Assembly (NCBI RefSeq): GCF_037081775.1
Contig: NZ_JBAMHQ010000001.1
Span: 1,736,001-1,800,000, forward strand
Length of the DNA stretch: 64,000 bases
Source of the DNA: Haladaptatus sp. ZSTT2
Lineage (GTDB): Archaea; Halobacteriota; Halobacteria; Halobacteriales; Halococcaceae
Direction of reading: 5' to 3'
The position numbers and the translations under genes are program-made. The notes beneath the pieces were generated by a model. It did no database searches, was not told where the DNA came from, and saw nothing but the letters and a program-made list of their open reading frames with translations. Shown piece by piece: positions 1-64,000 of the stretch (position 1 is its first letter; each line of letters begins with the position of its first letter).

Positions 1-189
1 GGCCGGTGGCGCGAGGTCACCATCGCCGTCCTCGCGATTGCTGCGTTTGGCGCGCCCGGGGGGATGTTCATGATGTTCATCCTCTCGATTCCGACGCTGC
101 TTGCCTACTTCATCGGGCTTGGGCTGCTCTGGGTCGTCACGCTCGGCGGCCGTCGCATCCCCGAGAAAAAGCAAGCGGGTGCGGACTAG
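1..189 (+). CDS. C-terminal end of a small membrane protein (partial)
   Basis: An open frame enters from the left edge in frame 1 and ends at TAG 187-189, giving 62 residues. The translation has two hydrophobic stretches (from TIAVLAIAAFGAPG through MFMMFILSIPTLLAYFIGLGLLWVVTL), then a short basic cytoplasmic-type tail (GGRRIPEKKQAGAD). This looks like the last two membrane segments of a small integral membrane protein. The start is outside the window and I do not recognise a family. The next gene begins 35 bp downstream with its own promoter, so the two are probably separate transcripts. Confidence 0.6.
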   Translation, partial: GRWREVTIAVLAIAAFGAPGGMFMMFILSIPTLLAYFIGLGLLWVVTLGGRRIPEKKQAGAD

Positions 190-194
190 TACAG

Positions 195-203
195 GTTTAA
201 GTA
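195..203 (+). promoter_or_regulatory. TATA box of the RHH/transporter operon
   Basis: The T/A-rich element GTTTAAGTAA lies 22-30 nt upstream of the ATG at 225. That is the spacing expected for an archaeal promoter giving a leaderless mRNA. It is the only such element between the preceding stop and the RHH gene. Confidence 0.55.
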
Positions 204-224
204 ATCGAGTCGTAATTTTTTCAT

Positions 225-398
225 ATGCCTAAAATCAGCGTTGAGGTCCCACAGGAACTTCTCTCAGACCTCGATGCCCACGTCGGAGACGAGGGAAAAT
301 TTGTCAACCGCAGCGAGGCAATTCGCGCGTCGATTCGGAAAATGCTCGATTTACTGGATGAAATTGACGACCGACACGGGAGAATCGAGGATGAGTGA
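225..398 (+). CDS. Ribbon-helix-helix (CopG/NikR-like) regulator
   Basis: This 57-residue protein begins MPKISVEVPQELLSDLDAHV and carries the one-domain ribbon-helix-helix pattern: a beta strand (KISVEVP), helix A (ELLSDLDAHVGD) and helix B after NRSEAIRASIRKML. Such proteins bind DNA as dimers through the paired N-terminal strands. It has no metal-sensing domain, so it is not a full NikR. The last 8 bp overlap the start of the transporter gene at 391, so the two are translationally coupled. It may regulate that operon, which is inference from position. The gene is too short for many callers. Confidence 0.75.
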   Translation: MPKISVEVPQELLSDLDAHVGDEGKFVNRSEAIRASIRKMLDLLDEIDDRHGRIEDE

Positions 399-1107
399 CG
401 GGGACGATATCGTCGTTATCTCACTTGCGTCTCTCTTCATCACTGCGCTCGTCACCGCCCAACTCACCGCCTCGAAGGTGCTCGCCTTTGCCATTCCTTT
501 CTCGCTTCCCTTCACCGGCAACACGCTCACGCTCCCCGGCGCGGCGCTCGCCTACGCGCTCACCTTCTTCGCCTCTGACTGCTATGCCGAACTCTACGGC
601 CGAGAGCGTGCGACTCGCCTCGTGAACATCGGCTTTGTGATGAACTTCATCATGCTCGCGCTCGTCTGGACGACGATTCAAGCACCGACGTTCCAGTTTT
701 CGCCGGTTGATGCCGGAACCTTCGCCCAGGTGCTCGGCGCGAGTACGAACATCGTCATCGGCAGCCTCGCCGCCTACATCGTGAGCCAGAACTGGGACGT
801 GTTCGCGTTCCATAGAATCAGAGAGTACACCGACGGCGACCACCTCTGGCTTAGAAACATCGGCTCGACCGCGAGCAGCCAGATTATCGACACCGTCATC
901 TTCGTCACGCTCGCCTTCCTCCTCGTCCCCCAACTCCTCGGGACGGGCGCACCACTGCCGCTCCCGCAGGTCGCGGGTCTCATCATCGGCCAGTACGTCC
1001 TCAAACTCCTGATTGCGTTCGCAGACACCCCGTTCGTCTACGCGGTCGTCGGCTACGTCCGCTCGCGTGAGGAGGGCGCAGAAACCGGCGGCTTCGTGTT
1101 CGACTAA
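391..1107 (+). CDS. VUT-family queuosine/archaeosine precursor transporter (YhhQ-like)
   Basis: This 238-residue integral membrane protein has about six hydrophobic segments. Family features include TAQLTASKVLAF near the N-terminus, FASDCYAELYGR around 60-75 and GSTASSQIIDTVIFV near 150-165, typical of the YhhQ/VUT (COG1738) family. Bacterial members import preQ0/preQ1. An archaeal member probably supplies a deazapurine for archaeosine, which is inferred. I chose the ATG at 391 because it overlaps the upstream RHH stop and starts a typical N-terminus (MSDGDDIVVISLASLFITALV). A longer frame from 241 would run through the RHH gene in another register. Confidence 0.85.
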   Translation: MSDGDDIVVISLASLFITALVTAQLTASKVLAFAIPFSLPFTGNTLTLPGAALAYALTFFASDCYAELYGRERATRLVNIGFVMNFIMLALVWTTIQAPTFQFSPVDAGTFAQVLGASTNIVIGSLAAYIVSQNWDVFAFHRIREYTDGDHLWLRNIGSTASSQIIDTVIFVTLAFLLVPQLLGTGAPLPLPQVAGLIIGQYVLKLLIAFADTPFVYAVVGYVRSREEGAETGGFVFD

Positions 1108-1209
1108 CGCATCCTGCGTTTTCTACCCTACCGCAGCCGAGAGCGACGCCTCCCACAACCTCGGCAGTCTCGTACTCGTAAAAATGACTGGCCCGTCACC
1201 GCTCGCAGA

Positions 1210-1971
1210 CTAGTTGTCGATGCGCTCTGCGAAGCCAAAGCGCGGCTTGATGTCCGTGACTTTGACTTCCACCGTTTCGCCTTCTTCCGTGCCCGGAACG
1301 AACAGCGTGTACCCTTCTAATTTGGCGACGCCGTCGCCTTCCTTGCCGACGCTCTCGATGGTGACTTCGACGCGGTCACCCTCGCGGACGGGCGAGGTGA
1401 GGAAGCCTTTGGCGACCAGATAGAGTTCGGAGGATTCGTCACGCGAGGCGTCGGGGTGGATGGCGCGGACGTATTTGAACTCCTTTCCCATGTCCTCGCG
1501 GAGCGGTTGGACGTCTTGACCGTCGAAAATCTTGGCCACGAAGTCGCCGCCGGGGGCGAGGATATCGATTGCCGTCTCGAACGCTTGGCGAGCGAGGTAC
1601 GCAGAGCGCGCCGAGTCTAAGCTGTACTCGCCGGTCATGTTCGGCGCCATGTCGGAGATGACGACGTCGGCCTCGCCTGCGGTCTCTCTCACCGCGTCTT
1701 TGATTTCGTCGGTCGTCATGTCGCCTTTGATGGTCTCCACGCCGTCGATGGGGTCGATGCGCTGGAGGTCGACGCCGATGACCGTCCCCGAGGGGCCGGC
1801 CAACTCGTTTGCGACCTGCAGCCAGCCACCGGGGGCGGCCCCGAGGTCGACCACGGTGTCGCCTTCGTCGATGAGGTGGGCCTCTTCGTTCAGCTGTTTC
1901 AGCTTGTAGGCCGCCCGCGACCGGTAGCCTTCCTGCTTCGATTTGTTGTAGTAGTGGTCTTTGCGTGGCAT
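1210..1971 (-). CDS. rlmE: 23S rRNA 2'-O-methyltransferase RlmE with TRAM domain
   Basis: This 253-residue protein belongs to the FtsJ/RrmJ family, which methylates the 2'-hydroxyl of a uridine in the 23S rRNA A loop using SAM. The SAM-binding motif VDLGAAPGGW is at 41-50. The K-D-K-E catalytic tetrad can be placed at K23 (RAAYKL), D107 (ISDMAPN), K147 (AKIFDG) and E182 (SSELYLVA). Residues about 193-252 form a C-terminal TRAM domain (REGDRVEVTIESVGKEGDGVAK), a typical archaeal addition. I start at MPRKDHYYNK; a longer frame reaches 2064 but its extra residues are not family-like. It lies 93 bp downstream of arsM on the same strand. Confidence 0.93.
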   Translation of the reverse strand: MPRKDHYYNKSKQEGYRSRAAYKLKQLNEEAHLIDEGDTVVDLGAAPGGWLQVANELAGPSGTVIGVDLQRIDPIDGVETIKGDMTTDEIKDAVRETAGEADVVISDMAPNMTGEYSLDSARSAYLARQAFETAIDILAPGGDFVAKIFDGQDVQPLREDMGKEFKYVRAIHPDASRDESSELYLVAKGFLTSPVREGDRVEVTIESVGKEGDGVAKLEGYTLFVPGTEEGETVEVKVTDIKPRFGFAERIDN

Positions 1972-2064
1972 CTGATTGCCGTGGCGTAGGGAACGGGGCT
2001 TCTTACGCCCTTCGACCCACAGAAACGGGGCTGTGGGTGGTCGAGCGGAGCGAGAACAGCCCAC

Positions 2065-2907
2065 TCATGCGGGCGTTTCGCCACCCGATTCTGGCTTCTC
2101 GCCCGTAATCGTCGCCGAAACGATGTAGTCGCTGAGATTGAGTGACGCGTCCCACTCGCGGATGAACTCCGCGCTCTCGCCCTTCGGCGTGATTTCGACG
2201 TTCTCGAACCCGGCCGCAGCCAGCATTGTTTCGAGGTTCTCGATAGTCGATGCTCCGGCGACGCAGGCGGCCACCGACTCGGGATTTTTCCGAACCGATT
2301 CGGGAACCGACGTGGCCATCACCACGTCGGAAATCGCCAGCCTGCCGCCGGGGTTGAGGACACGGTACGCCTCGCGGAACACCTGTGGCTTCTCGGGTGA
2401 GAGGTTGATGACGCAGTTCGAAATGATGACATCGATTGTCTCGTCTGCGACGGGGAGATGTTCGATTTCGCCGAGGCGGAACTCGACCGTCCTTGCGCCG
2501 TTTTTCGCCACGTTGTCACGGGCCTTCTCAACCATCTCGGGGGTCATGTCGACGCCGATGACCCGGCCCATTTCGCCCACCTGCTGGGCGGCGAGGAAGC
2601 AGTCGAAGCCGGCTCCAGACCCCAAATCGAGGACGGTGTCGCCCACGGTGAGCGCGGCGAGCGCGGTTGGATTGCCACAGCCGAGGCCCAAATCCGCACC
2701 CGCTTCGACCGACTGCATTTCGTCGGCCGAGTAGCCGAGTCGTGCAGAGCTAGCCGTGGCTGACTCGCCATCACAGCAGCCGCCGCTCTCACAACCCGTC
2801 TCCATTGCGGTGGCGATGTTCGCGTAGCGAGCGCGAACCGCTCGTCGCTGTGCGGTCGCGTCGCGTTCGGTTGCGGTGTCGTCTACACTCTTTGTCTGCT
2901 CTGTCAT
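2065..2907 (-). CDS. arsM: Arsenite S-adenosylmethionine methyltransferase ArsM
   Basis: This 280-residue class I methyltransferase converts As(III) to methylated arsenicals. SAM motif I is LDLGSGAG at 93-100. The three cysteines that bind As(III) in the family are seen as C77 (GLGCGNPTA), C165 (ISNCVINLS) and C215 (VAACVAGA). An N-terminal cysteine cluster, C39 and C44-C45 (ETGCESGGCC), is also present. The start ATG overlaps the arsC stop by 4 bp (2904-2907), so arsR, arsC and arsM form one translationally coupled operon. The C-terminus (GEKPESGGETPA) is a short hydrophilic tail. Confidence 0.95.
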   Translation of the reverse strand: MTEQTKSVDDTATERDATAQRRAVRARYANIATAMETGCESGGCCDGESATASSARLGYSADEMQSVEAGADLGLGCGNPTALAALTVGDTVLDLGSGAGFDCFLAAQQVGEMGRVIGVDMTPEMVEKARDNVAKNGARTVEFRLGEIEHLPVADETIDVIISNCVINLSPEKPQVFREAYRVLNPGGRLAISDVVMATSVPESVRKNPESVAACVAGASTIENLETMLAAAGFENVEITPKGESAEFIREWDASLNLSDYIVSATITGEKPESGGETPA

Positions 2908-3335
2908 TGTAATTCCTCCTCGATTTCGTCAAACAGCGCGTGAACGTTCGCCGCAATCTCGTCTCGAATCTCGCGGACGCGCTCTACGTCTTGGCCGTCC
3001 GGGTCTGCGAGTGCCCAGTCTCGCACGTCGACGCCCGCGGCGGGGTCGAGTTCGAGTGTCGAACAGCCCATCGTCGCCACGTAGTCACACGAGGCCAGTT
3101 CCTCTGTCGTGATCTGGCGGGGAGTGCGGTCTTGTAGGTCGAAGCCATCCTCCGCCATGATTTCTACCACTTCCTCGTGGACGTGGGCTGCGGGGTGGGT
3201 GCCACCGGTCAGAATTTCGACCTCGGTTTCGAGGCCGCGTTCTGCTCGCTCACGTTCTGCGAACGCGGTTGACATCTGGCTGCGCCCGGCGTTCTGGACG
3301 CACATGAACGCGACGCGAATCGGTGTGTCGCTCAT
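2904..3335 (-). CDS. arsC: Arsenate reductase ArsC (low-molecular-weight phosphatase type)
   Basis: This 143-residue protein has the LMW tyrosine-phosphatase P-loop C12-VQNAG-R18-S19 (CX5R) near its N-terminus. Further cysteines at C83 and C91 match the three-cysteine relay of thioredoxin-coupled arsenate reductases, and DP at 111-112 supplies the general acid. It should reduce As(V) to As(III), the ArsM substrate. I start at MSDTPIRVAFMC (3335), which overlaps the arsR stop as ATGA. The longer frame to 3410 adds only arginine-rich residues in antiphase to arsR. Confidence 0.93.
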   Translation of the reverse strand: MSDTPIRVAFMCVQNAGRSQMSTAFAERERAERGLETEVEILTGGTHPAAHVHEEVVEIMAEDGFDLQDRTPRQITTEELASCDYVATMGCSTLELDPAAGVDVRDWALADPDGQDVERVREIRDEIAANVHALFDEIEEELQ

Positions 3336-3730
3336 TCGTCTCCACCTCGGGTCGCGTCGAGCGCGGCGACGAGCTTCTCGGCGCGCGGCGTCGTCTGATA
3401 GTAACGCCACGTCCCTGACTTTCGCCGCGACAGCAGTCCGGCTTCGGTGAGGTCTGACAGCGCGTGGCTGACCGCGCTCTCGCTCACGTCGAACAACGGC
3501 GTGATTTCACAGACGCAGAGTTCGCCGTCTGCGGCGACGAGCAGGCGCACAATCCGGTAGCGTGTCTCGTTGCCGAGCGTTTTCAACACCGCACTGTCTG
3601 TCTCATAAGTCTCTGGCATCTGCTCGGTCAGCGAGGCGAGCGCGTCGAGTCGGGCATCCACATCCGCGTCACAACAGGTGCCGCTCTCGTCCGCGAGGAG
3701 GCGGCGAAGTCGCGTCGTATCTTGGGCCAT
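3332..3730 (-). CDS. arsR: ArsR-family arsenic-responsive repressor
   Basis: This 132-residue winged-helix repressor has the metal-site motif ELCVCEI in its DNA-binding helix region (C72 and C74), the classical ArsR As(III) site. The recognition helix is SESAVSHALSDL (83-94). An extra vicinal pair C19-C20 near the N-terminus (ESGTCCDAD) is unusual and could be a third or alternative ligand. It is the first gene of arsR-arsC-arsM. A perfect dyad sits 12 bp upstream of its start and is the likely operator. The start is ATG 3730; an ATG at 3748 in the same frame would place the dyad inside the gene. Confidence 0.92.
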   Translation of the reverse strand: MAQDTTRLRRLLADESGTCCDADVDARLDALASLTEQMPETYETDSAVLKTLGNETRYRIVRLLVAADGELCVCEITPLFDVSESAVSHALSDLTEAGLLSRRKSGTWRYYQTTPRAEKLVAALDATRGGDE

Positions 3731-3741
3731 GATTGAATACT

Positions 3742-3755
3742 TGAACAACTGTTCA
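3742..3755. promoter_or_regulatory. ArsR operator dyad
   Basis: The sequence TGAACA-AC-TGTTCA is a perfect 6-bp inverted repeat with a 2-bp centre. It matches the TGAA-N6-TTCA pattern known for ArsR/SmtB repressors. It lies 12-25 bp upstream of the arsR ATG, about where the transcription start and TATA region of a leaderless transcript would be, so bound repressor would block initiation. Confidence 0.75.
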
Positions 3756-4056
3756 TATTAGGGTTTCGGCGCGTATCAGTGGCTCAGGAGGCAAAATCTA
3801 TTGTCGGCACGCGTGAGTTCTGGAGCAATATTGTGTACTCAGTATGGGTTCTGGCCGTGGAGCGGATTGTGGGTTCTGTGGCACGCGTCGTTGTTCTGTT
3901 CGTACGTCCTCGCTCGTGGGGCGACAGCCGGGTTTTGATGTGAGGTCGAGTCGGCTGGTTGCTGGCCACAAAACTCACTGACGGCTATCGCGCACGCGCG
4001 GGTCCGCAGGCGCGAACGCGAGTCTTTTTATGCCGGGCTTTCGTACCCCGAAATAC
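3756..4056. other. Intergenic region between ars operon and pcnA
   Basis: About 300 bp separate two divergent units. It holds the TATA-like CTTTTTATG at about 4023-4031, 26-34 nt before the pcnA ATG. It also has a 9-bp direct repeat TGGGTTCTG at 3845-3853 and 3870-3878. I see no open frame with coding character and no RNA gene here. Confidence 0.5.
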
Positions 4057-4800
4057 ATGTTCAAGGCTATCGTGGGCGCTGAAACGCTCCGGACGGCCCT
4101 TGATTCCGTGAGTGTGCTGGTAGACGAGTGTAAAATCCACCTCAACGAGGACGGGTTCGCCATCCGGGCGGTCGACCCCGCGAACGTTGGGATGGTTGAC
4201 CTTACGCTCGATGCCAGCGCCTTCGAGTCCTACGAGGCGGACGGCGGCGTCATTGGCGTTAATCTCTCCCGACTGGAGAACATCGCAGGAATGGCCAGCT
4301 CCGGCCAGCTTGTGCAGCTCGAACTCGACGAGGAGACGCGCAAGCTCCACATCCAAATCGAGGGCTTAGAGTACACCCTCGCGCTCATCGACCCCGACTC
4401 CATCCGGCAGGAACCAGACATTCCGAATCTGGACCTCCCAGCACAGGTCGTCATCGAGGGACGCGACATCGACCGGGCAGTCAAGGCCGCCGATATGGTC
4501 TCAGACCACATCGCACTCGGCGTCGAAGAGGCAGACGAGCTGTTCTACGTGTCCGCAGAGGGCGACACGGACGACGTGCGCCTCGAACTCCCCCGCGAAG
4601 ACCTCATCGACCTCCAAGCCGGGCAAGCGCGCTCGCTGTTCTCGCTCGACTATCTGAAAGATATGAACAAGGCCATCCCGAAAGACGGGGAGGTCACCAT
4701 CGACTTAGGCGAGGAGTTCCCGGTGAAACTCCACTTCGAACTCGCAGAGGGACAGGGCAGCGTCACCTACATGCTCGCCCCACGCATCCAGAGCGACTAA
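4057..4800 (+). CDS. pcn: DNA polymerase sliding clamp PCNA
   Basis: This 247-residue protein ([49 protein letters not shown]) is a standard-length archaeal PCNA made of two similar halves. It trimerises round DNA and tethers polymerase, ligase and FEN1. The hydrophobic pocket strand and interdomain segment ([30 protein letters not shown]) and the C-terminal MLAPRIQSD are recognisable. I start at 4057, not 4030, because MFKAIVGAE is the family N-terminus and a TATA element sits 26-34 nt upstream. The primase large subunit gene follows, a replication pairing common in haloarchaea. Confidence 0.96.
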
Positions 4801-4921
4801 CCACACTTCTCTCTCCTTTCGCCACGCACCCTGAGCGCTGGTGCCCGTTGTGCCCATCGGCTGACCGAATTCTCAGCAAATCCATTCAATTTATTCGGAC
4901 TCACCAAGAAGGTGCAGTTCA

Positions 4922-6004
4922 ATGAAGCAACTCCACGCCAGATACCCGTTTCTCGCCACCTCACGTCAGGCGGTTCAAGAGGCGGGTGTCGACCTCGCAG
5001 AACTCGTCGCCCGCGAGGACGACCCTGTCGTCGAACGGGCGGTGGCGCGCGTGGAGGGCGCACTCACCGACGGCGACGTGGGCGAACCCGTGCGAAGCGT
5101 CCGCGACGAACTGCTCTCCTACCCGGTCGCACGCGTGCTCGTCTCACTCGTGGACGTTCACATCTGCACCCGGCGCTACGCCCGCGCAGAGGCCACAGCG
5201 GCCCACGAGCGGTTCACAGAGGAGTTCGAAGACCGAACCGAACTCAAGAGCACGCAGACCGAACGCCTCTCGTTCGACCAGTTGCTCGCCGAGTTCGACC
5301 TCACGAGTCACGTCCACGAAGACGGCGCGGGCTACCGCGTCGATGTGGCGACGTACCTCCTGCTCGCGGCCGATATGTGGGGCGACGAGTGGCGACTCGT
5401 CAACCGCGAACTCGCAGACGGGCAGGTGCCGGTGACGCAAGCCGAGTGTTATGATTTGCTCAAACAGGCCATCCAACACCGCATCGAAGACGGCCTGCCG
5501 CTGAACGTCCCCGACGCGATCGCGGAGTCGCTCACAGCGGAAGTTGAACACTTAGAAGAAGTCATCTCGGAACTCGACTTAACTCGGGAAATCGACACCG
5601 TCGTCCCCGACCTATTCCCGCCGTGTATGACCGCGCTGCTCGACAAGATTCAGAAAGGCGAGCACTTAGAACATCACTCGCGCTTTGCCATCACCGCGTT
5701 TCTCGCGAGCATTGGGATGAACACGGACGAAATCGTCTCGCTGTACGAGGTGAACCCCGGCTTCGGTGAGGACATCACGCGCTACCAGACAGACCACATC
5801 CGCGGGGCGACCAGCCCGACCGAGTACTCAGCGCCGTCGTGTGCGACCATGCAGTCCTACGGCGACTGCGTCAACAAAGACGACCGGTGTGAGACCATCT
5901 CGCATCCGATGGCGTACTACGAAAAGGCGCTTGACGACGCCGATGACGACGAACTCACCGACTGGCGCACAGAGCAGGCGGAAGCCGAGTCAGAAGAAGC
6001 CTAA
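4922..6004 (+). CDS. priL: DNA primase large subunit PriL
   Basis: This 360-residue protein is the regulatory, iron-sulfur-containing subunit of the archaeal DNA primase and pairs with PriS to make RNA/DNA primers. The four 4Fe-4S cysteines can be seen in LFPPCMTAL, SAPSCATM, YGDCVNKD and DRCETISHPMAYY in the C-terminal third. An N-terminal helical domain precedes them, and an acidic tail (DDADDDELTDWRTEQAEAESEEA) follows. The Shine-Dalgarno-like AAGGTG at 4909-4914 lies 7 nt before the ATG. Its stop overlaps that of the convergent small membrane gene by 4 bp. Confidence 0.95.
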   Translation: MKQLHARYPFLATSRQAVQEAGVDLAELVAREDDPVVERAVARVEGALTDGDVGEPVRSVRDELLSYPVARVLVSLVDVHICTRRYARAEATAAHERFTEEFEDRTELKSTQTERLSFDQLLAEFDLTSHVHEDGAGYRVDVATYLLLAADMWGDEWRLVNRELADGQVPVTQAECYDLLKQAIQHRIEDGLPLNVPDAIAESLTAEVEHLEEVISELDLTREIDTVVPDLFPPCMTALLDKIQKGEHLEHHSRFAITAFLASIGMNTDEIVSLYEVNPGFGEDITRYQTDHIRGATSPTEYSAPSCATMQSYGDCVNKDDRCETISHPMAYYEKALDDADDDELTDWRTEQAEAESEEA

Positions 6005-6204
6005 TCTTGCCGAGAGAGCCAGAAGCCAACCACGCCCATCAGTAGCACGAACGCGACGATTGTGCCGACGAGCGCGAGCGCGCCCTGACTCGACAGCGAT
6101 TCTTTCGTGTATGTTGCCCCGATGACCACCACCGCAGCGACGAACAGCACGACCGCAAGCGTCGAGACGACGATTTCACGGACTGTGTCCCGCTCTAATT
6201 CCAT
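6001..6204 (-). CDS. Small two-helix membrane protein
   Basis: This 67-residue protein begins MELERDTVREIVVSTLAVVLFVAAVVVIGATY. It has two membrane segments of about 22 residues joined by TKESLSSQG, and ends GFWLSRQD. I know no biochemical function; short proteins of this kind are found next to priL in haloarchaea. I chose ATG 6204 because a TATA-like TTTTGG element (minus strand, about 6227-6234) is at leaderless spacing. The longer frame to 6291 adds a non-membrane, cysteine-containing leader that looks non-coding. Confidence 0.7.
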   Translation of the reverse strand: MELERDTVREIVVSTLAVVLFVAAVVVIGATYTKESLSSQGALALVGTIVAFVLLMGVVGFWLSRQD

Positions 6205-6418
6205 GCACGGCGTTTTCTTCCCCGCTCCAAAAGCGCTTCGAACCCTGTGGCTCCCCTTCCAGTCGAAACATGGGGGGCGTTTACACGCCAATTACGTCGG
6301 AGAAAAACACTGATACGTCCGTGAGAAGAAGCCTTTACGTCTTTTGAACACCTATATTTCCTGTGGAGTGGTTGGCGGACGCTACGGCGAATGACGTGTC
6401 GCTACCCACACAGAAACT

Positions 6419-7090
6419 ATGACGCCTTTGCAAGCAACACCAGCGTCACCAGCACGAAAAATCGCACTCGCCCCGGACACCTCGCGGATGGACCGCCGGT
6501 CTGCGCGTGCGTGGACGGAACGCATGGCCGTCCGACAGCTTCCTGATGGACGCTACGCCGTCGATAGCGAGAGCGGTGCGACGTACGTCGTCGACCTCGC
6601 TCACCACGAGTGTTCCTGCCCGGATTACGAACTCAGACACGCAAAGTGCAAGCACTTGCGCCGCGTCGCCCTCGAAATCACCCTCGGCCGGGTGCCCCCA
6701 CCGGGCAAGTTCACCACCAAATGTGCGGTATGTGGCGACCGCGTCGTCGCCCGGCGGGGCGAGCCTCGCCCGTACCTCTGCAGTGACCACAAACTCGAAG
6801 CCGGTGACCGCGTGACCGACCGTGAGACGGGCGACCGACTCATCGTCTATCGCGTCACGACCGACCGCGCGGATGAGGTCGAGATTCCGTCCGCGAACAC
6901 GACCGTCGCCGGGTATCCCGGCAACCACCGCTACGACGCAGCCGACCTCGTGGTCGAAGTCGTCTACCCCAGTGACACCCTGCGACGCACCCGACTGCGC
7001 CGGTACTCGTTCCCCTACTCGCGGCTCGCCCGACCCGCAGAAGTAGATGCCTCGCCGGAGTCGGCTCCGGACGTGGCGCAAGCGGCCTAG
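6419..7090 (+). CDS. SWIM zinc-finger protein with second zinc knuckle
   Basis: This 223-residue protein has a SWIM motif C65-x-C67-x9-C77-x-H79 ([15 protein letters not shown]). SWIM fingers bind DNA or protein partners, for example in Rad51-paralogue (Shu) complexes. A second possible zinc site is C102-xx-C105 with C121-xx-H124 (CAVCGDRVV...LCSDH). The C-terminal half (130-205) is rich in beta strands and arginine and I do not recognise it. It is convergent with hjc, overlapping by 4 bp, so a recombination role is possible but unproven. Internal ATGs at 6488 and 6524 are alternative starts. Confidence 0.8.
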
Positions 7091-7524
7091 GTCTCGTCGC
7101 TCAGGTCTGACAGCCGCGTTTTCTTTGATTTTCCAATCAGTTCGTCCAAGTCTTCGCCTTCTGCGAGCGCCGTCTCCTTTTTGACGCGGTAGTTCCCGCC
7201 GTCGGTGACGTAGAGGTCTGCGGGGTGGAAAAAGTACCAGTCCTCGCGGTCAAAGCGCACCGCGATGCGCGGTTTCGCGCCGAAGTTCTGCGAGAAGTAC
7301 ACGAGGGCTTCGACCTCTTCGCCCGTGAGATAGATGGGTCGCCCGGAGGAAGACTTCGCCTCGATTGCGTAGAACACGTCGCCGTTGCCGGCGAGCACGT
7401 CGGGGAGTTCGCGGGTGGTCGCCGCGCCGCTCGCGGGGGCGCGCATGACCGCGAATCCGGCGTCGTCGAGGAGGTTCACGAGTTCGCGCTCGCGCCGATT
7501 CCCCTTCGAGTTGGAGTTTGCCAT
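7087..7524 (-). CDS. hjc: Holliday junction resolvase Hjc
   Basis: This 145-residue nuclease resolves four-way junctions by symmetric cleavage. It belongs to the archaeal Hjc branch of the PD-(D/E)xK superfamily. It begins [46 protein letters not shown]. The catalytic set is E12 or E14, D42 (LPDVLA), and E55 and K57 (AIEAKSS). A TATA element TTTTATAC (minus strand, 7550-7559) is at leaderless distance. Its 3' end overlaps the stop of the SWIM protein gene. Confidence 0.94.
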
Positions 7525-7639
7525 TCGTGGCTCAGAGTGGTCGCCGGGGACGTATAAAAGGCCCTACCCGCCGGGGGTGTCGGCCACCTTGGGGGCCAGA
7601 CGACTTTTACTGGCAATCGGTGAACCTGCGCGTAGCACC

Positions 7640-8452
7640 ATGAGTGGCGAACCAAGCGCGGGCGAGGAACCAGTCACGGCCCAAACCTCCTCGAAGACGA
7701 TTCTCTCGCGGCAAATCGATGAGGGGTTGAACGAACTCACGCGGCCCCGCACGGGGTTGTTTCTCTCCGCGCTCTCTGCGGGCCTCGACATCGGCTTTGG
7801 CCCGCTGTTGATGGCCGTCATCATCACCATGGCGGGCGACGTGTGGAGCGAGCCACTCCTGCACCTCGCGCTCGCAAACGCCTACGCTGTGGGCTTCATC
7901 TTCGTCGTCCTCGGGCGCTCTGAGCTGTTCACCGAACACACAACCCTCGCCGTGTTGCCCGTGTTGAACCGTGATGCCACGCTCGCCCAACTCGGCCGCC
8001 TGTGGGGCATCGTGTATGCTGGCAACATCATCGGCGGCATCGTGTTCGCCGCCATCGCCGTCACCGCCGCGCCGTCGTACGGTATCGCGGACGCCGCTGC
8101 GTTCGTAGAGATTTCGGGGAAACTCACCGAACACTCGACGTGGGGGCTGTTCACCGCCGCGATTCTCGCTGGCTGGCTCATGGGTCTGCTCTCGTGGCTC
8201 GTCGCCGCCGCCCAAGAGACCATCAGCCGCGTCTTTTTCGTCTGGCTCGTCACCGTTACCATCGGGATGGCCGGACTGCCCCACAGCATCGCGGGCAACG
8301 TCGAAGTGCTCGCGGGACTGTTTTTAGTCCCCGAACTCGGCGTCCTCGACTACCTGCACTTCCTCGTGCTCGCAACGGTGGGCAACGCTATCGGCGGCGC
8401 TGTGTTCGTCTCACTGCTCAAATACGGCCACGTCGTCCGTGGCGCAAAATAG
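7640..8452 (+). CDS. Formate/nitrite transporter (FNT) family channel
   Basis: This 270-residue protein has six to seven hydrophobic helices after a 35-residue soluble N-terminus. Family signatures include RTGLFLSALSAGLDIGFGPLL, NAYAVGFIFVVLGRSELFTEHTTLAVLPVL and the repeated NIIGG / GNAIGG turns. FNT proteins form pentameric channels for formate, nitrite, hydrosulfide or similar small anions; the substrate cannot be read from the sequence. I start at 7640 because CTTTTAC at 7602-7611 is at TATA distance. The frame to 7385 runs over hjc and is a shadow. Confidence 0.88.
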   Translation: MSGEPSAGEEPVTAQTSSKTILSRQIDEGLNELTRPRTGLFLSALSAGLDIGFGPLLMAVIITMAGDVWSEPLLHLALANAYAVGFIFVVLGRSELFTEHTTLAVLPVLNRDATLAQLGRLWGIVYAGNIIGGIVFAAIAVTAAPSYGIADAAAFVEISGKLTEHSTWGLFTAAILAGWLMGLLSWLVAAAQETISRVFFVWLVTVTIGMAGLPHSIAGNVEVLAGLFLVPELGVLDYLHFLVLATVGNAIGGAVFVSLLKYGHVVRGAK

Positions 8453-8462
8453 CGTCGTGACC

Positions 8463-9749
8463 CTACGTTCCGTGGTCCCAGCTACCGAGATAGTCGGCTT
8501 GGGCCTCTGAGAGCGCATCGAAGTCGATGCCCTCTGCCTCCAGCTTGATTTCTGCGACGCGGCGGTCGAGTTCGTCTGGAACCTCGTGGACGCCTGCGTC
8601 GTACTTTTCAGCATTCTCGACGAGTTCTTCGACCACGACGGCCTGCACGCCGAAGCTCTGGTCCATCACTTCGACCGGATGGCCGAGTGCGATTGGGCTT
8701 GCGAGGTTGACGAGACGGCCTTCGGCGAGGACGTTCAGGTCGCGCCCGTCGGCCATTTCGTAGGCCATGACACCGTCGCGTGCCTCGTAGACGTTCGCTG
8801 CGAGGTCGTCGAGCTGGTCGAGATTGATTTCGACGTCGAAGTGGCCCGCGTTTGCGAGCAAGACGCCGTCTTTCATGACCTCGAAGTGCTCGCGGGTGAT
8901 GACGTCGCGGTTGCCGGTGGTCGTGATGAACACGTCACCGATTTCTGCGGCGTCGGCCATTGGCAGCACCTCATAGCCCTCCATGTGGGCTTCGAGCGCG
9001 CGGCGTGGGTCGACTTCCGTGACGACGACGTGGGCGTTCTGACCAGCGGCCTTCTTCGCCACACCCTTGCCACAGTAGCCGTAGCCGGCGACGACCACGG
9101 TTTTGCCCGCATAGGAGAGGTTCGTCGTCATGGCGATTGTCGCCAAACTGGACTCGCCGGTGCCGTGGATGTTGTCGAACAGGCGCTTCATCGGCGTGTC
9201 GTTCACGGCGAAGACGGGGTACTTGAGTTCGCCGTCGCGGTCCATCGCGCGCAGGCGGTGGACGCCCGTGGTCGTCTCCTCTGCGCCGCCGATGATGGTG
9301 TCGATGAGCTCGGGGTGGCTCTCGTGGATGGCGGCGACCATGTCCATGCCGTCGTCTACGGTGATGGTCGGCTCGTGGGCGATGACGGCCTCGATGGCGT
9401 CGTAGTACTCGTCGCTGTCGACGCCGCGGACGGCGTAGGAGGTGATGTTGTCGTTCGCGTCGAGCGCGGCGCTCACGTCGTTGTGCGTCGAGAGCGGGTT
9501 GCAGCCCGTGATGGCGACTTCCGCGCCGCCGAGGGCGAGCAGTTCGACGAGGTTCGCGGTTTTCGCTTCGACGTGCATCGCCATCCCGATGACGTGTCCG
9601 GCAAACGGCTTTTCGGCTTCGTACGTCTCGCGGAGCGCCTGGAGAATCGGCATGTGCTGGAGCGCCCAGTCCATCTTGCGGCGCCCTTCAGCGCGAGCGG
9701 TCTCGACGTCGTCGAGATGCTCGCTCACTGGCGGATAGGCTTCACTCAT
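8463..9749 (-). CDS. ahcY: Adenosylhomocysteinase / S-inosylhomocysteine hydrolase AhcY
   Basis: This 428-residue NAD-dependent enzyme splits S-adenosylhomocysteine (or the inosyl form) to homocysteine and nucleoside. It has GCNPLSTHNDVSAAL, GVHRL, VFAVNDTPMKRLFDN, the NAD-binding GYGYCGKGVAKKA and the C-terminal NLASPIALGHPVEVMDQSF. A deaminase of the TRZ/ATZ type follows 1.1 kb away on the same strand. In Methanocaldococcus the deaminase DadD and an AhcY homologue work in series (SAH to S-inosylhomocysteine to homocysteine), so either substrate is possible here. A TATA-like GTTTTCA on the minus strand (about 9772-9778) fits a leaderless start. Confidence 0.94.
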   Translation of the reverse strand: MSEAYPPVSEHLDDVETARAEGRRKMDWALQHMPILQALRETYEAEKPFAGHVIGMAMHVEAKTANLVELLALGGAEVAITGCNPLSTHNDVSAALDANDNITSYAVRGVDSDEYYDAIEAVIAHEPTITVDDGMDMVAAIHESHPELIDTIIGGAEETTTGVHRLRAMDRDGELKYPVFAVNDTPMKRLFDNIHGTGESSLATIAMTTNLSYAGKTVVVAGYGYCGKGVAKKAAGQNAHVVVTEVDPRRALEAHMEGYEVLPMADAAEIGDVFITTTGNRDVITREHFEVMKDGVLLANAGHFDVEINLDQLDDLAANVYEARDGVMAYEMADGRDLNVLAEGRLVNLASPIALGHPVEVMDQSFGVQAVVVEELVENAEKYDAGVHEVPDELDRRVAEIKLEAEGIDFDALSEAQADYLGSWDHGT

Positions 9750-9830
9750 GGGCGAAGAATTGTACAGGCGGGTGAAAACGCTACCGAACTCGACTACCGT
9801 GCCTGAAAATTGGTGGGTGAAAATCGGGGT

Positions 9831-9844
9831 GTGGGAGATCCCAC
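9831..9844. promoter_or_regulatory. Short palindrome upstream of ahcY
   Basis: GTGGGA-GA-TCCCAC is a perfect 6-bp dyad, about 82-95 bp upstream of the ahcY ATG and 35-48 bp downstream of the secreted-protein stop. It could be an operator or part of the upstream gene's 3' end. Direction and function are unknown. Confidence 0.4.
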
Positions 9845-9878
9845 GGCGGGAGCGGGGTGCCTCTGAGTGAGTGTGTTT

Positions 9879-10628
9879 TCAGTCGCTTTCTTCGGTCTCT
9901 TCGTCGTCTTCGTCGCTGTCGTCAGCACCCTTGTCCTGTTTGTCTTTCGGGCCAGCGTGGTCGGGTCGCTTGTCTTCGTTGTCGCGGGCGTTGTCTGCGC
10001 GCTTGTCGCTGCGGTCGTCGTCGTGGTCAGCACGGTCGGATTTGTCGTCGCGGTCGTCGGTGCTATCTGCTTGGTCGTGTTTCTTCGCGTGGTCGTTCGC
10101 CTTGTCTTTCTGGTTGTGGACGAACTCGCGCACCATCTGACCGAACGGTTTGTCGTCGTCAAGGTCGTCGCGGTCTAACAGGTGGTGGACGAATCGAGAG
10201 ACGTGCTGGCCGAATGGCGCATCGTCATCGTACGTCGGCTCCCAGTCACCGAGGACGGTGGTCATGGTCGCGTTCTCGCCGTTCGCGGTGGCGACGAGTT
10301 CGACTTCGACTGCCTCGTCCGGGGTTGCGAGGATCACCGTGCCGTTCTCGTCGGTCGTGTAACTACCTTCGCCCGTGTAGCTGGCATCACCGAGGGCGGT
10401 GACGTTCACGGTCGCGTCCGCGACCGGCTCTGTGCCGTTGGTCACCGTGACGGTAGCGTCTTCTTCGGTCTCGCTCACGTGGATGGCGAGCGGTGCGTCG
10501 TTACCCGCCGTCGACATCGAGTCGTTTCCGGCGGTGTCGTCTCCGGCGAACGCAGCCACCGGGCCGACGGTGGCGAGCAGCATTACCAGGACGGCGGCGA
10601 CTGCGAATAGCTTTGGTTTCGAGCTCAT
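9879..10628 (-). CDS. Secreted acidic protein with Ig-like domain and highly charged tail
   Basis: This 249-residue protein starts MSSKPKLFAVAAVLVMLLATVGPVAAFA, a Sec signal peptide with probable cleavage after AFA. Residues about 45-135 look like a carboxypeptidase-regulatory or Ig-type fold (ADATVNVTALGDASYTGEGSYTTDENGTVIL). The last 95 residues are almost entirely Asp, Lys, Arg and Glu (QKDKANDHAKKHDQADSTDDRDDKSDRADHDDD), a low-complexity salt-adapted tail. I do not recognise a function. I chose 10628 because a TATA-like ATTTATCC (minus strand, 10653-10660) is 27 nt upstream; the frame to 10727 adds no signal-peptide logic. Confidence 0.75.
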   Translation of the reverse strand: MSSKPKLFAVAAVLVMLLATVGPVAAFAGDDTAGNDSMSTAGNDAPLAIHVSETEEDATVTVTNGTEPVADATVNVTALGDASYTGEGSYTTDENGTVILATPDEAVEVELVATANGENATMTTVLGDWEPTYDDDAPFGQHVSRFVHHLLDRDDLDDDKPFGQMVREFVHNQKDKANDHAKKHDQADSTDDRDDKSDRADHDDDRSDKRADNARDNEDKRPDHAGPKDKQDKGADDSDEDDEETEESD

Positions 10629-10775
10629 CGATTCAGTGATATTCTGGAAAAGGGATAAATACAGATTTTTGTTCAGTTCAGTTTTGTGTGGTTCTTTCAG
10701 TTCATCCGAGAAAAAATAGCCGCTCAAATCAGGTTTAACGGTTCAAAAACACTTCTCGACGTTTATATCGAATGT

Positions 10776-10791
10776 TGTGTCTTCGGACACA
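10776..10791 (-). terminator. Hairpin after the deaminase gene
   Basis: TGTGTC-TTCG-GACACA is a perfect 6-bp stem closing a tetraloop (CGAA read on the minus strand), 52 nt after the deaminase stop. The surrounding 10629-10843 region is A/T-rich. It also holds the promoter of the secreted protein and a TTTATAT element near 10761-10768. The hairpin probably marks the 3' end of the deaminase transcript. Confidence 0.45.
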
Positions 10792-10843
10792 TACTGTCCC
10801 CGGCTCACGATAAAAATCCAACAATTCGGAAACGTGCCGGAAC

Positions 10844-12130
10844 TTAGACTCGCTCTACGAGTGCATGGGCGGCGTCGGCAGCGCGTTCACGAATGGCGTC
10901 TTCGTCTGCGACGAGTACGTCGCGGTCGCGCATGAGTACCTGTCCGTCACAGACGGTGTGGCGCACGTCAGACCCGCGGACTGCGTAGGCGAGGTGGCTC
11001 ACGTAGTCGTGGGCGGGCGTCAGGTGTGGCGCGTCGAAGTCCACGACGGCGATGTCGGCTTTCGCGCCTTCCTCGAGGCGACCCACGTCGAAGCCGAGCG
11101 CGTCTGCGCCGCCTTGCGTCGCCATCTCCACGACGGCTTCCGCGGGCACGGCGCTCGCATCCTGTGCGGCGAGTTTGCCGAGCATCGCGGCGTCGCGCAT
11201 CTCATCGAAGAGGTCTAAGTCGTTGTTCGAGGCCGCGCCGTCCGTGCCGAGTGCGACGGTTACGCCCGCGTCGCGGAGTTTCTGGACGGGGGCCATTCCG
11301 CTCGCGAGTTTCATGTTCGAGGCCGGGCAGTGGACGACAGCGGCTTCGCGGGCTGCGAGCAGGGAAATCTCGGTTTCATTGAGGTGGACGCCGTGGGCGA
11401 AGAAGTCGTCTGCTTCCAGCATGCCGAGGTCGTCTGCGTACTCGATGGGGCGTTCGCCGCGTTCTTCGACGATTGGCTCGACTTCGTTCACCGTCTCGTT
11501 CGCGTGGTAGTGTAGCGAGAGGCCCGCCTCGCGCACCTGCGGGATGAAGTCGCGGTAGTATTCTTCGCCGACCGTCGTGAGGCTGTGGGGCATCACAGCC
11601 GTCTTGATGCGGCCGTCTGCCGCGCCGTCGAACTCGGTGGCCACGTCGAAGGATTCGTTGATGTCGTCCCATGCGGCCTCTTCATCTCTGCCAATCGTGA
11701 CGATGCCGTGACCGATGCGGGCGCGGACGCCCAACTCCTCGACGGCGGCGGCAACCTCTGGAACCTCGAAATACATGTCTCCGAACGTCGTGACACCGGC
11801 TTTGAGCATTTCGACGATGCCCAACTCGGCTCCGGCGCGCACGTCTTCCGGCGTCAACTCGGCCTCTGCGGGCCAGATGTCCTCTCGCAGCCACTCCCCG
11901 AGCGGCTTGTCGTCGGCGTAGCCACGCAGGAGCGTCATCGCAACGTGGCAGTGGGCGTTTACGAGCCCCGGCATGACGAGTGACCCCGACGCGTCGAGCG
12001 TTTCGTCGCCGTCTTCCACGTCACCCACGGCGAGAATCGTGCCCGAGTCTTGGTCTACGAGCACGTCTGCGGCTTCGACCGAAAAGTCCGGTCGGAGCAC
12101 CGTCCCGCCGGTAATCTGGAGCGTAGTCAT
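10844..12130 (-). CDS. SAH/MTA/5'-deoxyadenosine deaminase (TRZ/ATZ amidohydrolase)
   Basis: This 428-residue metal-dependent amidohydrolase has the H60-x-H62 metal site ([17 protein letters not shown]), later metal ligands in LHYHANETV and HGVHLNE, and the catalytic [19 protein letters not shown]. Members deaminate the adenine of S-adenosylhomocysteine, methylthioadenosine or 5'-deoxyadenosine. The neighbouring ahcY homologue fits a deaminate-then-hydrolyse route for SAH. The start ATG at 12130 faces hisG across an 88-bp divergent region. It could instead act on another aminohydrolase substrate such as a triazine or guanine, but the motif pattern favours the MTA/SAH group. Confidence 0.88.
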
Positions 12131-12218
12131 GGCCGGAGATTCTGTGTCGGCTGGCGAAAAGCCACCGGTCTGTCACGGACGAAACACAGTTGCCCCTTCG
12201 CCTCCTTCGCCCGAACAT

Positions 12219-13067
12219 ATGCGCATCGCCGTGCCGAACAAAGGCCGACTGCACGACCCGACGATTGACCTGCTCGAACGCGCAGGACTCCATGTCGTGG
12301 ACGGCGCAGACCGCAAACTCTACGCCAGCACGGTTGACCCCGACGTGACGATTCTGTTCGTCCGCGCCGCAGACATCCCCGAGTACGTCGCAGACGGTGC
12401 GGCAGACATCGGCATCACGGGCTTAGACCAGAAACACGAATCCGGGGTCACGAACCTCACCGACCTCTTAGACCTCGGCTACGGCCAGTGTCGCCTCGTC
12501 CTCGCCGCGCCCGAAGACGGCGACATCGAGGAAATTTATGACTTGGAGGGGAAAACCGTCGCCACCGAGTTCCCGAACATCGCGCGCAACTACTTCGCAG
12601 AACGCGACATCGACCCTGACATCGTGGAGGTCACGGGCGCGACCGAACTCACCCCGCACGTCGATATGGCCGACGCCATCATCGACATCACCTCAACGGG
12701 GACAACGCTTCGCGTCAACCGGCTTGCCATCCTCGACGAAGTGCTGAACAGCTCTGTCCGGCTGTTCGCTCGCGATGACGTGGTTGACGACGCCAAGGTG
12801 GACCAAATCAAGACCGCGCTCAACTCCGTGTTACACGCAGAGGGCAAGCGCTATCTGATGATGAACGTCCCGCGCGACCAGCTAGACGCCATCCGCGAGG
12901 CGCTCCCCGGTCTCGGCGGGCCAACGGTCATGGACATCGCGGGCGGCGACGCCGTCGCAGTTCATGTGGTCGTTGACGAACGCGACGTGTTCGAGACCAT
13001 CACCGAGGTCAAACAGCTCGGCGCGTCCGGGATTTTGGTGACCGAAATCGAACGCCTTGTCGAATAA
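12219..13067 (+). CDS. hisG: ATP phosphoribosyltransferase HisG (long form)
   Basis: This 282-residue enzyme condenses ATP with PRPP, the first step of histidine synthesis. It starts [23 protein letters not shown] and carries [21 protein letters not shown] and the PRPP-binding DIITSTG-like segment [15 protein letters not shown]. The C-terminal ~75 residues ([24 protein letters not shown]-type region) form the ACT-like HisG_C domain. This is therefore the long form, which does not need HisZ and is inhibited by histidine. Translation begins at the ATG at 12219; the frame to 11973 is a shadow over the deaminase. Confidence 0.95.
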
Positions 13068-13442
13068 TCAGACGGGTGCGGTACTGAGCAGCGCCAAGAG
13101 GTTTGCGAGGACGAGCGCGATGAGCACCGTCACGGTGTAGTGGATGACCGTGATGAGGCCGCCCGTTTTGAGCCTGACGCGATAGACGAAGCGAATGGCG
13201 AGGAAGTCTGCGAGAAAGCCCATCACGAGCATCACCGCGACGGGGTACTGTTGGAGCAGAATCGTCACGAGTGCGGGCACGGGCCCGACCATGAGCGCGC
13301 GGGTGACGGGCACGTCTCCGAGGACGTAGCGGGCGGCGATGTGCGCCGTGAGTGCGTAAAAAAGCGCCCCAAGGACGAACGTTCCGGCGACCGCGAGCAG
13401 GCCGCCTTCTGCGGGAGTGACCTGCAATGCGGTAGAGTCCAT
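13068..13442 (-). CDS. Haloarchaeal membrane protein, four helices
   Basis: This 124-residue protein has four hydrophobic segments: GGLLAVAGTFVLGALFYALTAHIA, VTRALMVGPVPALVTILL, YPVAVMLVMGFLADFLAIRF and ITVIHYTVTVLIALVLANLLALL. I know of no assigned function. Its stop codon is directly adjacent to the convergent hisG stop (13067/13068). It lies downstream of tbp on the same strand with a 42-bp gap, so it may be transcribed with tbp. Confidence 0.75.
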   Translation of the reverse strand: MDSTALQVTPAEGGLLAVAGTFVLGALFYALTAHIAARYVLGDVPVTRALMVGPVPALVTILLQQYPVAVMLVMGFLADFLAIRFVYRVRLKTGGLITVIHYTVTVLIALVLANLLALLSTAPV

Positions 13443-13484
13443 ACTGGGTGTTGAGTGCTCGAAAAGGCTTGTGTGTGGCGAAAG

Positions 13485-14045
13485 TTACTCGAGCAGGCCG
13501 AGTTCTTCCAGCCGCGAGACGATTTTGTCGACGGCGTGCTCTGCGTCGACGGGCTGTTTCCCGCCGGTGATGACGAGTTTGCCGGAGCCAAAGAGAAGGG
13601 CGACGACTTTCGGTTCGTCAATGCGGTAGACGAGGCCCGGGAACTGCTCTGGTTCGTACTCGATGTTCTCTAAGCCGAGGCCGATGGCGATTGCGTTCAG
13701 GTTGAGGTTGCGCCCGAGGTCGGCGCTCGTGACGATGTTCTGGACGACGATTTCCGGGTCTTCGTCGACGTCAATGTTGAGTTCACGGAGTTTGTCGAAC
13801 ACGATGTTCAGGCTCTCGTGGACGTCGTCGGTACTCTTCGCGCCAGTGCAGACGATTTTGCCGGAGCGGAAGATGAGTGCGGCAGATTTCGGGTTCTGCG
13901 TACGGTAGACGAGACCGGGGAACTGCTCGGGGTCGTAGTCCGCCCCCTCAAGGTCCATTGCGACAGACTGAAGGTCGAGTTCCTGACCGATGCCTGTGGA
14001 GGCAACGACGTTCTCGATATTAATAGTCTCCTTGGGGTCAGTCAT
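13485..14045 (-). CDS. tbp: TATA-box-binding protein TBP
   Basis: This 186-residue general transcription factor is built of two imperfect repeats (about 8-95 and 99-186). Each contains the saddle motifs: QFPGLVYRTQNPKSAALIFRSGKIVCTGAKS in the first and QFPGLVYRIDEPKVVALLFGSGKLVITGGK in the second. It binds TATA elements and recruits TFB and RNA polymerase. The N-terminus (MTDPKETINIENVVAST) and acidic surface are typical of halophiles. The divergent promoter carries a strong TTTATAAA-like box. Haloarchaea often have several tbp genes; only this one is in the window. Confidence 0.97.
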   Translation of the reverse strand: MTDPKETINIENVVASTGIGQELDLQSVAMDLEGADYDPEQFPGLVYRTQNPKSAALIFRSGKIVCTGAKSTDDVHESLNIVFDKLRELNIDVDEDPEIVVQNIVTSADLGRNLNLNAIAIGLGLENIEYEPEQFPGLVYRIDEPKVVALLFGSGKLVITGGKQPVDAEHAVDKIVSRLEELGLLE

Positions 14046-14061
14046 GTTTCGTTTAAAAACT

Positions 14062-14119
14062 TGTATTTAAGGTTTATAAATGTTGGTGCCCGGTTCCGAC
14101 AGGTTCCGGCGTATTTAAC
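14062..14119. promoter_or_regulatory. Divergent tbp / trm-G10 promoter region
   Basis: Reading minus, the A/T box TTTATAAACCTTAAATAC (14062-14079) is about 20-34 nt upstream of the tbp ATG. Reading plus, TATTTAAC at 14112-14119 is about 29-36 nt before the GTG at 14148. Only about 30 bp separate the two boxes, so the two initiation complexes must sit close together. Confidence 0.6.
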
Positions 14120-14147
14120 CGATACGCTCTTTGTTCGAGGTTTCAGA

Positions 14148-15161
14148 GTGCGGACTGTGTACGTCCTGGAACTCGGCGGCGAAGATCACGCCTTCGCCGC
14201 CTGCGAGGCCGAAAGCGCCGCCACGAGCGTCTCCGTGATGGCCACCGGCCTCGCTCGCTGTGGCAGTATCGACCCCGATGCCGTCTCCCGACTCGCCTAC
14301 ACCCACCGCGCGAGCGAACTCGTTGGCCACACCGACGCCTCGGTCGCAAGCGCCCGCACCCTCCTTTCTGCTGCCACATTCGACCGCGAAGGGAGCGTCG
14401 CCGTCCGCGCCCGCAACATCCAGCGCACCGCGAACGTCTCGACGCAGCAGGCAGAGCGCGAACTCGGCAGCGTGCTCGTAGACCGCGGCTTCAGCGTCGA
14501 TTTAGACGACCCAGACCACACGCTTCGCGCGCTGTTCGCAGACGACGTGTGCGCCCTCGGCTGGGAGGCCGCCGCGAGCGTCCGCGACTTTGGTGATCGG
14601 AATCCGACCACTCGCCCCTTCTTCCAGCCCGGGTCGATGGCACCGCTGCTCGCCCGCGCCCTCGTCAACATCGCCGGTGGCGGCCCCGGTCGAACCATCG
14701 TCGACCCGATGTGTGGCACCGGCGGTGTGTTGCTCGAAGCCGGACTCATCGGGTCGCGCGCCATCGGTAACGACGCCCAGTGGAAGATGGTGCGAGGCAC
14801 CGAGGAAAATCTCGGAACGCTCCTCCCCGACGACGCCGACTTCGGCGTGATTCGCGGGGACGCAACCGCCCTCGCGCTCCGGGACGACGTTGCAGACGGC
14901 GTGGTGTTCGACGCACCGTACGGTCGCCAGTCGAAAATCGCCAACCTCGACCTCGAAACACTCGTCGAAGGCGCGCTCAGTGAAGCCCGCCGCGTCGGGA
15001 GCAAATGCGTCCTCGTCGCAGACCGCCCGTGGGCCGAAGCCGCCCGTGCGGCGGGCTGGGAGGTCACCCACGCCTTCAAGCGCTACGTCCACGGGACGCT
15101 CACGCGCCACATCCTCGTCCTCTCTCCTCAGGACATGTCGCCGGGGTCGTCCGACTCGTAG
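14148..15161 (+). CDS. tRNA (guanine-N2) methyltransferase, Trm-G10/Trm11 family
   Basis: This 337-residue protein has an N-terminal THUMP-like segment and a Rossmann methyltransferase domain. SAM motif I is TIVDPMCGTGGVLLEAG and catalytic motif IV is VFDAPYGRQSKIAN, the (D/N)-x-P-Y variant of DPPY seen in this family. Archaeal members make m2G and m2,2G at position 10 of tRNA. No ATG is available near the promoter. I use GTG 14148 because TATTTAAC lies about 30 nt upstream; GTG 14157 is the alternative. The 3' end overlaps the convergent lipoprotein gene by 34 bp. Confidence 0.87.
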   Translation: MRTVYVLELGGEDHAFAACEAESAATSVSVMATGLARCGSIDPDAVSRLAYTHRASELVGHTDASVASARTLLSAATFDREGSVAVRARNIQRTANVSTQQAERELGSVLVDRGFSVDLDDPDHTLRALFADDVCALGWEAAASVRDFGDRNPTTRPFFQPGSMAPLLARALVNIAGGGPGRTIVDPMCGTGGVLLEAGLIGSRAIGNDAQWKMVRGTEENLGTLLPDDADFGVIRGDATALALRDDVADGVVFDAPYGRQSKIANLDLETLVEGALSEARRVGSKCVLVADRPWAEAARAAGWEVTHAFKRYVHGTLTRHILVLSPQDMSPGSSDS

Positions 15162-16270
15162 AGTTCGCGCACTTCTCTGAAGTAGTCATCATCCGTTATC
15201 TGGTACAACTTACCGAGCTGGATGAGGTGGACGCCGTGGTAGTAGTCGTTGCCCCGATACGGGTCTGGGTACCGCTCTGTCTGGCCGAGTTCCCAGCGTC
15301 GGTGGCCGTCTAAGCCATAGTAGCTCACCTCACCGGGCACGCGCCAGTTTTCTGCGTACTGTTGGATGGTCGTGACGCTCGCGTCGAGCAGACGTTTCGC
15401 CTCTGCGGATTTCGTGTGCAGCCAGTAGTCGTACAGCCCCCAGATACCGATGCAATAGCCATTCAAGACGTGCGTTGGCGGCTCGAAGGGGTACTCCTCA
15501 ACCCAGTAATATCCATCTGAATCGACCATCGTCGTCCAAGGGCCGTCGGTGGTGCTTTTGACGGACTTGAACGTCTGGAAGACGCGCTGTGCGAGTTTCT
15601 TGTACTTCTCGTCGCCGGTGAGTTCGTGGAAGTAGGTGTACGCAGAGAGGCCCACGCCCTGGCACATGCCGGAGTACCACGGCGCTTTCAGCTCGGCGCT
15701 TGAGCCGGCTTTGTCGAGGCGATAGGAGAAGTACAGGCCGTCGTTCTCGCCAACGGCGGCGTCGTCAACGAGGGCCTGTGACATCTCTTCTGCTTTTTCG
15801 AGATACGCCGCGTCGCCCTCGGTGCGATAGCAGTGCAGACAGCGCAGGAGCCACCGCGTCGTCCGCAGCGGGAAGTGGCCGGTTTCGCCGTCCACCGTGG
15901 CCGGAATGAGGTTCGGCACGCTGTCAAGGGCGTCCGGTGAAGTCCGACACTCCGGCGGTGAATTGCGGAATGCACCGAAAAACTGCGGGCGCTTTTCGTA
16001 CGGTAACTCACGGTAGGTGTACTCGGTTCGCTGGATGGGGACCTCGCCAACCAGCGCTTCGTGAGTTGGTTCCGGCGACTCGGTGGTCGTCTGCGTTTCC
16101 GTGGTGTGTGTCTCTGTCGGCTCGGTGGTTGTGGTTCGGGTAGTGGTCGCTCCCGAGTCGTCGCTGTTGGGGGGTAACTGCGAACACCCGGCGAGGCCGA
16201 GTGCGCCCGCGAGCGCGAGCAACCGCCGCCGAGAACTCGTGAGGCGGTCACTGGGTGGCCGCTTACCCAT
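15128..16270 (-). CDS. Lipoprotein with D-glucuronyl C5-epimerase-like domain
   Basis: This 380-residue protein has a twin-arginine-like signal (SSRRRLLALAGALGLAGC) with lipobox cysteine C29, then a Ser/Thr-rich linker of TTT and ETHTTE runs (about 38-68). Residues about 75-375 resemble the C-terminal domain of D-glucuronyl C5-epimerases: TTRWLLRCLHCYR, APWYSGMCQGVGLSAYTYFHELTGDEKY and THVLNGYCIGIWGLYDYWL. Such domains are alpha-barrels acting on glycan uronic acids. It is probably anchored outside the membrane and acts on surface or extracellular polysaccharide; the exact reaction is unknown. Confidence 0.8.
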   Translation of the reverse strand: MGKRPPSDRLTSSRRRLLALAGALGLAGCSQLPPNSDDSGATTTRTTTTEPTETHTTETQTTTESPEPTHEALVGEVPIQRTEYTYRELPYEKRPQFFGAFRNSPPECRTSPDALDSVPNLIPATVDGETGHFPLRTTRWLLRCLHCYRTEGDAAYLEKAEEMSQALVDDAAVGENDGLYFSYRLDKAGSSAELKAPWYSGMCQGVGLSAYTYFHELTGDEKYKKLAQRVFQTFKSVKSTTDGPWTTMVDSDGYYWVEEYPFEPPTHVLNGYCIGIWGLYDYWLHTKSAEAKRLLDASVTTIQQYAENWRVPGEVSYYGLDGHRRWELGQTERYPDPYRGNDYYHGVHLIQLGKLYQITDDDYFREVRELYESDDPGDMS

Positions 16271-16648
16271 CGTGTCTGTTCACGCTCCTCGTTTCCATTG
16301 CTGTCAACAGTTCTGAAGTATCTCGACCCCCCACCAGGGAACCGAGAACCCCGAGGTGGGTTCGTCGGTCGTGTCGTAACATTCACTCCACTGTGACAGA
16401 CAGTCACTGTAAATGTTTTTTGGTCAACATTTACGTCCACTAATCGGAGAGGTCACTGTACTAGTGTGACTAAAATCGCGTGACTACGGGCAGTTCTGCA
16501 TTTTCGTCAAGTTGAACTGGGATGTGGGGATGCCTCACAGTCATCGACACACACCAGTCACCACCGCTCGTTTTGCGTGTCGCATTTCGTGTCGATACCC
16601 CGCCCATCCGAGCAACGCTTTAGCCCGTGTCTGTCATCTCTTTGAATA
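16271..16648. other. Divergent intergenic region with stacked dyads
   Basis: These 378 bp lie between the epimerase-like lipoprotein (minus) and an MFS gene (plus). I see no coding frame. The region holds a perfect 9-bp dyad at 16409-16434 and several GTGAC/GTCAC half-sites between 16393 and 16484, annotated separately. The MFS gene has no strong TATA box; the sequence near 16615-16625 (GCTTTAGC) is the best candidate. Confidence 0.5.
16393..16484. promoter_or_regulatory. Cluster of inverted repeats, probable regulator sites
   Basis: GTAAATGTT (16409-16417) and AACATTTAC (16426-16434) are perfect 9-bp arms round an 8-nt centre. On the left, GTGAC 16393-16397 faces GTCAC 16403-16407. On the right, GTCAC 16452-16456 faces GTGAC 16466-16470, with another GTGAC at 16480-16484. 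GTCACTGTA is directly repeated at 16403-16411 and 16452-16460. The cluster lies 120-215 bp upstream of the lipoprotein start and 165-255 bp upstream of the MFS start. Confidence 0.5.
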
Positions 16649-17866
16649 ATGTCTGACGCCGCGTCTGCTGGCCGGTGGCGTGCCCTCTTCCTCATCGCAC
16701 TCGCCGAGTTACTCATCATGTCGCTGTGGTTCTCCGCGACGGCGGCCGCCCCCGAACTCGCCACCGAGTGGGGACTCACTCCGAGTGAATCGGCGTGGCT
16801 CACCACCTCCGTCCAACTTGGCTTCGTCACCGGAGCGCTGCTCTCTGCGATTTTCACCCTCTCGGACGTGATTCCCCCAAAATACCTCATCGCTGGGTCG
16901 GCGCTCGTCGGGGCGGGCGCGACCGCCGCCATCGCCGCGTTCGTCTCCTCGCTTCTCCCCGCCGTCGCGCTCCGCTTTCTCACCGGGATGGTGCTCGCGG
17001 GCGTCTACCCGCCCGGCATGAAACTGCTCGCAGGCTGGTTTCGCGCGGGCCGCGGCATGGCCGTGGGCGTCCTCGTTGGCGCAATCACCGTCGGCTCTGC
17101 GCTCCCCCACCTCATCCGCGTCATTGGCGGCGTTGGCAACCCACGCGCCGTCTTGTTCGGTGCGGCGGGCGTCGCCCTCGTCGGCGCGGCCATGGCGCTG
17201 TTCGTGACCGAAGGCCCCTACCAGTCGCCCGCCGCCCCGTTCGACCCGCGAGCGACGGTGCGCATCCTCCGCGACCGCCCGACCCTGCTCGCAAACGGCG
17301 GCTACTTCGGCCACATGTGGGAACTCTACGCCGTCTGGACGTGGATTCCTGTCTTCCTCGTCGCCAGCCTCGCCGCGGGCACGCCCGGAACCGCGCAAAC
17401 CGCCGGCCTGCTCGCTTTCGCCACCATCGCCGTTGGCGGATTTGGAGCGCTCTTTGCTGGCCTCGCCGCAGACCGCCTCGGCCGAACCACCATCACGAGC
17501 GCCAGTATGACCGTGAGCGGCCTGAGCTGTCTCACCGCGGGATTCGTCTTCGGCGCACCACTCTGGATTCTCACCCCGTTTGTCTTGCTCTGGGGGTTCG
17601 CCGTCATCGCCGATTCAGCGCAGTTCTCGGTGTCAATCACCGAACTCGCAGACGGCAGCTACGTCGGCACGGCGCTCACGCTCCAGACCGCAATCGGCTT
17701 CCTGCTCACGATTGTCTCGATTCAACTCATCCCGATTCTCGTGGAGTTCGTTGGCTGGCAGTGGGCGTTTGCGCCGCTCGCCATCGGCCCCGCGCTCGGG
17801 ACTCTCTCGATGCTCAGACTGCGGATGCGCCCAGAGGCAGAGCGGTTGGCTGGCGGCCGAAAATAG
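16649..17866 (+). CDS. Major facilitator superfamily transporter (NNP/CynX-like)
   Basis: This 405-residue protein has 12 predicted helices and the long central loop typical of MFS carriers. The first half has LLIMSLWFSATAAAPELATEWGLTPSESAWLTTSVQLGFVTGALLSAI, then the loop-2-3 basic segment and RFLTGMVLAGVYPPGMKLLAGWFRAGRGMAVGV. The second half repeats the A motif as GLAADRLGRTT. Relatives export or import nitrate, cyanate or drugs; the substrate is not evident. Its stop is 1 bp from the convergent rfcC stop. Confidence 0.85.
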   Translation: MSDAASAGRWRALFLIALAELLIMSLWFSATAAAPELATEWGLTPSESAWLTTSVQLGFVTGALLSAIFTLSDVIPPKYLIAGSALVGAGATAAIAAFVSSLLPAVALRFLTGMVLAGVYPPGMKLLAGWFRAGRGMAVGVLVGAITVGSALPHLIRVIGGVGNPRAVLFGAAGVALVGAAMALFVTEGPYQSPAAPFDPRATVRILRDRPTLLANGGYFGHMWELYAVWTWIPVFLVASLAAGTPGTAQTAGLLAFATIAVGGFGALFAGLAADRLGRTTITSASMTVSGLSCLTAGFVFGAPLWILTPFVLLWGFAVIADSAQFSVSITELADGSYVGTALTLQTAIGFLLTIVSIQLIPILVEFVGWQWAFAPLAIGPALGTLSMLRLRMRPEAERLAGGRK

Positions 17867-17867
17867 C

Positions 17868-18866
17868 TTACCGACCCAACTCAGCGAGCAAGTGAGAAAT
17901 GTGAATCCGGTCGCTCGTCCCCTCCGCCAAATCCATATCAATCTCACCTGCAATCTCGTGGAGGTGTGCGAGGTTCTCGCCACTGTAGCGCGAGCGCGCC
18001 ACCGACAGAATATCCTGTAACACCTCACCGCCGCTGTAGCCCTCGTCTACGAGCAGGTCGTCGAGAATCTTGCGCGCGTCGGTGAACTGGCGTTTTTCGG
18101 CCTTTGCGACCATCGTCTCGACCTGTTCTTTGTTGCCGATGTCACCGAGGGTCTCGTAGGCGGTCTGCATCGTGATTTCGCCCGCGTCCTCGTAGGTGGT
18201 TTGCGCCCCCAAAATTGCCTTTCGCAAGTCGCCCCCGCCATAGCCCGCGAGGTACTGGATGCCGTCGTCGTCGTGGTCAACTTCCTCTGCGTCAACGATT
18301 CGCTGGAGCACGTCCGCGGACTCTTTGGCGGTCGGTGCGCGCACGGGAACCGGGAAACACCGCGATTTGATAGGCGGAATCAACTTGGTGGGTTGGCGCG
18401 TCGTGATGACGAACTGCGTCGTCGCGTGGTGGCGCTCCATCACCCGGCGCAGCGCCTGCTGGAAGTCCTCGCGGATGGCTTCTGCGTTGTCGAGGAGGAT
18501 GGTTTTGTAGTTCCCCGACACCGGCGCGTAACTCGCCGATTCCTTGAGGACGTGGTTTATCATGTCGCGCTTCGGGAGGTCGCTTTTCCCGGTCAGGAAG
18601 TGCTCGAAGCGCGGGTCGTTCGTGATTTCTTTCTTGGTTCGGTTGAAGAAGTCAGCGACGTTGATCTCGACCAAGTCGTTATCCGGGTCGTCGTGTGCGG
18701 CCGCGGCGAGTGCGCGCACGGCGGCGGTTTTTCCGCTTCCCTGTGGCCCGTGGAGGACGAGATTGAGCGGTTCGTCCACCGCTCGCGTGAGGTAGTCGCG
18801 TACCTCCGGCTGGGGGAGCTCAGAAAGCGTTGGCGCGTGCGTATCGGTCCACAGCGGCCCGTCCAT
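17868..18866 (-). CDS. rfcC: Replication factor C subunit RfcC, degenerate ATPase site
   Basis: This 332-residue AAA+ clamp-loader subunit has an intact Walker A (GPQGSGKT, 40-47) and the SRC arginine-finger motif (168-170). However, the Walker B is LLDNAEA: D126 is followed by N127 where other RFC small subunits have the catalytic Glu of DEAD/DEAH. The sensor-1 segment reads VITTRQP where CNY or SNY with Asn is usual. It probably binds but hydrolyses ATP poorly. Haloarchaea encode RfcA, RfcB and this third subunit, which likely joins PCNA loading. The C-terminal collar domain (about 235-332) is present. Confidence 0.88.
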   Translation of the reverse strand: MDGPLWTDTHAPTLSELPQPEVRDYLTRAVDEPLNLVLHGPQGSGKTAAVRALAAAAHDDPDNDLVEINVADFFNRTKKEITNDPRFEHFLTGKSDLPKRDMINHVLKESASYAPVSGNYKTILLDNAEAIREDFQQALRRVMERHHATTQFVITTRQPTKLIPPIKSRCFPVPVRAPTAKESADVLQRIVDAEEVDHDDDGIQYLAGYGGGDLRKAILGAQTTYEDAGEITMQTAYETLGDIGNKEQVETMVAKAEKRQFTDARKILDDLLVDEGYSGGEVLQDILSVARSRYSGENLAHLHEIAGEIDMDLAEGTSDRIHISHLLAELGR

Positions 18867-18905
18867 TAGTGCAAGAAAGGAACGGCGGGGGTAAGAATCG
18901 GTCGG

Positions 18906-20051
18906 TTATGCGGCCGTCTCGGTGCCCTGTCCGTTGCCGTTCGCCGAGGCGTTTGCCGCCGCCGAAAGCGAGATTTCCGCTTCGCCTTCTGCGTCGCCGG
19001 AGACGGCTTTCACCTCCACGTCGCCTTCGGCGGGTGCGCTGAAGGTGAGCGTTCCGTCCTCATCCGTGGTTCCGACTACTTCGCCGTTCATGGTCACGTT
19101 TGCGTCCGCGACGGGTTCGCCCGCCTGCGTGACTTTCACGGTCGCGTTCTCGTTTGCGACGACTTCGCCGACAAACTCGACGGAGAGGTCGTCTGCGTCG
19201 TCAGATTCCTCACCCTCGTCGTCTTCTTCGGCGTCGGCTTCCTCATCGTCCTTCGCGCCGATGTCGGTGTACGGAATGTTCGCGCCGGATTCGCTCACGA
19301 CCGGCTTGATGACGTACTTCCCGCTGTTGCCCGCAGAGTGGACGGTGATGTCGTAGACGAAGTCGGTCTCTGACTCCGCGTCAACCGTGAACTCGGATTT
19401 GATTTTGAGCGTGTTGCTCGGGAGTTTCACGTTCACTTTCTCGCCGTCGGTGAGCGTTCCGTTCACGTCTGAGATGTGGAGGCGTACCTCGGTGTACGTG
19501 CCCGCTTCGAGGTCGAACTCGGAGAGCTTCTCTGCGTTTTCGCCCTGCAACTGCGTCAGGTCGAACGTTTTCGCGTCAACATCGTAGGTTTCCCAGCCGT
19601 CGTCGCTCTCGGATTCGTCTTCAGTCTCGGTCTCCGCCTCGGTCATCGTCGCCGTCTCCTCGGTCTCCGTTTCGTCGTCTTGGAGTGCGGCTTCCTCGGC
19701 GGTGGTTTGGGTCACCGTCGTTTCGGCGGTCGTTTCCGCCGTCGTCTCGGTCGCCGTTTCGGTCGCGGTCGTCTCCGTTGCAGCCGTCTCCTCAGCTGTC
19801 GTCGTCTCGGTCTCCTCCGTGTCGTCGCCACCAGCCTTGCGGAACGACACCGCGTCCACCGTGACGTTCAGGTGTTCGAAATCGCCGATGGCGTTCTCTT
19901 GGTCAGAAATGTAGAAGTTTACCGTTCCCGTCGTCGCGGCGTCGCCGCCGCTCGCCGTCGTTGTCTCGTCTGTCGGTCCCATTCCGCCGGTACACCCTGC
20001 GAGGACGAGCAGGGCGGCCATGAGCAGCGAACCAATCAGTTTCTGTGACAT
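18906..20051 (-). CDS. DUF4382-type lipoprotein with Glu/Thr-rich low-complexity segment
   Basis: This 381-residue protein has a lipoprotein signal MSQKLIGSLLMAALLVLAGC with lipobox C20. A DUF4382-like domain starts at GTVNFYISDQENAIGDFEHLNVTVDAVSF. It is interrupted by roughly 75 residues of TET, TAT and EET repeats, and resumes at WETYDVDAKTFDLTQLQGENAEKLSEFDLEAGTYTEVRLHISDVNG. The C-terminal third has an acidic stretch and an Ig-like domain (EPVADANVTMNGEVVGTTDEDGTLTFSAPAEG). It is likely exported and lipid-anchored with no known activity. A 6-bp dyad lies just upstream. The frame to 20207 is not part of the gene. Confidence 0.8.
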   Translation of the reverse strand: MSQKLIGSLLMAALLVLAGCTGGMGPTDETTTASGGDAATTGTVNFYISDQENAIGDFEHLNVTVDAVSFRKAGGDDTEETETTTAEETAATETTATETATETTAETTAETTVTQTTAEEAALQDDETETEETATMTEAETETEDESESDDGWETYDVDAKTFDLTQLQGENAEKLSEFDLEAGTYTEVRLHISDVNGTLTDGEKVNVKLPSNTLKIKSEFTVDAESETDFVYDITVHSAGNSGKYVIKPVVSESGANIPYTDIGAKDDEEADAEEDDEGEESDDADDLSVEFVGEVVANENATVKVTQAGEPVADANVTMNGEVVGTTDEDGTLTFSAPAEGDVEVKAVSGDAEGEAEISLSAAANASANGNGQGTETAA

Positions 20052-20075
20052 ACGCTTCTTTCGTAGTATTCCTAC

Positions 20076-20092
20076 AGGATAAGAACTATCCT
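20076..20092. promoter_or_regulatory. Dyad overlapping the lipoprotein promoter
   Basis: AGGATA-AGAAC-TATCCT is a perfect 6-bp inverted repeat, 25-41 bp upstream of the lipoprotein ATG. It overlaps the expected TATA position (minus strand TTATCCT). A protein bound here would compete with TBP/TFB. The rnz promoter on the other strand is 85 bp further (GTTTAATCC at 20177-20185). Confidence 0.45.
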
Positions 20093-20206
20093 TTGTTTCC
20101 GACCGTTTCAATCGGTTCACGTCGGCTGTTTTTCCCGTTGAACGATTCGACAGGTCACAGGCTGTTTCCGAAGCGCGTTTAATCCTCCATCGCCCAAATT
20201 CGGGCA

Positions 20207-21127
20207 ATGCGCGTGACGTTTCTCGGAACGAGTGGGGCGGTGCCGACCACCGAGCGCAATCCCAGTGCGCTGATGGTCAACCGCGAAGGCGAGCGACTGC
20301 TGTTCGATGCCGCCGAAGGCACCCAGCGACAGATGATGCGCTTTGGAACCGGGTTCGCCGTCTCCCACCTGTTCGTCACGCACCTCCACGGCGACCACGT
20401 CCTCGGAATTCCCGGCCTCGTCCAGACGTGGGACTTCAACGGGCGCGACGACCCGCTCATGATTCACACGCCAACCGGCACCCGCCGCGAAATCCGGAAT
20501 CTCGTCGAAGCGACGGGCGCACACCCCTCCTACCCCGTCCACATCAACGAAGTCGAACCCGACGAGGTCGCCTACGCGGGCGAGGACTACGAGGTTCGCA
20601 CCTTCGAAACCGACCACCGCACCACGTCGGTCGGCTACGCGCTGGTCGAAGAAGACCGCAAAGGCCGATTCAACCGCGAAAAAGCAGAGGCACTCGGCGT
20701 CCCAGTCGGCCCACTCTTTCAAGAACTCCACGCCGGTAACCCTGTGGAACTCGAAGACGGCACCGTCGTCGAACCCGAGCAAGTCGTGGGCAAGCCCCGA
20801 CCCGGCCGCCGCTTCGTCTACACCGGCGACACCCGTCCTTCCCCAGAGGTCATCGAGGCGGCCACCGACGCAGACCTGCTCATCCACGACGCGACGTTCG
20901 ACGACGAGCGCGCAGGCCGCGCCCGCGAGACGGGCCACTCGACGGGCACCGAAGCGGGCGAAGTGGCGAAAAAAGCGGGCGTCAAACGCCTCGCGCTGAC
21001 GCACATCTCCTCGCGGTATGCCGGCAACGCGGGTCTCATCCATTCGGATGCTGTTGCCGCGTTCGATGGTGACGTGTTCGTCCCTCACGACGGCCAAACC
21101 GTCGATGTCCCTTACCCGGATGACTGA
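20207..21127 (+). CDS. rnz: Ribonuclease Z
   Basis: This 306-residue metallo-beta-lactamase-fold endonuclease removes 3' trailers from pre-tRNA. It begins MRVTFLGTSGAVPTTERNPSAL. The zinc motif is THLHGDHVLG, with later ligands in VYTGDTRPS, LIHDATFDDE, ARETGHST and LTHISSRY. The length is normal for archaeal RNase Z. A TATA element is 22-30 nt upstream (leaderless). The last 8 bp overlap the following MFS gene, so the two are co-translated. Confidence 0.96.
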   Translation: MRVTFLGTSGAVPTTERNPSALMVNREGERLLFDAAEGTQRQMMRFGTGFAVSHLFVTHLHGDHVLGIPGLVQTWDFNGRDDPLMIHTPTGTRREIRNLVEATGAHPSYPVHINEVEPDEVAYAGEDYEVRTFETDHRTTSVGYALVEEDRKGRFNREKAEALGVPVGPLFQELHAGNPVELEDGTVVEPEQVVGKPRPGRRFVYTGDTRPSPEVIEAATDADLLIHDATFDDERAGRARETGHSTGTEAGEVAKKAGVKRLALTHISSRYAGNAGLIHSDAVAAFDGDVFVPHDGQTVDVPYPDD

Positions 21128-22295
21128 CACCCGGCGCACCGTCGCCGTCATTCTCGCGTGGCAGGTCGCCGCGAGCGTCTGCTACTACAGCGTGTTCGCC
21201 GCGACGGGCCTCATCCAATCTGGATTCAGCCTCTCGAAATTCTCGCTCGGCCTCGTCGTCTCGACGCTCACCCTCGGCTACACCCTCTTTCTGTTCCCGA
21301 TGGGCGCGGCCGTCGATGGCCTTGGCGAAAAACGCGTCATGACGGCGGGGCTCGTCGCGCTCGCCTTCGGCGTCCTTGGGGTCACCCTCGCCTCCTCGTT
21401 TGCCTTTTTGCTGGGCGCGGTGTTCGCCCTCGGCGCGGCCTACGCGACCGCGATGCCCTCGACCAACCGCGCCATCGTCGAGAAGGTGCCAAACTCAAAG
21501 CGCAATCTCGCCCTTGGCATCAAACAGGTCGGCGTCTCCGCTGGCGCAGGCGCGAGCGCGCTCGTCGTCACCGGCCTCGCCGCCCGCGCTGGCGTGCCGT
21601 GGGATGCGGGATTTTATGTCGCCGCCGGCCTCGCTTTTCTCGTCACCGCCGCATTCTCACAGGGCTACCGCGACGGGAGCGCTGGAACGGGCGCACTCGC
21701 CATCCCGGACGTGCGCGGCCTCGCGGACAACCGAGCCTACGTCCTGCTCATCGTGGGCGGGGTGTTCCTCGCCGCGACGCTGTTCACGATGACGGGCTAC
21801 CTCGTGCCCTACCTCACCGAATCCATCTCGATTTCGGTGGGCGTTGCGGGGCTTACCCTCGCACTCGTCCAAGTGATGGGGAGTACGGGAAGAATCGCCT
21901 TTGGCGGGCTCGCAGACCGGCTCCCGGGCGAGTCGGTGCGCGGGAGCGCACTCATCATGGTCGTCCTCGCGCTCTGCTCTGCGGCGCTGTTTTTCCTCCT
22001 TCCGCTGGCCGACGCCCGCCTAACCGCGATTGCTGTGTTCGCGCTGCTCGGCCTCTCAGTCCTCGGCTTTACGGGCCTGTACCACGCCTCGGTGACGATG
22101 CTCGTCGCGCCCGACGAGGTGGGGGCGGCCACCGCAGGCGCGCAGACCGCACTCAACTCCGGCGCGCTCGTCATCCCGCCCTTGTTCGGCTACGTCGCGG
22201 ACGTGAACGGCTACGCTGCGGGATGGCGCGTGCTCGTCGTCTTCGCCCTCGTCGCCGCTCTCTTCTTTGGCGGCGTGGTCAGACAAACCGCCTGA
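21120..22295 (+). CDS. MFS transporter, coupled to rnz
   Basis: This 391-residue carrier has 12 helices. Features include the start MTDTRRTVAVILAWQVAASVCYYSVFAATGLIQ, loop A motif AVDGLGEKRVMTAGLVAL, PSTNRAIVEKVPNSKRNLALGIKQVGVSAGAGASALVV and the second-half GGLADRLPGESVRGSAL. GIKQ-x-G occurs in several nitrate- or sugar-type MFS branches; the substrate is unknown. Its ATG lies inside the rnz 3' end (8-bp overlap), an unusual pairing for a housekeeping nuclease that suggests co-transcription only. Confidence 0.85.
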   Translation: MTDTRRTVAVILAWQVAASVCYYSVFAATGLIQSGFSLSKFSLGLVVSTLTLGYTLFLFPMGAAVDGLGEKRVMTAGLVALAFGVLGVTLASSFAFLLGAVFALGAAYATAMPSTNRAIVEKVPNSKRNLALGIKQVGVSAGAGASALVVTGLAARAGVPWDAGFYVAAGLAFLVTAAFSQGYRDGSAGTGALAIPDVRGLADNRAYVLLIVGGVFLAATLFTMTGYLVPYLTESISISVGVAGLTLALVQVMGSTGRIAFGGLADRLPGESVRGSALIMVVLALCSAALFFLLPLADARLTAIAVFALLGLSVLGFTGLYHASVTMLVAPDEVGAATAGAQTALNSGALVIPPLFGYVADVNGYAAGWRVLVVFALVAALFFGGVVRQTA

Positions 22296-22343
22296 GGCGG
22301 GTGCCGCCGTGAGTTTAAGTAACAAGGCGCCCTAACCGACCGT

Positions 22344-24317
22344 GTGAGTACTCGAACGAGTGCCCTCGACGCCCTGATTTTCGGGGTTGACGTGCAAAGC
22401 GGCGACATCCGGGGTGACGCGCCCTCCTTCGCCCTCGTTGCTTTCACCGGCGAGTCACTCGACCGCGATGTCGTCACCTTCCGCAAGCTTCGTCGGCTCA
22501 TCCAGCACGACCAACCGGCCATCGTCGCCACCGACAACATGTACGAACTCGCCGCGGACAAGGACGCCCTCGTCCACTTTCTGCGCGAACTCCCGAGCGA
22601 GACGAAACTCGTGCAGGTGACCGGCGACGAACGCCCCGAACCCCTTTCAAGGGTAGCCTCGCGCCACGGCGTCCCCTACGGCAAAGACCCGATGCAGGAA
22701 GCAGAAGCGGCGGCCCGACTCGCCGCTGCGAACGTCGGTTATGAGGTGTCTGCGTTCACGAACACGACGAGAATCAAGGTGTCGCGCGGGCGCTCGACCG
22801 GCAAAGGCGGCTGGAGCGAAGACCGCTTTACGCGGCGGATTCACGGCGCGGTTAGAACCCGTACTCGCGAAGTCGAAGCCACGCTCAAAGACGTTGGCCT
22901 CGACTTCGAGAAAGCCGTGACCGAGAAGTACGGTGGCTATTCAAGGGCTATTTTCACGGTCGAGGGCCGGCCCGCAGAGATTCCAGTGACGACCCACCGC
23001 TCCGGTGACGTGCGCGTCGAAATGGAGCGCGAGCGCCGCGACGGCATCGAGTTTCGCCCGCTTGCACAGCGCCGCGACCACGTCCTCGTGGGCATCGACC
23101 CCGGGACGACCACCGGCGTCGCCATCGTCGGCTTAGACGGCGAAGTGCTCGACGTGCTCTCTACGCGCACCGCGGATACGGCGGCGGTTATCGAGTGGAT
23201 TATCGAGCGCGGCCGACCGATTCTCGTCGCCGCGGACGTGACGCCGATGCCAGAGACCGTCGAGAAGTTCCGTCGCAGTTTCACTGCGGCGGCGTGGGAA
23301 CCGACGAGCGATTTGCCCGTCGATGAAAAACAACACCGCACCCGCGAGGAGGGCTACGACAACGACCACGAACGCGACGCGATGGCCGCGGCGCTGTTCG
23401 CCTACGACGCCCACGAAGACCAGTTCGACCGCATCGCGCGGAAAGTCCCCGCGCCTGTAGACCGCGGCGAGGTGACCGCCCGTGTGCTCGCCGGTGGCGA
23501 AACCGTCGAAGCCGTGTTGGACGACTTACTGGCAGACGACGACCCGGAAGAGGAGCAGACGGAACACACAGAGCGCGAGCTGACGCGCGAAGAAAAGCGT
23601 ATCAAACGCCTCGAAGCACAGGTCGGTCGGCTCCAATCACACGTCGAAGACCTTCGTGAGACGATTGCAACGAAAAACGAGCGCCTCACCGAGTACGAAA
23701 CTGAGCTATCACAGGCCCGCCGCGAGGAGCGAAAAGAGGCGCGCGAGCGCCGCGAAATCACCCGCGTCGAACGCGATAACGAGCGTTTGAAGCGCGAACT
23801 CGCCGCACAAAAATCGACGAACGAAGAACTCGCTGACAAACTCGAACGGCTCAAAGACCTCTGGCGCATCGACCACTCGAATCTTGCAGACGTCGCGGGC
23901 GGCACCGACCTCGTCTCGGTCAAACCCCTCTCACAGTTCACGAAAGGCGCAATTTCGGAGACGAAAGACCGCTACGGACTGGCGAAAGACGACGTGATTT
24001 ATCTCAGGGACGCGAGCGGGGCGGGCCGGAGTACCGCGGAAGCGCTCGCCGCAACCGAGCCACGCGTCGTCCTCAAACACGGGACGCTTTCCGACGCCGC
24101 GGAAGCGGTGTTGTTTGCCCACGACATTCCTGTCGGAGATTCGACAAAAGTTACGATTCAAGAGATAGACGACCTCGCGGTAGCGCGCGAAAGTGACGTG
24201 AATGCCGTCATCGATGCGTGGGAGACGCGCGCCGAAAAACGCCAGAAAGAGCAACAAGAGGCGATGATAGACCGCCTCATCAGCGAGCATCGTGCTGGGC
24301 ACGGTGAGAGTGACTAG
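22344..24317 (+). CDS. DUF460 RNase H-fold protein with coiled coil
   Basis: This 657-residue protein starts with GTG, 25-33 nt after a TATA-like GTTTAAGTAA. A RuvC/RNase H-like core is visible: the strand-1 aspartate in VLVGIDPGTTTGVAIVGLDGEVLDVLS, then LVAADVTPMP and the acidic DNDHERDAMAAALFAY segment. An N-terminal module (FGVDVQSGDIRGD...LVQVTG) looks like a second, degenerate copy. Residues about 405-510 are a charged coiled coil. The final 150 residues are mixed alpha/beta. This is the archaeal DUF460 family, predicted to be a nuclease; no activity is established that I know of. Confidence 0.85.
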   Translation: MSTRTSALDALIFGVDVQSGDIRGDAPSFALVAFTGESLDRDVVTFRKLRRLIQHDQPAIVATDNMYELAADKDALVHFLRELPSETKLVQVTGDERPEPLSRVASRHGVPYGKDPMQEAEAAARLAAANVGYEVSAFTNTTRIKVSRGRSTGKGGWSEDRFTRRIHGAVRTRTREVEATLKDVGLDFEKAVTEKYGGYSRAIFTVEGRPAEIPVTTHRSGDVRVEMERERRDGIEFRPLAQRRDHVLVGIDPGTTTGVAIVGLDGEVLDVLSTRTADTAAVIEWIIERGRPILVAADVTPMPETVEKFRRSFTAAAWEPTSDLPVDEKQHRTREEGYDNDHERDAMAAALFAYDAHEDQFDRIARKVPAPVDRGEVTARVLAGGETVEAVLDDLLADDDPEEEQTEHTERELTREEKRIKRLEAQVGRLQSHVEDLRETIATKNERLTEYETELSQARREERKEARERREITRVERDNERLKRELAAQKSTNEELADKLERLKDLWRIDHSNLADVAGGTDLVSVKPLSQFTKGAISETKDRYGLAKDDVIYLRDASGAGRSTAEALAATEPRVVLKHGTLSDAAEAVLFAHDIPVGDSTKVTIQEIDDLAVARESDVNAVIDAWETRAEKRQKEQQEAMIDRLISEHRAGHGESD

Positions 24318-24364
24318 ATCTAATTAAAAACGGTTGTCAGCTAGGGGCACGTTTAACCCATTCA

Positions 24365-24454
24365 CCCCCCTACGTATCCATGCTACTTCCAACAGTGTGG
24401 CATTTTTCCACGTTGGAGTGGCATTAGGTGCCGGAAACGGCCCCTCCCCCCTAC
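24365..24454. repeat. Two CCCCCCTAC motifs in a convergent intergenic region
   Basis: CCCCCCTAC occurs at 24365-24373 and 24446-24454 in the 217-bp gap between the DUF460 and Bat-like genes. A third copy lies upstream of ilvA at 60187-60195. The second and third are each followed closely by an ACTTTAC segment. Their function is unknown; being in a 3'-3' gap argues against a promoter for either neighbour. Confidence 0.35.
24388..24417. terminator. Bulged hairpin between convergent genes
   Basis: TCCAAC and GTTGGA pair at the base. After a 3-nt bulge (AGT), GTGG pairs with CCAC round a CATTTTT loop. It lies about 70 nt after the DUF460 stop and is roughly symmetric, so it could end transcripts from both directions. 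Confidence 0.45.
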
Positions 24455-24534
24455 CCCACTTTACACCCTGTTAGAGACACCTCTTCCCGGAGAGGCAGTT
24501 GTCTGTTGCGCGCGCACCCGTACAAAGGCGATGC

Positions 24535-26196
24535 CTATGTGTGTAGGTTTCCTCCGCCATCCTTGTCGAAAAACGCCGCTAACCGCTTTCGTTGGGCCGC
24601 TCTCAGGTGTTGGTGGAACGTTGCAGAGGAGATTCCCATCGACGCGGCGATTTCCTCTGCGGTCGAACCACGTGGCCAGTCGAAGTAGCCCGCGTGGTAG
24701 GCAGCGCTGAGTGCGTCGCGCTGGCGGTCGGTCAGTTGCTCGTTGAGTTTGTGCCTGTACTCGCGCGTGGTCTCGACCGGACGGTCACGCTCGCGTTTTG
24801 CGGTGAGCGTGGCATTCGGGTAGATATCAGACACCGCGTGGACGGCGGCGTGGATGTCTGCTTCGGGCGCGAACTCGACGACGATACGGGTCACGCCGTC
24901 TGTCGACACTGTGCGCGTAATCTGCCCGCCGAGGTCCATGAGCGACTTGGTCGCAGACGGGGCCGACACGTTGAACTCGAACAGGGCCGTCCCGTTGTCT
25001 TCGCGGATGCGTCTCAGTGTTGTGACCTCGGGAAACGCGCGCGCGGTCTGCTCTACTCTGTCGGCTGGCGCACCGCTCACCTCACAGTAGAGGACGATTC
25101 CGCCGTCGTTGCGAGTCACGAGTTGGTGTATCTCGATGTGACACGGCGCTTCGCGCGAGAGCTTTGCGAACACGGCGTTTTCGTCTGTGATTTCGAATTC
25201 GAGTTCGATGACCGAATCGGTGAACAACAGCCGCCGTGCTTGGCTGGCGTTGATGGCGTAGCCAATCGTCTCGCCGAGTTCGGAGAGCACGTCGAGTTCT
25301 CCGGTGGTGAACGCATCCTCGCGGTCGGTCGAGATGACCAACACGGCGTACACCGTCGTGTCGTACACCAGCGGGATTGCCACCGACGACGTGCCACCGA
25401 GGCGCAGTGACTGGTGTTGGATTGACTCGGGAATGGCCGTCATCTTCAAAACGTTGTCTGCGAGGTAGTACGTTCCCGTCGTGAACACCTTCGCCGAGGG
25501 CCACTGCTCTGCGTCTTCGGGGCTGTTTCGGGCGAGCGATTTCAGCGTGTCGTAGTAGGCATCATCGACGCCTGCGCTCGCTCGCGGAACCACCCCCATG
25601 CCGCTCGCGTGTCGCACGCCAATCCACGCGAACGTATAGAGGTCTGAGGCGGCGATACAGTCACAGACGGCGGTTTCGATCTCCTCCTGCGTCGTCGCCC
25701 CGACGAGCGAGTGGTTGATGTCTCTGATGACGCTGTTAATCTGATTGACCGTCTGTAGCTCCGCGTGCTGCTCGATGAGCGCTTGTTCGCGCTCCTTTCG
25801 CTCGGTGATGTTTTCGACCGAGACGACGACGAATGCGACCGACCCGTCGTCGTCAAAAATCGGGGCAGCGTTCAGCGAACACCACAGCCACTCGCCGTCG
25901 CTCCGGGGGATTTGGTACTCTTGGTTGTAGAGTGGCTTCCCGGTGAGAATCACCCGCCGAATCGGGAGGTCTGCTTTCGGGACGTGGGTTCTCGTCTCGT
26001 CGTACACGGGCCACTCTTCGAGCCGGGTGATTTTCGCGACGATTTTGTCCTTTGCCGCGCCAAGCAGGTCTGCGAGACGGTCGTTTACGCGAACGATTGT
26101 CGCATCGCCATCAAAGACGGCGATGCCAACCGGACTGGTTTCGAGAATCGTCGACGTAATCGCTTCCGACTGGGCGGCGTCGGTTTCGCGCGCCAC
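24535..26196 (-). CDS. Bacterio-opsin activator-like regulator (PAS-GAF-HTH_10)
   Basis: This 553-residue protein has a PAS domain (about 12-135: ILETSPVGIAVFDGDATIVRVNDRL ... VVVSVENITERKERE). A GAF domain (about 155-320) follows, then the Bat-type linker (about 330-480: IELEFEITDENAVFAKLSREAPCHIEIHQLV). It ends with an HTH_10 helix-turn-helix (about 490-545: LTDRQRDALSAAYHAGYFDWPRGSTAEEIAASMGISSATFHQHL). Haloarchaea have many such predicted oxygen-, light- or redox-sensing regulators. No bop gene is nearby, so the target is unknown. Confidence 0.88.
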   Translation of the reverse strand: MARETDAAQSEAITSTILETSPVGIAVFDGDATIVRVNDRLADLLGAAKDKIVAKITRLEEWPVYDETRTHVPKADLPIRRVILTGKPLYNQEYQIPRSDGEWLWCSLNAAPIFDDDGSVAFVVVSVENITERKEREQALIEQHAELQTVNQINSVIRDINHSLVGATTQEEIETAVCDCIAASDLYTFAWIGVRHASGMGVVPRASAGVDDAYYDTLKSLARNSPEDAEQWPSAKVFTTGTYYLADNVLKMTAIPESIQHQSLRLGGTSSVAIPLVYDTTVYAVLVISTDREDAFTTGELDVLSELGETIGYAINASQARRLLFTDSVIELEFEITDENAVFAKLSREAPCHIEIHQLVTRNDGGIVLYCEVSGAPADRVEQTARAFPEVTTLRRIREDNGTALFEFNVSAPSATKSLMDLGGQITRTVSTDGVTRIVVEFAPEADIHAAVHAVSDIYPNATLTAKRERDRPVETTREYRHKLNEQLTDRQRDALSAAYHAGYFDWPRGSTAEEIAASMGISSATFHQHLRAAQRKRLAAFFDKDGGGNLHT

Positions 26197-26323
26197 TAGC
26201 TAACGTTGTGCAAGGGAGGCTGATAAAGTCTGTGCAGGTGACGATACATCAGCACCGAACACAGTCTCAGACGCTATCTAAAGGGCCAGCAAGCTTTTAC
26301 CAGTTGTGCAACGATTGAGAAAT

Positions 26324-26554
26324 ATGGTTTCGTTCGCCCTCGCTGGTGGTCCCGATTTGGGGGTGTTGCTGGTTCTCTTCCTTATCTTTAACACGGTGTT
26401 AGCGGTGCTTGCTGGGTCGTGTGTCTACAGAGACGCACAACGAAGCGGGAAAAAGCGCGCGTCGTACTGGGGGGCGTTTGTGGGCACGCTGTTCTTGCTC
26501 AACGTGATGACGGGGACGGCCGGGCTGTTCGCGTATCTGCTCTCGCGCAACTAG
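26324..26554 (+). CDS. Small two-helix membrane protein
   Basis: This 76-residue protein (MVSFALAGGPDLGVLLVLFLIFNTVLAVLAGSCVYRDAQRSGKKRASYWGAFVGTLFLLNVMTGTAGLFAYLLSRN) has two membrane segments separated by a basic loop. GCTTTTAC at 26293-26300 lies 24-31 nt upstream, supporting the ATG at 26324 as a leaderless start. No function is known. It overlaps the convergent gene by 4 bp at the stops. Confidence 0.65.
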   Translation: MVSFALAGGPDLGVLLVLFLIFNTVLAVLAGSCVYRDAQRSGKKRASYWGAFVGTLFLLNVMTGTAGLFAYLLSRN

Positions 26555-26739
26555 AACATCCCGCCCATCCCGAACGCAGAGAGCAGCCCCGAGACGAGTC
26601 CTTTTGCGACGAGCCCAACGCCGACGAGCACGAGCGCGAGTCCGGCGGCGATAAGCGGGTCTGCAACGGCAATCACACCGAGTCCGGCGACCAGCACGAC
26701 GAGGCCAACGAGGCCTGCGGTACCGAGTTTGTCCAACAT
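26551..26739 (-). CDS. Small hydrophobic membrane protein
   Basis: This 62-residue protein (MLDKLGTAGLVGLVVLVAGLGVIAVADPLIAAGLALVLVGVGLVAKGLVSGLLSAFGMGGMF) is almost wholly two hydrophobic helices with glycine-rich packing, ending in GMGGMF. It sits downstream of the alcohol dehydrogenase gene on the opposite reading direction's 3' side. No function is known; proteins of this shape are widespread in haloarchaea. Confidence 0.65.
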   Translation of the reverse strand: MLDKLGTAGLVGLVVLVAGLGVIAVADPLIAAGLALVLVGVGLVAKGLVSGLLSAFGMGGMF

Positions 26740-26784
26740 ACTCCGGGACTTTCGGCGCGGACGCTTAAGTGCGATGATGGCGGC

Positions 26785-27846
26785 TCAGAACTCGTTGACG
26801 ACCGGAATGCCGACCGACTCGAAGTCCGATAAGGCCGCGAGCTTCTCGGGGACGGCATCGAGCGAAACCGTCTCCGAGACGATTTTGCCGGGGTCGAGGC
26901 TCCCGTTTGCAATCATGCGGAAGATTTCGTCGTAGCGGTTTGGCTGCATCCCGAACGCACCGTAGATCTCTTTTTCGCCCATGGCGATGGCGTCTATCGG
27001 GAGTGCAATTTCGCCCTGTTCGTCGCTCGTCGTCAGCCCGATTTGGAGGTGCTGGCCGCCTTTCACGAGGCAGTTCACCGAGTTCTGGCACGTCTCTTCG
27101 ATGCCGAGCGCATCGACCGAGACGTTCGCCCCGCCGCCCGTGAGGCGCTTTATTTCGCGGGTGACCGAATCGACCTCGGTGGCGTTCACCGTCTCGTGTG
27201 CGCCCAGCTCGCGGGCCTTGTCGAGTTTGGACTCCCCGATGTCCACGGCCACGACGGTCGCGCCGAGCGCGGCGGCGATGTGCACTGCTGAAAGCCCAAC
27301 GCCGCCACAGCCGTGGACGGCGACCCAGTCGCCGGCGTTTACTGAGACGCGGTGGGCGAGACCGTGGAAGGCAGTGGCGAACCGACAACCGAGCGCCGCG
27401 ACCGAAACGGGGTCTACGTCGTCGGGGAGGCGGACGGCGTTGTGGTCTGCGTCGGGGAGCGCGAACTGCCCTGCGAACGCACCCTGTGCGATGCCGACGA
27501 AGCCAAGCGGGACGATGTTCTCACAGATGTTCGCCCGCCCCGCACGACAGTGCGGACAGGTTCCATCGGAGAGATTGAACGGCGTGGTGACGCGGTCGCC
27601 TTCCTCGAATCGCGTCACGTCAGAGCCGACCTCGCGGACGATGCCGACGGGTTCGTGGCCGAAAATCTGGCCGGGTTTCGGTTTCACGCCAACCCAGTCC
27701 CAGTCGCCCTGCCACGCGTGCCAGTCAGACCGACAGATGCCACACGCCTCCGTCTCGACGACGATGCCGTGTGACTGGCATTCTGGTTCCGGTACGTCCT
27801 CTATCGTGAGCGGTTCCCCCGCACCCTGAAACACTACTGCGCGCAT
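26785..27846 (-). CDS. Zinc-dependent alcohol dehydrogenase
   Basis: This 353-residue medium-chain dehydrogenase has a catalytic zinc site in [17 protein letters not shown] and [15 protein letters not shown], structural zinc cysteines in [13 protein letters not shown], and the NAD(P)-binding loop [25 protein letters not shown]. The substrate is unknown; haloarchaeal members oxidise or reduce a range of alcohols and aldehydes. The true start is [18 protein letters not shown] at 27846. A continuous frame to 28512 runs antisense through aif1A and rio1 and is not coding. Confidence 0.9.
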
Positions 27847-27957
27847 TGGTACCAGTTCACTAAACGCGCGGTTAAGTGTGCGGGAGACGGCAGTCAGCGG
27901 TGTCCTCGCTCGCTCGAGGTTGCAAATCTTAAATGCCCTCCCGATAAACAGGCCCCC

Positions 27958-28254
27958 ATGAGCGAGAACGAGAGCAATGAGGGCAGGAAAAACCTGCGGA
28001 TGCCCGATGACGGTGAGGTGTTCGCGGTCGTCACGGACATGCTCGGCGCGAACCGGGTGAAAGTGCAGTGCATGGACGGGGTCGAACGCACCGCCCGCAT
28101 CCCCGGTCGGATGCGAAAGCGCGTCTGGATTCGAGAGGATGACGTGGTCATCGTCGAACCGTGGGACTGGCAAGACGAGAAGGCGGACATCGTCTGGCGG
28201 TTCAAAAAGCAGGAAGCAGACCAGTTGCGCCGCGAAGGCCACATCACCGCGTGA
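27958..28254 (+). CDS. eif1A: Translation initiation factor aIF1A
   Basis: This 98-residue OB-fold factor ([64 protein letters not shown]) is the archaeal eIF1A. It binds the ribosomal A site and helps position initiator tRNA. The N-terminal tail is charged ([16 protein letters not shown]). The TATA-like TCTTAAATG at 27927-27935 is at leaderless distance. It heads a block with rio1 and, after two inserted genes, the Dim2-like KH protein and thermosome. Confidence 0.96.
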
Positions 28255-28296
28255 AGTGCCACCGCTTTTAGGCGTAGACACCTTACGCTCCCGTAG

Positions 28297-29139
28297 ATGA
28301 GCGATGACTACGGCCTCGTAGACACCGAGATGGAAGACGCCGACGAATGGGAGGAAATCGACGTCCCCGATAGCGAGGCAGACCGCATCGCAAAGAGCCA
28401 CGACCGCGACTTCGAGGAGTTCGCCATTCGACTGAAGGACACAGAACAGTTCAAAGTCGAGGCGGCGGTGTTCGACGACGCGACGCTCGCGGCGCTCTAC
28501 AAACTCGTCCAAGACGGCTACATCGACGCGTTTGGTGGGCCGATTTCCACCGGGAAGGAGGCGAACGTCTACCTCGCGGACGGGCCCGACGGCGAAGTCG
28601 CCGTGAAGGTGTACCTCATCAACACGAGCAACTTCCGCCAGATGCGCGACTACTTAGAAGGCGACCCGCGCTTCGAGGGGATTGGCAACCGCAAACGACA
28701 GGTCGTGATGGCGTGGGTCAAAAAGGAGTTCGCGAACCTCAAACGCGCGAAAAAGGCCGGCGTCCGCGTCCCAGAGCCAATCGCCACCGAGCGAAACGTC
28801 CTCGTCATGGAGTACCTGGGTCAGGGCGAGGACCGCGCCCGCCGCCTCGGTGAGGTACACATCGAGAATCCCGAAACCGCCTTCAACGTCGTCCGCGAAT
28901 ACATGCGCCGACTCTACGACGCGGGCCTCGTCCACGGCGACCTCTCTGAGTACAACATCATCGTCCACGAGGGCGAACTCACGGTCATCGACCTCGGCCA
29001 AGCGGTCACCGTCCACCACCCGAACTACCGCGACTTCCTCACCCGCGACTGTCGCAACATTGCGAACTTTTTCGCCCGACAGGGCATCGATACCGACACC
29101 GATTCGCTGCTCGCTCACGTCACCGGGCAGGAAGACTGA
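28297..29139 (+). CDS. rio1: Serine/threonine protein kinase Rio1
   Basis: This 280-residue atypical kinase/ATPase of small-subunit maturation has the RIO1 glycine-loop equivalent STGKEANVYLADG, then AVKVYLINTSNFRQM, the hinge VLVMEYLGQ, catalytic loop LVHGDLSEYNIIVH and metal-binding VIDLGQAV. It fits Rio1 rather than Rio2, having no N-terminal winged helix. An acidic N-terminal 40 residues precede the kinase core. It lies 42 bp after aif1A with its own weak TATA (CTTTTAGG), consistent with shared 30S biogenesis and initiation function. Confidence 0.95.
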   Translation: MSDDYGLVDTEMEDADEWEEIDVPDSEADRIAKSHDRDFEEFAIRLKDTEQFKVEAAVFDDATLAALYKLVQDGYIDAFGGPISTGKEANVYLADGPDGEVAVKVYLINTSNFRQMRDYLEGDPRFEGIGNRKRQVVMAWVKKEFANLKRAKKAGVRVPEPIATERNVLVMEYLGQGEDRARRLGEVHIENPETAFNVVREYMRRLYDAGLVHGDLSEYNIIVHEGELTVIDLGQAVTVHHPNYRDFLTRDCRNIANFFARQGIDTDTDSLLAHVTGQED

Positions 29140-29180
29140 CCCAGCGAAACGCAGTTATCGGAGAGTGACGTTTCCCCGTC

Positions 29181-30038
29181 ATGAACGAATCTGTGGAGGA
29201 CGTCGGCCCTGACGAGGCGTTCGCGCTGCTCGGCAACGAGACGCGCGTTGCCATCCTCCGTGCGCTCGCAGATACACGAGACGGTCCGTTGTCATTTTCC
29301 GCCCTCCGCGAACGCGTAGGCATGCGCGACTCCGGCCAGTTCAACTACCACCTCGGAAAGCTCACGGGCGTCTTCATCGACAAAGTCGAAGACGGCTACC
29401 GCCTGCGGTATGCCGGGTCGCACGTCGTTGGCGCGATTCACGCCGGGGCGTACGAACACGCTGCGTCAGTTGGCCCGTTCACCCTGCCCGACCCGTGCCC
29501 GGCGTGTGGCGGGGCGCTCGAATTCGCCTACGAGAACGAACGCGCGTCGGTCATTTGTGCGGCCTGCGAGCGAACCAGCTTAGACGGTGCCGTCCCACCG
29601 GGCGTGTTTGACGGGTACGACCGCGACGAGTATCCGCTCGTGTTCGACCGCTGGCTGCGCTCGAAAGCCCGCGGTGCGGTCGATGGCTTCTGTCTCTCCT
29701 GTGAGGGACGGACCACGCCCGAAGTTTTACTCGACGTTGACGCCCGTGGCACCGATGACCGGATGGCACGATTCGGCTGTAAGCGCTGTGATGAAGCCGT
29801 CTATATGACGATTCCAGAGGCGCTCTTGTTCGACCCGGCGGTGATTGCGTTTCACCACGACCACGGCGTGTCGCCAACTGCCGAACCGACGTGGCGTCTT
29901 CAGTGGCTCAAAGACACGGCCGTCGAAACCGTCTCAACCGACCCGCTCCGCCTGCGCGCCACGGGTCACGTTGAGGATGGCACGCTCACGGTCACCGTCG
30001 ATGACTCGCTTTCGATTACCGACGAACACCGCGCATAA
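29181..30038 (+). CDS. Winged-helix regulator with zinc-ribbon segments
   Basis: This 285-residue protein has an ArsR-type winged helix at its N-terminus (about 10-85: EAFALLGNETRVAILRALAD...LSFSALRERVGMRDSGQFNYHLGKL). A zinc ribbon CPACGG...CAACERT and a second CLSCEG...CKRCDEA follow, and the protein ends in a hydrophilic domain. Haloarchaea have many such paralogues of unknown targets. It sits between rio1 and an MFS gene and may regulate the latter. It appears to be inserted, with the MFS gene, in an otherwise conserved translation/chaperone block. Confidence 0.82.
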   Translation: MNESVEDVGPDEAFALLGNETRVAILRALADTRDGPLSFSALRERVGMRDSGQFNYHLGKLTGVFIDKVEDGYRLRYAGSHVVGAIHAGAYEHAASVGPFTLPDPCPACGGALEFAYENERASVICAACERTSLDGAVPPGVFDGYDRDEYPLVFDRWLRSKARGAVDGFCLSCEGRTTPEVLLDVDARGTDDRMARFGCKRCDEAVYMTIPEALLFDPAVIAFHHDHGVSPTAEPTWRLQWLKDTAVETVSTDPLRLRATGHVEDGTLTVTVDDSLSITDEHRA

Positions 30039-30132
30039 TCTCTCCATTCTTACAGAATCTCGCTTCTGCAACGCACGCGACAGAAGTGATATCCTGCAAT
30101 CATTTATGGCCGCTTTCTGCGTCACTGCAGCC

Positions 30133-31371
30133 ATGCACTCGCTCTCTCGAAATGGGCCATTTCTCCGGCTCATGGCCGGGCGGCTCATCACGAATGCGGG
30201 CGACAGCCTCTACTATATCGCGGCGATGTGGCTCGTCTACTCGCTCACGGGGTCGTCCTTTTATACTGGTCTTGCGGGCTTTCTCACCCTTCTCCCGGGG
30301 GCGTTTCAGTTTCTCGCCGGACCGCTCGTCGATCGGCTGTCGATTCGCCGCGTGCTCGTCACGACGCAAGTGATTCAAGGCGTTCTCGTGCTCGCCATCC
30401 CGCTCGCCCACTACACCGGCCACCTCACGGTCTGGTTCGTGCTCGTGGTGATGCCCATCCTCTCTGCGCTCAACCAGTTGGTGTATCCCGCCCAAATCGT
30501 CGCGCTGCCGCGGCTCGTCGCTGACGACGAACTGGTGGCGGCGAACTCGGCGTTCTCGTTTGCCTATCAGGGTGTGGACTTCGTGTTCAACGCCGTTGGC
30601 GGCCTCATCGTCGCCTTCTTCGGCGCAGTTGCGCTGTTTCTCGCAGATTCGGTGACGTTCGCGGCCGCAGCGTTGCTCTTTTTTTCCGTTCGCGTGCCGC
30701 CTGCGGAGGACACGACTGAGACGACGGGCTCGCCCGTCCAGAATTACCTCACCGACTTGCGCGAGGGCATCGCCGCGCTTCGCAACTCGCCCCTGTTCAT
30801 GCTCATCGTGGGTGCAGTCGTGGCGAACTTCGCCTTTGGCGGGGCGTTCGCGGTGTTTCCGGCGTACGCCGACACCCTCGGTGACTCTGCGGCCTACGGT
30901 TTCTTGCTCGCCTCGCTTTCTGGGGGGATGCTCGTCGGCGCGATTGCGGCGTCGTCGGTCGACCACTTCCCGATTGGCCGCCTCTTGGTGGTGAGCTACG
31001 CCGCCTCCGGGGCACTCTGGGTGGCGGCGATTCTCGCGCCCTCGCTCTCGCTGACCGTCGCGCTCATCGCGCTCGCCTCCGTGCCAATCGGCGCGACGAA
31101 CGTGCTCATCATGACGCTCGTCCAGACGGGGATGCCAGAGCGTCTCGTCGGGCGGGTCACCTCGGTGCTCACGAGCATGGCCACGGTGGCGACGCCGCTC
31201 GGGGCGCTGCTCGGTGGGGCGGCGGCTGACGTGTACGGCACCCAGCCGGTCATGCTTGCGACGGGCGCGTCGTTCTTGTTCGTCGCGTTCTACGTGACCG
31301 CCCTCCCGACGCTCCGTCGGTTGGGGCCGGTTGGGGACGTAGAGTTCGGCGTCACAGCGGGCGCTGAGTGA
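30133..31371 (+). CDS. MFS efflux transporter (MFS_3/EntS-like)
   Basis: This 412-residue carrier has 12 helices. Signatures are LMAGRLITNAGDSLYYIAAMWLVYSLTGSSFYTGLAGFLTLLPGAFQFLAGPLVDRLSIRRVLVTTQ and, in the second half, RLVGRVTSVLTSMATVATPLGALLGG, like EntS/TIGR00900-type drug or siderophore exporters. I use ATG 30133 because TTTATGG at 30102-30109 is at TATA distance; an in-frame ATG at 30106 lies within that box. The preceding wHTH gene is a likely regulator. Substrate unknown. Confidence 0.85.
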   Translation: MHSLSRNGPFLRLMAGRLITNAGDSLYYIAAMWLVYSLTGSSFYTGLAGFLTLLPGAFQFLAGPLVDRLSIRRVLVTTQVIQGVLVLAIPLAHYTGHLTVWFVLVVMPILSALNQLVYPAQIVALPRLVADDELVAANSAFSFAYQGVDFVFNAVGGLIVAFFGAVALFLADSVTFAAAALLFFSVRVPPAEDTTETTGSPVQNYLTDLREGIAALRNSPLFMLIVGAVVANFAFGGAFAVFPAYADTLGDSAAYGFLLASLSGGMLVGAIAASSVDHFPIGRLLVVSYAASGALWVAAILAPSLSLTVALIALASVPIGATNVLIMTLVQTGMPERLVGRVTSVLTSMATVATPLGALLGGAAADVYGTQPVMLATGASFLFVAFYVTALPTLRRLGPVGDVEFGVTAGAE

Positions 31372-31424
31372 GCGCGTCGGCCGTGTGCGAAGGCTTAAAA
31401 CTGCGTGAGAAAGTAGAGTCCGCC

Positions 31425-31973
31425 ATGCAACACGTAAAGATTCCGCAAGACCGCATTGGCGTCCTTATCGGTGAAGGCGGTGCGACCATGCGCGAAATCG
31501 AGGAGCGTGCGGAGGTACGCCTCGACATCGACTCTGAGTCTGGCTCTGTGAAAGTCGAGTCGGTTGGCGACCCCATCGCCGGGCTGAAAGGCCCCGATGT
31601 GGTGCGCGCTATCGGTCGGGGCTTTTCCCCGGACGCGGCGCTCTCCCTGCTCAACGACGACATGATGATGTTCGACCTCATCGACATCGACGCCCACAGC
31701 CGCAACAAAAACGACATGAAACGCCAGAAGGGCCGCCTCATCGGTGAAGGCGGTCGCACCCGGCAACTGATGTCCGAACTGTCCGGTGCGGCGGTCACCA
31801 TCTACGGCTCAACTCTCGGCATCATCGGTACGCCAAAACAGGTCGAAGTCGCCCGCAAAGCCGCAGAAATGCTCTTAGACGGCGCGCCCCACGGCACCGT
31901 CTACTCCTACTTAGAACGCGCCCACAACGAACTCAAAACCGAGGGCATGGAGTTCCACCGCTTCTCCGGCTAA
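31425..31973 (+). CDS. KH-domain RNA-binding protein (Dim2/Pno1-like)
   Basis: This 182-residue protein has two KH domains. The first has IPQDRIGVLIGEGGATMREIEERAEVRLDID and the second RLIGEGGRTRQLMSELSGAAVTIYGSTLGIIG, with GxxG loops GEGG in both. The archaeal Dim2/Pno1 homologue binds 16S rRNA near its 3' end during 30S assembly. Its usual neighbours aIF1A and Rio1 are 2.3-3.5 kb upstream. The start ATG 31425 is 25-32 nt after CTTAAAAC; the frame from 31368 overlaps the MFS gene and is not used. Confidence 0.92.
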   Translation: MQHVKIPQDRIGVLIGEGGATMREIEERAEVRLDIDSESGSVKVESVGDPIAGLKGPDVVRAIGRGFSPDAALSLLNDDMMMFDLIDIDAHSRNKNDMKRQKGRLIGEGGRTRQLMSELSGAAVTIYGSTLGIIGTPKQVEVARKAAEMLLDGAPHGTVYSYLERAHNELKTEGMEFHRFSG

Positions 31974-32059
31974 CAGTATATAAACTGTCGTTTGTTAGTC
32001 GTTCTCACACCCGCTGGCGGTGGCTCTGTGTCACGTTTTCTCAACTGGCCGCCAACAGA

Positions 32060-32067
32060 TTTATATA
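32060..32067 (+). promoter_or_regulatory. TATA box of thermosome gene
   Basis: TTTATATA is a near-ideal archaeal TATA box, 28-35 nt before the thermosome ATG. This fits a short 0-8 nt leader and the strong heat-inducible expression known for haloarchaeal cct genes. Flanking heat-shock regulatory sequence, if any, cannot be read by eye. Confidence 0.65.
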
Positions 32068-32094
32068 GAATCGCATTCAATCTGCTGACTGATT

Positions 32095-33771
32095 ATGGCT
32101 CAGCGAATGGGCAACCAGCCCCTCATTGTACTTTCAGAGGATAGCCAGCGCACATCCGGTCGCGATGCGCAGTCGATGAACATCACCGCCGGCAAGGCGG
32201 TCGCCGAAGCGGTACGCACCACACTCGGCCCGAAAGGGATGGACAAAATGCTCGTCGACTCCATGGGGTCGGTCGTCGTCACGAACGACGGTGTGACCAT
32301 CCTCAAGGAGATGGACATTGAGCACCCTGCGGCGAACATGATCGTCGAAGTCGCCCAGACCCAAGAGGACGAAGTCGGTGACGGGACGACGACCGCCGTC
32401 GTCATCACGGGCGGCCTGCTCCAGCAGGCAGAAGACCTCTTAGAACAGGACATCCACGCGACGACCCTCGCACAGGGGTACCGTCAGGCCGCAGCCAAGT
32501 CCAAGGAAATCTTAGAGAACATCGCCATCGACGTCTCCCCAGACGACGAGGAAATTCTCACCCAAATCGCCGCGACCGCGATGACCGGCAAGGGTGCGGA
32601 GAGCGCGAAGGATACGCTCTCCTCGCTCGTCGTCGACGCCGTCCGCGCCGTCGCTGACGAAGACGGCATCGACACGGACAACATCAAAGTCGAGAAGGTC
32701 GTCGGCGGCTCCATCGACGAATCCGAACTCGTCGAAGGCGTCATCATCTCGAAGACCCGCGTCCACGACAACATGCCGTACGCCGTCGAAGACGCGAACG
32801 TCGCCGTTCTCGACCAGGCGCTCGAAATCAAGGAGACGGAAATCGACGCCGAAGTCAACGTCACCGACCCAGACCAGCTCCAGCAGTTCCTCGACCAAGA
32901 GGAAAAACAGCTGAAGGAGATGGTCGACAAGCTCAAAGCCGTCGGCGCTGACGTCGTCTTCTGCCAGAAGGGCATCGACGACATGGCCCAGCACTACCTC
33001 GCAAAGGAAGGCATCCTCGCCGCCCGGCGCGTCAAGAAGTCCGACATCAAACGCCTCGCCCGCGCAACGGGCGCTCGCGTCGTCTCCAACCTTGACGACA
33101 TCGAGGAAGCAGACCTCGGCTTCGCTGGCTCCGTCGCAGAGCGCGACGTTGGCGGCAAAGACCGCATCTTCGTCGAGGACGTCAAAGAAGCGAAGTCCGT
33201 CACGCTCATCCTCCGCGGCGGCACCGAGCACGTCGTCGACGAAGTCGAGCGCGCAATCGAGGACTCCCTCGGCGTCGTCCGCGTCACGCTCGAAGACGGC
33301 AAAGTCCTGCCCGGCGGCGCAGCACCGGAGACGGAACTCGCCCTCGGTCTTCGCGACTACGCCGACTCCGTTGGTGGCCGCGAGCAGCTCGCCGTCGAAG
33401 CGTTCGCAGACGCCATCGACGTGATTCCACGCACCCTCGCAGAGAACGCTGGCCTCGACCCAATCGACAGCCTCGTCAACCTTCGCTCGAAGCACGACGC
33501 AGGCGAGACGACGACGGGCCTCGACGCCTACACCGGCGACATCATCGACATGGAAGCCGAAGGCGTCGTGGAGCCACTCCGCGTCAAGACCCAAGCGATC
33601 GAATCCGCAACCGAAGCCGCCGTCATGATCCTCCGCATCGACGACGTCATCGCGGCTGGCGACCTCTCCGGTGGCCAGGTCGACGACGACGATGACGACA
33701 TGGACATGGGCGGTATGGGCGGCGGCATGGGTGGCATGGGCGGTATGGGCGGCATGGGCGGCGCAATGTAA
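32095..33771 (+). CDS. thsA: Thermosome subunit (group II chaperonin)
   Basis: This 558-residue chaperonin subunit folds proteins in a double-ring ATP-driven chamber. Motifs: [16 protein letters not shown], nucleotide-binding [37 protein letters not shown]-type [17 protein letters not shown], and the C-terminal GGMGG repeat ([21 protein letters not shown]) typical of haloarchaeal CCT proteins. Haloferax has three paralogues (cct1-3); which one this is, I cannot tell, although its position after Dim2/Rio1/aIF1A resembles cct1. Haloarchaeal Leu TTA codons followed by GAA occur here several times. Confidence 0.97.
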
Positions 33772-33839
33772 GCTCCCCTCAAAGGAACACCATACACCCA
33801 CCTCAACCCACGTCCAGTATCGCTGCGAAACCAAACGCC

Positions 33840-33925
33840 GATTTTTTGCTGCTCACCCGCGAGCGGAGCGTCCATCGCTCCTCGATTTCGATGTTGCGTA
33901 TTTGCAAAAACGCCGCTCTCGGCGT
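33840..33925. terminator. Terminator region between convergent thsA and lrp
   Basis: A T-run (GATTTTTTGC, 33839-33848) follows the thermosome stop by about 70 nt. A hairpin GGAGCG-TCCAT-CGCTCC (33865-33881) comes next. A second hairpin ACGCCG-CTCT-CGGCGT (33910-33925) follows, itself flanked by a T-rich TATTTTC. The pair of hairpins could end transcription from both sides. The rest of the 221-bp gap has no coding frame. Confidence 0.5.
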
Positions 33926-33992
33926 GGGTATTTTCTGCCTCTGTGAAAAAACGCCACGCGAAATCGCCGTGCTCGGTGCCCGGTTTCGGTGG

Positions 33993-34451
33993 TTATTCTT
34001 CGATTTCTAAGTCGAACTGCTCGTGCTCTGCGGCGGCGTTCAGCACGACGCTCGTGTTCGACTCTTTGATTTCGGGTTCGACGAGCAGCGCCTTGATTTG
34101 CTTGTTCATGTCGTCTGTGTCCTTGAACTTGCCAATCGCGATGATGTCGTGGTCGCCGGTGACTTCGTAGACCGACACCATCTGACGGTGGGTGCGAAGC
34201 TGTTCGGTGATGTCGGGAAGCGCAGAGCCTTCGACCTTGAGCTGGATGACTGCGGTGACGCCGTAGCCGAGTTTGTCGTAGCTGACTATTGGGGTGTAGC
34301 CGGTGATGACACCCTCTTGTTCTAAGTTCTTCAGGTGATTTGAGACAGTTGTCACGGACACGTCGAGTTCGTCTGCGAGGCTGCGAAGACTGGCGCGGCC
34401 ATCTTCGAGCAGCGCGTTGATGAGTTTGCTGTCGAGGTTTTCGTACGTCAT
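33993..34451 (-). CDS. lrp: Lrp/AsnC-family transcriptional regulator
   Basis: This 152-residue regulator has an N-terminal helix-turn-helix (about 1-60: [44 protein letters not shown]) and a C-terminal RAM/ligand domain ([24 protein letters not shown]...[20 protein letters not shown]). It is divergent from glnA with a 125-bp shared region, the arrangement known in Halobacterium and Haloferax, where Lrp controls glutamine synthetase and related genes. The start [10 protein letters not shown] at 34451 has a TATA-like TTCTAAT (about 34475-34482) on the minus strand. Confidence 0.92.
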
Positions 34452-34492
34452 ATTCTCTACCACTTCCTCCTCCCATTAGAATTTTACGAATA

Positions 34493-34504
34493 TCCAATTT
34501 TGGA
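34493..34504. promoter_or_regulatory. Dyad in the lrp/glnA divergent promoter
   Basis: TCCAA-TT-TTGGA is a 5-bp perfect inverted repeat in the 125-bp shared control region, 42 bp from the lrp start and 73 bp from the glnA start. It is a plausible Lrp or other regulator half-site. A TATA-like TGTTTTAATG lies at 34531-34540 for glnA, leaving a leader of about 12-18 nt. Confidence 0.4.
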
Positions 34505-34576
34505 CGCAAATCAGAGACTTGCACCGACCATTAGTGTTTTAATGATTGAGGTAGTCCGAAGGCGTGTAAGAGAAAG

Positions 34577-35950
34577 ATGACAAACGAAAATATTGCCACT
34601 GATGGCGGTCTTTCGGCAGAAGCACAGGCTGTTGTGGACAAAATCGAAGAAAACAATGTTGATTTCCTTCGCCTCCAGTTCACTGACATTCTCGGCACTG
34701 TGAAGAACGTCGCCGTCCCCGCCTCGCAGGCGGAGAAGGCATTTACCGAAGGCATCTATTTCGACGGTTCCTCCATTGAGGGATTCGTACGCATTCAGGA
34801 ATCGGACATGCGGCTCAAGCCCGACCCAGCAACGTTTGCGATTCTCCCATGGCGCAACACCGAAGACAGCGCCTCCGGTCGCCTCATGTGCGACGTCGTC
34901 AACACCTCGAACAACGAGCCGTTCGAGGGTGACCCACGCTACGTGCTGAAGCAGGCAATCGCCCGTGCAGAGGAGATGGGCTATGAGGTAAACGCCGCGC
35001 CAGAACCGGAGTTCTTCCTGTTCGAAGAGGACGAGAACGGCCGCGCAACGACGATCACCAACGACGCTGGTGGCTACTTCGACGTTGCCCCAAAAGACCT
35101 CGCCTCTGACGTTCGCCGCGACATCATCTACGGCTTAGAGTCCATGGGCTTCGAAATCGAAGCCAGCCACCACGAGGTCGCAGAAGGCCAGCACGAAATC
35201 AACTTCGAGTACGACGACGCGCTTACCACGGCCGACAACGTCGCAACCTTCCGCATGGTCGTCCGTGCCATCGCCGCAGAACACGGCTACCACGCGACGT
35301 TCATGCCAAAGCCAATCGCCAAAATCAACGGCTCTGGGATGCACACGCATCTGTCGCTGTTCACCTCGGACGGCGAGAACGCGTTCCACGACGGCGACGA
35401 CGAGTTCAGCCTCTCAGAGACGGCAAAGCAGTTCCTCGCAGGCATCCTCGAACACGCGCCTGCGGTCACGGCCGTCTGCAACCCGACGGTTAACTCATAC
35501 AAGCGCCTCGTTCCCGGCTACGAAGCCCCAGTGTACGTCGCGTGGTCTGACCGCAACCGCTCTGCGCTCATCCGTCGGCCTGCCGCCCGCGTTCCGGCTG
35601 CAAGCCGCATCGAAGCGCGCTTCCCAGACCCATCGTGCAACCCGTACCTCGCATTCGCTGCGCTCATCCACGCCGGTCTCGACGGCATCGAGAAAGGCCT
35701 CGAAGCGCCCGACCCAGTCCGCGAGAACATCTACGAGTTCGACGCCGATAAACGCGCAGAGTACGGCATCGAGACGCTCCCATCCAACCTCGGTGAAGCC
35801 CTCGACGCACTCAAAGAAGACGAACTCGTCCAGGAGGCCCTTGGCGAGCACGTCTACGAGAAGTTCGTTCAGGCGAAAACTCAGGAGTACGACGACTACC
35901 GCATCTCCGTCAGCGAGTGGGAACTCGACCGCTACCTCGAAACGTTCTAA
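34577..35950 (+). CDS. glnA: Glutamine synthetase (type I)
   Basis: This 457-residue enzyme makes glutamine from glutamate, ammonia and ATP. It has [18 protein letters not shown] at the N-terminal beta-grasp, [40 protein letters not shown] and [25 protein letters not shown]. It has the GSI length, and I see no adenylylation-site tyrosine motif, consistent with the alpha subtype, regulated by feedback or PII-like proteins. Divergent lrp is the likely transcriptional regulator. Confidence 0.97.
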
Positions 35951-35970
35951 GGCCGAAATCCACCGGTTTT

Positions 35971-36861
35971 TTACTGGCGATTACTCACGAGCGGCAGCGC
36001 CAACAGTCCCGCGATGACGGCGGCGTTGCCGAGGAGCGAGGCAACCAGTATCTCCGACACGGTCGTCGTGAGCGCGAGCAAGAGGCCGAGGACGGGCAGC
36101 CCGATGACGGCGGTGATGTAGGCTTCGCGTCTGGTCGGCGTGCGGTCGAGTCGTGGCGAGACGGCCTGCCAGGTGAACACGCCGCCAACTGTGGCTCCGA
36201 CCGCGGCGGCTCCTTCGACCCCGAACCCAGTCGTCACGAACGCGATGGCCGCAAATCCGGAAGCAATCCAGAAGGCGAGTCGCGGGTCTTCGCCCGTGAT
36301 GCGCCGTTCTGCGAGCAGGTAGGCCGCCCCGAGGGTGATTCCGGCGAGGATATCCACTAAGTAGTGGACGCCGAGGATGAGCCGCGACAGCGAGATGAGC
36401 GCGACGATGCCCGCCGCGGTTGCGAGTCGGCGGCGAAACGTACTCACGGTGAGGGTGAGCGCGAGGCCGCCCCAGACGACGGTCGAGCCGAGGGCGTGGC
36501 CGCTCGGGAAGCCGTAGCCGTCAGAGACCGCGAGCCACTCATAGGCGGCGTGGTAGGTCTGTGGGATGAACTGGCTGCCGGGCACGACGTCCGGCGCGGG
36601 TGGGCGCGGCAGGGCGAACAGCCCTTTGAGCGCGAGGGTGAGCGAGAGCGCGCCGAGTGTGAGTGCGATGACGTAGGCCATCTTCTCTCGGTTGACGCCG
36701 TCGCGCCAGAGCGGGGTTCGCGGCCCGAGCCAGTAGAGCACGGAGAGGACGACGAAGTAAAACCAGAGGTCACCGAGTTGGGTGACCAGCGCGAACAGCG
36801 GTATCAGTACCTCGGGGATGAGGGCACGCAAAAAGTCGAGTTCGCCAAAGCCTCTGGTCAT
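35971..36861 (-). CDS. PAP2-family membrane phosphatase
   Basis: This 296-residue protein has about eight membrane helices and the PAP2 motifs K-x6-RP (KGLFALPRPP), PSGHALGS and SRLILGVHYLVDI. This family dephosphorylates phosphatidate or isoprenyl pyrophosphates, with the active site facing outwards. ATG 36861 overlaps the upstream YihY gene stop as ATGA, so both are translationally coupled. Archaeal substrates might be isoprenoid diphosphates; inference only. Confidence 0.85.
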   Translation of the reverse strand: MTRGFGELDFLRALIPEVLIPLFALVTQLGDLWFYFVVLSVLYWLGPRTPLWRDGVNREKMAYVIALTLGALSLTLALKGLFALPRPPAPDVVPGSQFIPQTYHAAYEWLAVSDGYGFPSGHALGSTVVWGGLALTLTVSTFRRRLATAAGIVALISLSRLILGVHYLVDILAGITLGAAYLLAERRITGEDPRLAFWIASGFAAIAFVTTGFGVEGAAAVGATVGGVFTWQAVSPRLDRTPTRREAYITAVIGLPVLGLLLALTTTVSEILVASLLGNAAVIAGLLALPLVSNRQ

Positions 36862-38105
36862 CTGTCTTGTCGCCACGCGCTGTAGCGGTCACGCACCCGG
36901 CCGGGGACGTTGACCGCGTTCCCGACGAGGCCGACGCCGAGCATCACGACGTAGAGGCCGAGCGTCGAGAGCCAGACGACGAGCATCGCGAGGATGGCCC
37001 AGCCACCGGAGAGGTAGAAAAACGCCCCGAGGGTCATGACGGTGCCGTAGAGCAACACGAGATACGGTCCCCAGCCACGGGCGTGGCCTCGGCGCATTCG
37101 GCCGCGAACGTAGCGTTCGAGGTCGCTTTCGACTTCGTCGCGCGTGACCGTCCGCTGTTCGATTTCCTCCTCGAACGCTTCTAAGTCCGCGCGAAGCGCG
37201 GCAAGCTCGTCGGAAACCGATTCGGGGGCCGTCTTTGTGTCGTCGCGTTCGTCGGTCATGCTCGCAGGTTGTCGCTTGTCACGTCGTGGGCCGCCTTTGT
37301 GTAACTGCCGGTCTTTCGGTGCGCCGGTTCGCCCGGCGAGAACGGCGTTGATGACCGCCCCAGCGAGCAAGACGATGCTCCCGAGATAGAACAGCGTCAC
37401 GAGCAACAACACCGCGCCGATGATGCCGTAGGCCTGAAACTGCTCTGCTTGCCCGGCGTAGATGCGAAAGCCGGTCTGGAGGACGGTCCAGCCAACCGCG
37501 GCGAACACCGCGCCCGGCAGCGCTTCACGGAGTGAAACGTCTCCCGCGGGCAAAAAGTAGTACAGCGGCACGAACGCCACCGCGAGGACGATGACGAGCG
37601 CGAACGGGCCGACGAGCTGGAGGACGGGCAGGCCGGTGAACGCGATTGCCGCGCCGACGGCGGCGGTGAGCATAAGGCCGCCCGCGACCGCGATGAGCGT
37701 CACGAGGCCGTTTTTCACCTGTGCGACGATGGAGTCGGGCAGCGCGCTGTCGTAGACGCTCGAAAAGGCGATGTCGAGGGCGCGAAAGATTTTGAGGCCG
37801 CTCCACAGCAGGAAGCCAATGCCGATGATGGTCGCGCCACCCCGTCCGGCCGCGCCGGTGAGCGCGGCGGCGATGAGGGCTTCACCGTCCGAAGAGAGCA
37901 TCCCCGAGAGCGCACCGACGATTGCTTCGCTGAATGCCTCTCCACCGAACAGCGACCCGAGGGCGAGCGTGAGCAACAACAACGGGATGAGCGAGATAAA
38001 GGCGTAGTAGGCGAGGCTGGCTGCCAGAAACGTAATCTGCTGGTCTTGTGCCTCGCGGACGATGGCCTTCCCAGTGGTAGCAATGGTTTCGGCGCGTTGA
38101 TTCAC
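36858..38105 (-). CDS. YihY-family membrane protein with coiled-coil and extra membrane module
   Basis: This 415-residue protein has a YihY/BrkB core of six helices (about 30-265: FLAASLAYYAFISLIPLLLL, FLLWSGLKIFRALDIAFSSVY, YFLPAGDVSLREALPGAVFAAVGW). It is followed by about 80 charged residues, partly coiled coil (TDERDDTKTAPESVSDELAALRADLEAFEEEIEQRTVTRDEVESDLERYV). A C-terminal pair of helices (GWGPYLVLLYGTVMTLGAFFYLSGGWAILAMLVVWLSTLGLYVVM) ends the protein. The family lacks an agreed function; it was once thought to include RNase BN. The next upstream gene is a shorter paralogue without the extension. Confidence 0.82.
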   Translation of the reverse strand: MNQRAETIATTGKAIVREAQDQQITFLAASLAYYAFISLIPLLLLTLALGSLFGGEAFSEAIVGALSGMLSSDGEALIAAALTGAAGRGGATIIGIGFLLWSGLKIFRALDIAFSSVYDSALPDSIVAQVKNGLVTLIAVAGGLMLTAAVGAAIAFTGLPVLQLVGPFALVIVLAVAFVPLYYFLPAGDVSLREALPGAVFAAVGWTVLQTGFRIYAGQAEQFQAYGIIGAVLLLVTLFYLGSIVLLAGAVINAVLAGRTGAPKDRQLHKGGPRRDKRQPASMTDERDDTKTAPESVSDELAALRADLEAFEEEIEQRTVTRDEVESDLERYVRGRMRRGHARGWGPYLVLLYGTVMTLGAFFYLSGGWAILAMLVVWLSTLGLYVVMLGVGLVGNAVNVPGRVRDRYSAWRQDR

Positions 38106-38126
38106 AGTTCGTCAATTCGTCAACGA

Positions 38127-38924
38127 CTACAAAAAACTCGGTGGCCGCTCGGGTTCGACGTGGCCGTTGGTCACGGCGTTGTACACCACGCCAAGGAGGA
38201 GAAAGATAGCGCCGAGATACAGCCACGTCAGCACGACGAGGGCGATTCCCGCCGCACTGTAGAGTCGTGCCTGCCCGATGGTCGTGATGTAGAGGCGAAA
38301 CACGAGGAACAACAGCGCCCACGACACGGCGGCCATGAGCGCGCCGGGGAGCGCCTCACCCAGTGGAACCGTCCCCTTCGGGAAGATGTGAAACAGTGGG
38401 AGGAACACGAGCGAGAGTCCGGGGACGAGGAGCAGCGGGCCGAGATACCGCCAGAACGCGGCGTCGAAGTGAACCGCGAGGGCGAACCCCATCCCGAGGA
38501 TGAGCGCAACCGCGCCGGTCACGGTGATGAACGCGAGCGTGATGTTCTGGATGCGGTCTGCAATGCCGTGTTTTTCGCGGTCGCCGTAGAGTTCGACGAA
38601 CACCGAATCGAGTCCGCGAAACAGCCGGAGCGACGACCAAAAGAGGACGATGCCGGAGAGGGCCGTTGCCCGTGTTCGCCCCGCGGCGTTCATCACCATC
38701 GACCGAATCTGTTCTGACTGTGCCGGGAGCGCCTTCGAAAGGACACTCTCGATGACAAAGGCGGCGAAACCGTCGCCACCCCACTTCGTGAGCGCGATGA
38801 TACAGAGGAGCGCGAATGGGATGAACGAGGCGACGGCGAAGTAGGCGAGACTCGCGGCTTTGACGTTCAACTGTTTTTCTTTCGCCACGGTCACGACTGC
38901 TTTCACCGTGTGGAGGGCGGCCAT
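38127..38924 (-). CDS. YihY-family membrane protein (short paralogue)
   Basis: This 265-residue, six-helix protein is a tandem paralogue of the gene just downstream. Shared motifs are AASLAYFAVASFIPFALLCI, VLFWSSLRLFRGLDSVFVELYGD and IFPKGTVPLGEALPGALMAAVSWAL. It lacks the C-terminal coiled-coil extension. It lies 21 bp before the longer paralogue, and with the PAP2 gene the three probably form one envelope-related operon. Confidence 0.84.
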   Translation of the reverse strand: MAALHTVKAVVTVAKEKQLNVKAASLAYFAVASFIPFALLCIIALTKWGGDGFAAFVIESVLSKALPAQSEQIRSMVMNAAGRTRATALSGIVLFWSSLRLFRGLDSVFVELYGDREKHGIADRIQNITLAFITVTGAVALILGMGFALAVHFDAAFWRYLGPLLLVPGLSLVFLPLFHIFPKGTVPLGEALPGALMAAVSWALLFLVFRLYITTIGQARLYSAAGIALVVLTWLYLGAIFLLLGVVYNAVTNGHVEPERPPSFL

Positions 38925-39061
38925 TCGATAGATACTCCGTTACCGATGGGACCTTTCAAGGGTTGTGGCCACACCCTGCGATTCTTGACAGTTCGCATCG
39001 AACGAAGCAGCATGGATGGGGCTCAGCGAAACAGCCGTCGGGCAATCGCTGGGTGAACGGT

Positions 39062-40177
39062 TCAAGAACTGAACGGCTCGCGGGCGGCCTGCTCGATTTC
39101 CGCAATCGTCGCGTCGGTGTGGAAGGTGGTGCCGCCGTAGTGTGCTCGTCGCGCGTCGTAGCCAGCGTCACGGAGTACGTCGAGGAAGTCGTCCATCGCA
39201 GGGGCCGAAACGCCCCACTGCTTGCAGACTTTGTGCTGGTCGAAGTGGAAGGGAACGTTGAGTTCGTCTTCGACGGTTGCGAGCATGCGTTCGGCTTTTT
39301 TCGCTCGCCCCATCTCCTCGCTGAGGTGGTCGCGGACGGCCGCGGTGAAGTGTGGATCGCGGATGCTTCCGAGCCAGACGGGGCCTGCGCTCACCATGCC
39401 CGTCTCGCAGTTCGGGCACGCCTCGGGTGGGTGGGCGATGAGGCCCTGTTCCCACTCGCGGTGCATGCACTCGTTGCAGTGGTGGACGTAGCCAAGTTCA
39501 TCGACGGCGTGGTTCGCGTCCGTGGCGCGGGGGCTGCATTCGAGATACACACGGACGTAGTGGCGGGTGACGTGGCTCAGGATGGGGGTGACGCCCACGT
39601 CGTAGCGGGCGGCGGTGCGAGCGAGCATCGAGAGGAGGATGCGCAGCCCCATCTCGGCGTGGTAATCGGTGTTTCGCGGCACCGCAGAGTACTTGCGGAC
39701 GCCGGAGTTGAAGTGTGCGCCACAGAGCGGAGCCGTGTCGGTAGCGGTCACGCAGACGAGATTTCGCGCGCTGTTGAACGCGGCGTCTGCGAAGGGCGTG
39801 GGCGTCCCGAACGGGTCTACGTCCACGACGTCGAAGCGTTCTTCGTGCATCAGTGCGTTCGCATTTCGACGGACGGCAGTTCCCGTGAGATCGTTTCGCG
39901 CGAAGTTTTCCTCACAGAGCGCAACGGCGTCATCGTCTACGTCACAGCAGGTGACCTCCCAGCCGTCGTTCGCCGCGCGGACGCCGCGAATCCCGCTCGC
40001 GGCGGTGGCGTCTAAGTAGGAACTCGCGTACTCGTTTCGCTCGGCGTAGGCTCTGAGGACGGCGATGGTGATGTCACGGTTCAACTCCTGATTTGGATTG
40101 AAGAACACGGCGTCCTCTATCGAGTCGCCTGACTGTTCTGGTACGGCGACCTCGATGTCCCCTTCCCGGACGTGCAT
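39062..40177 (-). CDS. trm1: tRNA (guanine26-N2)-dimethyltransferase Trm1
   Basis: This 371-residue enzyme makes m2,2G26 in tRNA. It has [20 protein letters not shown], the SAM-binding [40 protein letters not shown], the zinc-like CNECM...CPNC cluster, and the C-terminal Trm1 domain. I start at [17 protein letters not shown] at 40177; the longer frame to 40249 extends over the HPP promoter. The downstream gap to the YihY gene is 137 bp with nothing recognised. Confidence 0.95.
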
Positions 40178-40263
40178 ATCTGTTCTCGCCGGTGGTAGAC
40201 GAAAAGGGACACGCTCTCGGGGCGAGTGAACAATATTTTCTTCCTCCACCCGTGAGCACGGCT

Positions 40264-40764
40264 ATGGGCCGGACCGTCCAGACGAGTCTGTACGCGGGGG
40301 TGCTGTTCAGTGTCCTTGCCGCGCTCGCGTGGGCGTCCGGCAACCCGTTCATCTTCCCGAGTCTCGGTCCTTCCGCGTTCATGCTCGCGGCCGATGATGA
40401 CACGCTCTCGCCCCGTCGCGTCGTCGGTGGCCACCTCGTCGGCGCGCTTTCCGGCCTCGTCTCCTATATGCTTCTCGCAGGCGGCGTCACCATCACGGCC
40501 ACCTTTGCTCCGGCGTCGCTCGCGGGGGGACAGCTCGTCGCAAGCGCGATTCTGTCGATTATCCTCACGAGCATCGGGATGTTCGAAACCGACACCGTCC
40601 ATGCCCCGGCGTGTGCGACGACCCTCATCGTCTCGCTTGGTGTGCTTTCCTCGCCTGAAGAAGCCGCGCTCATGGTCGGAAGCGTTGCGGTGCTCGTGGC
40701 GACCCACCTCGTTTTCACGCGGTCTGTCGGATGGGTCGACGCACGCACGACGAGCCAGACCTAA
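40264..40764 (+). CDS. HPP-family membrane protein
   Basis: This 166-residue protein has four hydrophobic helices, and NPFIFPSLGPSAFMLAADDD and DTVHAPACATTLIVSLG (the HPP-family His-Pro-Pro-type region, here as HAPA). Some HPP proteins are implicated in nitrite transport in cyanobacteria and plastids; a haloarchaeal role is unknown. The ATG at 40264 lies 24-33 nt after the TATA-like AATATTTTC at 40232-40240. Confidence 0.75.
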   Translation: MGRTVQTSLYAGVLFSVLAALAWASGNPFIFPSLGPSAFMLAADDDTLSPRRVVGGHLVGALSGLVSYMLLAGGVTITATFAPASLAGGQLVASAILSIILTSIGMFETDTVHAPACATTLIVSLGVLSSPEEAALMVGSVAVLVATHLVFTRSVGWVDARTTSQT

Positions 40765-40810
40765 CCCGGCCATCGCATGGGTTTTTGGTGCGCGACCCGT
40801 AGGGAACCTC

Positions 40811-41158
40811 GTGAACGCGGTCGAACGGTGGCAGGCCGATTTAGCAGAGTCCGGAGCGCTCGCTCCGCCCATCGTCGACCGCATTATCTCGATACACGGC
40901 TCGCGCGGGGTGCGCGCCATCGAAGCCGTCTCGGAACTCAGAGTCAAACAGTACCGCGACTTCACCGTCGTCGTTGGCCACGAAGACGAGTACGTAATCG
41001 AGGGGCGCGCTTGCGAGTGTCAGGACGCGGCGTTCAACCTCGATAAAGCCGATCCAGAACAACTCTGCTGGCACGTCCTCGCCGCAGAAATCGCCCGCCG
41101 TATCGACATGGTGGACGACCATGACATGTGGTACTCGGACGTGCGCGAATTTTTGTAA
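40811..41158 (+). CDS. Small SWIM-type zinc-finger protein
   Basis: This 115-residue protein starts at GTG (VNAVERWQADLAESGALAPPIVDRIISIHGSRGVRAIEAV) and contains C-x-C-x(n)-C-x-H as CECQDAAFNLDKADPEQLCWH, the SWIM motif that the larger protein at 6419 also has. It ends in an acidic helix (RRIDMVDDHDMWYSDVREFL). The core is probably nucleic-acid or protein binding. No partner is evident; the stop is directly adjacent to the convergent hisH stop. Confidence 0.75.
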   Translation: MNAVERWQADLAESGALAPPIVDRIISIHGSRGVRAIEAVSELRVKQYRDFTVVVGHEDEYVIEGRACECQDAAFNLDKADPEQLCWHVLAAEIARRIDMVDDHDMWYSDVREFL

Positions 41159-41818
41159 TCAGTCTGCGATGCAGATGTCCACGAAGTTTTTGAGGATACG
41201 GAGTCCCGCCTCTCCGCTCTTCTCGGGGTGGAACTGCGTGCCGAAGACGTTGCCCGCTTCGTTTGCGATGATGGCGGGGAACTCGATGCCGTAGTCGGTG
41301 GTCGCCACAACCGCGTCCTCGGCGTCGGGGACGGCGTAGTACGAGTGGACGAAGTAGGCGTATTCGCCATCGACGCCTTCCACGAGTGGGTGGTCGCGTT
41401 TCACGGTGAGTTGGTTCCAGCCCATGTGGGGTACCTTCTGGCCCTCGCGGAACTTTACGTTGTTTCCGGGGATGAAGTCAAGGCCGGTCACCTCGCCCTG
41501 TCCGGCGCGGTCTGCCTCCTCGCTCGCGGTGAGGAGCATCTGCATCCCGAGACAAATCCCGAAGACGGGCTGGCCGCGATCTGCGGCGGCGCGGAGTGCC
41601 TCGCGGTAGGGGCCTGCGTTCTCGACGCCCTCGCGGAACGCGCCGACGCCGGGGAGGACGATGCCGTCTGCGTCGGCAAACCGGTCGGGGTCGTCGGTGA
41701 TTTCGACCGCCGCCCCGGCGCGTTCTAGCCCGCGGGTGACGCTTCTGAGGTTGCCAAGACCGTAGTCCACGACGACGATGTCCGCCATCGCCGTCTGCTG
41801 TGGGGCACGCTGGCTCAT
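41159..41818 (-). CDS. hisH: Imidazole glycerol phosphate synthase subunit HisH
   Basis: This 219-residue glutamine amidotransferase subunit delivers ammonia to HisF. It has VVDYGLGNLRSVTRGLERAGA, LPGVGAFREGVE, the nucleophile GICLGMQM (C89) and the His-Glu pair in GTQFHPEKSG. HisF is not in this window. The start at 41818 is the longest; MADIVVVDYG at 41788 is an equally plausible start, as neither has a clear TATA box. Confidence 0.95.
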   Translation of the reverse strand: MSQRAPQQTAMADIVVVDYGLGNLRSVTRGLERAGAAVEITDDPDRFADADGIVLPGVGAFREGVENAGPYREALRAAADRGQPVFGICLGMQMLLTASEEADRAGQGEVTGLDFIPGNNVKFREGQKVPHMGWNQLTVKRDHPLVEGVDGEYAYFVHSYYAVPDAEDAVVATTDYGIEFPAIIANEAGNVFGTQFHPEKSGEAGLRILKNFVDICIAD

Positions 41819-41876
41819 ACGTGAAGGTTCGCGGTGCAGAACAAGTCGCTTTCCGTTGCGGTGGGTTCTGCGCTCG

Positions 41877-42464
41877 TCAGAAGTCGCCGAGGCGTTTTTG
41901 CCCGCCCGTGTCGGTGGTGAACTCCGCGGCCTTCGTGAGCGTCTCGACGAAGGTGTCGGTCTGGTTGCGGTCGTACAACGTCGCCGCTGGATGTACCGAA
42001 ATGAGGATGCGTCGGGGCTTTCCGGCGATGGCTTTGTCCACGAGACTCCCGGCCTCGCTCGTCACCGCGACCGACCGCCCCAAGAGGTGTTCTGAGGGAA
42101 CTTTCCCGAGCGTGACGACGAGTTCGGGGTCAACGCGGTCGATTTCTGTCTCTAAATACTCACGGCAGTTTGCGAGTTCCTCTTTGCGAGGGTTGCGGTT
42201 GTCCGGTGGGCGACAACGCACGCAGTTGGTGATACGGACGATCTCGCGTTCTAAGCCCACATCGCGGAGGGTGTCAGAGAGGACGGTTCCGCTCCGTCCG
42301 ACGAAGGGTTCGCCCTGTTCGTCCTCCTGTGCGCCGGGGCCTTCGCCCACGAACAGAATGTCCGCGTCCGCCGGGCCGACACCGTTCACGATTTGCGACC
42401 GACACTCCACGAGGTCGGGGCACTTCGTACACTCGGTGACGGTGAGGCCGTCCATTTTTCCCAT
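41877..42464 (-). CDS. Type-4 uracil-DNA glycosylase (Fe-S)
   Basis: This 195-residue glycosylase removes uracil from DNA. It has ECTKC near the N-terminus and NCVRCRPPDNRNPRKEELANC for the 4Fe-4S cluster, the family motif GEGPGAQEDEQGEPFVGRSG, and the C-terminal HPAATLYDRN. The start ATG 42464 is about 25-33 nt after the minus-strand TATA-like AATTAAG (42489-42497). A gene for endonuclease dU is 26 bp upstream on the same strand, an uracil-repair neighbour. Confidence 0.93.
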   Translation of the reverse strand: MGKMDGLTVTECTKCPDLVECRSQIVNGVGPADADILFVGEGPGAQEDEQGEPFVGRSGTVLSDTLRDVGLEREIVRITNCVRCRPPDNRNPRKEELANCREYLETEIDRVDPELVVTLGKVPSEHLLGRSVAVTSEAGSLVDKAIAGKPRRILISVHPAATLYDRNQTDTFVETLTKAAEFTTDTGGQKRLGDF

Positions 42465-42490
42465 TGGCAGACTCTGGGCGAGCGGGCTAC

Positions 42491-43042
42491 TTAATTCTCC
42501 CACTCGTCGGCCGCCCGTGCCGCGAGTCTGGCCACCCGGAGCGGTTCTGGCCGCCCGCCTTCGGGCGTGAACCCGCGGACGACTTCGGCGGCTTCCTCGG
42601 GGGAACAGCCGACCGACCGCACCCACACCGTCTCCGTGCCCACTGAGAGTTCGTGGCGCGGCGGTTGGGCGTCGTAGATTGCCATGCGCGCCGCTAACTC
42701 GTCGCCCGAGAAGGCGTCTCGGAGGCCCTGTTCAAGTCCGTCGCTGGCTTCGTAGGTCACAGAGATGACCGGTCGCCCGGTTTCCTCGTGCACCCGGTGT
42801 AAGTCCACGAGGTTGTACCATGCGAGTGCGATACCAGAAATCATGACGTAGCGTACGTCTTCGCGGTCGAGGCGCTCGTAGAGGGTACAGAGTGCTTCTG
42901 TGGCGTCGAGGCCGCCGACCGTACACGTCTCGAAAGAAAAGCCGTCGACGACGCGGCTGGCGCGTGTGACGACGCCAGCCAGCGTACTTCGCTCATTGCG
43001 GAACGACTCGGCGATGCCGAGCGCCCGCACGCCCTGTTTCAC
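42491..43042 (-). CDS. Endonuclease dU (DUF99)
   Basis: This 183-residue protein of the DUF99/UPF0215 family resembles endonuclease V and is annotated as endonuclease dU. Visible family segments are RALGIAESFRNERSTLAGVVTRASRVVDGFSFETCTVGGLDATEAL and YVMISGIALAWYNLVDLHRVHEETGRPVISVTYE. It probably nicks or acts at deaminated bases. It overlaps the upstream DUF5786 gene by 4 bp (43039-43042) and precedes the type-4 UDG gene, so uracil or deamination repair is a coherent theme. Confidence 0.85.
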   Translation of the reverse strand: MKQGVRALGIAESFRNERSTLAGVVTRASRVVDGFSFETCTVGGLDATEALCTLYERLDREDVRYVMISGIALAWYNLVDLHRVHEETGRPVISVTYEASDGLEQGLRDAFSGDELAARMAIYDAQPPRHELSVGTETVWVRSVGCSPEEAAEVVRGFTPEGGRPEPLRVARLAARAADEWEN

Positions 43043-43215
43043 TGCTCCTTTATTTCCTGTAACCGGTCGAGCAGTTCGTCCGAAGACGCGCCGTTTTCGT
43101 AGTCGATGCTTCCATTGTGGTGTGCATCGCTGGTCGCTACAGCTTCACCAGCTTCTTCGTCACTATCAACCTCTTGTCGTGACTGCTCGGTTTCATCGTA
43201 GCTCCCAAATCCCAT
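43039..43215 (-). CDS. DUF5786-type small acidic protein
   Basis: This 58-residue, acidic protein (MGFGSYDETEQSRQEVDSDEEAGEAVATSDAHHNGSIDYENGASSDELLDRLQEIKEQ) has the MGFGSYDE start of a haloarchaeal small-protein family; the C-terminus could be an amphipathic helix. No function is known. Its stop overlaps the endonuclease dU start. A TTTTTCC box on the minus strand (about 43240-43247) fits a leaderless start. The frame to 43296 is longer but does not match the family. Confidence 0.8.
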   Translation of the reverse strand: MGFGSYDETEQSRQEVDSDEEAGEAVATSDAHHNGSIDYENGASSDELLDRLQEIKEQ

Positions 43216-43377
43216 ACTGGACCATTGTGGATTCACGCGGAAAAAGGCCACGACAACTGTTGTATTCTGAACAACTCTGTTCGCGCTGTCGAACAATCAT
43301 CTTTCGTGACGAAAGCCGTCGCGTCTCTCACTTGCCTCCCCCGGTAGCCTCAAGAACCCCCGGGTCCACGGGTTTGT

Positions 43378-43986
43378 ATGCACGTTATCAATATCACCGA
43401 AGACGCGGAGGCGTTCACCTCTAACGTCTACCTCGTCATCGGTGAGCGGACGGTGCTCGTCGACGCAGGTGCGATGGATGGCGTCGTAGAAGCCGTCCGC
43501 GAGCACACAGACCACCTCGATGCGGTCGTGCTCACCCACCAGCACGGCGACCACGTCGCAAAGCTGGACGCGGTTCTCGACGCGTTCGACTGTGAGTGTT
43601 ACGCCTACGGCGAACACGACCTGCGAACCCACCACTTAGACGACGGCGAGACTGTCGAAATTGGCGACGAGTCGTTCGAGGCCATCTACACGCCGGGTCA
43701 CGCTGCAGACCACATCTCTCTCGTGAGCAATTCGACCATCTTCTCTGGCGACGTGGTCGTTCACAACGACGCCGCCTTCGACTACGGCAGCTTCGGGCGC
43801 ACGGACATGCCCGGCCAGTCGCGCGAACGCCTCATCGAGAGCATCAAAGAGATTCTCGAGCGCCTCCCCGAAGGCGTCGAACACATGTACTCGGGCCACG
43901 GCGACGAGTTCCACGGCGACGTGCGCGATGTCATCGAGACGGCGCTCTCTCGGGCAGAACAGCGCAAGTCGAAGTACCCCGAATAA
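43378..43986 (+). CDS. Metallo-beta-lactamase-fold hydrolase
   Basis: This 202-residue protein has the zinc motif THQHGDHVAKLDAV, the later ligands in YTPGHAADHISLVS and GDVVVH, and the C-terminal YSGHGDEFHGDVRDVI. These are the marks of a glyoxalase II-like hydrolase; its substrate is unknown. The start ATG is at 43378 (MHVINITEDAEAFTSNVYLV). Only a weak TATA candidate precedes it. Confidence 0.88.
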   Translation: MHVINITEDAEAFTSNVYLVIGERTVLVDAGAMDGVVEAVREHTDHLDAVVLTHQHGDHVAKLDAVLDAFDCECYAYGEHDLRTHHLDDGETVEIGDESFEAIYTPGHAADHISLVSNSTIFSGDVVVHNDAAFDYGSFGRTDMPGQSRERLIESIKEILERLPEGVEHMYSGHGDEFHGDVRDVIETALSRAEQRKSKYPE

Positions 43987-44031
43987 CCGCGCCGAGCAAC
44001 TTTTTTGGGTCAGTTCTGCGTCCTGAGCGTC

Positions 44032-44562
44032 ATGCCTGGCGCACTTTACATGGAAGGCGACGGCCTGTCGCTCTATACCATCGAAGAAGCCGATCTCGAA
44101 TTTCTCCGCGACACAATCAATCACCCGCAGGTTCGCCCAACGCTCTACAGTCGCGCGCCCATCAATCTCAAGCAGGAAACGAAGTATTTCGAAGAGAGCA
44201 TCTCAGCAGAGACTGCCGCAAACCTCCTGATTTGTGTCGATGGCGAACGCGCCGGAACCATTGGCCTCGGCCCGTTTGAGGCGGGAGACGGGAACGCAGA
44301 AATCGGCCTATTTCTCGCCCCCGAGTTCTGGGGGTCGGGCCACGGCACCGAAGCGAGTCGATTAATGACCGACTACGCCTTCCGCGAACGCGGCCTCCAC
44401 CGCGTCTACGCGGACGTACTCGCGCCGAACGAGGCGTCTGCACGCATCTGGCAGGGCCTCGGCTATCGGCACGAAGGGACGTTCGAAGAAGCGGCGATTC
44501 TGGACGGCGAGCGCGTCGCAATCGAGCGTTACGCCATCCTTGGCCGTGAGTGGCAGCCTTAG
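44032..44562 (+). CDS. GNAT N-acetyltransferase (RimJ/RimL-like)
   Basis: This 176-residue acetyltransferase has acetyl-CoA-binding [26 protein letters not shown] and [42 protein letters not shown]. It resembles the RimJ/RimL branch that acetylates ribosomal or other amines; its substrate is unknown. The ATG at 44032 is 26-33 nt after ACTTTTTTG. Its stop overlaps the convergent rpl40e stop. Confidence 0.87.
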
Positions 44563-44708
44563 GCTGCGCGCCGTTCTTTGCTCTTCGGTCGAAGCCTTGC
44601 GTAGCCGCATTTGCGGCATTTCTCTGCGCGTTTTGGGTTTCGTGCGTTACACCGCATGCAGATCATCTTTTCGAGAATCCGCTTTTCCGCGGCTTCAAAG
44701 CTGGCCAT
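44559..44708 (-). CDS. rpl40e: Ribosomal protein L40e
   Basis: This 49-residue zinc-finger protein ([20 protein letters not shown], then [20 protein letters not shown], ending PKSKERRAA) is the archaeal L40e of the large subunit. Zinc ligands are C17, C20, C31 and C34, in CMRC and CRKC. The gene is below common length cut-offs. It lies 51 bp downstream of tsr3 on the same strand with its own TTTTAACC box (about 44732-44740). The stop TAA shares bases with the convergent GNAT stop. Confidence 0.95.
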
Positions 44709-44759
44709 ACTGGCGGGTTACCGCCTGTGGCGGTTAAAAGTTTCCGAGTTGCCCCGGAC

Positions 44760-45257
44760 TCACTCGCCGCGGTCTAAGTACTCGTCTTGCACCGCGACGA
44801 TTTCCGTCGAATCGGCACACTCGGCATAGCGCCGGAGCGGTTCCTCGTTCAGTTCGAGGAAGGTGTGGCCCCACCGGAACTTAGAGAGGATGTCTTCTGC
44901 GTGCTCGCGCTCGCCAAGAATCGTAAGTCCGGCGGCGAACGCCTCGACCGTGTTCAACTGGAACGGCTTGCCGTAGTTCACCGGGTTCGCGGCGACGAGG
45001 AAGGGCAGGGCACGGTGTTCGCCGCGCATGGTGAACATCGCCTCTCCCGCCGTTTCCCACGAGCAGTCGAGCGCGACGAGGTTCGTGTGCTCGGCGTCCG
45101 CAGGCGAGAGCGCCTGCTCTGCGTGGGGGTTCAAGATAACGCCGTAGGGCGTTGCCCGCGCCGAGCGATGTAGCTCACAGCGGTCGAACCGTGCGAGTTT
45201 GCGGGCGGTACACTTCTTCGGGTCGTCGTCGCCCTCGTAGCGGACGTGCAGCTTCAC
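44760..45257 (-). CDS. tsr3: rRNA aminocarboxypropyltransferase Tsr3 (DUF367)
   Basis: This 165-residue protein transfers the aminocarboxypropyl group of SAM to a hypermodified base of small-subunit rRNA. Family marks are [25 protein letters not shown], the conserved LDCSWE around 63-69 ([11 protein letters not shown]), and [21 protein letters not shown]. Its neighbour rpl40e is downstream, a pairing seen in other archaea. It lies 39 bp downstream of the DUF502 gene. Confidence 0.92.
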
Positions 45258-45296
45258 TGCTCGCCGGTAGGTGGTGAGAAAGTAAAGGCGCTCCGT

Positions 45297-45911
45297 TCAG
45301 TCGTCGCCGGGGGCTGGGTTCTCGCCATCTTCGCGCACGTCGATTTTTACGCCCGCGGAGTCTCGGTTCTCACCGAACCCGGCGGAGAGGACGCGAATGA
45401 GCGCGTCTTCTACCTTCTCGTCTACCTCCTCGAAGCGGTCAGACTCCGCTTCGATGACGAAGCCAGTCGTGATGTTCGGAGAGGTCGGTAAAAAGAGCAC
45501 TTCGCGGCCATCAGGAGCGATTTTTCCCGTCTTGAACGCGGTCATCCGAAGCCCGTCCCACGTCTCGACTTTCACGGGCTTTTGGAGGTCTTCGGTGCCG
45601 GTCAGCGCGGTTTCAATTGCCATCTTCGAGGCGTTGTAGACGATGCGAAGGCCCGGCAGTCGATTCATGAGCCCGTCGATGGTCTCCTCTACGAAGCTCC
45701 CGAATGCGGTTCGCATCAGGTAGCCCACTGCGAGGACGAACAGCGAAAAGACGAGGAGCGTCAGAATGACGCCGAGCCAGATTGGTTGGATGTTGGCAAC
45801 GCCTGAAATCGACGCAATCAGAATGTACAGTCGGAAGACCACGTACGCCACGACGAGGATAGGGATGAGGACGACCAGGCCACTGGCCATGTCGCGTTTC
45901 CAGGAGGCCAT
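45297..45911 (-). CDS. DUF502 membrane protein
   Basis: This 204-residue protein has two membrane helices in its first 70 residues (GLVVLIPILVVAYVVFRLYILI and PIWLGVILTLLVFSLFVLAVGYLM). A soluble domain with RLPGLRIVYNASKMAIETALTG, VETWDGLRMTAFKTGKIA and FLPTSPNITTGFVIEAESD follows. The C-terminus is acidic. The DUF502 family is widespread in bacteria and archaea; function unknown. Confidence 0.88.
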   Translation of the reverse strand: MASWKRDMASGLVVLIPILVVAYVVFRLYILIASISGVANIQPIWLGVILTLLVFSLFVLAVGYLMRTAFGSFVEETIDGLMNRLPGLRIVYNASKMAIETALTGTEDLQKPVKVETWDGLRMTAFKTGKIAPDGREVLFLPTSPNITTGFVIEAESDRFEEVDEKVEDALIRVLSAGFGENRDSAGVKIDVREDGENPAPGDD

Positions 45912-45965
45912 TTAGCGTACCAACACGCCCCACGATTATCAGCCCTTTCCTTCGCACCTCTCGGT

Positions 45966-46802
45966 TCAGCGACCAACAATCGCCCGCACCGCGAACAGCA
46001 GGTTCTCCTTTCGCTCCATCACGCGGCGGTAGAAATACTGCGCCCAGCGGTCGCCGTAGGGGACGTACTGCCACACGTCGTACTCTTCTGCGAGGTCGTA
46101 CTGCGCGTCGGTGCGGACGCCCATCAGCATCTGAATCTCGAAATCCGTGCCGTACTCGTCGTGGAGTTCCTTTGCGTAGGCAATCATCTCGGGGTCGTGG
46201 CTCCCGACGGCGATGCCGCCCTCGAACTCCTCGAACATGAACTGCAGGTACTCCTTGTACGCACGATTCACCGCGGCTTTGTCCTTGTACGCGATTTCTT
46301 TTGGTTCGTCGTACGCGCCCTTGACGAGTCGAATCTTCCCTGGGACGTCGGCGAGGCGTTCTAAGTCCTCGCGCGTGCGCTTCAGGTTCGCCTGAATCGC
46401 AAGCCCGACGCCACCTTCGTGTTTGCGCGCGAGGCTCTCGAACACGTCGAGGGTGTCGTCGGTCGTCGTGTGGTCTTCCATATCTAACCAGACGAACACA
46501 CCCTTCGGCGCGGCGTGGTCAACGATACGCGTGACGTTTTCTGCGAACACGTCCGCGCCGAAGTCGATGCCCACCTGCGAGGGCTTTACCGAGATACACG
46601 CATCGAGATTCGCCGCGGCGATGTCGTCCACGAGGTCGATGTACACGTCTGCGTCCGCGTCTGCCTCTGCGCGCTCCGCATAGTGTTCACCAAGGAGATT
46701 GAGAATGGCCTTTACCCCCCGTTGATTGAGCGTTCGCGCGTGGTCGAGGGCTGTCGCCTCCGTCTCCCCTGCCACGAATTTGCTCGCGATGGGCGGAATC
46801 AT
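45966..46802 (-). CDS. Proline dehydrogenase (monofunctional)
   Basis: This 278-residue FAD-dependent TIM-barrel enzyme oxidises proline to pyrroline-5-carboxylate. Motifs: ISVKPSQVGIDF, VFVWLDMEDHTTTDDTL, GLAIQANLKRT, KIRLVKGAYDEPKEIAY, VGSHDPEM, and the C-terminal FAD/substrate segment YVPYGDRWAQYFYRRVMER. It is short and lacks the P5C dehydrogenase domain. No proline-utilisation genes are adjacent. Confidence 0.92.
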   Translation of the reverse strand: MIPPIASKFVAGETEATALDHARTLNQRGVKAILNLLGEHYAERAEADADADVYIDLVDDIAAANLDACISVKPSQVGIDFGADVFAENVTRIVDHAAPKGVFVWLDMEDHTTTDDTLDVFESLARKHEGGVGLAIQANLKRTREDLERLADVPGKIRLVKGAYDEPKEIAYKDKAAVNRAYKEYLQFMFEEFEGGIAVGSHDPEMIAYAKELHDEYGTDFEIQMLMGVRTDAQYDLAEEYDVWQYVPYGDRWAQYFYRRVMERKENLLFAVRAIVGR

Positions 46803-46903
46803 ACCGGCACTTTTTGCGCTCCCCTATTCAGAATGTTGCTTTTCGTCTGTGACAGATGAAAACCACCCCCGATTAAGGTAGCCGCCCGAGTCAGGGCAGA
46901 TAT

Positions 46904-47449
46904 ATGGGTATCTTTGCGGTGGTTGCGATTGCCTTCTGGGCGATGTTGCCTGCCTACATCCCCAACAACGCCGCTGTCCTCTTTGGCGGCGGTCCGCCCA
47001 TCGACGGCGGCCGGACGTGGAACGGAAAGCGCCTCCTCGGTGACGGGAAAACGTGGCGCGGAACCGCCGCCGGAACGGCCATTGGCATCCTCGTCGCCCT
47101 CCTCCTCAACGCTATTCGTCCCAGCCTCAACCACCAACTCGACTTCATGCTCCCGGCGTTCCCGCTCACCGTCGGTTTTACGCTCGCGTTCGGCGCGATG
47201 CTCGGTGACATTCTCGCCTCGTTCATCAAACGCCGCTCCGGGCGCGAACGCGGCGCGGCGTTCCCCTTCCTCGACCAACTCGACTTCGTCGTCGTCGCCC
47301 TCCTGTTGACCTTCCTTGTCACTCCCGGCTGGTTCCGCCAGACGTTCACCCTCCCCATCATCGTGACCGTCCTCATCCTCACCCCACTGCTCCACATCAC
47401 CACGAACGTGATTGCGTATCTGCTGGGGCTGAAAAACGAGCCCTATTAG
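46904..47449 (+). CDS. carS: CDP-archaeol synthase CarS
   Basis: This 181-residue integral membrane enzyme transfers CTP onto 2,3-bis-O-geranylgeranylglycerol phosphate, giving CDP-archaeol for polar lipid synthesis. It has [84 protein letters not shown], and four to five helices, typical of the DUF46/CarS family. The TATA-like GATTAAGG at 46869-46876 is at leaderless distance from the ATG. Confidence 0.95.
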
Positions 47450-47746
47450 TGCGCATCTTTTTACAACTCGGGTTCGCCAGAGGCGAACCGCTCGTTGCAA
47501 AACCATGCGTGAAAAAGGCCGAATGCGTCGCTGGCGCACTCGGATGCTTCGCTGGACGGCCTCCGCACCGCACAGCAACCGAACTACAACCCCACAGCAC
47601 AGCCACCGCACAGCCACCGCCGCACAATCGTCCAACTCCTCTCATAACCTCAACACGACGTGCCCATGCTAATGCACGCAAATGGTTACTTCCGGCCTGA
47701 CAGCCCATCGATGTATTCATAACTGTGCAACCGTGAGGTACAGGGC
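47450..47746. other. Intergenic region with CACAGC-rich tandem repeat
   Basis: This 297-bp gap has no gene I can support. It contains the 11-bp CACAGCCACCG as an exact tandem pair at 47598-47619, preceded by related CACAGCA units from about 47571. The gap ends with the TATA-like TGTATTCATAA at 47711-47721, 26-36 nt before the next start. The small open frame 47449-47700 has no domain and no regular N-terminus. Confidence 0.5.
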
Positions 47747-48463
47747 ATGAATCGCGCGGAGAAAGCCGCAATCCAGTTGCAGGCGGTCGCCGTCCTCCGA
47801 ATGCTCAAGCAGAGTCGGACGTACGACGAACTCGCCTCCCTCACCGGCCTCCCCGCCGGTGACCTGAATCGCTACGTCAACGGCCACGTCCTCCCCGGCG
47901 TCGAACGCGCCCGTGAGGTCGTCGGCGGCGTCGGCCACGACGAACTCGCCCGCGAACTCCACGCCCGCATCCGCGTGGACAGCGAGGGGTACGTCGATAA
48001 CTCCGGTGTCGTCTTCGACCAGTCATTTCTCGACCTCGTCGCCCCCATCGCCGCCGACACCTTCGAGTTCGAGACGCCTGATGTGGTGCTCACCGCCGCG
48101 ACCGACGGCATCACGCTCGCCGCCGCGATGGCGAGTTACTTCGGCGCACGCCTCGCGTATGCGAAGAAGTCCAAAGAAACTGCCGTAGAAGAGTTCATCG
48201 AAGCCCGCCAACGCCTCCAGTCTGGCATCGAACTCACCTACTACCTCCCGGCCTCGGCCATCGACGCGAACGACATGGTGCTCGTCGTAGACGACCTCAT
48301 CCGCTCTGGGGAAACCCAAGAGCTCCTCCTCGACATCGCCGCGAGCGCGAACGCCGACGTCGGCGGCGTGTTTGCGCTCATCGCCGTGGGCGAAGAAGGC
48401 GTCTCCCGCGCCCGCGAACTCACCGACGCACCGGTCGGCGCGCTAACCCAGCTCGAACCCTAA
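47747..48463 (+). CDS. gfcR: HTH-PRTase regulator (GfcR-like)
   Basis: This 238-residue protein has an N-terminal HTH (about 5-55: VLRMLKQSRTYDELASLTGLPAGDLNRYVNGHVLPG) and a phosphoribosyltransferase fold (about 85-235) with the PRPP-binding loop MVLVVDDLIRSGET (177-190). GfcR-type proteins regulate by sensing metabolites. The next gene is a purine-type permease, so a PurR-like sensing of PRPP or nucleobases is plausible here. I cannot say from sequence whether it is the catabolic sugar regulator or a purine regulator; the gene symbol is thus tentative. Confidence 0.78.
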   Translation: MNRAEKAAIQLQAVAVLRMLKQSRTYDELASLTGLPAGDLNRYVNGHVLPGVERAREVVGGVGHDELARELHARIRVDSEGYVDNSGVVFDQSFLDLVAPIAADTFEFETPDVVLTAATDGITLAAAMASYFGARLAYAKKSKETAVEEFIEARQRLQSGIELTYYLPASAIDANDMVLVVDDLIRSGETQELLLDIAASANADVGGVFALIAVGEEGVSRARELTDAPVGALTQLEP

Positions 48464-48469
48464 TCTATA

Positions 48470-48542
48470 CACGTTTGTGCTGATTTACGTGGCAGTGAGA
48501 GGATAACTTTTAAGTCAATTTCAGGCACTGTGCTTAAACGTG
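48470..48542. promoter_or_regulatory. Nested inverted repeats around the permease promoter
   Basis: CACGTTT (48470-48476) pairs with AAACGTG (48536-48542) as perfect 7-bp arms. CAGTG (48493-48497) pairs with CACTG (48526-48530) inside them. The TATA candidate ACTTTTAAG (48506-48514) lies in the centre. The upstream regulator may bind here. Confidence 0.5.
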
Positions 48543-48546
48543 CATT

Positions 48547-49986
48547 ATGGCGATAACTGACACAATTGCCGAGTATTTCGGCTTCGAGGAACACAACACC
48601 GACCTCCAAACCGAGGTCGTTGCCGGGCTCACGACGTTCCTCACGATGTCGTACATCGTGGTCGTCAATCCCGCAATTCTCAACCTCGCAATCGACGTCC
48701 CGGGGCGCACCGACGCACAAACATTCCAGATGATTGCTGTGGTCACCATGATTTCAGCGGCCATCGCAACGCTCGTGATGGCCTTCTATGCGAATCGACC
48801 GTTCGCCCAAGCACCGGGCCTTGGGCTGAACGCCTTTTTCGCGTTCACCGTCGTCCTCGGTCTCGGCGTTCCGTGGCAGACCGCGCTCGCCGCCGTCGTC
48901 GTGGAGGGTGTGGTGTTCATCGCGCTCACCGCCGTCGGGGCGCGTGAGTTCATCATCGGGCTGTTTCCCGAACCCGTCAAGTTCGCTGTCGGGACCGGGA
49001 TTGGCCTCTTCCTTGCGATTATCGGCCTCGAAGCCATGCGCGTCGTCGCGGGCGACGCTGCGACGTTCGTGTCGTTCAATCCGGTGTTCGCCGCAGACCC
49101 CATCGCCATCATCTCCGCGGTGGGCCTGTTCGTCACGTTCGCGCTCTACGCTCGTGGCGTTCGTGGCTCCATCATCATCGGCATCATCCTGACCACGCTC
49201 GCCGGGTACGCCGCCCACGCGATGGGCTACCGCGCCCTGCCCGCAGAGCAGGTTCCAGACGGAACCACGCTCGCTGCAGGCTCGCTCGTTGGCTCTACCC
49301 AGGTCACCTACTCCGCGGCTGGCTACGACATCACGCCGCTCGTCGGCGCGTTCGTCCAGGGCTTCCAGAACGTTGACGCCCTCGCCTTCTCGCTCATCGT
49401 GTTCACGTTCTTCTTCGTGGACTTCTTCGACACCGCGGGGACGCTCACCGGCGTCGCGCAGGTCGCAGGCTTCCTCGACGACGAAGGTGACCTCCCCGAC
49501 ATCGACAAACCGCTCATGGCCGACGCGGTCGGGACGACCGCAGGTGGGATTCTCGGCACCTCGACGGTCACGACGTACATCGAATCCGCGACGGGTGTCG
49601 AAGAAGGCGGTCGGACGGGCATGACCGCCCTCGTCGTTGCACTCCTGTTCCTTGCGTCGCTCGCTCTCGTGCCGCTCGCCGCCGCCGTGCCGCTCTATGC
49701 CTCACATATCGCACTCGTGGTGGTCGCGGTGCTCATGCTCCGCAACATCGCGGACGTCCAGTGGGACAAGATTTCACACGCCGTTCCCGCAGGCCTGACC
49801 ATCCTCGTGATGCCGTTTACGTTCTCTATCGCCTACGGCATCGCCGCAGGGATCATCTCCTACCCGCTCGTGAAAGCCGCCACCGGCGAAGCGCGCGACG
49901 TGCACGCTGGGCAGTGGATTCTGGCTGGCCTGTTCGTCTTTTACTTCTTCGTCCGCACGAGCGGCCTGCTCGCCGGTCAACTCTAA
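48547..49986 (+). CDS. NCS2-family purine permease (AzgA-like)
   Basis: This 479-residue transporter has about 14 hydrophobic segments. Features include TFLTMSYIVVVNPAILNLAIDVPG, NRPFAQAPGLGLNAFFAFTVVLGLGVPWQTALAAVVVEGVVFIALT, VDFFDTAGTLTGVAQVAGFLDDEGDLPDIDKPLMADAVGTTAGGILGTSTVTTYIESATGVEEGGRTG and NIADVQWDKISHAVPAGLTILVMPFTFSIAYGI. This matches AzgA-type adenine/guanine/hypoxanthine proton symporters; exact base unknown. The upstream PRTase-type regulator may control it. Confidence 0.92.
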   Translation: MAITDTIAEYFGFEEHNTDLQTEVVAGLTTFLTMSYIVVVNPAILNLAIDVPGRTDAQTFQMIAVVTMISAAIATLVMAFYANRPFAQAPGLGLNAFFAFTVVLGLGVPWQTALAAVVVEGVVFIALTAVGAREFIIGLFPEPVKFAVGTGIGLFLAIIGLEAMRVVAGDAATFVSFNPVFAADPIAIISAVGLFVTFALYARGVRGSIIIGIILTTLAGYAAHAMGYRALPAEQVPDGTTLAAGSLVGSTQVTYSAAGYDITPLVGAFVQGFQNVDALAFSLIVFTFFFVDFFDTAGTLTGVAQVAGFLDDEGDLPDIDKPLMADAVGTTAGGILGTSTVTTYIESATGVEEGGRTGMTALVVALLFLASLALVPLAAAVPLYASHIALVVVAVLMLRNIADVQWDKISHAVPAGLTILVMPFTFSIAYGIAAGIISYPLVKAATGEARDVHAGQWILAGLFVFYFFVRTSGLLAGQL

Positions 49987-50056
49987 TCCGCCGCTGTTGT
50001 GTGCGCGGCACACACCTCCGTTCCCCTTTTTACGAACGACTCCATAGGAGGGGTCG

Positions 50057-50302
50057 ATGAGCACGATTCAAGTTTACAATCTTCCCGGCTGCCCGTTCTG
50101 TGCGAAAGTCACGAACAAACTCGACGAACTCGGACTGGAGTACGACACAATCGACGTCCCTTCGGCGCACGCAGAGCGCACCGAAGTAAAGGAAGTAAGC
50201 GGCCAGACCGGCGTTCCCGTCATCGTTGACGAGGAACACGGCGTCTCCGGGATGGCAGAGAGCGGCGACATCGTCCAGTACTTAGAAGAAACCTACGCAT
50301 AA
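50057..50302 (+). CDS. Glutaredoxin-like protein
   Basis: This 81-residue thioredoxin-fold protein has the redox motif CPFC (12-15: YNLPGCPFCAKVTNKLDELG), the cis-proline TGVPVIVDEE and the GSH-type C-terminal HGVSGMAESGDIVQYLEETYA. Haloarchaea use gamma-glutamylcysteine instead of glutathione, so its partner thiol is likely that or thioredoxin. The ATG is at 50057 with no strong TATA. Confidence 0.9.
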   Translation: MSTIQVYNLPGCPFCAKVTNKLDELGLEYDTIDVPSAHAERTEVKEVSGQTGVPVIVDEEHGVSGMAESGDIVQYLEETYA

Positions 50303-50421
50303 GCACCGATTTTGCGGTCGCTGCTGGCGTTCGCCAACGCAACCCACACCCCCTTGTTTCGACTGGAACTCGCTGCCAGTGACACCTGTGTTTTTAGCCG
50401 TCTCACGCCAATGTACACCCA

Positions 50422-50829
50422 ATGGGTTCAACGGTTCGGGCACGCGCCGGAAAAAACGCCGCCGGTATCGCAAGTCTGCTCGTTACCGGTATCTGGCTCG
50501 CCGCCATGTTCACCGGGCAAAGCTGGTGGCTCGCGGCCATGCTGTTTGGCTACATCGTCGTCGTCCCAATCGTCGCGCTCCTCTTTGGCGATGACGAGGA
50601 CGGTCTCGAGACGTGGTGGGACGACCAGTGGAACGCCCCGAGCGAGCGCGAACAGGCGGACGAGCCAGCAGAAAACAAGCGTGACGCGCTCGAAACGCTC
50701 AGAGACCGCTACGCACGCGGCGAACTCACCGACGAACAGTTCGAGCGCAAGCTAGAGCGTCTGCTCGATACCGATACGCTCGAAAGTGCAGAAGACCGGG
50801 CCGCTGTCCGCGACCGGCTGAAAGAGTAG
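50422..50829 (+). CDS. SHOCT-domain membrane protein
   Basis: This 135-residue protein has two membrane helices (about 15-56: GIASLLVTGIWLAAMFTGQSWWLAAMLFGYIVVVPIVALLFG) followed by an acidic linker. A SHOCT motif (about 88-115: ALETLRDRYARGELTDEQFERKLERLL) is followed by a further helix. SHOCT is a short oligomerisation motif. GTTTTTAGCC at 50390-50399 lies 23-32 nt upstream. Its stop abuts the convergent HTH gene stop (50829/50830). Confidence 0.8.
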   Translation: MGSTVRARAGKNAAGIASLLVTGIWLAAMFTGQSWWLAAMLFGYIVVVPIVALLFGDDEDGLETWWDDQWNAPSEREQADEPAENKRDALETLRDRYARGELTDEQFERKLERLLDTDTLESAEDRAAVRDRLKE

Positions 50830-51789
50830 TTAGGCCTCAGAGCCAGAGCGTTTCGTGCGCTCGTAGATGAGGTCACGCAGGTCGTCGGGGTCGTCGATGC
50901 GCTCGATTTCTTGCTGTTCGATGATGGCCGTGTGTTTCACCGAATCGCGCTTTGCGCGGTCGACAACGTACACAGACCGGGTCTGGGTGACTTCACCGAG
51001 CGAACTCATGATGCGAGCGCGCTTCTCTGCGGTTTTCGTGAACGCAGAATGTCCGGTGAGGACGCGGTCTTCGCGGTTGTCCGTCTCGCTTACGGCCTTG
51101 AAGGGTGCACGGGCGGTCGGATGGACTTGGAAGCCAACCCGCGTGAGCGCGCTCACGAAGTGCGCATCGTCGGGGTCTACGGACTCCTCTGCCTGCCGTT
51201 CCTCCTTCGCCAGCTCCTCTGCGAGCATCTCGACGGGCGTCGTGAGCGGCTGGTTGAACAGCTCCTCTAAGTGGGCGGCCACTTCGACGCTCGCGTTCAT
51301 GCCGTCTTCGTATTTCGAGACAGTACGTCGCGAGACGCCGAGTTCGGTGGCGAGCTGTCCGAGGCTCCACCCGCGCTCTTCGCGGGCGTCTGCGAGCACT
51401 TCCTCGTCGATGTTCACGTAGAGGCCGCCGGGGGCGGCGTAGATGAGCGGTGGAACACCTTCGACGAAGAAGTCCATCGCGGTATCGGGGCTGATGACGG
51501 GGACGCCGTGGCGGAAGTAGACGACGCCCGGTTTCAAGTCTTCGTCGCGGGTTCGGAGGCCGAGGACGAGCGGTGTCGCGTCCAAGAACCGTCCGAGGCG
51601 GCGCATCTCGATGCCTGTGTGTGCGTCTAAGGCGTCGATGTTGCCGAGAATCTTGACCAGAATGAGGTCATCGTGCCGGCGGGCCGCCACGTCGAAGCTT
51701 TTCGGACGGATGGCACACCGGTCGCTCACCGTAAAGCCCGCATCGGCGAGCATTGCGGTCACGTTCTCGACCAGTGCTGACCGTGACAT
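50830..51789 (-). CDS. Putative HTH-type regulator with XRE domain
   Basis: This 319-residue protein has an N-terminal ~120-residue domain ([46 protein letters not shown], a nuclease-like archaeal domain). A central XRE helix-turn-helix follows (about 130-185: [43 protein letters not shown]), then a C-terminal ~120-residue domain. It is the widespread archaeal 'putative HTH-type transcriptional regulatory protein' (UPF0xxx/HAMAP-type) family. ATG 51789 is preceded by a TATATGG-type box on the minus strand (51811-51820). Divergent tiaS shares the control region. Confidence 0.85.
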
Positions 51790-51937
51790 GGACTATAATA
51801 AGCTAGTCCTGCCATATATGCGTTGTGCCACCCGAAAACCCGCGCCTTCGGTCGATTCACCCGGTCTGTGGGGATAGATTCATATATTCAATCGTCGGGT
51901 CGAAACCGGGAAATTCGAGCGCCGGTAACCCCCTCGC

Positions 51938-53200
51938 GTGACGCTCATTGGCCTCGACGACACCGATTCGAGAGAACGCGGGATGTGTACGACCTACGCC
52001 GCCGCCCGCATCGCCGCCCGCATCCGCGAGGCCGACGGGCACGTCGCTCGTCTCCTCCTCATCCGGCTGAACCCAGCCGTGAAACACAAAACACGCGGCA
52101 ACGCCGCGCTCTGTATTCACACCGACTTTGCCTCCGAGCCGGCCTTCGAGATTGCGCGAGAGGAAATTGAAGCGTCTGCAGAAACCGCAGACCCGCGCAC
52201 GAATCCGGGGCTCGTGGTGTCTCCGACGGACACTGTCTCCGACGCCGTCACCCAGTTCGCTCGTGACGCCGTCACGGAGTTTCACGACATCGCAGACGCC
52301 CGCGAACTCATCTCGCAAGAGGGGTTTCTCGCTACTGACTGGAAGCGCGGGCGCGGCCTCATCGGCGCGCTTGCCGCTGTCGGCGCGTGGGACGCCTTTT
52401 CTGAGTGGACCTACGAATACATCTCCTATCGCCCCCGCGAGCGGTGGGGAACCGAGCGCGACATCGACTACGACTCGGTGTTTGCGGCCGCGGAGACGGG
52501 CTATCCCGCAGTTTGGGACACGGTTGACGAGGTCGAAGGACAAGCCGTCTGTGTACCCCACACGCCCGGTCCCATCCTCCACGGGATTCGCGGCGACGAC
52601 CCGGGGGCCGTCCGAGAGGTTGCTCACGCCATCGAGAGCGAACCCGTCGAGCAAACCGCGCTGTTCGTGACGAACCAGGGCACCGACGCACACCTCAAGC
52701 AGGGTACGATTTCTACTGCAAAAAACGGCCACGCGTACCGGCTTTCGGGCCGAGTAGCCACCCCACCGGAAACGCGGGAAGGAGGGCACGTTTTCTTCGA
52801 CATTGAATCCGACGGAGCGCGCCTCCAGTGTGCGGCGTTCGAGCCAACGAAGCGGTTCCGTGACCGCGTGCGCGCCCTCCGCGTCGGCGACGACCTCGTG
52901 GTGTGTGGCGAACTCAGCCGAGGCACGCTGAAACTCGAAAAGTTCGCCGTTCGCGGGTTGAACACAACCGCGTTCGAAACCCCCGAATGCCCGACGTGTG
53001 GTTGCCGAATGAAGTCTGCAGGCGCAGATCAAGGCTATCGCTGTCGGGACTGTTCCACGAGCGCGCCGGGGAAGGTAGAAGTGTCGGTCGCGCGCAGCAT
53101 CGAGCGCGGGTGGTACGAGGTGCCGCCGTGTGCACGGAGACATATCGCGAAACCGTTAGTTCGTGGTAGGTTCGAGTGGGAAACCCACGCAGAGCGCTGA
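51938..53200 (+). CDS. tiaS: tRNA(Ile2) 2-agmatinylcytidine synthetase TiaS
   Basis: This 420-residue enzyme charges C34 of tRNA-Ile2 with agmatine so it reads AUA; it is essential in archaea. Family marks: start TLIGLDDTDSRERGMCTTYAA, TNPGLVV, KRGRGLIGALAAVGAW, the OB-like GHVFFDIESDGARLQCAAFEPTKRFRD and a C-terminal zinc ribbon CPTCGCRMKS...RCRDCST. The start is GTG 51938; I see no in-frame ATG upstream. TATATTCAATC near 51889-51899 would give a leader of about 16-20 nt. Confidence 0.93.
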   Translation: MTLIGLDDTDSRERGMCTTYAAARIAARIREADGHVARLLLIRLNPAVKHKTRGNAALCIHTDFASEPAFEIAREEIEASAETADPRTNPGLVVSPTDTVSDAVTQFARDAVTEFHDIADARELISQEGFLATDWKRGRGLIGALAAVGAWDAFSEWTYEYISYRPRERWGTERDIDYDSVFAAAETGYPAVWDTVDEVEGQAVCVPHTPGPILHGIRGDDPGAVREVAHAIESEPVEQTALFVTNQGTDAHLKQGTISTAKNGHAYRLSGRVATPPETREGGHVFFDIESDGARLQCAAFEPTKRFRDRVRALRVGDDLVVCGELSRGTLKLEKFAVRGLNTTAFETPECPTCGCRMKSAGADQGYRCRDCSTSAPGKVEVSVARSIERGWYEVPPCARRHIAKPLVRGRFEWETHAER

Positions 53201-53235
53201 CGGCCTGCGTTTTTTGGTGTCTCTTTCACTGTATT

Positions 53236-53285
53236 GCAGACCGTTTCAGACCGTTCTCGTCTTTAGAACGGAATTAACGGTCTGC
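53236..53285. promoter_or_regulatory. Nested CCGTT/AACGG inverted repeats
   Basis: GCAGACCGTT (53236-53245) and AACGGTCTGC (53276-53285) are 10-bp perfect arms. Inside them CAGACCGTT repeats at 53247-53255, and CCGTTCT (53251-53257) pairs with AGAACGG (53265-53271) round a 7-nt centre. CCGTT units start at 53241 and 53251, and AACGG units at 53267 and 53276, near one helical turn apart. The block lies 36 bp after the tiaS stop and about 80 bp before the next ATG. Confidence 0.55.
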
Positions 53286-53366
53286 TTAGTCGGTGTATAG
53301 GTATGGTGGGAGGGCCACTTGGCTTTGGTACGCGTCGATGACCCGACGTGAACGGAGACCCCAACC

Positions 53367-53600
53367 ATGAGCGGAAACGAATACGATCTCAGCAAGTCCG
53401 GATGGTCGAACGGCGCGAAAGCCCAGTCGTTTACCTCGCGCAACCGCTGGCCAGAGTTCGACCTCGATTACACGATCGAGTCGAACGGCCCACGCGAAGA
53501 GTGCACCGTGTACCCACGCGAGGCGAGCGAAGACGCGCTGATGACGCAATGGATTACGGCGTCCGAGGGGTCTTTCGTTGACCTAACGGACGCTCGCTGA
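53367..53600 (+). CDS. Small haloarchaeal protein (DUF7511-like)
   Basis: This 77-residue protein (MSGNEYDLSKSGWSNGAKAQSFTSRNRWPEFDLDYTIESNGPREECTVYPREASEDALMTQWITASEGSFVDLTDAR) resembles a haloarchaeal small-protein family; the central YTIESNGPREECTVYPREASEDALMTQWITA is its recognisable core. One cysteine. Function is unknown. A TATA-like GTGTATAGG at 53293-53301 would give a leader of about 40 nt. The nested repeats at 53236-53285 probably control it. Confidence 0.75.
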   Translation: MSGNEYDLSKSGWSNGAKAQSFTSRNRWPEFDLDYTIESNGPREECTVYPREASEDALMTQWITASEGSFVDLTDAR

Positions 53601-53950
53601 GAGTTCCCCGGCTTCGGCCCTTCCCCCACGCCCGGCTTCCACGTCGGGCACACGCCGGTATCTCCTACCGGTTGCATCGCCCCGGCCGCGCCCCACGCGG
53701 CTGTGAACTACCCAACGCGCACCCTACTGCGCTGCACCAAACCGCGTCGGTTTCGCGACGGCGTCGCCAAACGCCGTCGCTGTCTGCCATGCCACTGCAC
53801 TGCTGGCGCGCTCGCCACCGCTCACCACGGTGGCGAGACGCCCGATCGTCCCCTTGGTCGGGCCTTGGCGGTTGCCACCGCCGCCACGGCCGTTCCATCC
53901 GTGGTTCGCGCCAGCAGGTACACACCTACACTTCCTGAGCAATAGCGTAC
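53601..53950. other. Gene-free, GC-rich region with tandem hairpins
   Basis: No credible coding frame is present, and the short open frames found here have arginine/proline-rich compositions typical of antisense noise. Instead a run of at least ten non-overlapping perfect inverted repeats fills 53631-53928. Arms in order are 53631/53646 (5 bp), 53656/53667 (6), 53686/53697 (6), 53718/53729 (5), 53740/53749 (6), 53756/53773 (9), 53812/53829 (10), 53841/53859 (6), 53868/53878 (6), 53885/53900 (6) and 53917/53925 (4). Loops are mostly 3-12 nt. The sequences of the hairpins differ. Confidence 0.65.
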
Positions 53951-54642
53951 TCACCAGTTTTCCGGGAGCCTGCGATAGGTTCGCCAGAGCAAACTGAAAC
54001 CAGCGACGACCAATAGCAGGGAAACGAGGGCTTCAACCGAGTCACCAGAACTCGATTCTGCGCGACCCGTCCCCGCGAGCATGACGTAGCCGTCGTCCGT
54101 GCGGATGATATGATTCGCCGCCGGGAGCGACTCATCGGTTTTCAGGCTTCCGACGAGCAATGCATACCGCCCTCGAAGCGACAACTCATTGGGTTCGATA
54201 GCTGTCTCCTCGATAACTGTCCGTGCAGAGACGGGACGAAGGGTGACGGTTGCGGTACTCCCGGATAGCTCCACGCGTCGCTCGTAGTACGGCGAGTCAC
54301 CACCGGCGTGATGGACGAATCGGTCGCGTGTATCCATGCCTCCCCACTCAAGATCGAATTCACGCGCTCCAGTTTCCAGTCGTTCGCGCTCGTAGGCACA
54401 CAGCGGCGTCGTCTGTGGTGCTTAGCACTCGACTTCGGGGAATTCGTTATCAGATCTCGACTCGCCGACGGTGATTCGACCGTCGTCCGTACTCACTGGC
54501 TTGACTTCGTAGTCGTGCTCGTTAAGTCGAGATTGAACACGCCGATGTAGAGGGGATTCGCCACGAGTAGCGCGCCGAGAAACAGCCGGAGGGCAAGCGA
54601 CTGCCGGGGTGAGGGCGACCAGCCGCGTGCGAGGACGCTCAT
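53951..54642 (-). pseudogene. Decayed haloarchaeal membrane-anchored protein gene
   Basis: The N-terminal frame starts at ATG 54642 (MSVLARGWSPSPRQSLALRLFLGALLVANPLYIGVFNLD) and runs only 49 codons, to TGA 54493-54495. A second frame continues the same protein from about 54525 as LNEHDYEVKPVSTDDGRITVGE...EVEC, stops at TAA 54422-54424, and resumes in the same frame to 53951. It includes LCAYERERLETGAREFDLEWGGMDTRDRFVHHAGGDS and a C-terminal membrane helix (ALVSLLLVVAGFSLLW). The intact family is an N- and C-terminally anchored exported protein. There is thus one frameshift near 54520-54530 and one in-frame stop. A promoter-like GCTATTTTC (minus, 54661-54670) precedes it. Confidence 0.75.
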
Positions 54643-54688
54643 ACCGCTGCTTCTCAGGAGGCGAAAATAGCTATTCGATTGTCATCTC

Positions 54689-55771
54689 TCACTGCATCTT
54701 CAGTGCACTCCCCGTGAGCGGGACGACCACGTCGTCGCCGTCGTCGATAACGCCACGCGCACGGTAGGTAGCGAGTGCGGCCGTCGCGCTCGCGCTCGTC
54801 GGTTCGACGTAGAAACCCGCGCGGTGGAGGCGGTCGAGTTCGGCGTTCGTTTCTTCGGCTTCGACGGCAATCGCGTCGCCGCCGGTGGCTTCGATTGCGG
54901 CGAGCAACTGGTCTTTGCGGGCGGGGTCGCGTATCTGAATCCCGTCTGCAACGTCGTTTTTGGCGTCTGTCGGGCCGTGCAGTTCGTCTGCAATCGGGGC
55001 GAATCCGGCGGCCTGTGCGCCCAATAAACGTGGCATTTCAGTCGTCCAGCCCGCTTCAAGCAGGGCTTTAAAGCCGCGATACGCGCCCAAAAACAGCGTC
55101 CCGTGGCCGAGTGGCAACACGACCGCATCGGGCACGTCCCAGTCGCGCTGGGCGGCGAGTTCGAAGGCCACCGTTTGCGTTCCGGCGAAGAAGGCGGGAT
55201 TCCACGCGTGGCTCGCGTACCAGCCCTCGCCGCGTTCTGCCGCCTCGATGCAGGCGTCGGTGACGGCTTGTCGGTCGCCTTCGATGGGGACGACGGTCGC
55301 CCCGGCGCGTTCGATGGCACGGCGCTTTGCGGGTTTCACCGCTGCAGGGACGTAGATTTCCGCGTCGATGCCCGTGCGGGCGGCGTAGGTGGCGATTGCC
55401 GCGCCCGCGTTCCCCGAGGAGTCTTCGATGACGGTTTCGACGCCCAGTTGACTGGCCCACGAGAGCGTCGTCGTCGCGCCTCGGTCTTTGAAACTCCCCG
55501 TCGGAAAGACGTACTCAAGTTTGAACTGGGCGTCCCACTCTGCGGCATCCACGAGCGGCGTCCACCCCTCCCCGAGCGTGACCCGCGGCTCCATCGGCAG
55601 AAACTCCGAGAACGTCCAGAGGCCGGGGCGCGTATCGAGCGCAACCGGGTCGGGTGCGGGGCCGTCGGGCAACGGTCGGTCGGCAAAATCGAGGGCGTGG
55701 CCGCACGCACAGCGCCACGGCTCGTCAGGACTCGATTCGTAGGTTCGGGCACAGGACGTGCAGGCGTACAT
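54689..55771 (-). CDS. Threonine synthase-like PLP enzyme with zinc ribbon
   Basis: This 360-residue enzyme has a zinc ribbon at the N-terminus (C4, C7, C21, C23: YACTSCARTYESSPDEPWRCACGHAL). Next come the PLP lysine K95 in PTGSFKDRGATT, EDSSGNAGAAIATYAARTG and AVVLPLGHGTLFLGAYRGFKALLEAG. It belongs to the threonine synthase group (ThrC) of fold-type II enzymes, or a close paralogue acting on another O-phospho amino acid. It overlaps the upstream hydrolase gene by 1 bp as TGATG. Confidence 0.85.
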   Translation of the reverse strand: MYACTSCARTYESSPDEPWRCACGHALDFADRPLPDGPAPDPVALDTRPGLWTFSEFLPMEPRVTLGEGWTPLVDAAEWDAQFKLEYVFPTGSFKDRGATTTLSWASQLGVETVIEDSSGNAGAAIATYAARTGIDAEIYVPAAVKPAKRRAIERAGATVVPIEGDRQAVTDACIEAAERGEGWYASHAWNPAFFAGTQTVAFELAAQRDWDVPDAVVLPLGHGTLFLGAYRGFKALLEAGWTTEMPRLLGAQAAGFAPIADELHGPTDAKNDVADGIQIRDPARKDQLLAAIEATGGDAIAVEAEETNAELDRLHRAGFYVEPTSASATAALATYRARGVIDDGDDVVVPLTGSALKMQ

Positions 55772-56727
55772 CAGATTTCGTCGATATCGACGCCGACCGA
55801 GCAGACGTACTCGCCGGTTGCAACCTGCGGAAGGCGGCGGGTTCGCCAGAAGATGCCGTCGGTGTCGGCGTCAATGGTGTCCTTTACGGTGCCGAACACG
55901 TCGGTGACGCGAAACAGCGTGTCGCCCGCTCGCACTCGGTCGCCGAGGTCTTTCTCGAAGCTCACGAGGCCGCCGGAGGGCGCGCCAAACTGGCGAAAGC
56001 CACGCGCACGGGTCTGGGGCTCGATGTCCACGTCGCCGTCTAAGAAGCCGTAGTAGCGAAGCACGTTGTAGATGCCGCGGACGCCGAGGCCGATGCTTTG
56101 TTCGTCCCAGCCAACCGCGCCGCCGAGTTCGGGGTCGATGGTCGGGATGCCCTTATCGGGCGCAGCGCGGGCGAGTTGGCCGTTCGGCCCTTTCTGGTCC
56201 AAAATGTGGCCACAGCCGAACACGCGGGCGAGTTCGAGGCACTCGTCGTGCATGTGGTGGCGACGGCCACAGCGGACGCGGGTTTCGTTTATCATCCGGC
56301 TGGTCGAGCCCTGGTGGAGGTCGAGCACGTAGTCTGCGCGACTCGCGATTTCGAAGGTGGCGGCGGCAATTCGCTCTGATGAGGTGCCGTTTTTGTCACC
56401 GGGGTACGCCCGGTTCATCTTCGTGTCGTCGATTGGGTTTCTGTGCTGTGCGACCTGAAAACCGTGATAGTTGACGATGCCGACGAGGAGAATCGTGCCA
56501 GCGAGTTCGGTCGGGTCGAGTTGTGGAACGAGCGTCTTCAATACGCCAACGCCGTTCAGTTCGTCGCCGTCACTCGCCGCCTGAATATAGAGCGTGCTCC
56601 CCTCGGAAGCCCCGTTTATCACGGCGACAGGGAGCCGAAGCGGGCTGCCGTCGCGGAGTTCGCCAACGGCTAACCGACCGACGTCCATCTCACCGGGAGC
56701 GGCCTCTGCCGTGCCGAGGGTCGTCAT
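55771..56727 (-). CDS. AstE/AspA-type zinc hydrolase
   Basis: This 318-residue protein belongs to the succinylglutamate desuccinylase/aspartoacylase group of M14-type peptidases. The metal-site glutamate and second His are seen in DGDELNGVGVLKTL and YVLDLHQGSTSRM, but the usual first His of HGDE is Asp here (SDGDEL). Other marks are NYHGFQVAQHRNPIDDTKMNRAYPG, QSIGLGVRGIYNVLRYYG and a C-terminal barrel domain. It lies one base from the threonine synthase-like gene and shares an operon with it. Confidence 0.84.
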   Translation of the reverse strand: MTTLGTAEAAPGEMDVGRLAVGELRDGSPLRLPVAVINGASEGSTLYIQAASDGDELNGVGVLKTLVPQLDPTELAGTILLVGIVNYHGFQVAQHRNPIDDTKMNRAYPGDKNGTSSERIAAATFEIASRADYVLDLHQGSTSRMINETRVRCGRRHHMHDECLELARVFGCGHILDQKGPNGQLARAAPDKGIPTIDPELGGAVGWDEQSIGLGVRGIYNVLRYYGFLDGDVDIEPQTRARGFRQFGAPSGGLVSFEKDLGDRVRAGDTLFRVTDVFGTVKDTIDADTDGIFWRTRRLPQVATGEYVCSVGVDIDEI

Positions 56728-56814
56728 TACCCCTAGACGGCAACCCCACGCTCTTTAGATGTTCGGTATGCGGGAAACCAACGTGGTTTTTGCTCTCGCA
56801 CCCAAACTCCGTGT

Positions 56815-57072
56815 GTGACTGACGAACCGTCCCGCTCGCCGCGTGCGAACATGGTCGCCGCGCTCAACGTGCCACAGAACGCACGGCGTGGCTTTGGCTT
56901 CGCCCTCCTCGCCACGCTCGCCATCTTCGTGTTTTTCGTCCTTCTGCCGGGAACGTTCCGCTCGCCGCTGTTTTACCTCGCGTTAGGATTCGTCCTCGCC
57001 ACGTCGCTCGGCGCGTTCGCTACGGTGATTCTCACACTCGTCTCGGCCTACAGGCTGTCGAGAGAGTCCTGA
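56815..57072 (+). CDS. Small two-helix membrane protein, GTG start
   Basis: This 85-residue protein (VTDEPSRSPRANMVAALNVPQNARRGFGFALLATLAIFVFFVLLPGTFRSPLFYLALGFVLATSLGAFATVILTLVSAYRLSRES) has two to three hydrophobic segments. The GTG at 56815 is preceded by GGTTTTTGC at 56785-56793, 22-30 nt upstream, indicating a leaderless start. The 3' end overlaps the convergent PhoU/TrkA-C gene by 25 bp. Function unknown. Confidence 0.7.
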   Translation: MTDEPSRSPRANMVAALNVPQNARRGFGFALLATLAIFVFFVLLPGTFRSPLFYLALGFVLATSLGAFATVILTLVSAYRLSRES

Positions 57073-58277
57073 CCGGCGAGTTGCGCGAGGCGTTCTGCCC
57101 CGGTTCGCGTACCCTTTGCGATGAGCACGTCACCGACGTGGAGCGCCGTGAGCGGCCCCGGCGAGACAACCCACTCGTCAGGGACGCCGCGAGCGTCGTG
57201 GGTTTTGTTCCGGCGGTGGACGGCAATCACGCGCATTCCCGTCTCGGTTTTCACCATCTTATCGCGCAGCGTCACGCCGTCTAAGTCGCTTCCCTCGCCC
57301 ACCGTCAGGCGGATGATGACCTCGTCGCTTTCGAGGACAGCCTGTTCGACCACGGGGTGGGTGCCGAGGCCGCGCAGGACACCCTCGCTGATTTCGAGCG
57401 CGGCGTCGCTGATGACTTCCGTCGAGCGCGCGAGGTGGACGAGCCCGCGCAACTGGACGGGGTCGTCGACGCGACTGGCCGCCTGCAACACCCACGCCTC
57501 GAAGCGCGATTGGAGCGCGTCCACTTCGGCTTCCAATTCGACGACTTCCTCTGCGACTTCTGCGCTGTCGAAGAGCACGGAGCCGTAGGCCAAGTCCACG
57601 GCGAGTTCGGCCATGTTCTTCATCAGCACAATCGAGTCGACCGCGCGCTCTAAGTCCTCGATGCCGGGTTCCGGTGGGTTCGGTGGGACGTAGGCACGGC
57701 CGCTCGCTTGCTCGTACACCCGTGAGACGCCGTCTTCCGGCCCGCGCAGCAACATCACGTCACCGGCTTCGAGTTTCGTTTCGTGGTCGGGATTCAGCAG
57801 CCAGTTGCCGCTGCGCCGGAGCGCGATGATGCGCACGCCGGTTTCGGTCTCGATGTTCTCACGGCCGAGCGATTTCCCGTCGAGTGCGGACTGTTCAGTG
57901 ATGGTCACGCGCACGAGGGTTTCGACGGCCTCTGGAATCGCCGCCCGCATGGCGTCGGGCAGGCCGATGTCTTCTAAGACGATTTTGGCGATATCGCCCG
58001 CTGCGTCGCTGATTTTCTCGGCTGCGCCGACGACGCCGAGGACGGGCGCGAGCGCCTCTGCGTCTTCGGGGCTGCGTGCGGCCATGAGCAGGCTCATGCG
58101 CGCTTGCATCTGGAGGACGTCCATGCGTTCTTCTAAGACGAGCACCTCCTCTGCGACCTCGTCGCTGCCGAGCAACACCGCCGAGTAGGAGAGGTCGATG
58201 AGCAGTTCAGCGATGTCTTTCATCTCTGCTAAAACCTGCTTTACGCTGACCGGCTCATAGCCGACCTCATCGGACAT
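57048..58277 (-). CDS. Twin PhoU-TrkA_C (RCK_C) protein
   Basis: This 409-residue protein contains the same module twice: a PhoU-like four-helix region (about 8-95 and 210-300, each with AELLIDLSYSAVLLGSDEVAEEVLVLEERMD or AELAVDLAYGSVLFDSAEVAEEVVELEAEVD) and an RCK/TrkA_C domain (about 112-200 and 310-400, each with GVRIIALRRSG and GMRVIAVHRRN). Such haloarchaeal proteins probably regulate potassium channels or phosphate-type signalling; no membrane helices are seen. It diverges from citrate synthase. Confidence 0.85.
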   Translation of the reverse strand: MSDEVGYEPVSVKQVLAEMKDIAELLIDLSYSAVLLGSDEVAEEVLVLEERMDVLQMQARMSLLMAARSPEDAEALAPVLGVVGAAEKISDAAGDIAKIVLEDIGLPDAMRAAIPEAVETLVRVTITEQSALDGKSLGRENIETETGVRIIALRRSGNWLLNPDHETKLEAGDVMLLRGPEDGVSRVYEQASGRAYVPPNPPEPGIEDLERAVDSIVLMKNMAELAVDLAYGSVLFDSAEVAEEVVELEAEVDALQSRFEAWVLQAASRVDDPVQLRGLVHLARSTEVISDAALEISEGVLRGLGTHPVVEQAVLESDEVIIRLTVGEGSDLDGVTLRDKMVKTETGMRVIAVHRRNKTHDARGVPDEWVVSPGPLTALHVGDVLIAKGTRTGAERLAQLAGQDSLDSL

Positions 58278-58380
58278 ACACGGCAGTTTACTGGCACCGG
58301 CAAAAAACGTTGCCCGGAGCCCGCGGCAGTATGCGGACGAACAATAATGTTTTTCCCGGCAGGTAAGCTAGTGTCACGGT

Positions 58381-59523
58381 ATGTCTGACGAGCTCAAGAA
58401 AGGGCTAGAAGGTGTGCTTGTTGCAGAGTCGTCACTTTCGTTTATTGACGGCGACGCTGGCAAGCTCGTCTACCGTGGCTATACAATCGAGGATCTCGCT
58501 CGAAATACAAGCTACGAAGAAGTACTCTACCTCCTCTGGCACGGTGAGCTGCCGACAGAGGACGAACTCGCCGAGTTCGCTGACGCGATGGCCACCGAAC
58601 GCGAGGTCACAGACGGCCTGCTCGCCGAGGTTCGGGAACTCGCAGAGCAGGACGAAGAGCCAATGGCGGCCCTCAGAACGCTCGTCTCCGCACTCTCCGC
58701 CTACGACCCCGACGCAAACGCCGACGTCGACCCGACTGACATTGACGCGAACCTCCGCAAGGCGCGACGCATCACCGCGAAGATTCCGACGCTCCTCGCG
58801 GCGTACACGCGCATCCGCAACGGGAACGACCCCGTTGACCCGCGCCAAGACCTCTCGCACGCGGCGAACTTCCTCTACATGCTGAACGACGAGGAGCCAA
58901 ACGACGTCTTAGAAGACGTGTTCGACCAGGCGCTCGTGCTCCACGCAGACCACGGCCTGAACGCTTCGACGTTCTCTGCGATGGTGACGGCTTCGACGCT
59001 CACCGACCTCCACAGCTCCATCACGAGCGCCGTGGGCACGCTCGCAGGCAGTCTCCACGGCGGCGCGAACGCGAACGTGATGAAGATGTTAGAAGAGGTC
59101 GACGCAAGCGGCAAAGCGCCCGGCCAGTGGGTCGAAGACGCCCTCGCTAACGGCCGTCGTGTCCCCGGCTTCGGCCACCGCGTCTACAACGTCAAAGACC
59201 CGCGCGCCAACATCCTCGGCGAGCAGTCTGAATCGCTCGGTGAGGCCGCAGGCGACATGAAGTGGTACAACTACTCCGTCGCCATCGAGGAGTATGTGAG
59301 CGAGGAGAAGGGCCTCGCGCCGAACGTGGACTTCTACTCTGCGACGACGTACTACCAGATGGGCATCCCAATCGACATCTACACGCCAATCTTCGCCATG
59401 TCCCGGGCCGGTGGCTGGATTGCCCACGTCTTAGAGCAGTACGAGGACAACCGCCTCATCCGCCCCCGCGCTCGCTACGTCGGCGCAGAAGCCCGCACGG
59501 TCACACCGCTCGCAGAGCGATAA
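58381..59523 (+). CDS. citZ: Citrate synthase
   Basis: This 380-residue enzyme condenses oxaloacetate and acetyl-CoA. Catalytic histidines and Asp region: ADHGLNASTFSAMVTAST, GSLHGGANANVMKML, PGFGHRVYNVKDPRA and DFYSATTYYQMGIP. It is type II in fold and shorter than allosteric bacterial forms. The start MSDELKKGLEGVLVAESSLSFIDGD has a TATA-like TAATGTTTTT at 58345-58354. TTA codons followed by GAA/GAG appear several times. Confidence 0.97.
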   Translation: MSDELKKGLEGVLVAESSLSFIDGDAGKLVYRGYTIEDLARNTSYEEVLYLLWHGELPTEDELAEFADAMATEREVTDGLLAEVRELAEQDEEPMAALRTLVSALSAYDPDANADVDPTDIDANLRKARRITAKIPTLLAAYTRIRNGNDPVDPRQDLSHAANFLYMLNDEEPNDVLEDVFDQALVLHADHGLNASTFSAMVTASTLTDLHSSITSAVGTLAGSLHGGANANVMKMLEEVDASGKAPGQWVEDALANGRRVPGFGHRVYNVKDPRANILGEQSESLGEAAGDMKWYNYSVAIEEYVSEEKGLAPNVDFYSATTYYQMGIPIDIYTPIFAMSRAGGWIAHVLEQYEDNRLIRPRARYVGAEARTVTPLAER

Positions 59524-59582
59524 GGCTCCGTCAGTCGCTTTTTTCCACAACGCGCAAGACACCGAGTCGTGTAGCTCTGTCT

Positions 59583-59975
59583 ATGGATGTGTTCGTCTAC
59601 GGCACGCTGACCGACCCCGACACGGTCAGCGAGGTGGTCGCAACCTACGAGTTCGTCTGTGACGCCCGGCTCGATGGGCTCCGGCGCGTCGAAGGTACCT
59701 ACCCGACGCTCGCCCCCGCACCCGGCGACTCCGTCACTGGCAAGCTCTTACGAACCGCTGACATCCGCTCGCTCGACGCCTACGAGGGCGTCGAAAGCGG
59801 GCTGTACGTCCGGGTGAGCGTACCGTTCACCGACCACTCGGTCGCGGTGTACGTTGGTGATCCCGACCGCCTCGACGTTGCAGAATCGGTCGCGTGGCCC
59901 GGCGATGACTCGTTCGAAGCCCGCGTGCGACGCTACCTCGCGGAAAATGCGGTGCGCGTTCACGAAGTTGCGTAA
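59583..59975 (+). CDS. Gamma-glutamylcyclotransferase-like protein
   Basis: This 130-residue protein (MDVFVYGTLTDPDTVSEVV) has the GGCT/AIG2 fold signature YGTL at residues 6-9 and YEGVESGLYVRVSVPF. In the family a Glu of the YEG-type segment is catalytic. It may cleave gamma-glutamyl compounds, interesting in halophiles that use gamma-glutamylcysteine; that is inference. The longer frame to 59262 is a shadow of citrate synthase. Confidence 0.82.
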   Translation: MDVFVYGTLTDPDTVSEVVATYEFVCDARLDGLRRVEGTYPTLAPAPGDSVTGKLLRTADIRSLDAYEGVESGLYVRVSVPFTDHSVAVYVGDPDRLDVAESVAWPGDDSFEARVRRYLAENAVRVHEVA

Positions 59976-59995
59976 TCTGTCTGCCTGCGAGCATA

Positions 59996-60027
59996 CAGGT
60001 GTCAGACACCACCTCGACTGACACCTG
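59996..60027. terminator. Perfect 10-bp hairpin after the GGCT gene
   Basis: CAGGTGTCAG (59996-60005) and CTGACACCTG (60018-60027) are perfectly complementary, with a 12-nt loop. It is 21 nt after the GGCT stop, the distance expected for a 3' end structure. An operator role upstream of the TATA at 60101 is possible too. Confidence 0.5.
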
Positions 60028-60100
60028 GCGCACGAGCGTCTGACAGCCGTTCGATAGCGGCGCAGCCTATCGTTTTCACTTTCACTCCGCCTCCCAATTC

Positions 60101-60108
60101 TTTATATG
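60101..60108 (+). promoter_or_regulatory. TATA box upstream of a micro-ORF and ilvA
   Basis: TTTATATG lies 21-28 nt before ATG 60129 and 144 nt before ilvA. A second TATA-like GATTAATG at 60222-60229 is 23-30 nt before the ilvA ATG, so ilvA may have its own promoter and the upstream one may make a separate short transcript. Confidence 0.55.
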
Positions 60109-60128
60109 CTCTCCCTGCTGTCATCCAG

Positions 60129-60227
60129 ATGCAGTCATACGCTTTGGGACCGCGTCCCCCATCCCCTGGGAATGCTCAGTCCCTATCCCCCCTACTTTAC
60201 CATCCGAGAGCCACAGGTAACGATTAA
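60129..60227 (+). CDS. Possible leaderless micro-ORF in ilvA upstream region
   Basis: An open frame from ATG 60129 to TAA 60225-60227 would encode 32 residues (MQSYALGPRPPSPGNAQSLS and then PLLYHPRATGND). It begins at the exact spot where transcription from the TTTATATG box would start. The composition is proline- and serine-rich with no hydrophobic or charged pattern, so it could instead be a non-coding leader RNA. Within it GGGAC-CGC-GTCCC forms a small hairpin (60146-60158). Confidence 0.35.
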   Translation: MQSYALGPRPPSPGNAQSLSPLLYHPRATGND

Positions 60228-60251
60228 TGCGGCGGGCAAGCAACCACCAGT

Positions 60252-61463
60252 ATGCTCGAACTTGCTGACGTAATCAAGGCCCGAGAGCGGGTTGAGGCGG
60301 TCGCCCGCCACACACCGCTCGACTATTCTCACACCTTCTCCGATATCACCGGCGCGACGGTGCATCTCAAACTCGAAACCTTCCAGCGCACGGGGTCGTT
60401 CAAGATTCGTGGCGCGTCGAATCGCATTGCCACGCTTTCGCCCGAGGAACAGGCCGCCGGTGTCGTCACCGCGAGCGCCGGGAATCACGCACAGGGTGTC
60501 GCGCTCGCCGCCACGCGAAACGGCGTGGACGCGAAAATCGTGATGCCCGAATACGCCCCCATCTCGAAGGTCAAGGCGACGCGCGCCTACGGTGCGGAGG
60601 TCGTCCTCTACGGCAAAGACTACGACGAGGCCGCGGACAAAGCCCACCAAATTGAGCGCGAGGAGGGGCGGTGTTACGTCCACGCCTTCGACGACGAGAA
60701 GGTGATGGCCGGGCAGGGAACCATCGGCTTAGAAATCTACGACGACCTCCCCGAAGTCGATACTGTCGTGGTGGGCATCGGTGGCGGCGGTCTCATCGCC
60801 GGGATTGCGACCGCGCTCAAAGCCAAGAATCCAGACATTCGCGTCATTGGCGTGCAGGCAGAGGGGGCCTCAAGTGTCGCCCAATCGCTCGAAAAAGGTT
60901 CTGTCCAGCAAATAGACAGCGTTGATACCATCGCCGACGGCATCGCCACCCGGAGCGTCGGCCAGCAGACGTTCGAGGTCATCGAAGAGCGCGTGGACGA
61001 GGTCGTCACTGTCTCTGATTCCGAAATCGCCGTCGCGCTCATCTCGCTGCTCGAACGCGGCAAGACGCTCGTTGAAGGGGCAGGGGCCGTCCCGCTCGCC
61101 GCGCTGCTCTCTGAGAAGTTTGACTACGAGGAAGGGGAGGTAATTGTCCCCGCGCTGTGTGGCGGAAACATCGACTTGAACGTGCTCACGACGGTCATCA
61201 TGCGCGGGCTGGTCGAAACGGGGCGCTACCTGAAGATTCGGACCGTGCTCAAAGACCGCCCCGGCGCGCTCGAACGCCTCATCGAGGTCATCGCCACAGA
61301 GAAGGCGAACATCTACGCCATCCAACACGACCGCACCTCGCGCGACCTCGCGATGAACGCCGCGGAGGTCGAAGTCGACTTAGAAACTCGCGGCCACGAC
61401 CACGTCGCAGCGGTGCTCGCCGCGCTCGAAGCCAACGACTACGAAGTGGACGTGCTTATCTGA
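60252..61463 (+). CDS. ilvA: Threonine ammonia-lyase with ACT domain
   Basis: This 403-residue PLP enzyme deaminates threonine (and serine) to 2-oxobutanoate for isoleucine synthesis, or catabolically. The PLP lysine is K51 (TGSFKIRGASN); the phosphate cup is GIGGGGLIAG; residues about 325-403 are an ACT-like domain (LKIRTVLKDRPGALERLIEVIATEKANIYAIQHDRT). The enzyme produces unstable enamine intermediates that RidA hydrolyses; a ridA gene is 1.9 kb downstream. It overlaps the patatin gene 3' ends by 25 bp. Confidence 0.92.
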   Translation: MLELADVIKARERVEAVARHTPLDYSHTFSDITGATVHLKLETFQRTGSFKIRGASNRIATLSPEEQAAGVVTASAGNHAQGVALAATRNGVDAKIVMPEYAPISKVKATRAYGAEVVLYGKDYDEAADKAHQIEREEGRCYVHAFDDEKVMAGQGTIGLEIYDDLPEVDTVVVGIGGGGLIAGIATALKAKNPDIRVIGVQAEGASSVAQSLEKGSVQQIDSVDTIADGIATRSVGQQTFEVIEERVDEVVTVSDSEIAVALISLLERGKTLVEGAGAVPLAALLSEKFDYEEGEVIVPALCGGNIDLNVLTTVIMRGLVETGRYLKIRTVLKDRPGALERLIEVIATEKANIYAIQHDRTSRDLAMNAAEVEVDLETRGHDHVAAVLAALEANDYEVDVLI

Positions 61464-62401
61464 GCGACGAACGACCGCCCGCGTTGTTCGCCGTGTTCGA
61501 GCAAGTCTTCTAAGAACGCGGGCGAGCGGTCGAGCTTCGACGCGCTCGGGAGTTCTCGCTTCAACTCGATTTTCCGGGTTCTGACGGGTTTGTAGTGTTC
61601 TTTGGGGAGGTGCCCGTCTTCGACCCATTCGTTTACTCGGTGGATGAAGCGCAGCTCTTGGTTGAGCGAGATGTTACCGGCCAACTCGTTGCGCCGGTCG
61701 TGAATCTCGACCAGCGATTGTGGCTCGCCTTCGCGCACCTGCGGATTTATCTGGATGACCCAGATTTCGTCGGGCTTCTCGCCGGCTCCGGTCATGAGGT
61801 CGTGAATCGGCGGGTTCTGGCTGAACAGGCCGTCCCAGTGAACGTGGCCGTTGATTTCGACCGCCGGAAACAGGGTTGGAATCGCCGTCGACGCGAGGAT
61901 GGCGTCCTCGGTAATCGCCGCATTCTCGAACGTCTCGAAGTCGCCCGCGTTCACATTTACGGTTCCGACGACGAAGTTTGGCTGGCTTTCGTCGTAGAGT
62001 TCTGGAATACGCTCGAAGTCGATGACCCGCCGGAGCGTCTCGCGGAGTTGGTCGTGACCCCAGTTTGCGAAGGGGTGGTTGTAGGGGCTGATTTCGGGGA
62101 GTGGGAGTCCGCTGTTGCTCGCGCGCGTCCATGAAACAACCGAGTTATTGACCCACTGGTCGACACCGGGCGTCGCGGCGATGTCGGCCCAGACGGCGTC
62201 GATGAGTCGGCAGGCTTCTTCTGGCCCGTCGGTGAGCAGGCCGTACCACGCCGCGAGCGCGGAGATGGCTCCACCCGAGGTACCAGAGAACCCAGTGATT
62301 TCGATGTCCGGGCGTTCCTGCAGGATGCCTTTGAGAACGCCACCGGTGAACGCGGTGTGGCTTCCGCCGCCTTGACACGCAATGGCGACGCGCTTACTCA
62401 T
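61439..62401 (-). CDS. Patatin-like phospholipase / predicted PHA depolymerase
   Basis: This 320-residue hydrolase has the patatin oxyanion segment GGGSHTAFTGG (11-21), nucleophile S42 in GFSGTSGGA, and the catalytic Asp in HWDGLFSQ (about D190). Such proteins include phospholipases and, in Haloferax mediterranei, the PHA depolymerase PhaZh1, which is paired with a 3-hydroxybutyrate dehydrogenase gene. Here the SDR gene just upstream overlaps by 8 bp, so PHA or lipid breakdown is a reasonable prediction. The C-terminal 70 residues are basic. Confidence 0.85.
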   Translation of the reverse strand: MSKRVAIACQGGGSHTAFTGGVLKGILQERPDIEITGFSGTSGGAISALAAWYGLLTDGPEEACRLIDAVWADIAATPGVDQWVNNSVVSWTRASNSGLPLPEISPYNHPFANWGHDQLRETLRRVIDFERIPELYDESQPNFVVGTVNVNAGDFETFENAAITEDAILASTAIPTLFPAVEINGHVHWDGLFSQNPPIHDLMTGAGEKPDEIWVIQINPQVREGEPQSLVEIHDRRNELAGNISLNQELRFIHRVNEWVEDGHLPKEHYKPVRTRKIELKRELPSASKLDRSPAFLEDLLEHGEQRGRSFVAQISTSTS

Positions 62402-63254
62402 AGGTGAGTGTCATGCCGCCGTCCCAGCGCAGGTCGCCCCCATCGAGATGCTGGCCGTACTGCGAGAAACCGAACGTGAAGAGGTTCGCCACGTCTACCG
62501 GTTCCATCATCTCTTTTACGCGGCTGTGGCCGAGCATCACGTCTTCGACCACCTCGCGCTCGCTGATTCCCCGCTCGCGGGCGGTGTCGGGGACTTGCTT
62601 CGTGACAAGTGGCGTTTTGACGTAGGCCGTAGAGACGCTGAAACTTCGAACCCTCCCCTCGCCCTCTGCGGCAATCGCCTGTGTCAGCCCGCGGAGGGCG
62701 AACTTCGTCATGATGTACACGGGTTTGTCCTGGGTGGCGACGTGCCCGTGGACCGATGCCATGTTGGCGATTGCGCCGACGCCGTCGTCGGCCTCGCGGA
62801 TGTGCGGGAGGGCGCATTTCGTGAGCAAGAACGGCGCGCGAACCATCACGTTCTGCATGAGATCGTAGGTCTCCATCGGGAAGCTCTCGATGGGGTCTAT
62901 GTGCTGTAGTCCGGCGATGTTCGCCACGTAGCGCAGTTGGCCCAACTCGGCGGCCGTCTCGACGAGCGCTTCGACCGCGGTGTCGTCGGTGAGATTCACG
63001 TCAGCGGTTTCGATGGGACCGGTCGCGCCCACTTCGGCTGCGATTTCGACAGTCTCTGCGAGGCCGTCTTCGTCCATGTCGGTGGCGACGACGGTGAGGC
63101 CGTTTTTGGCGAGGGCGACGGCGGTGGCGCGGCCGATGCCGGAGGCCGCCCCGGTCACGATGGCGACCGACTCGTCGGTGAATCGCGGGTCTGTGAGGGT
63201 GAGAATCCGGTCTGCGGTCAGTTCGGGCGGCGAAAGCTCGTAGTCGTCTCCCAT
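62394..63254 (-). CDS. SDR dehydrogenase, 3-hydroxybutyrate dehydrogenase-like
   Basis: This 286-residue short-chain dehydrogenase has the NAD-binding TGAASGIGRA, the NIAG motif (VANIAGLQH), and a catalytic Ser/Tyr/Lys: SVHGHVATQDKPVYIMTKFAL (Y-x3-K). It resembles BdhA-type 3-hydroxybutyrate dehydrogenases: AYVKTPLVTKQVPDTARERGISEREVVEDVML. Start MGDDYELSPPELTAD at 63254; the frame to 63488 continues antisense over ridA. The coupled patatin gene is consistent with PHA or 3-hydroxybutyrate use. Confidence 0.85.
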   Translation of the reverse strand: MGDDYELSPPELTADRILTLTDPRFTDESVAIVTGAASGIGRATAVALAKNGLTVVATDMDEDGLAETVEIAAEVGATGPIETADVNLTDDTAVEALVETAAELGQLRYVANIAGLQHIDPIESFPMETYDLMQNVMVRAPFLLTKCALPHIREADDGVGAIANMASVHGHVATQDKPVYIMTKFALRGLTQAIAAEGEGRVRSFSVSTAYVKTPLVTKQVPDTARERGISEREVVEDVMLGHSRVKEMMEPVDVANLFTFGFSQYGQHLDGGDLRWDGGMTLTYE

Positions 63255-63348
63255 GTGTTCGTGGGTTCGTTGACACACCACGGGCTTCAACCTTCGCCGG
63301 GGGCGAGACTCCTGCAGTTTTATCACGCTCGGCGTTGGGTCTCGTGGT

Positions 63349-63729
63349 ATGAAGGAAATCATCCACACCGACGAGGCTCCAGAAGCCGTCGGGGCGTACA
63401 GCCAGGCAACCACCAACGGGTCGCTCGTGTTCACCGCCGGGCAGATTCCCCTCACGCCCGACGGTGAGCTGCTGGATGACGAACCCATCGACGTACAGGC
63501 GCGTCAGTGCCTCGACAACCTGACCGCCGTGCTCGCGGAAGCGGGCGCGGAGATGAGCGACGTGCTCAAAGTCTCCGTCTTCTTAGACGACATCGACGAC
63601 TTCGCGGAGATGAACGACACCTACGCCACGTACTTCGACGACGAGCCACCTGCACGGAGCGCCGTTGAAGTCGGCAGCCTGCCAAAGGGCGTCGGCGTCG
63701 AAATCGAAGCCATCGCCTCCGTGGAGTAA
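63349..63729 (+). CDS. ridA: RidA family reactive-intermediate deaminase
   Basis: This 126-residue protein has the RidA/YjgF fold with AVGAYSQATTNGSLVFTAGQIPL and the catalytic arginine segment PPARSAVEVGSLPKG. RidA hydrolyses 2-aminoacrylate/2-aminocrotonate made by threonine dehydratase. Being 1.9 kb from ilvA in the same window makes a metabolic link plausible, although two genes on the other strand lie between. The divergent SDR gene shares the 94-bp control region. Confidence 0.93.
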   Translation: MKEIIHTDEAPEAVGAYSQATTNGSLVFTAGQIPLTPDGELLDDEPIDVQARQCLDNLTAVLAEAGAEMSDVLKVSVFLDDIDDFAEMNDTYATYFDDEPPARSAVEVGSLPKGVGVEIEAIASVE

Positions 63730-63739
63730 CGACCACGCG

Positions 63740-63946
63740 ATGCACCCCCGGACGAAGGCGAGCCTGCTGTGGGGCGTCGTTGGCGCACTCGCGTTTCTGG
63801 TGCTCGTCCAAGGGTACGAACTGCTCACCAGCCAGCCGGTTGACCTGCTGGTGAAAGGTGGGGTGGCGCTCCTCGTCTTCGTCGGGGCGTCGGTGCTAAC
63901 AGCCCTCGCAGACCGCCGTCTCGCCGCCGGAAAAAGAAGGACTTAA
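63740..63946 (+). CDS. Small two-helix membrane protein
   Basis: This 68-residue protein (MHPRTKASLLWGVVGALAFLVLVQGYELLTSQPVDLLVKGGVALLVFVGASVLTALADRRLAAGKRRT) has two hydrophobic segments and a basic C-terminus. It follows ridA by 10 bp and probably is co-transcribed. Function is unknown. The frame to 63665 is inside ridA and is not used. Confidence 0.7.
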   Translation: MHPRTKASLLWGVVGALAFLVLVQGYELLTSQPVDLLVKGGVALLVFVGASVLTALADRRLAAGKRRT

Positions 63947-63947
63947 A
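63940..63947 (+). promoter_or_regulatory. TATA box of the tRNA gene
   Basis: ACTTAAAC at 63940-63947 overlaps the stop of the preceding gene and is 29-36 nt before the first base of the tRNA sequence, which fits an archaeal stable-RNA promoter with a short leader. Confidence 0.5.
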
Positions 63948-63975
63948 CGCATCACGGGGATAGTCACGGACGCGA

Positions 63976-64000
63976 GCCAGGATGGCCGAACGGTAAGGCG
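63976..64000 (+). tRNA. 5' end of a class II tRNA, probably tRNA-Ser (truncated)
   Basis: GCCAGGA (acceptor strand), T8-G9, D-stem GCC/GGC and a D-loop GAACGGTAA with the invariant A14 and GG18-19 are visible, then the window ends. A GCCAGGATGGCCGA start is typical of class II tRNAs, and of serine tRNAs in haloarchaea. Anticodon, variable arm and 3' end are outside the window, so the identity is tentative. Confidence 0.75.

Follow-up and report, generated by a model that had tools for sequence, protein, structure and literature searches.

A conserved array of hairpins with C-rich loops downstream of a DUF7511 gene, a candidate structured RNA in one haloarchaeal genus

The locus and its parts

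The window, the whole 64-kb stretch of DNA analysed here, carries on its plus strand TiaS, then a gene for a 77-aa DUF7511 protein and the hairpin array, with a PALP enzyme gene in convergent orientation 3' of the array. The first-pass annotation had described a small DUF7511-like gene here, and the match to Pfam PF24351 (E 1.3e-17) bears this out. The genome of the window (G000) is called sp0, and two further members of its genus are called sp1 (G001) and sp2 (G002). Amino acid identity of the DUF7511 protein is 79-92% among the three species; among control genomes the family was found in Haloferax only, and within the order in most genomes searched, which marks the genome of the window as haloarchaeal. 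A conserved T-run lies 3' of TiaS, and the sequence upstream of the DUF7511 unit is conserved in its own right. The parts of the locus, 5' to 3', are as follows.

53262..53302, plus strand: probable promoter region of the DUF7511-array unit, with GAACGGAATTAACGGT and GTGTATAGG, largely conserved in the three species; read as a promoter from its sequence
53331..53366, plus strand: leader hairpin CGTCG-ATGACC-CGACG, with one compensatory T-A to C-G change in sp2, and the motif GTGAACGGAGACCCCAACC (19 nt, identical in three species) 5' of the DUF7511 start
53367..53600, plus strand: DUF7511 small protein, 77 aa
53630..53649, plus strand: H1, 7 bp, loop TTCCAC; 4 pairs altered on both sides
53654..53672, plus strand: H2, 7 bp, loop TCTCC; 2 pairs altered on both sides
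53677..53706, plus strand: H3, core stem 53684-53690/53696-53702, loop CCCCA, possible extension TCGC/GTGA; nearly invariant, with a one-sided C-G to U-G change in sp2; followed by invariant GTGAAC
53717..53732, plus strand: H4, 5 bp, loop CCCTAC; stem invariant in three species, C-run of the loop kept
53739..53753, plus strand: H5, 6 bp; 1 pair altered on both sides; missing in sp1, longer in sp2 with loop TCCCCCT
53755..53780, plus strand: H6, 10 bp; 2 pairs altered on both sides
53784..53798, plus strand: unpaired linker with CTGCCATnCC, common to three species
53800..53810, plus strand: 5' arm of the outer helix, CTGCTGGCGCG, invariant in three species; partner 53907-53917
53811..53837, plus strand: H7, 10 bp, loop CTCACCA; sp0 and sp1 only
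53840..53863, plus strand: H8, 9 bp including G-U pairs, loop TCCCCT; 4 pairs altered on both sides; TCCCC of the loop retained in 3/3 species
53867..53882, plus strand: H9, 6 bp, loop TGCC; sp0 and sp1 only
53884..53904, plus strand: H10, 6 bp, loop CCGTTCCAT; a different hairpin at the same place in sp2
53907..53926, plus strand: 3' arm of the outer helix, CGCGCCAGCAG, with the invariant tail GTACACACC; 20 nt identical in three species

Some 30 nt lie between the DUF7511 stop and the start of the array. The distance from the end of the array to the 3' end of the convergent PALP gene is at most about 40 nt in sp1 and sp2 and about 760 bp in sp0. What had been taken for a downstream pseudogene is an extra segment (53951-54688) that lies between array and PALP in sp0 only, and its 128-aa ORF (53951-54337) belongs to no known family, having no Pfam or NCBIfam match. 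Neither promoter nor terminator was found in the surroundings of the array with the consensus used, which is bacterial only.

Several side observations were made in the window. Inverted repeats are nested at 53236-53286 upstream of DUF7511 (GCAGACCGTT ... AACGGTCTGC enclosing CCGTTCTCGTCTTTAGAACGG) and may serve as an operator; the plus-strand fold z is -4.4 for the scan segment that begins at 53101. The GTGAAC that follows H3 also occurs in the region of the DUF7511 leader motif. The gap 47450-47680, after a gene ending at 47449, has CACAGC/CCACCG repeats and a strong hairpin (GGGTTCGCCAGAGGCGAACC), with a minus-strand fold z of -3.7 at 47400-47600. A C-skewed stretch at 47050-47450 was rejected, being a coding gene.

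Stems, folding and conservation of the array

Within 53631-53928, 8 non-overlapping perfect stems of at least 6 bp (loops 3-12) were counted, in agreement with the first-pass annotation, which had described about ten hairpins in 300 bp and about eight stems of that length. Dinucleotide-preserving shuffles of the interval (n = 1000) gave a mean of 1.2 such stems and a maximum of 5, with 0/1000 reaching 8; the earlier estimate of one or two 6-bp stems by chance was correct, and shuffles as rich in stems as the array, named beforehand as the result that would speak against it, never occurred. For stems of at least 5 bp the count was 9, compared with a shuffle mean of 3.3 (maximum 8). The number of stems of at least 6 bp was not above 8 in any other 298-bp stretch of the 64-kb window. 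The RNA fold of 53601-53945 had a z of -6.68 on the plus strand, with 0/100 shuffles as good, and of -3.31 on the minus strand, and the top-scoring windows of a sliding fold scan over the 64 kb all lie at the array.

When G-U pairs and one long-range helix were allowed, the array resolved into 10 hairpins and an outer helix of 11 bp (53800-53810/53907-53917), which encloses the last four hairpins in a multiloop and leaves six hairpins on its 5' side. The 5' boundary of the array lies at 53630, and the outer helix had been overlooked in the first-pass annotation. The two stems named there as the longest are both 10 bp (53755-53764/53771-53780 and 53811-53820/53828-53837); the length had been given correctly for the second (53812/53829), but as 9 bp for the first (53756/53773).

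The array is present at the same locus in sp1 and sp2, between DUF7511 and PALP, and its blastn-aligned part is 81% (sp1) and 72% (sp2) identical to sp0. Fold z values in the three species are -5.8, -5.1 and -7.7 on the plus strand and -3.1, -3.4 and -3.1 on the minus strand. In a hand-made structural alignment of the three species, each row of which was checked against the genome sequence, 191/197 cells are paired (97%); both bases have changed in 13 pairs and a single base in 4, most of the double changes falling on the sp2 branch. When the 3' partners were slid by 1-3 columns as a control, 45-84 cells were paired, with 0-1 double changes. Relatives had been proposed as a check of the pairing, and it is kept at the same locus in both congeners. 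For example, the arms of H1 read GCCCGGC/GTCGGGC and TCCAACC/GGTTGGA across species, and those of H6 read GCGACGGCGT/ACGCCGTCGC, CGAAGGCG/CGCCTTCG and GGAGGCG/CGCCTCC in the three species, the partners matching.

No ORF shared by the three species was seen across the array. The indels between species are 1, 2 and 4 nt, which excludes a shared reading frame, so the array is not protein-coding and the earlier remark that the region has no coding logic stands. The aligned identity of the array is 85/68/64%, compared with 68/54/53% at the four-fold degenerate sites of TiaS. Since pairing is kept while the letters change, identity lies above that of four-fold sites and the indels break the frame, the sequence comparison leads us to conclude that selection acts on the structure of the array. 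Two marks of a structured noncoding RNA are present, namely pairing kept by compensatory change (in the hand-made alignment of three species) and the lack of protein coding.

Among the unpaired bases of the array, C makes up 50-58% and G 4-9%, depending on the species; in RNase P RNA from the same genomes, 45-48% of the unpaired bases are A. Hairpin loops are 54-64% C and 7-10% G, reading TTCCAC, TCTCC, CCCCA, CCCTAC, CTCACCA, TCCCCT and the like, and the apical loops are thus rich in C. Three motifs are conserved among the unpaired bases: GTGAAC 3' of H3, CTGCCATnCC in the linker, and GTACACACC 3' of the outer helix.

Distribution outside the genus

There is one copy of the array per genome. 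A search for the 19-nt core of the 3' arm and tail, allowing up to 2 mismatches in 293 genomes of the order, found exact matches in the three congeners only. With a covariance model of H3-H4, the congeners reached 82-93 bits and no match elsewhere more than 29 (392 order genomes); 11 of the weaker matches were inspected, and all of them coincide with open reading frames, with no array in sight. A weak blastn match in another genome (G017) was rejected as a homologue, as it lies within an AAA-ATPase-like gene, and 24 bacterial exact matches to the motif, from a scan of named genomes, were taken as chance. Phage, plasmid and viral-contig collections gave no match to the array. The window had no Rfam match at gathering thresholds, and 53200-54000 had none even at E up to 1. 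In each of the three genomes, archaeal RNase P RNA (RF00373) is encoded at another locus, and ARAGORN found neither tRNA nor tmRNA in 52000-56000.

The neighbouring genes were also followed in other genomes. Nothing comparable was found 3' of other DUF7511 genes at 24 of 41 loci, those whose frame could be placed, and the regions downstream of TiaS in 27 other relatives hold different genes or nothing comparable. Other genera often have TiaS and PALP side by side in convergent orientation, the space between them being short or taken up by other genes. In a sister genus (g2; L139-L145, L148, L149), TiaS is often followed on its own strand by an ORF of about 257-286 codons in place of DUF7511 and the array.

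Proposed role and comparison with known RNAs

Considering the above results, we propose that the array forms a structured noncoding RNA whose C-rich loops regulate in trans, and which most probably makes up the 3' part of the plus-strand DUF7511 transcript and is perhaps cut loose from it; we put the probability of this whole reading at about one half. A highly structured RNA was among the options raised by the first-pass annotation, and the conserved position and the compensatory changes in both congeners agree with it. That the array is transcribed we infer, and the RNA is probably regulatory. As the array begins so close to the DUF7511 stop, on the plus strand it would be the DUF7511 3' UTR or an RNA derived from it, and the fold energies, which favour this strand, likewise make it probable that the array forms the 3' part of that mRNA or is released from it. 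The plus-strand transcript of DUF7511 (53367-53600) would extend into the array, which might then be cleaved off. By analogy with bacterial sRNAs that have C-rich loops (sX13), the stems may form a rigid scaffold displaying many C-rich loops, and these may pair with G-rich segments in other RNAs or be recognised by an RNA-binding protein, the outcome being multivalent regulation in trans. No target of the loops was found, and a G-rich stretch that the DUF7511 leader carries, GGTGGGAGGG, is not conserved in sp2.

The main competing explanation, distinctly less probable than the reading proposed but to be taken seriously, is a cis-acting structured 3' UTR that protects or terminates the DUF7511 mRNA, or insulates the convergent gene pair, and does not act in trans. 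It agrees with how near the array lies to the DUF7511 stop and, in the two congeners, to the PALP 3' end, and hairpins can act for both strands. However, a single hairpin would suffice for such a role, and ten of them with conserved unpaired motifs and C-rich loops exceed it; a search with a bacterial consensus gave no terminator-like T-run 3' of the array, and other haloarchaea have TiaS-PALP neighbours or DUF7511 without an array.

The plus strand is quite probably the functional RNA, and our preference for it is moderate. It is favoured because its fold energies are better and because G-U pairs are conserved in H1 and H2. With G-U pairs forbidden, z was -5.8/-5.9/-5.0 on the plus strand and -3.7/-5.8/-4.0 on the minus strand, and a strand-neutral count of G-U against A-C favoured neither strand. 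An unlikely alternative is that the functional RNA is the minus strand, within the PALP 3' UTR, with G-rich loops that bind a protein in the fashion of CsrB. Minus-strand folds are also below those of shuffles (z -3.1 to -3.4 in the three species), and the loops would read GGA or GGGG, but the plus strand folds better in all three species, the conserved G-U pairs of H1 and H2 would become A-C mismatches, and in sp0 the array is separated from PALP by the extra segment. In addition, to our knowledge CsrA is not known from haloarchaea.

It is improbable to a still greater degree that the array is a DNA element, folding as single-strand hairpins in replication, recombination or transposition, or a remnant of a mobile element. 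Perfect inverted repeats fold as DNA too, and template switching can produce double changes; against this, conserved G-U pairs pair poorly in DNA. The first-pass annotation had offered a recombination or replication site and a mobile-element remnant as options, and neither is supported, given the single copy per genome, the fixed synteny in three species and the lack of a match in the phage, plasmid and viral-contig collections. Multiple copies or presence in mobile DNA, as expected of mobile or replication hairpins, were found in none of these searches. Least credible of all is chance or a mutational by-product without function, which would fit an array confined to one genus but not the shuffle result, the 13 compensated pairs or the conservation above four-fold sites.

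Apart from rRNA, tRNA, RNase P, SRP and guide RNAs, few structured RNAs are known from archaea, and for most of those few no mechanism is known. The array is compact, well delimited and backed by compensatory changes, which makes its role open to a deletion test. A large multi-hairpin RNA can occur throughout one genus while apparently missing from the rest of the family, and this restricted occurrence bears on the origin of such RNAs.

We regard the array as a candidate for a new RNA family of a known general type, not listed in Rfam and unusual in its number of C-rich loops. A bolder and tentative proposal, which we think has the odds against it, is a new archaeal family of about ten C-rich-loop hairpins serving as a multivalent sponge for G-rich mRNAs or an RNA-binding protein, a convergent counterpart of CsrB and sX13 born in one genus as a 3' extension of a small-protein gene. 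The CsrB/RsmY RNAs have many hairpins in a row with a repeated loop motif, and their loops carry GGA for CsrA. The array resembles them in its serial hairpins presenting a repeated loop motif, but its plus-strand loops carry CC or CCCC and none carries GGA, which would be found only if the minus strand is the RNA, and it has no Rfam match at E up to 1.

Intergenic sRNAs have been mapped between protein genes of Haloferax volcanii (PMC6490895, PMC3956466), and in being noncoding and lying between protein genes of haloarchaea they are like the array; the array differs in having no homologue in the other order genomes searched. The closest likeness in the loops is to sX13 of Xanthomonas, for which repression of G-rich mRNAs by C-rich hairpin loops is established, and RNAIII of Staphylococcus aureus and HPnc5490 of Helicobacter are discussed alongside it as C-rich-loop RNAs (PMC3771888). 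Like the array, these three have stable stems and apical C-rich loops, and loop motifs of the sX13 type recur in the array as UCCCCCU in H5 of sp2 and UCCCC in H8 (PMC3771888). In contrast to sX13, which has three such loops, the array has about ten, is archaeal and is attached to a small-protein gene.
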